From an uncultured Pelagibacteraceae bacterium (GTDB lineage Bacteria > Pseudomonadota > Alphaproteobacteria > Pelagibacterales > Pelagibacteraceae): a stretch of 46,544 nt of DNA. The translations under genes and the position numbers were made by a program. This document shows, piece by piece, positions 1-46,544 of the stretch. Location: assembly GCA_902599575.1 (NCBI GenBank), contig CACKFS010000001.1, positions 1 through 46,544 of the forward strand. Reading direction: 5' to 3'. The notes under the pieces are model-generated. The model did not search any database. It saw nothing but the letters and a program-made list of their open reading frames with translations, and had not been told where the DNA came from. Position 1 is the first letter of the stretch; each line of letters begins with the position of its first letter.

Positions 1-1
1 A

Positions 2-79
2 CTAGAATGCAACATATTTTTAAAGGCAGAAAATATTGAAGCCTTCTCAAAACTCAGGGATTTAAAGGATAATTTTTAG
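2..79 (+). CDS. C-terminal fragment of an unidentified protein (truncated by window edge)
   Basis: Open frame from the window edge, reading LECNIFLKAENIEAFSKLRDLKDNF then TAG at 77-79; too short to assign a family. Confidence 0.4.
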   Translation, partial: LECNIFLKAENIEAFSKLRDLKDNF

Positions 80-89
80 CTTATTAATC

Positions 90-117
90 TTGACTATAAA
101 AAAGCTAATTATATATT
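90..117 (+). promoter_or_regulatory. Putative sigma70 promoter for rplU-rpmA-obgE
   Basis: TTGACT (90-95), 16-nt spacer, TATATT (112-117), 24 nt before the rplU ATG. Confidence 0.5.
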
Positions 118-141
118 GCATTTAATTTTTAAGAATAAAAC

Positions 142-540
142 ATGTCTTTTGCGATAATACAAACTGGTGGAAAACAATATAAAGTTAAAGCTGGAGAAAT
201 AATTAAAATAGAAAAATTTGGAGATCAAAAACCAAATTCTAAAATTGAATTTAAAGAAATACTTGCCTACGGAGATGATAAAAATGTTGAGGTGGGTTTA
301 CCCACTGTTCAAGGAGCAAAAGTAGAAGCTGAATTTTTAAAAAATGCTAAAAATAGGACAGTTCTAATATTTAAAAAAAGACGAAGAAAAAATTCTAGAA
401 GAAAAAATGGTCACAGACAGCAATACTCATTAATTAGAGTCAATAAGATAATGTCAAAAGATGGTAAAGTATTGTCTGAGGCTGAAAAAATTAGTAAAGT
501 AAAAAAAGAAAAAAAGACTGAAACTAAAAAAGATAAGTAA
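142..540 (+). CDS. rplU: 50S ribosomal protein L21
   Basis: N-terminus MSFAIIQTGGKQYKVKAGEIIKIEK typical of L21; followed by L27; Lys/Glu-rich C-terminal tail. Confidence 0.97.
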   Translation: MSFAIIQTGGKQYKVKAGEIIKIEKFGDQKPNSKIEFKEILAYGDDKNVEVGLPTVQGAKVEAEFLKNAKNRTVLIFKKRRRKNSRRKNGHRQQYSLIRVNKIMSKDGKVLSEAEKISKVKKEKKTETKKDK

Positions 541-548
541 AATAAATT

Positions 549-803
549 ATGGCAACAAAAAAAGCAGGTGGATCCTCTCGAAACGGAAGAGATAGTGCTG
601 GTAGAAGATTAGGTGTAAAAAAATATGGTGGCCAATTCGTTGTACCTGGCAATATAATAGTTAGGCAAAGAGGAACTAAAATTTTTCCAGGCCAAAACGT
701 TGGCATGGGCAAAGATCACTCTATTTTCTCGGTTGTTAAGGGTAAGGTTGTTTTTAAAAAAAGTAAGTCAGATAGAACTTACGTTTCAGTAAAACCCAAT
801 TAA
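549..803 (+). CDS. rpmA: 50S ribosomal protein L27
   Basis: [29 protein letters not shown]; classic rplU-rpmA-obg order. Confidence 0.98.
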
Positions 804-832
804 ATTCATACAACATAAACAAAAGTTGTATT

Positions 833-1816
833 ATGAAATTCCTAGATCAAGTTAAGATATTTGTTAAAGCTGGTAACGGTGGCTCAGGATCACCAAGCTT
901 TAGACGTGAAAAATTTATAGAGTTCGGAGGTCCAGATGGAGGTGACGGGGGTAGAGGTGGCTCTGTGATATTAAAATCAGAGAGAAATTTAAATACTTTA
1001 ATTGATTATAGATATCAACAACATTTCAAAGCTAAAAGGGGTGGTGATGGTAAAGGAAAAAATCAAACAGGCAGAGGTGGAAAAGATTTATTCTTATCTG
1101 TTCCAATAGGGACTCAAGTTTTTGAAGAAGATAATAAAACTTTACTTTTTGATTTCAAAAAAGAAAAAGATGAGTTTACTGTTGCTGTAGGAGGTCGAGG
1201 GGGTTTTGGAAATACCAGATTTAAATCATCTACAAATAGAGCTCCGAGAAAATTTACAAAAGGTACAAAAGGCGAGGAATTTTGGATTTGGTTACAACTT
1301 AAAACGATTGCTGATATTGGAATAATAGGTTTACCAAATGCAGGCAAATCAAGTTTACTTGCATCAATAACTTCTGCAAATCCCAAAATTGCTAATTATA
1401 AGTTTACAACTATAAATCCTAATCTAGGTGTTGCAATGTATGATAATAAAGAGATTACATTAGCAGATATACCAGGACTAATTGAAGGAGCGCACACTGG
1501 CGTCGGTTTAGGTATTAAGTTTTTAAAACATGTAGAAAGATGTAAAACACTATTACACTTAATTGATGTTTCTGAGGAAGATATGGTTAATTCTTATAAA
1601 CAAATTAGAAAAGAACTAGGTAAGTATAGTAAGGAATTATTAAAAAAAAAAGAAATTGTTGTGTTAAATAAAGTCGATTTATTGTCACAAAATGAGCTCA
1701 AAATTAAAAAAATGAAATTCGAGGAAAAATTAAATAAAAAAGTTATTCAATTATCTACTTTTGACAAAAAATTAATATCAAATTTAAAAATAAATTTACT
1801 TAAAAATGTATCTTGA
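833..1816 (+). CDS. obgE: Obg/CgtA family GTPase
   Basis: Gly-rich Obg domain (GPDGGDGGRGGSV), G1 GLPNAGKSS, G3 DIPGLIEGA, NKVD; 327 aa, no OCT-type C-terminal domain. Confidence 0.97.
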   Translation: MKFLDQVKIFVKAGNGGSGSPSFRREKFIEFGGPDGGDGGRGGSVILKSERNLNTLIDYRYQQHFKAKRGGDGKGKNQTGRGGKDLFLSVPIGTQVFEEDNKTLLFDFKKEKDEFTVAVGGRGGFGNTRFKSSTNRAPRKFTKGTKGEEFWIWLQLKTIADIGIIGLPNAGKSSLLASITSANPKIANYKFTTINPNLGVAMYDNKEITLADIPGLIEGAHTGVGLGIKFLKHVERCKTLLHLIDVSEEDMVNSYKQIRKELGKYSKELLKKKEIVVLNKVDLLSQNELKIKKMKFEEKLNKKVIQLSTFDKKLISNLKINLLKNVS

Positions 1817-2912
1817 AAATTCCAAAACTATTATTGTTAAAATAGGATCGTCATTAATTATTGATGATAAAAAAATTATCAGAAAAAAATGGTTATTAGA
1901 GTTTGCAAAAGATATTAAAGATTTAAGAAAAAAAAATAAGAATATTATTATAGTAAGCTCAGGTGCAATAGCTCTTGGTTGTAAGAAATTAAATATAGCA
2001 AAGAAAAAACTTAAAATAGATCAAAGTCAAGCCGTAGCATCTGTAGGACAAATCGAGTTAATGAATTTATTTAAGGAGGTTTTCGCTATTCAAAAAATTA
2101 ATATTTCCCAGATATTGCTCACACTAGAAGATACTGAAATAAGAAGGAGGGCTATAAATGCTAAAAGGACGATTGAAAATTTATTTAATCTTAATTTTAT
2201 ACCGATAGTTAATGAAAATGATACTATTGCTACTTCCGAAATAAAATATGGAGATAATGATAGACTAGCCTCAAGAGTTGCTCAAATTTCTGATGCAGAT
2301 TGTCTTGTATTATTATCAGATGTGGATGGACTTTATACAAAAAATCCAAAAATTCATAAGCATGCTAAATTGATAAATAAGATTGAAAAAATAGACCAAA
2401 ATATAATTAAATTAGCTTCTAGGAAAACAAGTGAGTATGGATCAGGTGGTATGAAGACTAAAATTGATGCAGCTAGAATATGTGCGCTTTCAGGATGTAA
2501 AATGGCAATAGCAAACGGATTAAAAGAAAGACCTTTGAGTAATATTTTAGATAAAAAAATATGTACTTGGTTTATTCCTGAAATTTCTAAATTAGATGCT
2601 AGAAAAAAGTGGATTGCCAGTACTTTACGTGCAAAAGGATATTTAAAGATTGATGACGGTGCTGAAAATGCGTTACGAAAAGGCAAGAGTTTGCTGGCCG
2701 CGGGTGTAAAGAGTGTTGAAGGTTCATTCAAAAAAGGCGATCAAATAAAAATAATTAGTAAAAATGATAAAGAGCTAGCTGTAGGCCTGAGTTCATTTTC
2801 ATCTGAGGAAATTGATAAAATAAAAGGTCATCAGTCAAATAAAATTGAAGAATTAATAGGTTACAAAACAAAAACTGAAGTTGTTCACAAAGATGATATG
2901 GTAGAAATTTAG
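1806..2912 (+). CDS. proB: Glutamate 5-kinase
   Basis: Amino-acid kinase motifs (IVKIGSSLI, IVSSGAIALG, NENDTIAT, YGDNDRLASRVA) plus C-terminal PUA-like domain; followed by proA. Confidence 0.96.
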   Translation: MYLENSKTIIVKIGSSLIIDDKKIIRKKWLLEFAKDIKDLRKKNKNIIIVSSGAIALGCKKLNIAKKKLKIDQSQAVASVGQIELMNLFKEVFAIQKINISQILLTLEDTEIRRRAINAKRTIENLFNLNFIPIVNENDTIATSEIKYGDNDRLASRVAQISDADCLVLLSDVDGLYTKNPKIHKHAKLINKIEKIDQNIIKLASRKTSEYGSGGMKTKIDAARICALSGCKMAIANGLKERPLSNILDKKICTWFIPEISKLDARKKWIASTLRAKGYLKIDDGAENALRKGKSLLAAGVKSVEGSFKKGDQIKIISKNDKELAVGLSSFSSEEIDKIKGHQSNKIEELIGYKTKTEVVHKDDMVEI

Positions 2913-2913
2913 A

Positions 2914-4164
2914 ATGAAAAAATATTTACAAAAATTAGGTCAAAATTCTTATGAAGCAAGTTTAGAAAAAGTGGATACAAAAACAAAAAATAAGGTTTTA
3001 TTAAAATTCAGTGATTTAATAAAAAAAAATTTAAATAAAATACTTAAACAAAACAAAAAAGATATTAAGTATGCCAAAATAAGAAATATTGATAAAAATT
3101 TAGTTACAAGACTCGAGTTAAATAAATTAAAGCTTGGTTCGATAATTAAAACAATAATTGAAATAACTAGATTAAAGGACCCAATTGGGGTTATTTTAGA
3201 TAAATGGAAAAGACCAAACGGTTTAAAAATTAAAAAAATATCTATTCCAATTGGTGTCATTGGTGTAATTTACGAGAGTAGGCCTAATGTAACTGTAGAT
3301 CTATCTTGTCTTTGTTTTAAATCAGGTAATTCAGTGATCCTCAAGGGTGGTTCAGAAGCTTTTTTTACTAATAAAATATTTGTCAAACTATTTAGAAAAT
3401 CTCTCAAGGCTAATAAAGTGAATATGAATTATGTTCAATTTATTGAAAGAAAAGATAGAAAAGTTGTTAACTCCCTTCTGAAAGATATGAGAAATTATAT
3501 TGATGTTATGATTCCTAGAGGAGGCAAAAACCTTGTTAAGAAAGTCAAAGAATTATGCAATGTTCCAGTAATAGGTCACTTAGAAGGTGTTTGTCACACA
3601 TTTATTGATAAAAAGGTAAATGCAAAAATGGCAAGGAAAGTCGTTTTAAATGCAAAAATGAGAAATGTTAGCATATGTGGAGCTACTGAAACTTTATTAA
3701 TTCATAAAGATTGTCCAAAAAAAGAAATTAATTTGATACTTAACGAATTAAAAAATAATAATTGTTTAATATACGCGGATAATAAAGTCAGAAAAATTTT
3801 TAGTGGTAAACTTAGAAAAGCAACTAATAAAGACTGGCGTAAAGAATATCTTGATTCAAAAATCTCTGTTAAAATTGTTAAAAATGTTAATGAGGCAGTT
3901 CAACACATCAATAAATTTGGTACCATGCATACCGACTCGATTATTACAAATAACCCTGTAAATGCTAATTATTTCATAAAAAATGTAAAAAGTTCTATAG
4001 TTATGCATAATACATCAACTCAATTTGCTGATGGAGGAGAACTAGGCTTTGGTGGAGAAGTTGGAATATCTACAAACAAGTTACCACCAAGAGGTCCTGT
4101 AGGGCTAAATCAATTAGTATCATTTAAATACCACGTAGCTGGAAATGGCCAAATCAGAAAATAA
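2914..4164 (+). CDS. proA: Gamma-glutamyl phosphate reductase
   Basis: GVIGVIYESRPNVTVD, SGNSVILKGGSEA, MIPRGGKNLV, VPVIGHLEGVCHTFID, FADGGELGFGGEVGISTNKLPPRGPVGL. Confidence 0.97.
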   Translation: MKKYLQKLGQNSYEASLEKVDTKTKNKVLLKFSDLIKKNLNKILKQNKKDIKYAKIRNIDKNLVTRLELNKLKLGSIIKTIIEITRLKDPIGVILDKWKRPNGLKIKKISIPIGVIGVIYESRPNVTVDLSCLCFKSGNSVILKGGSEAFFTNKIFVKLFRKSLKANKVNMNYVQFIERKDRKVVNSLLKDMRNYIDVMIPRGGKNLVKKVKELCNVPVIGHLEGVCHTFIDKKVNAKMARKVVLNAKMRNVSICGATETLLIHKDCPKKEINLILNELKNNNCLIYADNKVRKIFSGKLRKATNKDWRKEYLDSKISVKIVKNVNEAVQHINKFGTMHTDSIITNNPVNANYFIKNVKSSIVMHNTSTQFADGGELGFGGEVGISTNKLPPRGPVGLNQLVSFKYHVAGNGQIRK

Positions 4165-4681
4165 ACTCATTGAAAAAATAGGTATACTGGGAGGCACGTT
4201 CGACCCACCTCATAAAGGACATTTGAAAATTTCTCAAATAGCAAAAAAAAAATTTGATTTAAAAAAAATAATTTGGGCTATAACACAAAAAAATCCATTT
4301 AAAAAAAAAAGTTATTTTGATTTAAACAAAAGAATAAAACTTTCAAGAAGTTTAACAAAGAATCAAAAATATATTAAGGTTATTTTTTTTGAAAAAAAAA
4401 TTAATTCAAATAAAACAATTAATTTGATAAAGTATTTTATAAGTAAAAGTAAAAAAAAAGAGGTATATTTTTTATTAGGTGCTGATAATTTACTAAATTT
4501 TCACAAATGGGATAATTGGAAGAAAATACCAAAGATTTGTAAAATTGTAGTTTTTGACAGAAATGGTTTTAAGGCAAAGGCTAAAAAATCCATCGCATAT
4601 AAGTCAATTAAAAATAAAGGTCTTATTTATATTGAATTTAAAAAAGTTAACATTTCATCTTCTAAAATTAGAAATTTTTGA
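4145..4681 (+). CDS. nadD: Nicotinate-nucleotide adenylyltransferase
   Basis: IGILGGTFDPPHKGHLKIS and LLGADNLLNFHKWDNWKKI; followed by rsfS; overlaps the proA 3' end by 20 nt. Confidence 0.93.
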   Translation: MAKSENKLIEKIGILGGTFDPPHKGHLKISQIAKKKFDLKKIIWAITQKNPFKKKSYFDLNKRIKLSRSLTKNQKYIKVIFFEKKINSNKTINLIKYFISKSKKKEVYFLLGADNLLNFHKWDNWKKIPKICKIVVFDRNGFKAKAKKSIAYKSIKNKGLIYIEFKKVNISSSKIRNF

Positions 4682-4696
4682 TATGATTAATAATTA

Positions 4697-5047
4697 ATGG
4701 TCAAAAAAACCAATCTAAAAAAATTAATAATTGAAACATTAGATAACAATAAGGCGCTAGATATAGTTTCAATTGACTTAAAAGATAAGTCCTCAATTGC
4801 GGATCATATGATTATAGCGAGTGGAACCTCTTCAAGACATATCCAGTCATTATCAGAACAGGTATTAGATAAATTTAAAGAGAACGGATTTAGTCAATGT
4901 AAAATTGAAGGAAGAGACAGCACGGAGTGGAAGCTTGTTGACGGTATCGATATTGTTGTTCACATTTTTAACCCAGAAAAAAGAAAATTCTATGAGCTTG
5001 AGAAAATTTGGTCTGAATTAATTCCTAAAGAAAGAGTGATTGTTTAA
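4697..5047 (+). CDS. rsfS: Ribosome silencing factor RsfS (Iojap/YbeB)
   Basis: DHMIIASGTSSRHIQSL, EGRDSTEWKLVDGIDIVVHIF, YELEKIW. Confidence 0.94.
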   Translation: MVKKTNLKKLIIETLDNNKALDIVSIDLKDKSSIADHMIIASGTSSRHIQSLSEQVLDKFKENGFSQCKIEGRDSTEWKLVDGIDIVVHIFNPEKRKFYELEKIWSELIPKERVIV

Positions 5048-6183
5048 TGTGCTACAAAAGAATATTCACTCTTATCATTTTTTTTATTTTGTATTATGGA
5101 AAAGTTAGTGCCCAAGATGAAACGGTTTATGACAAAATAGATCTTTTTGGAGAAGTTTTAGACAAAATAAATAAGGAATATGTAGAAGAAGTAGATCAAT
5201 CAGACACTATAGATGCAGCAATTAACGGTGTCTTACAATCATTAGATCCCTATTCATCATATATGTCTCCAAAAAATTTGGAAGAAATGCAAACAGAAAC
5301 TAAGGGTGAGTTTGGCGGTTTAGGAATAGAAGTTGGTATGGAAGCAGGTGTTGTGAAGGTTATATCGCCTCTTGATAATTCACCTGCTGAAAGAGAAGGT
5401 GTTAAAGCTGGGGACTACATTGTCAAAATAAATGACACACAAGTTCAAGGAAAAACATTAAATGAAGCAGTCGAATTAATGAGAGGTCCTGTCGGATCAA
5501 CTTTAGAAATTACTGTAAGAAGAGTTGGTTTGAGAAAATCATTAGTTTTTAATATAACCAGAGAAATTATTCAGGTTGCATCTGTAAAATCTGAAGTGCT
5601 TGATGAAAAAATTGGATACATCCGTCTCACATCATTTAATGAGAATAGTGACGATCAAATTAAAAAGAAAATTAAAGAATTTAAAAAAAATAAAAAGATA
5701 GTGGGTTATATTTTAGATTTGAGAAATAATCCAGGTGGATTACTAGGCCAAGCAATTAAGATATCAGATTTTTTTTTGGATGACGGTGAAATAGTATCGA
5801 CCAAAGGAAGAAAAAAAAATGAGAACCAAAAATGGTTTGCAAGAGAAGGTGATATAATTAATGGTAAAGCTCTAATAGTTTTAATCAATAAGGGTTCTGC
5901 CTCAGCGTCTGAGATAGTTGCAGGAGCTTTAAAAGATCACAAACGAGCAGTATTAGTTGGTGAGAAAAGTTATGGAAAAGGGTCGGTGCAATCAATTATA
6001 CCTTTAAAAAATCGAGGCGCAATTAGATTAACTATTTCAAAATATTATTTACCATCAGGTAAATCAATCTCAGAAGTTGGTGTAACTCCAGATATAACTG
6101 TAGAAGAAGAGTCTGACGATTTTAGAATTCTTTCTGAAAACGATAATCAACTTAAATTTGCTAGAAAATTATTCACTGGATAA
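5047..6183 (+). CDS. ctpA: S41 family C-terminal processing peptidase, secreted
   Basis: N-terminal signal peptide, PDZ (GVVKVISPLDNSPAEREGVKAGDYIVKIND), catalytic region NKGSASASEIVAGALKDHKRAVLVGEKSYGKGSVQ. Confidence 0.94.
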   Translation: MCYKRIFTLIIFFILYYGKVSAQDETVYDKIDLFGEVLDKINKEYVEEVDQSDTIDAAINGVLQSLDPYSSYMSPKNLEEMQTETKGEFGGLGIEVGMEAGVVKVISPLDNSPAEREGVKAGDYIVKINDTQVQGKTLNEAVELMRGPVGSTLEITVRRVGLRKSLVFNITREIIQVASVKSEVLDEKIGYIRLTSFNENSDDQIKKKIKEFKKNKKIVGYILDLRNNPGGLLGQAIKISDFFLDDGEIVSTKGRKKNENQKWFAREGDIINGKALIVLINKGSASASEIVAGALKDHKRAVLVGEKSYGKGSVQSIIPLKNRGAIRLTISKYYLPSGKSISEVGVTPDITVEEESDDFRILSENDNQLKFARKLFTG

Positions 6184-6187
6184 TTTT

Positions 6188-6667
6188 ATGCAGGAAAAGT
6201 TTAAAAATCTACCTTTAAGAGTAGGTGTAGGTATTATTCTTTTAAACAAAGATAATAAAGTTTTTGTAGCTAAAAGATTAGATAACCCCCACAATTATTG
6301 GCAAATGCCTCAGGGTGGTGTAGATGGAAATGAAAAATTTTTAGATGCAGCACTTAGAGAACTTGAGGAAGAGACAGGTGTAAAAAATGTAGATTTAATA
6401 AAAGAGATTGACGGTTATCAAACATATTTTTTACCTGAAAATCTTCTTGGGATAATATGGAGAGGTAAATACAAAGGACAAAAGCAAAAATGGTTTTGTA
6501 TGAGATTTAAAGGTGAAGATACAGAGATCAATATTAAAACGAAAAAACCAGAGTTTTCGGAGTGGAGATGGATTGACTTAGATGAAATTACTAAATGGGT
6601 TGTTGACTTTAAAACTGATGTATACAAAAATTTAAAAAGTGAAGTTAAAAAAATTATTTTTAATTAG
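6188..6667 (+). CDS. rppH: RNA pyrophosphohydrolase (Nudix)
   Basis: Nudix box GGVDGNEKFLDAALRELEEETGV; start chosen at the internal ATG 6188 (MQEKFKNLPLRVGVGIIL) just after the ctpA stop, not the track start at 6158. Confidence 0.92.
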   Translation: MQEKFKNLPLRVGVGIILLNKDNKVFVAKRLDNPHNYWQMPQGGVDGNEKFLDAALRELEEETGVKNVDLIKEIDGYQTYFLPENLLGIIWRGKYKGQKQKWFCMRFKGEDTEINIKTKKPEFSEWRWIDLDEITKWVVDFKTDVYKNLKSEVKKIIFN

Positions 6668-7055
6668 ACTTTATAGAATTTAAAACCTCAATTTTCTGAT
6701 CTAATATATATCGTTCATTATCTTTAATATTTTCTTTTTTTAAACCTTCCTCCGCGTCCTTCACAATTTTATCCACTTTATTTTTATCCATTTCTTTTAA
6801 GTCAAAAATATTACTTGTTAGTATCGACAAAGTATTATCTTTAAATTCGACAATTCCATCATCTACATAATAATTTGAAGTTTCATTTTTAGATCTTACG
6901 TCAATAATTCCTGGTTTTAAGAAAGAAATTAAAGGAATATGATCTTTTAATATACCCATATATCCTTCAATAGCCGGGATAACTACTTCCTCAGTATCAC
7001 TTTTTGTTAAAAAAGATTTTTCTGGACTTATGATTTCCAAATTAAATTGGTCCAT
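6660..7055 (-). CDS. atpC: F1Fo ATP synthase epsilon subunit
   Basis: MDQFNLEIISPEKSFLTKSDTEEVVIPAIEGYMGILKDHIPLIS; downstream of atpD. Confidence 0.95.
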   Translation of the reverse strand: MDQFNLEIISPEKSFLTKSDTEEVVIPAIEGYMGILKDHIPLISFLKPGIIDVRSKNETSNYYVDDGIVEFKDNTLSILTSNIFDLKEMDKNKVDKIVKDAEEGLKKENIKDNERYILDQKIEVLNSIKSN

Positions 7056-9349
<2,294 letters not shown>

Positions 9350-9357
<8 letters not shown>

Positions 9358-10888
9358 TTTTAAACTTTTCTTTTAAATCGTTTATCAGAGATGCTAAATT
9401 TTTTTCTATATCTTCATCAAGCTTTCCAGAGCTGGAAATACTTTCAATAATCTCAGGTTTTTCAGATTTACATTTTTCCAAAAGTTTGTTTTCGAAATCT
9501 TCGATATTTTTTAAGTCTATATCATCAAGGTATCCTCTAACACCTGCAAATATAGTTAAAACTTGCTCTGCAACAGTCATTGGTGAATATTGTTTTTGCT
9601 TTAATAATTCTGTTAATTTTGATCCTCTATTTAATAATTTTTGAGTTGAGGCATCTAAATCAGAACCAAATTGAGCAAATGCTGCCATTTCTCTGTATTG
9701 GGCCAACTCTAATTTAATTGAACCTGCAACTTTTTTCATTGCTTTAGTTTGAGCGGCTGATCCAACTCGCGAAACAGACAGACCAACATTAACCGCTGGT
9801 CTAATACCTTGATTAAACAATTCTGTTTCTAAAAAAATTTGCCCGTCTGTAATAGAAATTACATTAGTTGGAATATATGCAGAAACATCCCCCGCTTGTG
9901 TCTCTATAACAGGTAATGCTGTTAATGAGCCTCCACCATTTGCGTCACTTAATTTCGCTGCTCTCTCTAGAAGTCTGCTGTGTAAATAAAAGACATCACC
10001 TGGATAAGCTTCTCTACCTGGAGGTCTTCTAAGTAATAGAGACATCTGACGGTAGGCTACTGCTTGTTTTGATAAGTCATCGTAAATAATGAGTGCATGC
10101 ATTCCATTATCTCTAAAATATTCTCCCATAGCACAACCAGTATAAGGTGCTAAGAATTGTAAAGGAGCAGAATCTGAAGCTGTTGCCGAAACTATAGTCG
10201 TATAATCCATAGCTCCTGCATCCTCTAATGTCTTTACAATTTGTGCAACCGTAGATCTTTTTTGGCCTATAGCAACATAAATACAATAAAGTTTTTTGCT
10301 TTCATCTTCTGATTCATTAATTTTTTTTTGATTAATAATTGTGTCGATTGCGACTGCAGTTTTTCCAGTTTGTCTATCTCCTATGATTAATTCTCTTTGG
10401 CCTCTACCAATTGGAATTAGACTATCTATCGATTTTAAACCAGTTTGCATTGGTTCACCTACCGATTGTCTCGGTATAATACCTGGTGCTTTTACTTCCA
10501 CTCTTCTTCTTTCTAGATTTTTTTCGAGATTAGCTTTACCATCTATTGGGTTTCCTAACCCATCAACTACTCTTCCTAATAATTGTTTGCCAACTGGAAC
10601 ATCAACAATTGATCCAGTTCTTTTTACTGTATCTCCTTCTTTAATAGCTCTGTCATCACCAAAAATAACTACGCCAACGTTATCACTTTCAAGGTTTAAA
10701 GCCATTCCCTTTGAACCATCAGAGAATTCAACCATCTCTCCAGCTTGAACATTATCCAGACCATATATTCTAGCTATGCCGTCACCAACAGATAAAACTT
10801 GTCCAATTTCAGTAACCTCAGACTTGTCTCCAAATTTTTTGATTTGTTCTTTTAATATTTTTGTTACTTCTGAAGGATTTATATCCAT
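9350..10888 (-). CDS. atpA: F1Fo ATP synthase alpha subunit
   Basis: [45 protein letters not shown]. Confidence 0.99.
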
Positions 10889-11419
10889 TTATACCTCAAT
10901 CATCTTTGATTTAATTTGTTTAAGTTTATTTTTCATAGAATTATCAATCATAATACTTCCAACTTGAATTATTAATCCTGAAATAAGATCTTTGTCTACT
11001 TTGTAATCTAAATTAATTTTTGATCCAAACTTAGCGAACAGATCTTTTTTGATTTTTTCTACCTCATCATCTTTAAGTTCTTTGGCAGATATTAATTTTG
11101 CATCCACTTCACCTCGTTTAAATGAACAATATGAAACAAAATCCTTTAAAATTTTATCTAAATAAAAGAGTCTGCGCTTGCTCACCAAAAAATTTAAGAA
11201 TTTATTTAATATTGGGTTAAAGTTAAATTTCTTTGAAAGATCATTTAGCATTTCAACATGATCATTTTGTTTAAAAAGAGGGTTTTTGATAAAAGCATTA
11301 AATTCTTTTATTGTTTCCAAAGCTTTTAAAATTGATTTTGATTGGTGTTCGATTTCATCCGTTACATTAGACTCAATGGATAATTCATACAAAGCTTTTG
11401 AGTAACTGTTAAAGGACAT
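10889..11419 (-). CDS. atpH: F1Fo ATP synthase delta subunit
   Basis: 176 aa, YSKALYELSIES and C-terminal LISGLIIQVGSIMIDNSMKNKLKQIK; immediately upstream of atpA. Confidence 0.93.
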   Translation of the reverse strand: MSFNSYSKALYELSIESNVTDEIEHQSKSILKALETIKEFNAFIKNPLFKQNDHVEMLNDLSKKFNFNPILNKFLNFLVSKRRLFYLDKILKDFVSYCSFKRGEVDAKLISAKELKDDEVEKIKKDLFAKFGSKINLDYKVDKDLISGLIIQVGSIMIDNSMKNKLKQIKSKMIEV

Positions 11420-11441
11420 TTTAAGTGAGTTTTTTCAAGTT

Positions 11442-11469
11442 AATATAATTAGATCGTTAAATTTTTGAA
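11442..11469 (-). promoter_or_regulatory. Possible promoter for atpHAGDC
   Basis: Minus-strand TTCAAA (11469-11464), 16-nt spacer, TATATT (11447-11442), 22 nt upstream of atpH, in the largest gap (115 nt) of the minus-strand block. Confidence 0.35.
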
Positions 11470-11534
11470 CTAATTAGCATATAGCCTAGATACGATCAAG
11501 CTAGAGGTTAAAAAAAATACATTTTTTTTCTATG

Positions 11535-13493
11535 TTAATTGAAGTTTATTGGATCAACATCAACTGAAAGTTTTATTTGAGGCGGTAGTTTAAAATTTTT
11601 AATAGTATTCAGTATCTGTCTTTGAATATTTATATTTTTACTCGATCTAATAAGTATTCTGTTTCTATATTTGCCTCTAATTTTATAAATTGGTGCATTT
11701 ACAGGACCTAATATATTCCCATCTGTTTTTTTTTTAAGTGATATAACAAGTTCATATGCAATCTTTTCTGACATAGAGGCATCTTTACAACTTATTATAA
11801 TTGAAACAAATCTCTCAAAAGGTGGTAATTTAAATTTTTTCCTCAACTCAAGTTCATTTTCTAAAAATATATATGGGTCTGGATTAATAATTTGAGATAT
11901 CACATTATTTTTTTTATTAATTGTTTGAAAATATACTTTTGATGGCTTGCCTTCTCTCCCGGCACGCCCTGACAATTGATGATATAGTTGTACAGTTTTT
12001 TCCACACTTCTTATGTCGAAACCTCGTGAGGCTAAATCTAAATCAAGTATTACTATGCAATTTAAATTTGGAAAATGAAATCCTTTTGATATTAATTGGG
12101 TTCCTATTAAAATTTTAGTTTCATTATCAATAATTCTTTGTATTTCAATTTGTGAATTTTTTTTATTAATTGTATCACTTGAAAAAATTACAGCTTTTTT
12201 TCCAGGAAAATTTTTTTTTACTTCCTCTAATATTTTTTCAACACCCAAACCACTATAAATAAATTCACATTTTTCATTATCAAGTTTACAAATTGTTTCT
12301 AAGTTTTTTTTATACCCACAATAGTGACATAAAATCTTATTTATTTTTTTATGATAAACGAGATTAATAGAACACTTTGGACAAGTGAAATTTTTTAAAC
12401 ATTTTTTACAAATAACAAAAGGAGAGTATCCTCTTCGATTAACAAAGAATAATACTTGGTCATTTTGTTTTAAATGATTTTTAACTTTGCCAATAATTTT
12501 TTCAGAAAATAAACTATTTTTAATTCTTTTTTCTTTTGTTAAATCAATTAACTCATATTCAGGTAGCCTTGCATTTTTATATCTTTTTAGAATTCGATGA
12601 GAGAAATACTTTCCTTTTGTTATGTTGTTGTATGTTTCAACTGAAGGAACGGCAGAAATTAAATTTACTGGAATGTTTTCATAGGAGGCTCTTGATATAG
12701 CCATGTCTCTTGCATTATAAGCCACTCCCTCATCTTGTTTAAAAGATTGGTCGTGTTCCTCATCAACAATAACTATCCCTAAATTTTTGAAAGGCAAAAA
12801 AAGGGATGATCTTGCACCAATTATAGCTTTAATATTTCCATTGCTTAAACCATTCCATATGATTTTTTTATTTTTTGGTGTCACACTAGAGTGCCATATA
12901 GCTGGTTTAAAACCAAAAAAATCTAAAAATTTTTTTTTGAATTCTCCTGTTAAACCTATTTCAGGTAGTAGTATAAGTGCTTGTTTATTTTGTTTAATCT
13001 TATTTTTAATAAGATTGAAATAAACTAATGTTTTTCCTGAACCTGTTGTGCCTTGAAGCACATTAACACAGAATTTATTATTTTTTTTAGATAGATTTGT
13101 AAAACACTTGCGTTGTTCGTCATTTAATTTATAAATAGATTTTTCGATTATTGAGTTGTACTCAGTGAAATTATCACTTGTTTTATTTTCAATAGCTTGA
13201 TTGCTTAGTAAATGAAGTTTCAAAGCCATTCCTTTTGGAACAATGTTATATTTTGAAAACCAATTTAAGAAGTCTATTGTTGTTTTTTTTAATGGGTTAA
13301 CATCTAATTTCCTCAATATTTTTTTTAATTTAAATCTTTTTGATTGATCTTGTTCAAACTCGTTCCAGACAATGCCATTAACTTTTTTTTTACCAAAAGG
13401 GACTTCAACATAGTCACCTACCTTCAGATTTATGTCAGAAGTGTATGTAAATGGATGATCAAATATATTTGGGATAAGAACTGGAAACTTCAT
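11535..13493 (-). CDS. priA: Primosomal protein N' (replication restart helicase)
   Basis: Walker A GTTGSGKTLVY, DEEH box, Cys zinc motifs (CKKCLKNFTCPKCSINLVYHK, CHYCG), SGRAGREGKPS. Confidence 0.96.
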   Translation of the reverse strand: MKFPVLIPNIFDHPFTYTSDINLKVGDYVEVPFGKKKVNGIVWNEFEQDQSKRFKLKKILRKLDVNPLKKTTIDFLNWFSKYNIVPKGMALKLHLLSNQAIENKTSDNFTEYNSIIEKSIYKLNDEQRKCFTNLSKKNNKFCVNVLQGTTGSGKTLVYFNLIKNKIKQNKQALILLPEIGLTGEFKKKFLDFFGFKPAIWHSSVTPKNKKIIWNGLSNGNIKAIIGARSSLFLPFKNLGIVIVDEEHDQSFKQDEGVAYNARDMAISRASYENIPVNLISAVPSVETYNNITKGKYFSHRILKRYKNARLPEYELIDLTKEKRIKNSLFSEKIIGKVKNHLKQNDQVLFFVNRRGYSPFVICKKCLKNFTCPKCSINLVYHKKINKILCHYCGYKKNLETICKLDNEKCEFIYSGLGVEKILEEVKKNFPGKKAVIFSSDTINKKNSQIEIQRIIDNETKILIGTQLISKGFHFPNLNCIVILDLDLASRGFDIRSVEKTVQLYHQLSGRAGREGKPSKVYFQTINKKNNVISQIINPDPYIFLENELELRKKFKLPPFERFVSIIISCKDASMSEKIAYELVISLKKKTDGNILGPVNAPIYKIRGKYRNRILIRSSKNINIQRQILNTIKNFKLPPQIKLSVDVDPINFN

Positions 13494-13512
13494 TTATAAT
13501 ATAAGATATATA

Positions 13513-14913
13513 TTACGAATGAATCTGTCTTTTATCTACTGATAATGCAGCTTCTTTAATTGCCTCAGAAAATGTAGGATGCGCATGACAAGTCCTTGCA
13601 ATGTCCTCAGAACTTGCACCAAATTCCATCGCAACTGCCATTTCTGCAATCATTTCACCAGCATGAGGACCTATAATATGTACCCCTAACACTTTGTCAG
13701 TTGAGTTATCAGCTAAAATTTTTACAAAACCTTCGGGCTCATCAATTGCCTTGGCTCTAGAGTTTGCCATGAATGGAAACTTTCCTATTTTATAACTTAT
13801 GTTTTGTTTTTTTAATTGTTCCTCTGTTTTTCCGATAGTTGCTACTTCTGGAGAAGTATAAATAACTCCAGGAATTAAATCATAATTTACATGTCCAGAT
13901 TGGCCTGCAATAATTTCTGCCACTGCAATACCTTCTTCTTCAGCCTTATGCGCTAACATCGGTCCTTGAATTACATCGCCTATAGCAAAAATATTTTTTT
14001 TGTCTGTCTTAAAATTTTTATCTACTTTAACTCTACCTTTTTCGTCAGTTTTTAATTTTATTTTCTCTAAATTTAGGTTGTTTGTGAATGCCTTTCTACC
14101 TATTGAAATTAAAGCAACATCACAATCATGAGAGCTTTTTTCTCCCTTACTATTTGAAGTCTCTATCTCTACATTTTCTCCTTTTTTTGTAATTTTCTCT
14201 ACCTTCGTACTCATATGAAATTTTATGTTTTGTTTTTTTAAAATTTTCATAAATTCATTTGAAATTTCTCTATCCATTCCAGGTGTAATGTGATCTAAAA
14301 ATTCAATTACATGAACATCAGAACCTAATCTTGACCAAACAGAACCCATTTCTAGTCCAATGTATCCACCACCGATTACAATCATTTTTTTAGGAACTTT
14401 TTTTAAAGAAAGAGCGCCTGTTGAAGATACAATTCTTTCCTCATCAAAGTTAATATTTGGCATTTTAGAGGGCTCTGAGCCTGTAGCTATAATTATATTT
14501 TCCCCTTCAATTTCTGACTCTTTGCTGTCAGAACCTTTGATTTTTATTTTTTTATCCGAAACAAAGCTTCCAAAACCTTTGAAATAAGAAACCTTATTTT
14601 TTTTAAATAAAAACTCTACTCCTTTAGTTAATACAGTTACCGCTTTATCTTTATTTTTCATCATTTTATCAAGATTTAATTTAATATCACTTATCTCGAT
14701 TCCTACTTTTGAAAAATTTTTTGCTTTTTGAAAATTTTCAGAAAGGTTCAATAAATTTTTTGAGGGGATACATCCAATATTTAAACACGTTCCGCCTAGA
14801 GTGCCCCTATATTCTACACATGCAGTTTTTTTTCCTAATTGAGCAAGCCTTATTGCGCAAACATATCCACCTGGGCCACCACCTATAACAATTGCATCAA
14901 ATTTTTCAGACAT
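13513..14913 (-). CDS. lpdA: Dihydrolipoyl dehydrogenase (E3)
   Basis: GGGPGGYVCAIRLAQLG, GGTCLNIGCIPSKNLL, C-terminal CHAHPTFSEAIKEAAL; follows sucAB. Confidence 0.96.
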   Translation of the reverse strand: MSEKFDAIVIGGGPGGYVCAIRLAQLGKKTACVEYRGTLGGTCLNIGCIPSKNLLNLSENFQKAKNFSKVGIEISDIKLNLDKMMKNKDKAVTVLTKGVEFLFKKNKVSYFKGFGSFVSDKKIKIKGSDSKESEIEGENIIIATGSEPSKMPNINFDEERIVSSTGALSLKKVPKKMIVIGGGYIGLEMGSVWSRLGSDVHVIEFLDHITPGMDREISNEFMKILKKQNIKFHMSTKVEKITKKGENVEIETSNSKGEKSSHDCDVALISIGRKAFTNNLNLEKIKLKTDEKGRVKVDKNFKTDKKNIFAIGDVIQGPMLAHKAEEEGIAVAEIIAGQSGHVNYDLIPGVIYTSPEVATIGKTEEQLKKQNISYKIGKFPFMANSRAKAIDEPEGFVKILADNSTDKVLGVHIIGPHAGEMIAEMAVAMEFGASSEDIARTCHAHPTFSEAIKEAALSVDKRQIHS

Positions 14914-14917
14914 AGCT

Positions 14918-16252
14918 TTATAAATTTAAAAATAATCTTCTTGGTTCCTCCAAATTTTCTTTAACAGTTTTTAAAAATGAAACTGCCTCTTTTCCGTCAA
15001 TTATACGATGATCATAAGATAATGCTAAATACATAATTGGTCTAATTTTAATTTCATTATTAATTACATATGGTCTACTAACAATATTATGCATGCCCAA
15101 AACACCTGATTGTGGTAAATTTAAAATTGGAGTAGATAACATAGAACCATATACGCCCCCGTTACTAATTGTGAATGTTCCACCTTGTAGGTCTTCAATT
15201 GTAATTTTTCCATCTTTAGCCTTATCAGATAGAGTTTTTATATTCATCTCTATGTCTGCAAATGACATTTCATCTGCATTCTTTAAAACTGGCACCACCA
15301 ATCCTTTATCTGTTCCAACCGCAAAGCTGATATTGTAATAATTTTTGTATATTATGTTCTCGCTTTCTACTTCTGCATTGATTGCTGGATATAACTTAAG
15401 CCCAACTACGCAAGCTTTAACAAAAAACGACATGATCCCCAGTTTAATTTTGAATTTTTGCTGAAAATCCACCTGATTTTCTTTTCGCATGTTCATGATA
15501 TTTGTCATATCTACTTCGTTAAAAGTAGTAAGCATCGCTGCATTTTCTTGAGATTGTTTTAATCTTTTTGCAATTGTCATTCTTAGCCTAGACATTTTAA
15601 TTTTTTCTTCCTCTCCAAATTTTAATTTTCTTTCTGATGGAGCAGGTTTAACACCCATTAAACTTAGTAAGTCTCCTTTAAGAATCATCCCGTCTTTACC
15701 TGATCCCTTAATTTCTTCTATATTTATGTTATTCTCATTTACTATTTTTCTAACTGCAGGTGACATAACTTTTTCTTTCCCTGATTTAACTTTTTCATCA
15801 CTTTTTACTTCTTCAGTTAAAACAAGTGCCTCTTCTTCAGATTCTTGATTTGTCCCTTGTTTAGGTTGAATTTTTAAATTTTCTTCTTCGTTATTATTGT
15901 CAAAGAGTTTGGTGTCTCTTTCTTCATCCAATTTAATTATGTTGTCATTAATATTTTCTGGTGGTTTGGTCGTAGCTTTTATTTTTTCAATTTTATCGTT
16001 TTTAGACGCTGATTGACCTCCCATGATAGACCCTAACGTTGCTCCAACTTCAACTGTAGATCCTGCCTCAAAATTTATTTCTCCTAAGATCCCTCCAGAT
16101 GGTGAGGGTACTTCTAAATTTACTTTGTCAGTTTCTAGCTCAACAATGGGTTCATCTACTTCAACGTTATCGCCTTTGCTTTTAAGCCATTTTGCAACTG
16201 TAGCTTCGGTTATGCTCTCTCCAAGGACAGGAACAACTATTTTTTCTGACAT
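14918..16252 (-). CDS. sucB: 2-oxoglutarate dehydrogenase E2 (dihydrolipoyl succinyltransferase)
   Basis: Lipoyl domain [25 protein letters not shown] region, catalytic [12 protein letters not shown]; acidic/Lys-rich linker. Confidence 0.97.
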
Positions 16253-19120
16253 CTATTTAAATACTTTATCTAAAATTTCTTTTTGTTGTTTAGCATGTCT
16301 ATTAGCATATCCAGTAGCAGGCGATGCCGCAGCTTTTCTGCCAATATAATCTAATTTCTTTTTAACTCCTAAATTATCCAAAGTCCATTGAATATAATCT
16401 CTTACAGATGACCATGCGCCCATATTTTTAGGCTCCTCCTGGCACCAAAAAAACTGAGAATTTGAGACATATGGTTTAATGGCTTTAGTTAAAGATTTTA
16501 CTGGGAATGGATATAATTCTTCAATTCTAACAAAAATTACATCGTCAACCTTATTTTTTTCTCTTGCTTCGAGTAGATCAAAATAAATTTTACCTGAGCA
16601 AATTATAACTTTTCTGACTTTTTTGGCTTTTTTAATTTTTACAAATTTAGAATTTTTGATTAAAGCATGGTCTTCTAATACCCTATGAAAAGAATTAGAT
16701 TTATTAAAATCATCTAAATTTGACAAACAATATTTATGTCTCAGCAAAGACTTAGGTGTCATAATAACTAATGGTTTTCTAAATTCCCTGTGAATTTGTC
16801 TTCTTAAAGCATGAAAATAGTTAGCGGGTGTTGTGCAATTCATAACCTGAATATTTTCTTGGGCACATAATTGTAAAAAACGCTCCAATCTTGCAGATGA
16901 ATGTTCTGGTCCTTGTCCTTCATATCCATGGGGCAAAAGCATTACGAGTCCTGAGGCCCTTGACCACTTTCTCTCTCCTGAGGCTATAAATTGATCTATA
17001 ACTACTTGTGCTCCATTTGCAAAATCTCCAAATTGTGCTTCCCATATAGTTAGTGTTTCTGGTTCAACCAAACTATAACCATATTCAAAACCTAGAACTG
17101 CCAATTCGGACAACAGACTGTCAACTATTTCATATTTTTTTTGATTATTTGAAATGTTATTTAATGGGATATATCTTGAATTATCATTTTGGTTCCTAAT
17201 CACTGAATGTCTTTGACTAAATGTACCTCTGCCTGAGTCCTGTCCGACTAACCTTACTGGAAAACCTTCTTCTAACAAAGTACCAAAAGCCAGGCTTTCT
17301 GCTGTAGACCAATCAATATTTTTTCCTTCAGCTACTGTTTTTGCTCTTTGAGAAAAAACTCTTTCGATTGTTTTATGAGCAAATATTTTTGAAGGTATTG
17401 AGTTTATTTTTTCAGATATTTTCTTAATTTTGTCATTGTTTACTCCCGTCACTCCTTTTTTATCTTTACCTTTAGTTGGTTGATATCTTGACCATGTTCC
17501 TTCAAACCAATTTAATTTTGGTTTATAATCTTTTGCAGTTTTAAACTGATTTTCTAAAAGTTGTTTAAAATCTGTATTCATTTTATTAAACTCACTTTCA
17601 GATAAAGTTCCCTCCTGAACCAGTTTTTTACCATAAATATTTAGTGTAGTTGGGTGAGCCCTAATTTTTTTATACATTAATGGCTGAGTGAATGAAGGTT
17701 CGTCCCCTTCATTATGGCCAAACCGTCTATAACAAATCATATCTATAACAACATCTTTATTAAATTTTTGCCTAAATTCTATTGCGATTTTTGCACAATG
17801 AACAACAGACTCTGGATCGTCTCCATTGCAGTGTAAAATCGGTGACTCCACAACTTTTCCTAAATCAGAAGGATATGGACTTGATCTTGCAAACCTTGGG
17901 CTGGTTGTAAATCCAATTTGGTTGTTTACGATTATGTGAATGGTTCCTCCGGTATTATGTCCTTTAAGACCTGACATAGCAAAACATTCTGCTACTACAC
18001 CTTGTCCAGCAAACGCAGCATCTCCATGAATTAGAACTGGTATTACCTTTTTTCTTTCTTCGTCCTTATGAAAAAATTGTTTTGCTCTAGTTTGACCGAG
18101 GACTATGGGATTGACTGCCTCTAAATGTGATGGGTTATCAGTCAAACTCACGTGAACAGAATTTCCATCAAATTCTCTATCTGAAGATGCTCCCAAATGA
18201 TATTTTACATCACCTGTAGAGTCATCATATGTAGCTGAAAATTCACCTGCAAATTCATTAAAAATTCTTTTATAAGACTTTTGTAAAACATTTGCTAAAA
18301 CATTTAATCTTCCTCTATGAGGCATTCCAATTTTAATTTCTTTTGCACCTAATTGACCTCCTCGTTTAATTATTTGTTCTAAAGATGGTATTAGGGACTC
18401 GCCACCATCTAGACCAAATCTTTTAGTTCCAACATATTTTTTTGCCAAAAATTTTTCAAATCCTTCTGCTTGGATTATTTTATTCATAATTGCTATTTTA
18501 CCATTTCTAGTAAAATTTAATTGATTTTCTTTTTTTTCCATCCTTTCTCTGAACCAGACTTTTTCAGCTGGATCTGTAATATGCATAAATTCTGCACCAA
18601 TTGTTGAGCAATAGATTTTTTTTAAATTACTTGTTATTTCTTTAATTGTTGCATGTCCTATATCCATATAGTTATCTAAGAAAATTTTCCTATTAAGATC
18701 ATCTGCAGTAAAACCATGATCTTTTGGATGTAAATCATGTAAGTACTCTCTTTTCATTAAACCCAAAGGATCTAAATTTGCAATCAAATGACCTCTTGTT
18801 CTGTAAGCTCTTATTAGCGTTATAGCTCTTATAGAATCTGAAACTTTTCTGTCTGCATTAACATTTTCTGTAGGGACATTATTTTTATAGTTTAAATTAT
18901 TTCTATTAATTTTTATTTTTTTAGGACTCCAATTTGGTCCTTGAATTTCTTTGGAAATGACTTCTAGATCTTCATTAAGACTTTCAAAATAGCTCCTCCA
19001 ACTTTCAGGTAAATTTGGATCTCCCTCTATAAATTTTACATACATTTCCTCAATAAATCCGCTGTTGGATTTATTTAAAAAAGTTGCATTTTTATTTTCT
19101 AAGTTATTTGAGGAACTCAT
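16253..19120 (-). CDS. sucA: 2-oxoglutarate dehydrogenase E1
   Basis: 955 aa; GMPHRGRLNVLANVL, GDAAFAGQGVVAE, HGYEGQGPEHSSARLERFLQ. Confidence 0.98.
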   Translation of the reverse strand: MSSSNNLENKNATFLNKSNSGFIEEMYVKFIEGDPNLPESWRSYFESLNEDLEVISKEIQGPNWSPKKIKINRNNLNYKNNVPTENVNADRKVSDSIRAITLIRAYRTRGHLIANLDPLGLMKREYLHDLHPKDHGFTADDLNRKIFLDNYMDIGHATIKEITSNLKKIYCSTIGAEFMHITDPAEKVWFRERMEKKENQLNFTRNGKIAIMNKIIQAEGFEKFLAKKYVGTKRFGLDGGESLIPSLEQIIKRGGQLGAKEIKIGMPHRGRLNVLANVLQKSYKRIFNEFAGEFSATYDDSTGDVKYHLGASSDREFDGNSVHVSLTDNPSHLEAVNPIVLGQTRAKQFFHKDEERKKVIPVLIHGDAAFAGQGVVAECFAMSGLKGHNTGGTIHIIVNNQIGFTTSPRFARSSPYPSDLGKVVESPILHCNGDDPESVVHCAKIAIEFRQKFNKDVVIDMICYRRFGHNEGDEPSFTQPLMYKKIRAHPTTLNIYGKKLVQEGTLSESEFNKMNTDFKQLLENQFKTAKDYKPKLNWFEGTWSRYQPTKGKDKKGVTGVNNDKIKKISEKINSIPSKIFAHKTIERVFSQRAKTVAEGKNIDWSTAESLAFGTLLEEGFPVRLVGQDSGRGTFSQRHSVIRNQNDNSRYIPLNNISNNQKKYEIVDSLLSELAVLGFEYGYSLVEPETLTIWEAQFGDFANGAQVVIDQFIASGERKWSRASGLVMLLPHGYEGQGPEHSSARLERFLQLCAQENIQVMNCTTPANYFHALRRQIHREFRKPLVIMTPKSLLRHKYCLSNLDDFNKSNSFHRVLEDHALIKNSKFVKIKKAKKVRKVIICSGKIYFDLLEAREKNKVDDVIFVRIEELYPFPVKSLTKAIKPYVSNSQFFWCQEEPKNMGAWSSVRDYIQWTLDNLGVKKKLDYIGRKAAASPATGYANRHAKQQKEILDKVFK

Positions 19121-19155
19121 TTATATTTACTATTTATAATACAAAGTTCCTTTAT

Positions 19156-20031
19156 TTAAAGAGACAATTTATCTACAAGTGTTTTGCCCAACTCGGCAGG
19201 AGAATTAGCTATAGTAATGCCTGCTTTTTCCATAGTTTCTATTTTGTCTTTTGCGCTACCTTTGCCTCCAGAAATTATTGCTCCAGCATGCCCCATTCTT
19301 CTACCGGGTGGTGCTGTAACTCCTGCAATAAATCCAACCATAGGCTTTTTAATAGAATGACTTTTTATAAAGTCTGCAGCTTCTTCCTCTGCAGAACCAC
19401 CGATTTCCCCAATCATTAGTATAGATTTTGTATCATCGTCTTTTAAAAAAAGATCAAGACAATCAATAAAATTTGTTCCATTAATTGGATCGCCTCCAAT
19501 ACCTATACAAGTCGATTGACCCAGTCCATTTTCAGTAGTTTGAGCAACTGCTTCGTAAGTTAATGTACCTGATCTTGAGACTATTCCAACTGTTCCTTTT
19601 TTATGAATATTTCCTGGCATTATTCCAATTTTACATTCATCAGGTGTAATAATACCTGGGCAGTTAGGTCCAATTAATCTTGATTTAGATTTTGATAATT
19701 TTTGTTTAACTTTTAACATGTCTAATATTGGTATCCCTTCAGTGATACAAACGATCAATTCTATAGATGCATCTAATGCTTCAATTATTGCAGCAGCAGC
19801 AAACTTTGCTGGGACATAAATCATTGAAGCATTCGCGCCAGTTTTATCTTTAGCTTCTTTAACAGTATTAAAGACTGGTCTACCCAAATGTTCTTGTCCT
19901 CCTTTTTTGGGAGTTACACCACCTACAAGGTTAGTTCCATACTTAATAGCTTGTTCAGAGTGAAATGTGCCGTGTGATCCTGTAAATCCTTGGCAAATTA
20001 CTTTAGTTTCTTTATTTACTAAAATAGACAT
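19156..20031 (-). CDS. sucD: Succinyl-CoA synthetase alpha subunit
   Basis: [64 protein letters not shown]. Confidence 0.98.
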
Positions 20032-21190
20032 TATTTTATTGCTTTTACAATTTTGCTAGCAGCATCTGACAAATCTGATGCAGAAATTATTTTTAACCCT
20101 GAGTTATCTAAAATTAGTTTACCTTCTTTATAGTTTGTTCCAGCTAATCTAACTACAAGTGGTACATTGATATTAATTTCTTTTGCTGCTTCAACAACTC
20201 CTTGAGCAAGAATATCGCATCTCATAATGCCTCCAAAAATATTTATTAATATTCCTTTAACATTTGGATCTGAAAGTATAATTTTAAAAGCTGCAGAAAC
20301 TTTTTCTTTTGAGGCTCCACCACCTACATCTAAAAAATTTGCTGGTTCTTGCCCAAACAATTTAATTATATCCATGGTTGCCATTGCTAATCCTGCTCCA
20401 TTTACCATACAGCCAATTGATCCATCTAGTTTTATATAGGCTAAATCATGATTGCTTGCTTCAATTTCTGATGGATCTTCCTCATTTAAATCCCTTAGGC
20501 TTTGAATCTCTGGTTGCCTAAAAATTGAATTATCATCAAAATTCATTTTGGCATCTAAACAGATTAGATTATCATCTTCAGTTAATATTAAAGGATTTAT
20601 TTCAACTAAGTTTGCATCAGTAGATATAAACATTTTATAAATTGATTTAATTAGATTTATTCCTTGTAACATTGTATTGTCTTTTAGATTAAAAATTTTG
20701 ATAATTTTTTTGCAACTTTCATCATCAATATCTCCAAGATAATCTACTTTGGTTGTAATTATTTTTTCAGGACTCTTTTTAGCTACTTCTTCAATGTCCA
20801 TTCCTCCTTGATCACTAGAAATAAATGCAATTTTTGAACTTGCTCTATCAATAAGACAAGACAAATAAAATTCTTTCTTAATTTTCGACGACTCTTCAAT
20901 ATAAAGTCTTTTTACTTCTTTGCCATTTGGACCAGTCTGGTGAGTAATAAGAGTTTTACCCAACATCTCTTTTGCAGCATCAGTTAATTCCTCAATATTA
21001 TTCAATATTTTGACTCCTCCAGCTTTACCTCTACCTCCAGCGTGTATCTGTGCTTTTAAAACATATTTTTCAGTCTTAATCTTTTTTGCTTTTTCAATTA
21101 ACTCGTTTACTGTGAAAGCAAATTCACCTTTTGGAACACTCGCACCATATTTTTTTAAGATTTGTTTTGCTTGATGTTCGTGAATATTCA

Positions 21191-21191
<1 letters not shown>
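20031..21191 (-). CDS. sucC: Succinyl-CoA synthetase beta subunit
   Basis: [55 protein letters not shown]. Confidence 0.98.
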
Positions 21192-22159
<968 letters not shown>

Positions 22160-23659
22160 CTATTTCATAGTTGGCATTATAAACTCTGGGTTTGATCTAA
22201 CACCTGAAGGCCACCTAGATGTAATTGTTTTTAATTTAGTATAAAATCTTACACCCTCAGGTCCATGCATGTGTTGATCTCCAAAAAGTGATCTTTTCCA
22301 TCCTCCAAAACTGTGGAATGCGACTGGCACAGGTATAGGTATATTTATACCAACCATGCCAACTTTAATTTTGCTTGCAAATGTTCTTCCAACATCACCA
22401 TCACGTGTGTAAATACTTGTTCCATTACCAAATTCATGTTCGTTAATTAAATTAATTGCCTCGTTAAAATCTTTAGCTCTTACAACTGATAAAACTGGAC
22501 CGAAGATCTCTTCTTTGTAAATTCTCATATCTTTACTCACATGATCAAATAAACATCCCCCAATAAAAAATCCTTTTTCATAACCTTGTAACTTTATATT
22601 TCTGCCATCCACAACTAACTTAGCGCCCTCTTTCACACCTAAATCTACATATCCTTTCACTTTTTCAAGATGTTCTTTTGTAACTAAAGGGCCCATCTCT
22701 GAACTTTTATCCATTCCAGGACCAACTTTTAAAGCCTCGACTTTTTTTGATAGTTTTCCTACTAATTCATCACCAATTTTTCCAACAGCAACTGCTACTG
22801 ATTGGGCCATGCATCTTTCTCCTGCAGATCCGTATGCCGCTCCAATTAATCCGTTAACAGCTTGATCTAAATCACAGTCAGGCATAACAACACAATGATT
22901 TTTTGCACCTCCTAAAGCTTGTACCCTTTTTTCATTTTTTGCAGCATTTTCGTAAATATATTTTGCTATTGGAGTTGATCCAACAAAACTTACTGCTTGA
23001 ATTTTTTTATTTGTTAAAATTGCATCAACTACCTCTTTATCTCCATTGACAACATTAAGAACTCCATCAGGTAAACCAGCTTCTGAAAATAGCTCTGCTA
23101 ACTTTATTGAACATGAAGGATCTTTCTCAGACGGTTTTAAAATAAATGTATTTCCACATGCGATAGCCATCGGAAACATCCACATTGGTACCATAGCTGG
23201 AAAATTAAATGGGGTTATACCTGCACAAACACCAAGTGGCTGTCTAATTGACCAGCTGTCAATCTCAGTGCCAACATTTTCTGTAAATTCCCCTTTTAAC
23301 ATTTGAGGTATACCGCAGGCAAACTCAACTATCTCTAAACCTCTTGTCAGTGAACCTTTCGCATCCTCGTAAACCTTACCATGTTCAGAAACGATTAATT
23401 TTGTTAGTTCATCTGAATTTTTTTCTATCAATTCTTTAAATTTAAACATGACTCTTGCTCTTTGTATTGGTGGTTTTAGTGACCATGTTTCAAAGGCTTT
23501 TGATGCTATATCAACAGCTTGGTCTAAGTCATTTTTTGTTCCTAGTGAGACTTCGCTTTCTTGTGATCCTGTTGCGGGATTAAAAACTTTTCCACTTCTT
23601 TTGGATGAACCAGGAAAAATTTTACCATTTACGTAATGTTGTATTAAATTCATCGGCAA
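22160..23659 (-). CDS. mmsA: (Methyl)malonate-semialdehyde dehydrogenase, CoA-acylating
   Basis: 499 aa ALDH fold; GVCAGITPFNFPAMVPMWMFPMAIACGNTFILKPSEKDPS, GERCMAQSVAVAVG, FHSFGGWKRSLFGDQHMHGPEGVRFYTKLKTITSRWP. Confidence 0.92.
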   Translation of the reverse strand: MPMNLIQHYVNGKIFPGSSKRSGKVFNPATGSQESEVSLGTKNDLDQAVDIASKAFETWSLKPPIQRARVMFKFKELIEKNSDELTKLIVSEHGKVYEDAKGSLTRGLEIVEFACGIPQMLKGEFTENVGTEIDSWSIRQPLGVCAGITPFNFPAMVPMWMFPMAIACGNTFILKPSEKDPSCSIKLAELFSEAGLPDGVLNVVNGDKEVVDAILTNKKIQAVSFVGSTPIAKYIYENAAKNEKRVQALGGAKNHCVVMPDCDLDQAVNGLIGAAYGSAGERCMAQSVAVAVGKIGDELVGKLSKKVEALKVGPGMDKSSEMGPLVTKEHLEKVKGYVDLGVKEGAKLVVDGRNIKLQGYEKGFFIGGCLFDHVSKDMRIYKEEIFGPVLSVVRAKDFNEAINLINEHEFGNGTSIYTRDGDVGRTFASKIKVGMVGINIPIPVPVAFHSFGGWKRSLFGDQHMHGPEGVRFYTKLKTITSRWPSGVRSNPEFIMPTMK

Positions 23660-23677
23660 AATTATTTAATTAACTAA

Positions 23678-24451
23678 TTAGCTTGTTGCAAGCATTTTTT
23701 TGATAGATGCTATAGCTTTTGCTGGATTAAGACCCTTTGGACAAGCATTTGTACAGTTCATGATTGTATGGCACCTATATAGTTTTAGTTCGTCAGCTAC
23801 TTTTTTTAATCTTGCTTTTCTATCTTCATCTCTTGAGTCTATTATCCACCTATAGGCTTGAAGTAAAACAGCTGGACCAAGATATTTATCTCCGTTCCAC
23901 CAATAACTAGGACATGACGTGGAACAGCATGCGCACATAATACATTCATAAAGTCCATCAAGTTTAGCTCTATCTTCTTTGGATTGTAAGTTCTCGGTTT
24001 TGCTAGAATCGTTTGAATTTTTTAGCCAAGGTTCCACAGATTCATATTGTCTATAAAGTGTACTTAAATCTCCAATGAGATCTTTTAATACTTTTAAATG
24101 AGGTAGAGGATAAATATTAATATCTCCTTTAATCTCTGAATGAGGTTTAGTGCAAGCTAAACCATTTTTTCCATCCATATTCATTGCGCAAGAACCACAA
24201 ACTCCATGTGCACATGATCTTCTATAGGCGATAGTAGGATCAATTTCATTTTTTATTTTATTTAGTAGATCTAAGACTTTTGATGGACAATTATCCATAT
24301 CCACTTCGTAAGTATCAATTCTTGGGTTTTCGCCAGTTGAGGGATCCCATCTATAAATATTAACTTTTCTTATATTCTTAGAACCTGTTGTGTCTTTAAA
24401 ATATTTGCCCTTTTGGATTTTTGAATTCTTAGGCAAATTTATTTGAACCAT
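23678..24451 (-). CDS. sdhB: Succinate dehydrogenase iron-sulfur subunit
   Basis: [66 protein letters not shown]. Confidence 0.98.
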
Positions 24452-26226
24452 CAGTAGACTCTTTCCTGTGGCGGGAAATACTGCACATCATTAGTTAGTG
24501 TTGATCTGTGAACTGGTCTATAATCTATTTTTGTTTTCTTACCTTCACACCAAGATAAAGTATGTTGCATGTATTTTTCATCGTCTCTCTTAGGATAATC
24601 TTCTCTAGCATGAGCACCTCTGCTCTCCTTTCTATAATATGCTGAGTCCATTGTTGTTATTGCTTGTCTTATTAAGTTATCAAACTCTAAGGTTTCAACT
24701 AAATCAGTATTAAAAATTAAAGATTTATCTTTCACTGATAAATTTTCCATACCTTCAAATGGTTTTCTTATTTGCTCAATGCCTTCTTTTAAAGTTTTTT
24801 CTGTTCTAAAAACGGCACACTTTGACTGCATTGTTTTTTGCATAGATAATCTTAAATCTGCAGTGCTGTTTGAACCGCTAGAATTTCTAAGCTTATCAAA
24901 TCTTGATAAACATTTATCAGTTTCAGAATCTGGAATATCTTCGTGGGGTTGTCCAGGTTTTACTAATTCAGATGCTCTTTTTGCTGCAGCTCTTCCAAAA
25001 ACAACTAAATCAATTAATGAATTAGATCCTAATCTATTTGCTCCATGAACAGATACACATGCAGCCTCACCAATGGCCATTAATCCCGGAACTGTTTTTT
25101 CAGAACCATTTAGTGTTAGCACTTCAGCTTTATAATTTGTAGGTATACCCCCCATGTTATAATGAACAGTTGGTACTACTGGTATTGGTTCTTTAGTAAC
25201 ATCAACGTTAGCGAATAACTTCGAAGACTCTGATATGCCTGGTAATCTCTCTTCAATAACATTTTTATCTAGGTGGTCTAAATGTAAGTGAACGTGATCT
25301 TTATCTTTACCAACTCCTCTGCCCTCATTTATTTCAACTGCAATAGATCTGCTCACCACATCTCTTGATGCTAAGTCCTTAGCTTTAGGAGCATATCTCT
25401 CCATAAATCTTTCACCTTTAGAGTTTACAAGATATCCGCCTTCACCTCTTACACCCTCAGATATTAAAGTGCCATGACCATAGATACCTGTTGGATGAAA
25501 TTGAACAAATTCCATATCTTGTAAAGGTAAACCTGCTCTTAATACCATTGCATTCCCATCACCAGTACAAGTATGTGCTGAAGTAGCTGAATAGTATATT
25601 TTTCCATAACCACCTGTTGCAATAATTGTTATGTGAGACCTAAACCTATGAATTGTGCCATCATTTAAATTCCAAGCAACCAAACCTTTGCACTCACCAT
25701 TTTTCATTAAAAGATCTAATGCAAAATACTCAATAAAAAATTCTGTATTATGTTTCAAAGCTTGTCCATACAATGTATGTAAAATTGCATGGCCAGTTCT
25801 ATCTGCTGCTGCACAAGTTCTTTGTACTGGTTCGTTACCATAGTTTTTTGTCATTCCACCAAAAGGTCTTTGGTAAATTTTGCCATCATCTGTTCTGCTA
25901 AAAGGAACACCATATTTTTCTAATTCCAAAACTGCTCGAGGAGCTTCTTTACACAAGTACTCTATACAATCCTGATCACCCAACCAATCTGCACCTTTAA
26001 CTGTATCATACATATGCCAACGCCAATCATCTTCACCCATATTACCTAACGCTGCAGAAATTCCACCTTGGGCAGCAGATGTATGGCTTCTAGTTGGAAA
26101 AACTTTTGATATACAAGCTGTCTTAAGCCCAGCTTCACTTAACCCAACAGCAGCTCTCAAGCCTGAACCACCAGCACCTAACACAACTACATCATATTCG
26201 TGATCAATAATTTTGTAAGATTTCAT
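24451..26226 (-). CDS. sdhA: Succinate dehydrogenase flavoprotein subunit
   Basis: [52 protein letters not shown]. Confidence 0.99.
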
Positions 26227-26228
26227 AA

Positions 26229-26552
26229 TTATAAATATATAATAGTAATTATTGTAAATAGAGGGATAATTAAAGATGACAAAAAAACACCCAAATTTGC
26301 GTATTTTTTTGCATTTTCCTGCTTTATATAGTCCTCAAAAATCTCACTAATACTAAGAGCTGAATAAAAAAACATGCTAACTATGAAAATTGAAAATAAT
26401 ATTTTAGATGGCTGTGAGGTAAAGAAATTAACTACCTCGTCATAACTTCCATTAAATATTGTAACAATATTCATTAAAAACCAAATCATAAAAGGAACCA
26501 TTATTACTGAACTGATTTTTTGGAATAACCATTTTTTTGTAGCTTGAAGCAT
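26229..26552 (-). CDS. sdhD: Succinate dehydrogenase membrane anchor subunit
   Basis: 107 aa multi-TM protein between sdhC and sdhA. Confidence 0.88.
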
Positions 26553-26935
26553 TAAATTAGAACTCCACTTAGAAGGTATAAAGCTATTGTTAATATAAAA
26601 GAGCCTAATATCACAATGACACCTGTTATTTTTGTAGTTCTCAATTCAAAACCATAACCCATGTCCCAGAACCAATGTCTGATTTCACTTAAAATCTGAA
26701 ATAAATAGGACCAAATAAATCCAATAATAAAAAACTTACCCACCATCGATTCTGAAAATTTTTTAAAGTATTGATAACTTTCTGAGCCAAATATTAAACT
26801 AATCACCCAAAAACAAACAAGTATTAATAATAAATAATTTATCACTCCTGTTATTCTGTGAGAAATTGAAACAAGTGATGAAATATGCCAGTTATAAACT
26901 TGTATGTGTGGAGATATAGGATTGTTATCTTTCAT
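26552..26935 (-). CDS. sdhC: Succinate dehydrogenase cytochrome b556 subunit
   Basis: NPISPHIQVYNWHISSLVSISHRITGV and EIRHWFWDMGYG are SdhC signatures. Confidence 0.95.
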   Translation of the reverse strand: MKDNNPISPHIQVYNWHISSLVSISHRITGVINYLLLILVCFWVISLIFGSESYQYFKKFSESMVGKFFIIGFIWSYLFQILSEIRHWFWDMGYGFELRTTKITGVIVILGSFILTIALYLLSGVLI

Positions 26936-26937
26936 AA

Positions 26938-27930
26938 TTACTTCTTAATGTATGCCTCCGCAATTTCCACTGCATTTAAAGCCGCTCCTCTTAATAAATT
27001 GTCTGAAACTATCCACATGTTAATGGCATTTTTTTTACTATTATCTTTTCTAATTCTTGAAATAAAAGTTTCATTTTTTCCTTCAGCTTCTACTGGGGTA
27101 ATATATCCTCCATCATTCCTATCATCAATTACTTTACAACCAGGTGATTGATTTAAAATTTCTATAACCTTATCAATTGGTGCCTCATTCTCAAATTCAA
27201 CGTTAACAGACTCCGCATGAGATACTAAAACAGGAATTCTAACACACGTTGCTGTGATATCTATATTCGAACCTAAAATTTTATTAGACTCTTGTATCAT
27301 TTTGATTTCCTCTTTCGTATATCCATCTGTACTAAATTTATCTATATGCGGTATAGCATTAAATGCTATTTGTTTAGTAAAATTCTCACTTTTAATTTCT
27401 TTAGACTCAAGAGCTTTCTTTGTTTGATTCAAAAGCTCATCCATAGGTTTTTTTCCAGCACCTGATGTGGACTGGTAAGTTGATATTACCAATCTTTTTA
27501 TTTTAAAATTATCATTCAAATTTTTTAAAACTATTACCAATTGAGCAGTTGAGCAGTTTGGATTAGCTAAAATATTTTTTTTCATATTTTTTATTTCTTT
27601 AGAATTGACTTGAGGAACAATTAAAGGCACATCTGGATCCATTCTAAAATAGCTTGAATTATCTATAACTACTGTATGCTTTGCTGCTGCAGAGACATAT
27701 TTTTCTGAAATTTTTCCACCTGCAGAAAAAAATGTAATATCAGCTTTTGAGAAATCAAAATTTTCTAGGTCGTTTACTTCAATTTCCCTGTCTTTAAATT
27801 TAATTTTTACACCTGAGCTTTTAGCAGATGCTAGAAGGTATAGATTAGTCACTGAAAAGTTTTTTCTTTCCAGAACTTCTATAATTTTTCTTCCAACATT
27901 TCCTGTTGCTCCTACAATCGCTATATTCAT
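26938..27930 (-). CDS. asd: Aspartate-semialdehyde dehydrogenase
   Basis: IAIVGATGNVGRKIIEVLE, FFSAGGKIS, ANPNCSTAQLV, YQSTSGAGKKPMDEL. Confidence 0.97.
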   Translation of the reverse strand: MNIAIVGATGNVGRKIIEVLERKNFSVTNLYLLASAKSSGVKIKFKDREIEVNDLENFDFSKADITFFSAGGKISEKYVSAAAKHTVVIDNSSYFRMDPDVPLIVPQVNSKEIKNMKKNILANPNCSTAQLVIVLKNLNDNFKIKRLVISTYQSTSGAGKKPMDELLNQTKKALESKEIKSENFTKQIAFNAIPHIDKFSTDGYTKEEIKMIQESNKILGSNIDITATCVRIPVLVSHAESVNVEFENEAPIDKVIEILNQSPGCKVIDDRNDGGYITPVEAEGKNETFISRIRKDNSKKNAINMWIVSDNLLRGAALNAVEIAEAYIKK

Positions 27931-27945
27931 GTTGATTAACTTATA

Positions 27946-29055
27946 CTAAATGAAAGGTAAATCGCAAACTGTTCCTAGAAATATTTTCTCATTGATATCA
28001 ATTTTAAATTGATGTTTTGCATCCCAATAGGGTTTATTAATCATTGCAATTCCAATCACTTTTTTAAATGTTGGAGAATATGCGGCAGACCTAACGTGAC
28101 CAACGATATTATTATTATCATCATATAATGTTTTTTCACAGTACATATCAATTTTATTATGATCAATCTTAACACCCATTAATTTTCTTTTTATTCCATT
28201 TTGCTTAATTTGTTTCAATCTTTCTTTGCCCAAAAAATTTACATCCGATTCTAAATTCACAAATTTATCAAAATTTGCCTCAAATGGATTGTCTCTATTA
28301 TCAAAATCATTACCATAAGATAATAAAGCAGATTCTATTCTTTCAATTAAATTTGGACATCCTGCTTTAACATTAAATTCTTTACCATATTCAAACAAAT
28401 AGTCATATAAGTCTTGACCAGCTTTATCGTCTTCAACATATATTTCAAAACCGCTTTGTTTAGACCATCCAGATCTAGCAATAAAATATTTTTTTCCTTT
28501 GAATTCGTAATACTTAAAATTAAAAAATTTTAATTGTCTAATTTCTTCACCAAATATTTTTGCCAAAAGATTATCAGACAAAGGTCCTTGGACAGCTAAA
28601 ATATTTACGTTTGGTTCAGTTATCTCCACTTCAAATTTGTATCCGGCAGCTAAACCTTTTGCAAAAAATATAACATCTGAGTCGGCTATTGAAAGCCACC
28701 ATTTATCATCTGCAAGTTTATTTATAATTGGATCATTTACTAAATTTCCTTGATCGTCAATTAAAGGTGCGTAATAGCATTTTCCAACTTTTGAATTTGA
28801 TAAATCTCTACACGTCATTAGTTGAACTAATTTTGCAGAGTCTTTTCCAGTAATTTGTACCTGTCTTTCTGCAGCCACATCCCATACTTGCACAAATTTC
28901 TTAAGATGCTCATAATCAGCTTCTACCGACTTAAAAGAGACCGGGAGTAGCATGTGATTGTAAACTGTATAACCACTCACCCCATGAGCTTCTATTCTAT
29001 CAGTGTAAGGTGTGCTTCTTAATCTTCTTGATTTTATAATTGAAAAGTTTTTCAT
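27946..29055 (-). CDS. dmdA: Dimethylsulfoniopropionate (DMSP) demethylase, GcvT/aminomethyltransferase family
   Basis: [84 protein letters not shown] and C-terminal VCDLPFI closely resemble the Pelagibacter DmdA sequence as I remember it; adjacent to dmdB- and dmdC-like genes. Confidence 0.9.
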
Positions 29056-29828
29056 TTTTTTAAAAATTCTGCTACCTTTTCCCTCATTTCAAAAGCTTTT
29101 TCAAACATAATCATATGTCCACAATCATTTAAAATCTCGGTTTTTGAGTTTTTTATTAAATTAGCAAATTTTTTTCCATTTTCAGTTGGCACCATTTTAT
29201 CAAGTGCTCCAAAAATAAGAATTGTTGGACACTCAATACTTGTCGATGCATCTTTTCCGTTTTTATAATTATTACAAGCTTTAAGATCTACAGATAAAAT
29301 TTCCTTAACTTCTCTTGATGAGTTGATAATTTTTTCTACCGGGTTTCCGCCAATAAATTTTTTTGATCCCTCATAACCCCATTTCATCATCAGATGAACT
29401 GCTTTTTTATCGCCAGACTCAGCTAAATCAATCAAATCTTGATTGACTGGCATTTTATAAGACCCAGCCAACAATACTAATTTAGAAATATGATTTTTAT
29501 ATTTTGAACCATATTCTATGGCCTCAAGGCACCCTTGCGAATGACCAATTATTGACACTTTTTCAACATTTATTTCATTTCTTACATTTTCTAACCAGTC
29601 TGCAATTTTTTCTATGCTCGTTAGACATGGTCCATCTGATTTTCCATGGCCAGGTAAATCAATCGCTAAAATGTTAAAATTTTTGTTTGACAAATATTGT
29701 TCGGTTAAAGACCAAACAATATGTGTTAACCCACTACCATGAAGCAAAAAAATTGTTTCTTTATTTTTATCAAAATCTTTACCTGCATCGGAGGCAAAGA
29801 CCTGCTTATTATCTACTTTAAGAATCAA
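29052..29828 (-). CDS. Alpha/beta hydrolase of unknown substrate within the dmd cassette
   Basis: Nucleophile elbow [17 protein letters not shown] oxyanion region, ALDKM acid, DCGHMIMFE His; 4-nt overlaps with both dmdB and dmdA. Confidence 0.9.
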
Positions 29829-31453
29829 GTAAGTTCCTTGGCTTTTTTTCTTAGCTCAAATTTTTGAATTTTTCCTGTTGAAGTTTTTGGTAATTCACAA
29901 AATGCTACTTTTTTTGGTATTTTAAAACCAGCTAAAGTCTCTCTACAAAAATCAATTAATTCTTTTTCTGATACATCTTTATCTTGCACTTTCTCAATAA
30001 AAGCACAAGGAACCTCTCCCCATTTTTCATCCGGTTTTGCAACTACTGCAGCTATCGAAACAGATGGATGTTTTGCTAAGGTATTTTCAATTTCTATAGA
30101 TGAAATATTTTCGCCTCCTGAAATAATTATATCCTTAGATCTATCTTTAATTTTAATATATCCATCAGGATTAACTACAGCCAAATCCCCAGAGTGAAAC
30201 CAACCATGTGACATTGCTTTATCTGTTGCATCTTTATCTTTAAAGTAACCTTTCATAACTACGTTACCTTTAATCATTATCTCACCAATGGTTTTTGCAT
30301 CTTTAGGAACAGGTTTCATAGACTCGGGGTCCATTACCATTACATCCTCTGTATTAGGATATCTAACACCTTGTCTAGCTTTTATTTCATTTTTCTTGTC
30401 TTCATCAAAAAGATTCCAATTCTCATTCCATGCACATTGTAAAATATGTCCGTATGTTTCAGTTAGTCCATAAACATGCATTACTTCAAAACCAAGTGCT
30501 TCCATTTTTTTAAATATAATACTTGGTGGTGGTGCTCCAGCTGTAAGAACATAAACTTTATGTGTAAGTTTTTTTCTATCACTTTCTGATGCACCAGTTA
30601 TCATATTTAAAACTATTGGTGCTCCACCAAAATGTGTAATTTCATGCTTAATAATTAGCTCAAAAATTTTTTTTATATCAATGGCTCTTAAACAAATTGT
30701 TCTGCCGTTTAGCATCGGGATTGTCCAGGGATATCCCCAACCATTGCAGTGAAACATTGGTACGACTGTTAAAAAATTTAATCTATTTGGCATGTTCCAT
30801 GCAATTGCACTTCCTGTAGACATTAAATAAGAACCTCTATGGTGATACACAACTCCTTTTGGATTTCCTGTCGTGCCTGAAGTATAACTTAAAGATATTG
30901 CTTGCCATTCATCTTTTGGTCTCTTCCAGATGAATGTTTCATCACCAGTATTCAGGAATTCTTCATATTCTTTTTCGCCAATTTTTTTTAATAAAGATTG
31001 ATCAGCAAATTTATCATGAATATCAATTATTAAAGGTTTATTTTTGGATAATTCCAATGCTTTTTTTAAAACTGAATGTAGTTGTCGATCAACAATTAAT
31101 ACTTTTGCATCGCTATGATCAATAATATATGCAACTGTCTTAGCATCTAATCTTGTGTTTATAGTATTTAGAACTGCTCCAGTCATTGGCACAGAATAAT
31201 GAGCCTCAAAAATTTCAGGTGTATTAAAAGCCATGACTGAAACCGTATCCCCCTCCTTAATACCAATTTTTTCTAGTGCACTCGCAAATTTGATGCATCT
31301 CTTATAAATTTGTTCCCAGGTGTAAGACCTATCTTCATAAATTAAAGCTTCATAATCTGGATAGATATCTTTTGCTCTTTCAAGGAAACTTAATGGAGTT
31401 AATGGAACAAAATTTGCGTTATTTTTGTCTAAGTTATTATCGTAATGACTCAT
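29825..31453 (-). CDS. dmdB: Acyl-CoA synthetase, likely 3-methylmercaptopropionate-CoA ligase
   Basis: AMP-binding SYTSGTTGNPKGVVYHHRG, VYGLTETYGH, GWFHSGDLAV, SKDIIISGGENISSIEIE; neighbours dmdA and a DmdC-like ACAD. Confidence 0.85.
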   Translation of the reverse strand: MSHYDNNLDKNNANFVPLTPLSFLERAKDIYPDYEALIYEDRSYTWEQIYKRCIKFASALEKIGIKEGDTVSVMAFNTPEIFEAHYSVPMTGAVLNTINTRLDAKTVAYIIDHSDAKVLIVDRQLHSVLKKALELSKNKPLIIDIHDKFADQSLLKKIGEKEYEEFLNTGDETFIWKRPKDEWQAISLSYTSGTTGNPKGVVYHHRGSYLMSTGSAIAWNMPNRLNFLTVVPMFHCNGWGYPWTIPMLNGRTICLRAIDIKKIFELIIKHEITHFGGAPIVLNMITGASESDRKKLTHKVYVLTAGAPPPSIIFKKMEALGFEVMHVYGLTETYGHILQCAWNENWNLFDEDKKNEIKARQGVRYPNTEDVMVMDPESMKPVPKDAKTIGEIMIKGNVVMKGYFKDKDATDKAMSHGWFHSGDLAVVNPDGYIKIKDRSKDIIISGGENISSIEIENTLAKHPSVSIAAVVAKPDEKWGEVPCAFIEKVQDKDVSEKELIDFCRETLAGFKIPKKVAFCELPKTSTGKIQKFELRKKAKELT

Positions 31454-31454
31454 T

Positions 31455-33221
31455 TCAGTTAAAATTAAAATTCATAATGTTTGAACTTCCTGAAATGGCA
31501 GATTTATAGTGTTGTTCAGCCCTAGGTAATACTTTTTCAAAATAAAATTTAGCAGTATTTATTTTGTCATCATAGAATTTCTTATTTTCTTCATAATCTT
31601 TAAAACTTACTTTAAGTGTTTTAATCCAAGCAAAGGCCAAAGAAATATAACCAAGTGTTTTCAAATAATCATTTGCTGCTGCGCTTACATCATCTCTGTT
31701 AGTCTCAGATCTATCAATTGTCCATTCACTGAATTTTTTAAGGATTTCTAGATAATTATTAAATTCTTTAACAAACGGTTTAATTTTTTCGTTATTTGAA
31801 TTAGTTTCAGATTTAATAAGATCTAAGAATTTGTTAATTATGTTTCCATTTTTATTTAATAATTTTCTAAAAACTAAATCAGCAGCCTGCACTGAATTGG
31901 TCCCTTCGTAAATAGGAGTTATTCTATTATCTCTGTATAATTGCTCTATACCTTGATCTTTTGTATATCCATATCCTCCATATATTTGCATTGCATCACT
32001 AGTAATTTCCATACCTAAATCTGAAAATAAAGATTTTACAACTGGTGTCATTAATGAAACCATATCTGAAGCATCTTGTTTAATTTTCTGATCACTATGA
32101 TTTAAGCTAACTTCAGTTTGTTGTGACAACCAAAAACATAATGCTCTTTCTCCCTCAATTATTGATTTCATATTTAATAATGATTTTCTTATATCTGCAT
32201 GTTCAATAATTAAATCTGCATTTCCATTTTGAGATTTGTTATTATTGCTTTTACCTTGTTTTCTCTCTTTAGCATAGCTTAATGAATTCTGGTAAGCGAT
32301 TTCTGAAATCCCTAAACCTTGAATTCCAACGACAATTCTCTCTAGGTTCATCATAGTAAACATTTGACTTAATCCTTTATTTTTAGGACCAATCATAAAT
32401 CCAGTTGCGTCATCAAAATTTAAAACACAAGTTGCTGAACCTTTGATGCCCATTTTTGTTTCTATAGATCCTGTTGAAATTCCATTTCTTGCACCAATTG
32501 TTCCATCATTTTTTACAACAAATTTTGGAACTAAAAATAAACTTATTCCTTTAGTTCCTTTAGGTGAGTCTGTTGCTCTCGCAATTACTAAATGGATTAT
32601 ATTTTCAGTAAGATCATGGTCTCCAGATGTAATAAATATTTTTTGACCTGTAATTTTATAAGTTCCATCTTGTTGTTCTACTGCTTTTGTTTTTAATAAA
32701 CCTAAATCTGTTCCACAGACTGGCTCTGTTAAACACATTGTACCACTCCATTTACCCTCAACCATTTTGGGAAGATATTTATCTTTAATTTCATCTGAGG
32801 CGTGATGATGAATACAGTTATAAGCACCGAGAGTTAATTCACTATAAAGTTTAAACGCCAAACTAGCAGATGATATCATCTCATCAAAAAAAGCACTTAC
32901 AGTTCTAGGCATTCCCTGTCCACCATATTTTGGATCGCAGGATAATGAAGTCCATCCATCCTCGATATATTTTTGATAAACTTCTTTGTATCCAGGCGGT
33001 GTTCTTACTACACCATTTTCTAGAACTGCAGGATTATCGTCTCCAGCTTTTGCAAGTGGTAAAATTAAATTTTCATTTATTTTTGCTGCTTCCTCTAAAA
33101 TGTTTTTAACGAGATCTGGACTGACTTCTTTATACTTTTCTAAGTCATTATAATTTTTATTGTCTCTTAATTTCTCAAAAAGAAACATCATATCTTCAAC
33201 AGGTGCTGTATAAGTTGTCAT
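31455..33221 (-). CDS. dmdC: Acyl-CoA dehydrogenase, likely 3-methylmercaptopropionyl-CoA dehydrogenase
   Basis: 588 aa; CLTEPVCGTDLGLLKTKA, GQKIFITSGDHDLTENIIHLVIARA, DAMQIYGGYGYTKDQGIEQLYRDNRITPIYEGTNSVQA; long DmdC-type ACAD. Confidence 0.85.
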   Translation of the reverse strand: MTTYTAPVEDMMFLFEKLRDNKNYNDLEKYKEVSPDLVKNILEEAAKINENLILPLAKAGDDNPAVLENGVVRTPPGYKEVYQKYIEDGWTSLSCDPKYGGQGMPRTVSAFFDEMISSASLAFKLYSELTLGAYNCIHHHASDEIKDKYLPKMVEGKWSGTMCLTEPVCGTDLGLLKTKAVEQQDGTYKITGQKIFITSGDHDLTENIIHLVIARATDSPKGTKGISLFLVPKFVVKNDGTIGARNGISTGSIETKMGIKGSATCVLNFDDATGFMIGPKNKGLSQMFTMMNLERIVVGIQGLGISEIAYQNSLSYAKERKQGKSNNNKSQNGNADLIIEHADIRKSLLNMKSIIEGERALCFWLSQQTEVSLNHSDQKIKQDASDMVSLMTPVVKSLFSDLGMEITSDAMQIYGGYGYTKDQGIEQLYRDNRITPIYEGTNSVQAADLVFRKLLNKNGNIINKFLDLIKSETNSNNEKIKPFVKEFNNYLEILKKFSEWTIDRSETNRDDVSAAANDYLKTLGYISLAFAWIKTLKVSFKDYEENKKFYDDKINTAKFYFEKVLPRAEQHYKSAISGSSNIMNFNFN

Positions 33222-33254
33222 TTTTTTTACTATACTTAAATTAAGATAATTTAA

Positions 33255-34364
33255 TTATTTTTGCAAACACGCAATAATCGCATCCCCCATCATAGAGGTG
33301 GAAACTTCTTTTTTTCCTTTAGAAATAATGTCTTTTGTCCTTAATCCATCATCTAAAACTTTCTGAACTGCATTGTCCAATTCAGTGGACTCTTTATCTA
33401 AGTTTAAAGAATATTTTAAAGCCATTGAAAAACTTAAAATTGTTGCAATTGGATTAGCAATACCTTTGCCTGCGATATCTGGAGCAGAACCATGTACAGG
33501 TTCGTACATTGATCTTAAATTTCCATCTTTATCTTTTGCACCAAGTGAGGCTGAAGGTAGTAATCCTAATGAACCTGTAAGCATTGCTGCTTCATCAGAA
33601 AGTATATCTCCAAACAAGTTATCAGTTACTATTACATCGAATTGTTTTGGATTTCTTAATAACTGCATAGCACAGTTATCAGCAAGCATGTGTTCTAAAT
33701 TTACGTCTTTATAGTCTTTTTTGTGAAGAGTTGTTACCTCCTCTTTCCACAATTGACCAGCTTCCATAACATTTGATTTCTCACAAGATGTAACTTTATT
33801 ATTTCTTTTTTTGGCTAATTCAAAAGCAACTCTTGCAACTCTTTCAATTTCTTTGGATGTATATGTATGAGTATTAATTCCTTTTCTTTCTCCATTATCG
33901 ATGGGCTTTATACCTCTTGGTTCACCAAAATAAATTCCTCCAGTCAATTCCCTTACAATCATTATATCAAGTCCTGATACTATTTCGGGTTTTAAACTAG
34001 AAGCCTCAACTAACTGTTTAAAACAAATAGCAGGTCGTAAATTTGCAAAAAGTTTAAGTTCTTTTCTTAATTTTAGTAATGCTCTTTCTGGTTTTTTAGA
34101 AAAATCTAAGTTATCCCATTTAGGGCCTCCTACAGCGCCTAAAATTACTGCTTCACATTCTAAGGCTTTAAAAAATACTTCGTCGGTAATGGGAGTTTTA
34201 AATTTATCATACGCAGCCCCACCTACTAAATCTTGATCTACTTCGAAATCAAGCGATCTATTTTTATTAAACCATTCAATTATTTTTTTTACCTCATTGA
34301 TTACTTCTGGACCAATACCATCCCCAGGTAAAAGTAAAATTTTTCTTTTTTTTACTTTAATCAT
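33255..34364 (-). CDS. leuB: 3-isopropylmalate dehydrogenase
   Basis: [82 protein letters not shown]. Confidence 0.98.
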
Positions 34365-34962
34365 TAAAAATCCAAGGCTTCGATGACTTTATTTTGCTTT
34401 CATAAGCTGAAATCTTTGAAGACTGGGCTAACGAAAGAGAGATATCATCTAAACCTTCTAGAAGGCATTTTTTTTTAAATTCATCAATTTCAAACTTAAT
34501 TTCATTATTCCCAAATTTTATAGACTGATCCTCCAAGTTTATGGATATTTCTTCTTTCCTTGTAGAATATTCAGATAATTCTTTTATTACTTCCTCTTTG
34601 ATAGTTATTGGTAAGATGCCATTTTTGAAACAATTATTGTAAAATATATCTGCATAACTAGAACTTATTACACAAGTAATACCAAAGTCTAAAAGTGCCC
34701 AAGGTGCATGTTCTCTCGATGAGCCACATCCAAAATTTTTACCAGTGATTAATATTTTTGATTGATTGTAAGGTTCATTATTTAGAACAAAGTCAGAAAT
34801 TTCTTTACCTTCATCATCATATCTCATCTCAAAAAAAAGATTTTTTCCTAAACCTGTCCTTTTAATAGTTTTTAAAAATTGTTTAGGGATTATCATATCC
34901 GTATCGATATTAACTATTGGTATGTATGCAGGAATGCTTTTTAATTTATTAAACTTTTTCAT
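34357..34962 (-). CDS. leuD: 3-isopropylmalate dehydratase small subunit
   Basis: [44 protein letters not shown]. Confidence 0.98.
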
Positions 34963-36365
34963 TAATTTTTATACTTTCTTACATCATCAAAATTTCCAGA
35001 AATTGCTGCAGCTGCTGCCATAGCTGGGCTAACTAAATGTGTTCTACCACCTCTACCCTGTCTACCCTCAAAATTTCTGTTAGATGTTGATGCGCATCTT
35101 TCCTCTGGTTTAAGTTTATCAGCATTCATTGCTAAACACATGGAACATCCTGGTTCTCTCCACTCAAATCCAGAATTTAAAAATATTTTATCTAAACCCT
35201 CTTGTTCAGCTTGTTCTTTTACTAACCCTGATCCTGGAACGACCATGGCTTTTACATGAGATGCAATTTTCTTATCCTTTAGAATTTTTGCAGCATCTCT
35301 TAAATCTTCAATTCTACCATTTGTACAGCTACCTATGAAAACTTTGTCAATTTTTATATCTTTAATTAATGTATTTGGTTTAAGACCCATATATTTTAAA
35401 GATCTTTCAATCGAGTTTCTTCTGTCATTATCTTTTTCATCAGACGGATTAGGGACTTTTCCATCTATTGTAATAACATCTTGTGGTGATGTACCCCAAG
35501 TAACCATTGGCTGTATGTCTTCTCCTTTAAGTGTAACTTCTTTATCAAAATTAGCGTTATTATCTGAATTAAGTTTACTCCAATATTCAACAGCTTTATC
35601 CCAGATTTCATTTTTTGGTGCCATCGGTTTACCTTTTAAATATTTAAATATCTTTTCGTCAGGAGCTATCAATCCTGCTCTTGCACCGCCTTCGATTGTC
35701 ATGTTGCAAATTGTCATTCTATTTTCCACTGTCAATGATGAGATAACATCTCCAGCATATTCAATGACATAACCTGTACCGCCAGCAGTTCCAATTTTTC
35801 CTATTATTTGTAAAATTACATCTTTAGATGTTACTCCGATTGGTAATTTACCATTAACGCTTATTCTTAAATTTTTTGATTTTTTTTGAACTAACGTTTG
35901 GGTTGCCAATACATGCTCAACTTCTGAAGTACCTATTCCAAAAGCTAATGCGCCAAAAGCTCCATGGGTTGCTGTATGACTATCTCCACAAACAATTATG
36001 TTCCCAGGCTGTGTAAATCCTTGCTCTGGCCCAATAATATGTACTATACCCTGTCTTTTGTCAGACATTCCAAAAAGTTTAATTCCAAACTCCTTACAAT
36101 TCCTACCTAGTGTATCAACTTGGATTTTAGACTCCTCATCTGCGATACCTTTAGATCTATCTGTAGTTGGAACATTATGATCTGCAACAGCAAGTGTTAA
36201 TTCGGGATTTCTGACTTTCCTGTTAGAATTTCTTAAACCTTCAAAAGCTTGGGGACTAGTAACCTCATGTATTAAATGTCTATCGACAAATAACAAAGAT
36301 GTGCCATCTTCTTGCTGATGTACTAAATGTTCTTCCCAGATTTTATCGTATAAAGTTTTTGACAT
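34962..36365 (-). CDS. leuC: 3-isopropylmalate dehydratase large subunit
   Basis: [75 protein letters not shown]. Confidence 0.98.
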
Positions 36366-36381
36366 TTAAAAAAGTTTAATT

Positions 36382-36921
36382 TTATTTAGCCTTTTTAGTG
36401 CTATCTTCTTTAAGACTCTCATCTTTTTTTAAAGACGGAGATTTATCATCCTCAGGAGTTTCTACTTTATCATCTTTTGTTGTCTGTTTAACAACATTTT
36501 CCTCTGTTACTCCCTCAGGTTTTGTCTCTATATCAATACCGATTTTCTTTTTAATTTTTTCAGCAATTTTTGCTGATTTCCCTGTTCTGTCTCTTAAGTA
36601 GTATAGTTTAGCTCTTCTTACTTTTCCAGATCTTATGACTTTAATAGTATCAACAATTGGACTAAAGAGTGCAAATGTTCTTTCAACTCCTTCGCCAAAT
36701 GATATTTTTCTTACTGTAAATGAAGAGTTAATGTCTCTATTTTTTTTTGCTATACAAACGCCCTCAAAATATTGAATTCTTTCTCTCTTTCCTTCTGTAA
36801 TTCTAACACCAACTTTAATAATATCTCCAGGAAAGAAATCTGGTAATTTTTTTTCTGCTGAGATTTTCTTTACGTTCTCTCTATTTATTTCTTCAATATT
36901 TTTCATTTGTATGTTTATCAA
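36382..36921 (-). CDS. rplS: 50S ribosomal protein L19 with extended charged C-terminus
   Basis: [59 protein letters not shown]; about 50-residue low-complexity tail. Confidence 0.97.
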
Positions 36922-36922
36922 T

Positions 36923-37609
36923 TTAATTCTTTTTATATTTTTGCCACAAGTCTGGTCTTCGGTGGCGTGTTATAGCCTCTGATTGAGATAAACGCCAGTC
37001 TTTAATTTTGCTATGATCTCCTGATAAAAGCACCTCAGGAACTGGTGTTTTTTCCCATATTTGTGGTTTTGTATACTGAGGATACTCCAATAAACCATTT
37101 TCAAAACTTTCGTCTTTATACGAATTTTCATTTCCTAGAACACCCGGCACAAGTCTTAATATGCTATCCAAAATTACGTATGCAGCTGTCTCGCCACCTG
37201 ATAAAATGTAGTCCCCAATACTGATCTCTTCAATACCTCTGGACTCTATGACTCTTTGGTCAATTCCTTCAAAATGACCACAAAGAATATTTATTTTTTT
37301 TTCGTTCAAAAATTTTTTTGCTTTATTTTGATCAAAAGTCTTTCCTTTAGGTGTTAAATAAATAATTTTTTCATTTTTTTTTAAATTTTGATCTAGTGCT
37401 TTTGCAACTACATCAGGTTTTAAAACCATTCCTTCACCACCTCCGTAAGGAGTATCATCTACTGTTTTATGCTTATCCTTTGCGTAGTCTCTAATATTGA
37501 TTACATCCAAGTTCCACAAACTTTTCTCAATTGCTCTTCCATATATACTTTTGCTTAGAATTCCTGGAAAAAAGTCTGGATATAAAGTGAATATTTTTAC
37601 TTGAAACAT
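36923..37609 (-). CDS. trmD: tRNA (guanine-N1-)-methyltransferase
   Basis: [59 protein letters not shown]. Confidence 0.98.
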
Positions 37610-38124
37610 TATTTTTTATTTTCCTCTGCCTTTGGAGATTCTTTTGGAGCATCAGCTTTTTTCTCTTCTGCCTTCGGAGCTTCTTTTGGAACATCAGCTT
37701 TTTTCTCTTCTGCCTTTGGAGCTTCTTTTGGAGCATCAGCTTTTTTCTCTTCTGCCTTTGGAGCTTCTTTTGGAGCATCATTTTTTTTATCCTCTTTTTT
37801 TTCAGCACCAGCATCTTGTTTTTTTCTATCTTTTTTTGGAATAGCCTTGTTGGGATTATTACCAGCTGCAGGCATTTCAATTAATTTATTCTCCCCTAAA
37901 ATTCTTGCAACTCTAGTAGTTGGTTTTGCTCCTTGACTTAACCAATATTTAATTCTTTCAGATTCAAGACCTACTCTATCTTTTTTATCTTTTGGTAACA
38001 GTGGATTGAAATATCCTAGTTTTTCTATAAATCTTCCATCTCTTGGAAATCTGCTGTCTGCTACAACTATCTTATATACTGGTCTTTTTTTTGTACCGCC
38101 CATTGATAATCTAAGTTTTAACAT
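37609..38124 (-). CDS. rpsP: 30S ribosomal protein S16 with repetitive C-terminal extension
   Basis: [42 protein letters not shown], then a Lys/Glu/Ala/Pro repeat tail. Confidence 0.97.
37615..37782 (-). repeat. 42-nt (14-aa) tandem repeat encoding ([14 protein letters not shown])n in the rpsP tail
   Basis: About four near-identical 42-nt units on the + strand: ttttttctcttctgcctttggagcttcttttggagcatcagc, at about 37615-37656, 37657-37698, 37699-37740 and 37741-37782. Confidence 0.92.
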
Positions 38125-38137
38125 TTTTTCTCCTTTA

Positions 38138-39496
38138 TTATTTTAATTGATTGAAGAGTTCTGGTGGCAATCCTTTATCCATTAACCCTTTTGTGTTTCC
38201 TTTTGACATTTTTTTCATCATGTCAGACATCATTTTAAATTGTTTTAACAATTTATTGATAGTGGCAATATCTGTACCAGAGCCATTAGCAATTCTTTTT
38301 TTTCTAGATCCATTTATTATTTTAGGATTATCTCTTTCTTGTTTTGTCATTGACAATATTACTGCCTCATTTTGGGTTATAATTTTTTCATCAACGCCTG
38401 CTTGATCCATTTGTGATTTTAATTTTGAGACACCTGGTAAAAAAGACATTACTCCCTCTATACCACCCATTTTTTTCATTTGTCTTAATTGTGTTAAATA
38501 ATCATCTAGTGAAAATTGTCCTTTTTTTAAAGTTTCTTCAGCTTCTTTTAATTTTTCTTCGTCGATGTCTTGTGCTGCTTTCTCAACTAGAGAAACGATA
38601 TCTCCCATGCCTAAAATTCTATTTGCAATCCTGTCAGGGTGAAAAATTTCTAGATTTTCAATTTTTTCTCCTATTCCTAAAAATTTGATTGGCACATTAG
38701 CAACATGTTTCATACTAAGTGCTGCACCACCTCTTCCATCTCCATCAGCACGTGTTAAAATTATTCCTGTAAGTTTTACTGTATTTCCAAATTCCTTTGC
38801 AACATTAGCAGCTACTTGGCCAGTAAGTGAATCAGCAACCAGTATTGTTTCAGTTGGTTTTATGACTTCCTCTATTTGTTTTATTTCACTCATCATCTGT
38901 AAATCGATTTGTGTTCTTCCAGCGGTATCAAAAATAATAACATCTGAGCCATTAAGGTTTGCAGCCGTTAAGGCTCTTCTGCAAATATCCGTGGGTGTTT
39001 GACCTTCTATTATTGGCAGTGTTTGAATATTATTTTGCTCGCCAAGAACTTTTAATTGGTCTTGAGCAGCAGGACGATAGATATCTAAACTTGCCATCAT
39101 GATCTTTTTTTTGTTATTTTTTTCTAAAAATTTAGATAATTTTGCGGTACTAGTTGTCTTACCAGATCCTTGGAGGCCTACCATCATAATTGAAATTGGT
39201 GGATTAGATTTTAAATTAATTTCTTGATTTTTATCACCTAAGAAATTTACAAGCTCGTCATAAACAATTTTTACAACCATCTGCCCAGGAGCTGTTGATC
39301 TTAGAATTTCTTTCCCTAAAACTTTTGGTTTAACATTATTGATAAATTCTTTTGTGACGTCTAAAGAAACATCTGCTTCTAATAGAGCTTGTCTTATTAA
39401 TCTTAAACCATCATCAACCTGACCTTCATCAAGTGATGGTGATTTTTTAAATCTTTCGAGTATACCCTCGAATTTATTTGTTAAATTTTCAAACAT
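38138..39496 (-). CDS. ffh: Signal recognition particle GTPase Ffh
   Basis: [18 protein letters not shown]1 [38 protein letters not shown]; Met-rich M domain. Confidence 0.98.
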
Positions 39497-39497
39497 A

Positions 39498-39515
39498 TTA
39501 TAATCCAGCAGTCAT
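39498..39515 (-). CDS. Candidate upstream mini-ORF (MTAGL*) in the ffh leader
   Basis: Minus strand ATG ACT GCT GGA TTA TAA, with one nucleotide between its stop and the ffh ATG; no strong Shine-Dalgarno. Confidence 0.3.
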   Translation of the reverse strand: MTAGL

Positions 39516-39517
39516 CG

Positions 39518-39595
39518 CACCAGTGGGCGAACCCTCGCTGACTGGTGTCGATCTCTTTGTTTCCAAAGACACCGCAAAATGCTGTTTTTTTGCGG
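39518..39595 (-). ncRNA. Candidate structured cis-regulatory RNA in the ffh 5' leader (three hairpins)
   Basis: Minus-strand RNA: CCGCAAAA-aaacagca-TTTTGCGG (39595-39572); GGTGT-CTTTG-GAAA-CAAAG-agatcg-ACACC (39573-39544); CACCAGT-cagcga-GGG-TTCG-CCC-ACTGGTG (39547-39518). Locally GC-richer than its surroundings. Confidence 0.6.
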
Positions 39596-39615
39596 AAGTG
39601 GTGAGAAACTATAAT
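39587..39615 (+). promoter_or_regulatory. Possible promoter for dapF-ftsY; the -10 is near-palindromic and may also serve the ffh strand
   Basis: Perfect TATAAT (39610-39615), weak -35 TTTTTG (39587-39592) with 17-nt spacer; CTATAATAG reads CTATTATAG on the minus strand. Confidence 0.4.
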
Positions 39616-39655
39616 AGAGGTTCAAAAAGTCAATAAATAAGTTAAGTATAAATAT

Positions 39656-40468
39656 ATGGATTTTAAAGCATATAAAATGGATGGTTTAGGAAATGACTTT
39701 GTTATTATCGATCAAAGAGATAGTGACTTTGAATTAAATAAGTCTCAAATAAAAAGTATTTGTGACAGAAAAAAAATTGGTTGCGATCAACTAATTTTAG
39801 TTAAAAAAAGTGAAAAAGTTGATGCTTATTTAATTTTTAAAAATTCTGATGGATCCGACTCAGCAGCTTGTGGTAACGGTACGAGATGTGTAGCAAGCCT
39901 TTTGTCAAAAGAAAATGCTAAAAGTGAAATCACATTTGAAACAGAGAGCGGTATTCTAAAATCTAAAATCTTAAATGAGAATAATATCCAAACTAATATT
40001 GGAATTCCTAAAACAAATTGGAATGAAATACCTTTAGCAAAAGAAGTAGATACAAAGAATGTTGAAATTAAAATAGATAATCTTAACCTTTCAGGGACAG
40101 CAGTGAATGTTGGAAATCCGCATATAATTTTTTTTACTGAAGATTTAGATAAAATTCAAATAAAAGATATAGGGCCTAAAATTGAAAGTAATTCTTTGTT
40201 TCCAGAAAAAGTAAACGTGACATTTGCAAAAAAAATTAATGATAAACATTTTAAGGTTTTACATTGGGAAAGAGGAGCAGGCTTGACTAAAGCTTGTGGT
40301 ACTGCTGCGTGTGCTACAGCAATTGCGGGTGAAATAAATAAAGTTTCAATTTATCCTACTGAAATTGAATTTAAATTAGGAAAGATCAAAATAAATAAGG
40401 ACGTTAATGGAAATATCCTTATGGAAGGAAATGTATCTAATATAGAAAAAATTAATTTAAACCTATGA
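39656..40468 (+). CDS. dapF: Diaminopimelate epimerase
   Basis: YKMDGLGNDFVIID, NSDGSDSAACGNGTRCVA, WERGAGLTKACGTAACATA. Confidence 0.98.
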   Translation: MDFKAYKMDGLGNDFVIIDQRDSDFELNKSQIKSICDRKKIGCDQLILVKKSEKVDAYLIFKNSDGSDSAACGNGTRCVASLLSKENAKSEITFETESGILKSKILNENNIQTNIGIPKTNWNEIPLAKEVDTKNVEIKIDNLNLSGTAVNVGNPHIIFFTEDLDKIQIKDIGPKIESNSLFPEKVNVTFAKKINDKHFKVLHWERGAGLTKACGTAACATAIAGEINKVSIYPTEIEFKLGKIKINKDVNGNILMEGNVSNIEKINLNL

Positions 40469-41385
40469 TAAATATTTTTAAAAAATTTAAAGATGGTTTA
40501 AAAAAAACTACTTCAAATTTTTCTAAAGGTATTAAAGAAATCATAATTAACAAAGAAATTGGAGATAAAGAATTAGAAAAAATTGAAGAATTTTTGATTC
40601 AATCAGATGTAGGGGTAAAAGCATCTTCAGAAATTAGAGAGGAAATTTCTAACCGTAAAATTGATCCAAGTAAGAACGAACTTGAAGAGATTCAAAATAT
40701 TATAAATAATTACATAAACTCTTTATTGAAACCTTTAGAAAACAAAAATTTTTTTAGTAAAACTGAAGCGAGAAAAGCAGTTCTTATCTCTGGAGTAAAT
40801 GGTGTAGGCAAAACCACAACAATTGCAAAAATGTCAAAACTTTATAAATCAAATCATAATGAAGTAATTTTTGCAGCTTGTGACACATTTAGAGCAGCAG
40901 CAATTGATCAGCTGGAGAGATGGTCAAAAAAATTAAGTTGCGAAATAATTAAGTCCGAACCAGGAAGTGATCCTGCATCCGTTGCCTATAAGGCTATGGA
41001 GTTTGCAAAGAACAATAATATAGATATTACTTTAATAGATACAGCGGGTAGATTGCAAAATAAAAAAAATTTAATGGATGAATTTAAAAAGATTGGAAAT
41101 GTAATAAAAAAAATAGATGAGAAAGCGCCACAAGATGTAATTTTAGTCTTAGACGCTACGTCTGGTCAAAACGCTATAAATCAAGTCGAAGAATTCAATA
41201 AGATTATACCAATCACAGGGTTAATTATGACCAAACTTGATGGTACAGCAAAAGGTGGTATTTTAATTGCAGTTTCTAAAAAATTTCAGTTACCGATTAT
41301 CGCTTTGGGGTTTGGTGAAAAAGAGGATGATCTTCAAATCTTTGATAGTGAAAGTTTTTCTAAAAATTTCATTAATTTTAATTGA
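40465..41385 (+). CDS. ftsY: Signal recognition particle receptor FtsY
   Basis: GVNGVGKTTTIAKMSKLY, ACDTFRAAAIDQLERWS, DTAGRLQNKKNLMDE, TKLDGTAKGGILIAVSKKFQLPI; short N-terminus. Confidence 0.97.
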   Translation: MINIFKKFKDGLKKTTSNFSKGIKEIIINKEIGDKELEKIEEFLIQSDVGVKASSEIREEISNRKIDPSKNELEEIQNIINNYINSLLKPLENKNFFSKTEARKAVLISGVNGVGKTTTIAKMSKLYKSNHNEVIFAACDTFRAAAIDQLERWSKKLSCEIIKSEPGSDPASVAYKAMEFAKNNNIDITLIDTAGRLQNKKNLMDEFKKIGNVIKKIDEKAPQDVILVLDATSGQNAINQVEEFNKIIPITGLIMTKLDGTAKGGILIAVSKKFQLPIIALGFGEKEDDLQIFDSESFSKNFINFN

Positions 41386-41388
41386 TCA

Positions 41389-42198
41389 CTATATAATTTT
41401 TAAAAAATTTTTAATTTTTTCTAACAACTCTTCATCAAATTCCATCATATGGTCATCACCTTTTCTAAAATAACTTAACTTGGGTTCAGAAAACTTTTCG
41501 AACATTTCTTTTCCCATGCTGAAAGGGACAATTTTATCTTTGTCACCATGCATTACCATTTTAGGAAAATTTATTTTATCAATTTTTTTTATCGATTCGT
41601 ATTTATCTTTCAAAAGTATTTTTACTGGTAAATATGGATAATATATTTTTGATAATTTAATCATTGATGTAAAAGGTGACTCTAAAATTATTCCTGCAAA
41701 ATTATGTTTTGATGCTAAATCAACAGCCACTGCTGTTCCTAACGACTCGCCGTATAAAATTATGTCTTTGTCAGATACACCAATATTATTTAACCATTTT
41801 TTTGCTGCCTCAGAATCTTTGTAAAGACCGATTTCATTCGGTTCACCCTTATTACCACTAAATCCTCTGTAAGCTATAATCAAATAGTTTAAATCAAGTT
41901 TTGAAATATCGTTTAATTTATAAATTCTATTTTGAAGATTTCCTGCATTACCATGAAAAAAGAGCAATGTTTTAAATTTTTTATTTTTTACATGATGCCA
42001 GCCTAAAAGTTTAAAATCTGAATTAATATAAACTTTTTCAATTTTATGATTTAATTGATTTTCCTCAAGATAGTTATTTTCATTAGGGTGATACATTAAT
42101 TTTCTCTGTGAAAGAAAAATAACAATTACAACCACTAGATAAATGACTGTTAAAGCTATAGCTGAATTTAAAATTATCATTGAAATTTTCTTATACAT
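41389..42198 (-). CDS. Membrane-anchored alpha/beta hydrolase (BEM46/ABHD13-17-like)
   Basis: N-terminal TM, LLFFHGNAGNLQNRIYKL, YRGFSGNKGEPNEIGLYKDSEAA, GESLGTAVAVDLAS, HGDKDKIVP. Confidence 0.87.
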   Translation of the reverse strand: MYKKISMIILNSAIALTVIYLVVVIVIFLSQRKLMYHPNENNYLEENQLNHKIEKVYINSDFKLLGWHHVKNKKFKTLLFFHGNAGNLQNRIYKLNDISKLDLNYLIIAYRGFSGNKGEPNEIGLYKDSEAAKKWLNNIGVSDKDIILYGESLGTAVAVDLASKHNFAGIILESPFTSMIKLSKIYYPYLPVKILLKDKYESIKKIDKINFPKMVMHGDKDKIVPFSMGKEMFEKFSEPKLSYFRKGDDHMMEFDEELLEKIKNFLKII

Positions 42199-43084
42199 TT
42201 TTTTTTTTATATTTTACTAAATAAACACCTAAAAATACTAATATTGTTCCATATACATGGAAAGTTTTTAAATTTTCACCAAAAAACAAAATTCCATAAA
42301 AAGCACCATACACAGTAAAAAGATATAAAGTGAAACCAGTTGTAGTTGCTCCTAAATATCTTTGAGCATAGGTATACAAGGAAAATGCAATTATCCCTGG
42401 TGAGACTGCAGCAAATATTACCCAAATTATAAAGTTTGTATCAAACGTAGTACTTTTTACAAAAATTTCTTCAGTCAGATAAAAAGGTAATAAACTTAAA
42501 GCACCAAATAAAGATATTAGTGTAAAACGTTCAAATACTTTAAGCGATGACTTCCAATAAAATAGAAATATAGAGTATAAAGCCCAACCAATAGATGCTC
42601 CTAACATCCAGAGATCACCTTTGGTAAACATTAGTTCAATTAATGCTAAATAATCTCCTTTGATAATAATAATTATAACTCCCAATAAACATGATATTAG
42701 TCCTATTATTTTAAGTAAATTCATTTTTTCTTTAAAAAAAAAATAGCTTATTAAAATTATAAAAATTGGAGAAGAAGTATAAATTATACCCATATTTATT
42801 ATTGTCGTAGTTTGACCTGCAATAAATGGAAAAGCTCCACAAACTCCGCATCCCATAAAACCCAAAAAAAACAATTTCTTATATTCTTTAAGTATAATTT
42901 TTTTTTTAGAAAAAATTGTGTAATTAAAAATTAGAAGAATTAAAAAAACTGTTAACCACCGCCAAAAAGCAAGAGATATTGGCGGTATGTATTCAACTCC
43001 ACCTCTTGCAACTACAAGATTGCTTGCCATAAATATTGGTTGAATTACTAATAAAGAATAAGCTAGAAGCTCTTTTTTAATCAC
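42191..43084 (-). CDS. EamA/DMT superfamily permease
   Basis: 297 aa, about 10 hydrophobic segments, duplicated EamA-type architecture, C-terminal FFGENLKTFHVYGTILVFLGVYLV. Confidence 0.87.
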   Translation of the reverse strand: MIKKELLAYSLLVIQPIFMASNLVVARGGVEYIPPISLAFWRWLTVFLILLIFNYTIFSKKKIILKEYKKLFFLGFMGCGVCGAFPFIAGQTTTIINMGIIYTSSPIFIILISYFFFKEKMNLLKIIGLISCLLGVIIIIIKGDYLALIELMFTKGDLWMLGASIGWALYSIFLFYWKSSLKVFERFTLISLFGALSLLPFYLTEEIFVKSTTFDTNFIIWVIFAAVSPGIIAFSLYTYAQRYLGATTTGFTLYLFTVYGAFYGILFFGENLKTFHVYGTILVFLGVYLVKYKKKNV

Positions 43085-43092
43085 GAAACGTG

Positions 43093-43269
43093 TTATGATT
43101 TATCGAAAAAAGATTCGTATATCATCATTACTATCGCTATACCCATTAAGATATATACTGGCAAAACATCCAAAAAACCAATCATCATAGATCTTGTTAG
43201 TGTTGTTGCGAGTCCAACTAAAAAAAATATTGCAAAACTTAGACCAATAATAACTGTGATTTTATTCAT
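43093..43269 (-). CDS. Small two-helix membrane protein, 58 aa, not in the supplied ORF track
   Basis: ATG at 43269, stop at 43093-43095: MNKITVIIGLSFAIFFLVGLATTLTRSMMIGFLDVLPVYILMGIAIVMMIYESFFDKS; overlaps the amidase 3' end by 8 nt and fills the gap to the DMT gene. Confidence 0.7.
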   Translation of the reverse strand: MNKITVIIGLSFAIFFLVGLATTLTRSMMIGFLDVLPVYILMGIAIVMMIYESFFDKS

Positions 43270-44599
43270 TAAATTTTTTGCTCTCCTTTTCCAGCCAGTT
43301 AGCTACACCTAAAAATCTGTTATCGTCATGCCTGTCGCCAACTAATTGTACACCTAATGGTAAATTATTTTCTCCTTGAAGTAAAGGTAGAGAAATTGCT
43401 GGTGTATGCATATACGACCATACTCTATTAAAATCAGCACTTCCTGTACTTTTTAAACCTTTATCAGCTACACCAGTACTACATGGACTTAACACTCCAT
43501 GATAATCTTCGAATACCTCTTTATAAGACTCATAACTCCTCTCCATAAAGTCAACGGCATCTAAATATTCTTTAGCAGAATGCTTCATACCTTTTGAAAT
43601 AGCTGATTGCATTTCCTTTGAAAGTTTTGATTTTGACTTTTTGTAATAAACTTGAAAGTTATTAGCTAAATCAGTTTCATGTATTAATCTGTGGTATTTG
43701 TCTATATCCTTAAAGTATGAAGGAGTATCAAATACTTCAATATTTTTTTTAAAAGATTTTATAAAATATTCAAATGCCTCTCTAGATTTTTTATCAACTT
43801 TCTTCCAACTATCTGTCTTATAAAAAATAAACTTTGGATCAAACATAGGTCCTTTTTTACACTCGTCTAACATAAATTCTGAGGAATAATGTATGGTCGC
43901 TTTATCGTAAGAATCTTTTTTGATTAACACCTTTGCAAGTAAAGCAACATCCTCTACGGTTCTTCCAAAAACTCCTATATGGTCAAGATTATATGAAGTT
44001 CTTAAAACACCATTACGTGAAATTAATCCATAACTCGGTTTGTAACCAACGACACCACAATAAGACGCTGGTCTAATCACTGAACCTCCTGTTTGAGAAC
44101 CAATTGATAAAGGCGCCATATGAGAAGCTATAACAGCTGCCGACCCACTAGAAGATCCACCTGGAGTTCTTGAATAATCGTGAGGATTTGTTGTTTTAGG
44201 TGGAGCAAGGTAAGCTAATTCAGAAGTATTAGTTTTTCCCATGATTAATGCTCCTGCTGATTTTAGTAAATCTACTATCTCTGCATTTTGTGATTCTGTT
44301 TTGCCTTTTCTTAAAATAGTTCCACACTCTGTAGGCATGTCATAAGTTCCGATTATATCTTTTAGTGCTACCGGAATTCCGTGAAGAGGGCCTACGGGTT
44401 TGCCCGACCTTCTATGATTGTCTGCCTCTTCTGCTTTTTCTAGAAGTAGTTTTTTATCAAAATGGGCCCAAGCTTTTACATCTTTTTCAAATTTTTCTAT
44501 TTGCTCAATGTATGATTTACACAAATCAACAGAGTTTAGATCAGATTTTTTTATTTTTTCTGCTATTTCAGAGACAGTTAATTGAAATATATTGGACAT
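43262..44599 (-). CDS. Amidase signature family hydrolase
   Basis: Ser-cisSer-Lys elements GIPVALKDIIG, RTPGGSSSGSAAVIAS, GSQTGGSVIRPASYCGVVGYKPSYG; 445 aa. Confidence 0.93.
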   Translation of the reverse strand: MSNIFQLTVSEIAEKIKKSDLNSVDLCKSYIEQIEKFEKDVKAWAHFDKKLLLEKAEEADNHRRSGKPVGPLHGIPVALKDIIGTYDMPTECGTILRKGKTESQNAEIVDLLKSAGALIMGKTNTSELAYLAPPKTTNPHDYSRTPGGSSSGSAAVIASHMAPLSIGSQTGGSVIRPASYCGVVGYKPSYGLISRNGVLRTSYNLDHIGVFGRTVEDVALLAKVLIKKDSYDKATIHYSSEFMLDECKKGPMFDPKFIFYKTDSWKKVDKKSREAFEYFIKSFKKNIEVFDTPSYFKDIDKYHRLIHETDLANNFQVYYKKSKSKLSKEMQSAISKGMKHSAKEYLDAVDFMERSYESYKEVFEDYHGVLSPCSTGVADKGLKSTGSADFNRVWSYMHTPAISLPLLQGENNLPLGVQLVGDRHDDNRFLGVANWLEKESKKFNE

Positions 44600-44605
44600 T
44601 AAAAT

Positions 44606-45967
44606 TTATTCTGCGAATAAAACATCTGGTAACCATAAAGCGATACCAGGAAACATATACATTAAAACCATTGCAAATATTACTATTCCAAGAAAAGGCA
44701 TTATACCTCTAAAAATTTGCATTAATTCAACGTTTCTACTTTGCACACCCTTTAAATAATAAGCCGACATTGCCATCGGTGGAGTTAGAAAAGATGTTTG
44801 TAAATTTAAAGCTATTAACATTGCAAAAAAATACGGGTTTACTCCAAAAAATTCTACTAGCGGTAAAAATATTGGGACAAATATAATTAAAATTTCAGTC
44901 CACTCTAGTGGCCAACCAAGTAAAAATATTATAATTTGTGTGATAACTAAAAATTGCCAAGGTTGAATATCCATTGATTTAAAAAATTCTTCAAAAACTT
45001 CATGACCGCCTAAATATGAGAAAACTGATGCAAATGTCCAAGATCCAACGAATAACCACATAATCATTGCACTTGTTTTGGCTGTTAGAAAAACAGATTC
45101 TTTAAAATTCTTCCATTTTAATGACTTATAAAAAAAAGATAAAATTAAAGCTCCAAATGCTCCTACTGCAGCCGCCTCTGCTGGAGTAGCTAGTCCTCCT
45201 AAAATTGTACCTAAAACCAAAATTATTAATGAGAACAATGGAACAAAAGAAACTAGAACCTCTTTTAAAATTACTGACCTTGGCGGAATTTCTTCTGCTG
45301 CAGGCTTAGGTGCTAAAGACGGATTGAAATATGCTCTTATAATTACATATAAAATATAAAGACCTGCTAACATTAAGCCAGGAAATATAGCGGCAGCAAA
45401 AAGTCTTAGTGGGGATAATTGAGCTATTACTGCATATACAATTAACATAATGCTTGGAGGTATTAAAATTCCCAGACATCCTCCTGAACATATAACTCCG
45501 GAAGCAAATTTTTTATCATATCCAGCTCTTATCATTGCTGGCCAAGCTAAAAGACCCATTAAAGTTACAACTGCTCCAATAATTCCAGTTGCTGTAGAAA
45601 ATAATGCACATGTTACAAGTGCTGCGACAGCCATTGAGGCTGGCAATCTATGGGAAGCAAGTCTTATAGCAAAAAACAATTTTGCTACTATCCCAGCTCT
45701 TTCAACTAAGTAACCCATAAATAAAAATAAAGGCACTGCAGTTAAAACTGTATTATCCATTATGGTGTAAGTATTTTGGACTAATAAAGAAAATATCCGA
45801 TTATCAAGCAGATGATCCATCCTAGTTGGATCAAAATAAGCGTAATATCCAAACCCTACACCCATAGCTAGTAGAGTGAATGCAATTGGAAAACCTAACA
45901 GAACTGCAAATAAAAATAAGCTCATCATTAATATTGCAATTTCTGGATTTGTTAATTCAAATAACAT
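44606..45967 (-). CDS. TRAP transporter large permease (DctM-like)
   Basis: DctM architecture: GFPIAFTLLAMGVGFGYYAY, AVPLFLFMGYLVERAGI, GCLGILIPPSIMLIVYAV, TPAEAAAVGAFGALIL, LGWPLEWTEILIIFVPIFLPLV. Confidence 0.95.
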   Translation of the reverse strand: MLFELTNPEIAILMMSLFLFAVLLGFPIAFTLLAMGVGFGYYAYFDPTRMDHLLDNRIFSLLVQNTYTIMDNTVLTAVPLFLFMGYLVERAGIVAKLFFAIRLASHRLPASMAVAALVTCALFSTATGIIGAVVTLMGLLAWPAMIRAGYDKKFASGVICSGGCLGILIPPSIMLIVYAVIAQLSPLRLFAAAIFPGLMLAGLYILYVIIRAYFNPSLAPKPAAEEIPPRSVILKEVLVSFVPLFSLIILVLGTILGGLATPAEAAAVGAFGALILSFFYKSLKWKNFKESVFLTAKTSAMIMWLFVGSWTFASVFSYLGGHEVFEEFFKSMDIQPWQFLVITQIIIFLLGWPLEWTEILIIFVPIFLPLVEFFGVNPYFFAMLIALNLQTSFLTPPMAMSAYYLKGVQSRNVELMQIFRGIMPFLGIVIFAMVLMYMFPGIALWLPDVLFAE

Positions 45968-46544
45968 CAGCTTTTTCGTCTTTCTGAGATGTTCTCATTA
46001 ATATTTTTTCGGTTTCTTCAGCACCTGCTGACATTCTCTCTGGCCAATGACCTGTTTTAATACAAATGATCGCTCTACAAACTTCACTAATTCCTTGGAT
46101 TGTTAATAAAATTCCTGACAGAGGTATTATAGATTTTGCCATATAAATTTGTATTTGTGCCGGACTGTTCCAACTAGTTTCTTTAATTTTCCATGCTAAC
46201 GCTGCATATTCATATCCATAAAATACTAGAGCTAAAATTCCAGGGAAGAAAAAAATAAAATATAAAATTAAATCAATCCAGCCCTGAACTCTTGTAGGAA
46301 ATAGTCTGTAAATAACATCTCCTCTAACATGTGCCTCTGTTGACAAACAATAAGCACCTGCCATCATAAAAATTGCTCCATACATTTGTAAACTAAAGTC
46401 AAAATTCCAAAGTGTAGGGCTGTTAAAAGCGTAAGCCATTATTACTTCATAGCATGTTCCACCCATAAGTATAACTATGCACCATGAGAAGGCTTTACCC
46501 ATTGATGCGCTTAATGTGTCAGCAAATTTTATGAAAGATTTCAT
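45957..46544 (-). CDS. TRAP transporter small permease (DctQ-like)
   Basis: 195 aa, four TM segments, LWNFDFSLQMYGAIFMMAGAYCLSTEAHVRGDVIY; 11-nt overlap with the DctM gene; ATG at the window edge. Confidence 0.92.
   Translation of the reverse strand: MKSFIKFADTLSASMGKAFSWCIVILMGGTCYEVIMAYAFNSPTLWNFDFSLQMYGAIFMMAGAYCLSTEAHVRGDVIYRLFPTRVQGWIDLILYFIFFFPGILALVFYGYEYAALAWKIKETSWNSPAQIQIYMAKSIIPLSGILLTIQGISEVCRAIICIKTGHWPERMSAGAEETEKILMRTSQKDEKADVI

Follow-up and report, generated by a model that had tools for sequence, protein, structure and literature searches.

The stretch of DNA analysed here (hereafter the window), 46,544 nucleotides of a contig from an uncultured member of the Pelagibacteraceae (CACKFS010000001.1), contains a 159-nt gap between the divergent genes ffh (minus strand, 38138..39496; an ORF with a match to the Ffh family in its own genome at E = 1e-169) and dapF (plus strand, 39656..40468), and this gap raises the question of which RNA it encodes and which gene that RNA serves. 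A sequence-only reading had given the gap the same length, in agreement with the ORF coordinates, and had placed in it a structured RNA of the ffh leader while conceding that an equivalent motif might already be catalogued. This is indeed the case: the leader is the SAR11 copy of the Rfam family RF01793, the "ffh motif," and is thus already known. The match (minus strand, 39509..39562; 54 bits, gathering threshold 35, E = 1.3e-7) covers the full length of the model (1-52), stops 12 nt short of the ATG of ffh, the first gene past the leader, and is the sole gathering-level Rfam match in the whole window; an Rfam match to a known RNA was an outcome that the same reading had listed against its own proposal. 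Its suggestion of a ligand-responsive leader found no backing, as no evidence for a small molecule came to light and no Rfam riboswitch family matched anywhere in the window.

The ffh motif goes back to Meyer et al. (2009), who described it as one bulged hairpin upstream of ffh, originally in the ffh/dapF gap of Pelagibacter ubique HTCC1062, also 159 bp long; its RNA was detected in metatranscriptomes and no function was assigned (PMC2704228). Our literature search found no paper on the function of this RNA. The window copy shares with the published motif a covarying bulged hairpin (hairpin c below) with a conserved CA/CC internal loop (CC of the bulge at 39525-39526), the GAUCG 5' of that hairpin, a gap of equal length, and a position directly upstream of ffh, which also holds in nearly all relatives. 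It differs in that the Rfam model comprises one hairpin and leaves the 3' half of a second hairpin (b), with its GAUCG, unpaired. Neither b nor a further hairpin (a) is part of the existing description, nor are the wider distribution and the copies preceding rpsP in SRP-less lineages reported below, so that the revised structure and the link to rpsP are new beyond the Rfam record. With the 4.5S SRP RNA the leader shares only its functional neighborhood, ffh: no RF00169 match was found at the site, in line with the earlier judgment that this was not an obvious 4.5S RNA, and the 4.5S RNA gene of this genome lies on another contig (44-bit RF00169 match).

Folding of the minus-strand gap returned three consecutive hairpins about where the sequence-only reading had put them (minimum free energy -36.4 kcal/mol, z -4.05, with 1 of 200 shuffles equally stable). 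The plus strand of the gap folds as well (z -5.4), and folding energy alone therefore cannot assign the strand. Hairpin b contains a conserved G.U pair, read as GU on the minus strand in 41 of 42 SAR11 leaders, which would become an A.C mismatch on the plus strand; the RNA is therefore assigned to the minus strand, as had been argued from the sequence, and an RNA on the dapF strand was rejected. The conserved core (minus strand, 39504..39574; our revised model, R2) consists of hairpin b, a 1-nt linker, hairpin c, and a 3' tail, and R2 scores 75 bits on the window (E = 1.9e-16), the window being among the 81 rows from which R2 was built. Hairpin b (39549..39574) reads CGGU(G)UCUUUG-GAAA-CAAAGA(G)AUCG, with one G.G mismatch, and hairpin c (39518..39547), the hairpin of the Rfam model, reads CACCAGU-CA-GCGA-GGGU-UCGC-CC-ACUGGUG. 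The tail 3' of c (39505..39517) has the consensus C.NU......UUKGG at fixed spacing. Hairpin a (39572..39595), CCGCAAAA/UUUUGCGG, lies outside the Rfam model, and its last 3 nt, CGG at 39572..39574, are common to its own 3' strand and the 5' strand of b.

A probable promoter, composed of TTGACT (39628-39633) and TAGTTT (39606-39611), occupies 39606..39633 on the minus strand in columns conserved across 63 SAR11 leaders, and would put the transcript start at about 39599, ahead of the three hairpins. The leader RNA would be about 100 nt long, and in SAR11 the conserved RNA ends about 10 nt ahead of the first start codon.

Comparative evidence for this structure came from 42 distinct SAR11 leaders aligned by sequence alone, with no structure imposed. 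Without any structural constraint, RNAalifold predicted two hairpins from this alignment, b and c. Hairpin b was 99.0% paired with changes on both sides in 7 of its 10 pairs, hairpin c was 100% paired, and jointly 99.5% of cells were paired. The two hairpins held 64 double-change cells versus 15 in shuffles, a count reached by 0 of 500 shuffles, and sliding their partners by 1 to 3 columns lowered pairing from 99.5% to between 35 and 46%. The covariation check proposed with the sequence-only reading thus gave strong compensatory change in homologous leaders. Hairpin a, which that reading had drawn exactly (CCGCAAAA/TTTTGCGG), was 98% paired with 12 double-change cells. Its version of hairpin b held at the tip (CUUUG-GAAA-CAAAG), which covaries, and failed in the lower stem, which is CGGU/AUCG and not GGUGU/ACACC. 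In hairpin c the outer stem, CACCAGU/ACUGGUG, stood, whereas the proposed inner GGG-UUCG-CCC stem gives way to GCGA/UCGC: the GGG strand varies while CCC is invariant, and UUCG is therefore not the loop of c. The GAAA loop is present at the tip of b in the window but is not conserved, with GUAA, UAAG, UUAG, and others among SAR11 leaders.

Several further pairings were discarded. An alternative fold built on a GGTG shared between b and c (GGUGUC/GACACC) showed no covariation and did no better than shuffles; an AUCG/CGAU extension of c, found in the minimum free energy structure of the window, has a 3' side that is not conserved; and an extra base pair within the internal loop of c, though above shuffles, is a standard pair in just 37% of members. 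The overlap of stems a and b, in contrast, was borne out by three-way covariation at the common position. Among the 42 SAR11 leaders the triplet of a, shared, and b nucleotides is G/C/G in 30, A/U/A in 11, and G/U/U in one, and the A/U/A state occurs in other genera and once within the genus of the window, in a leader (L063) with coordinates equal to those of the HTCC1062 gap, which makes two or more events likely. Such a pattern is compatible with selection on both pairings. Across the class, an overlapping hairpin a of at least 7 bp is found in 26% of members versus 3% of shuffled controls; it is lineage-dependent and absent from the marine order f40 (see below), and was rejected as a class-wide feature. 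In an alignment of that order (A2), RNAalifold paired columns 52-55, in the 5' strand of b, with columns 109-112, the UUGG of the tail; some co-changes accompany this possible second alternative fold.

The RNA extends well beyond SAR11. Within the family, 169 of 197 genomes carry RF01793; across the class, 86 of 387 have a match above cut-off. Many of the sampled genomes are metagenome or single-cell assemblies. When a covariance model of b and c built from SAR11 was applied to 20 class genomes picked for having no Rfam match, most gave matches of varying strength upstream of ffh, about ten of them clear (E < 0.01) and the rest weaker. In 81 members aligned with the b and c model, an alignment that leans towards the structure, b was about 93% and c 99.8% paired, and this model-guided alignment held double changes in 20 of the 21 pairs of b and c (10 of 11 in c alone). 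The conserved RNA therefore exceeds the single hairpin of Rfam, with the second hairpin, b, one nucleotide upstream of c. The tail also recurs at fixed spacing, ending in UUKGG, and is U-rich even in GC-rich genomes, where it holds 5.9 U in 12 positions versus 2.1 in controls; most T runs are 2 to 3 long, with runs of 5 to 6 in 19 of the 81 members and none in the window copy. Some genomes with an ffh-rpsP arrangement show no detectable RNA.

What the members have in common downstream is not ffh. The RNA heads an operon of the form (ffh)-rpsP-(rimM)-trmD-rplS, and rpsP, encoding ribosomal protein S16, lies downstream in all 57 loci inspected, from more than 40 families, with distal genes out of view on short contigs and behind long insertions. 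In the window, ffh is followed on the minus strand by rpsP (37609..38124), which we propose as the key target, and by trmD and rplS (36382..37609). In most other alphaproteobacteria rimM stands within the operon; it is absent from it in SAR11 and in f144, and in the window it is missing between rpsP and trmD (36923-38124). One genome (G207, locus L227) carries the RNA (47.5 bits) before ffh and rpsP followed by unrelated genes; a DUF502-like membrane protein stands there in place of rimM-trmD-rplS. Conversely, another genome (G451), in which rpsP does not come after ffh, has no detectable RNA. Members of the family f19 (L172, L223, L226) have an insertion of 2.1 to 2.6 kb between ffh and rpsP, and here too the RNA precedes ffh. 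In the window, the 3' part of rpsP (37625-37795) is a 42-bp tandem repeat of 4.1 copies (93% match) that gives S16 a tail of repeated Lys/Ala/Glu/Pro, and long low-complexity tails also occur on other S16 proteins of the class, including those of f40 and G207.

Lineages without SRP show which gene the RNA accompanies. In f40, an order of marine alphaproteobacteria represented by 18 genomes (L104, L109, L127, L150-L163, L165; one record is named MED-G09, for which our literature search found no paper), ffh is absent and the RNA lies between dapF and rpsP. Neither Ffh nor 4.5S RNA was found in any of the 18, nor was any SRP54-type GTPase including FtsY apart from one sub-cut-off match of 41 residues, and the controls of these searches were positive. 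Six of these genomes are more than 90% complete, with a size of about 1.4 Mb when near complete; dapF and mtaB are retained, and ftsY does not follow mtaB. This order is an apparent case of full SRP loss outside tiny endosymbiont genomes. The RNA is kept in all 14 f40 genomes that have rpsP, 27 to 33 nt before it, and the four genomes without the RNA also lack rpsP, which indicates that the region is unassembled there. Hairpin c is 100% paired in f40 with 9 double-change cells, and is 88% identical versus 62 to 72% in its flanks.

A second family, f58 (L284-L287), comprises genomes of 0.9 Mb that are 99 to 100% complete and gave no Ffh above cut-off among the at most four candidates scored per genome. 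All four carry the RNA before rpsP, with scores of 33.5, 31.7, 23.0, and 12.3 bits; the lowest score is weak by itself but falls at the same place as the others. Six pairs of the RNA show compensated double changes in this family. A tree of S16, TrmD, and L19 places f40 with SAR11 and f58 with f26, and since both SAR11 and f26 bear SRP, this suggests that f40 and f58 lost SRP separately, although attraction between AT-rich sequences is possible in this tree. In four other groups with rpsP and no above-cut-off Ffh match among at most four candidates scored per genome (f44, L267; f111, L273 and L278; f61-g74, L263, L264, and L266; G569, L281), no RNA was found near rpsP; these count neither way, as their ancestors may or may not have had the RNA. 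Two further candidate SRP-less genomes (G482 and G277) were rejected, as both also lack rpsP, probably because their assemblies do not include the region.

Leaders of ribosomal-protein operons act in autoregulation, and the RNA described here resembles them in its conserved structure and in its place at the start of an operon with ribosomal-protein genes. It differs in that S16 is only a putative ligand and that no rpsP-trmD leader is established, the regulation of this operon being described as unknown in a 2024 review (PMC10931766). RNAs before rpsB and rpsL were described alongside the ffh motif (PMC2704228). We propose rpsP as the target because no other gene was found downstream of all copies: ffh is eliminated by f40, which keeps the motif before rpsP without Ffh, FtsY, or 4.5S RNA, and likewise by f58; rimM by the SAR11 and f144 operons, which lack it; and trmD and rplS by their absence after motif-ffh-rpsP in G207, on the local gene order of one genome. 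We therefore give an even chance to RF01793 being a cis-acting leader of about 100 nt of the ffh-rpsP-trmD-rplS operon that is tied to rpsP, with S16, by this elimination of the other operon genes, as its likely ligand. Free S16 in excess over 16S rRNA would bind the stacked b and c hairpins of its own leader and, whatever the level of control, lower expression of the operon, with ffh a passenger wherever it is still present. Simple masking of a ribosome-binding site does not fit every member, as the RNA lies from about 10 to 284 nt ahead of the first start codon. The leader comprises a lineage-dependent hairpin a, hairpins b and c with their 1-nt linker, and the U-rich tail at fixed spacing. 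In SAR11 the exchange of three nucleotides between the feet of a and b may be the moving part of a switch.

Among the other readings, the one that survives best, though we regard it as rather unlikely, is a cis-acting leader whose partner is L19, TrmD, or an RNA-binding protein or nuclease of general action instead of S16, or one that acts only by stabilizing the mRNA or setting the translation rate. In its favor, the RNA heads a multi-gene operon in which trmD and rplS are nearly always present, its distance to the first gene differs widely among members, and the fixed-spacing U-rich tail could serve in processing or in protein binding. The gene order of G207, a single genome, argues against L19 and TrmD, as against RimM. 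A separate small RNA acting in trans, cut from the operon mRNA or terminated before it, seems improbable. Rfam does type RF01793 as an sRNA, short transcripts from the ffh/dapF gap have been reported in metatranscriptomes (PMC2704228), an RNA of about 120 nt was predicted in S. meliloti as sm5 (PMC2573895), an "ffH leader RNA" is among the expressed sRNAs of Bartonella (PMC7717549), and c is followed by the U-rich tail with its occasional longer T runs. The RNA is, however, strictly conserved in its place in front of one operon, the window copy lacks a U run, and in SAR11 the roughly 10 nt between the end of the RNA and the start codon leave little room for a terminator. Slightly less probable again is the autoregulatory leader responsive to Ffh or SRP that was raised in 2009 and again by the sequence-only reading. 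In its favor are the place of the RNA directly before ffh in nearly all genomes and known cases of leaders to which their own RNA-binding gene products bind. It would have to treat the rpsP-preceding copies as relics when these keep compensatory changes in f40 and Ffh-less f58, lineages split by SRP-bearing ones in the operon-protein tree; moreover, the motif does not resemble the Ffh-binding domain (PMC2704228), and SRP RNA is encoded elsewhere in the genome. Since the leader persists before rpsP without SRP, sensing of Ffh or SRP cannot be its general role.

Returning to S16, the RNA entered the catalogue in 2009 with no assigned function, which it still lacks, and under a name that points to Ffh; the SRP-less lineages, as a natural deletion experiment, redirect the search from Ffh to rpsP. 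We tentatively advance, at somewhat less than even confidence, the fuller proposal that the "ffh motif" is misnamed and may be an alphaproteobacterial S16 autoregulatory leader built on tandem hairpins b and c, with, in SAR11 and some other lineages, an overlapping hairpin a that exchanges pairs with b. Such a leader would have survived at least two losses of SRP and, if the proposal is true, no control of the rpsP-trmD operon was known before it. A marine order without detectable SRP, in turn, bears on the universality of cotranslational targeting.
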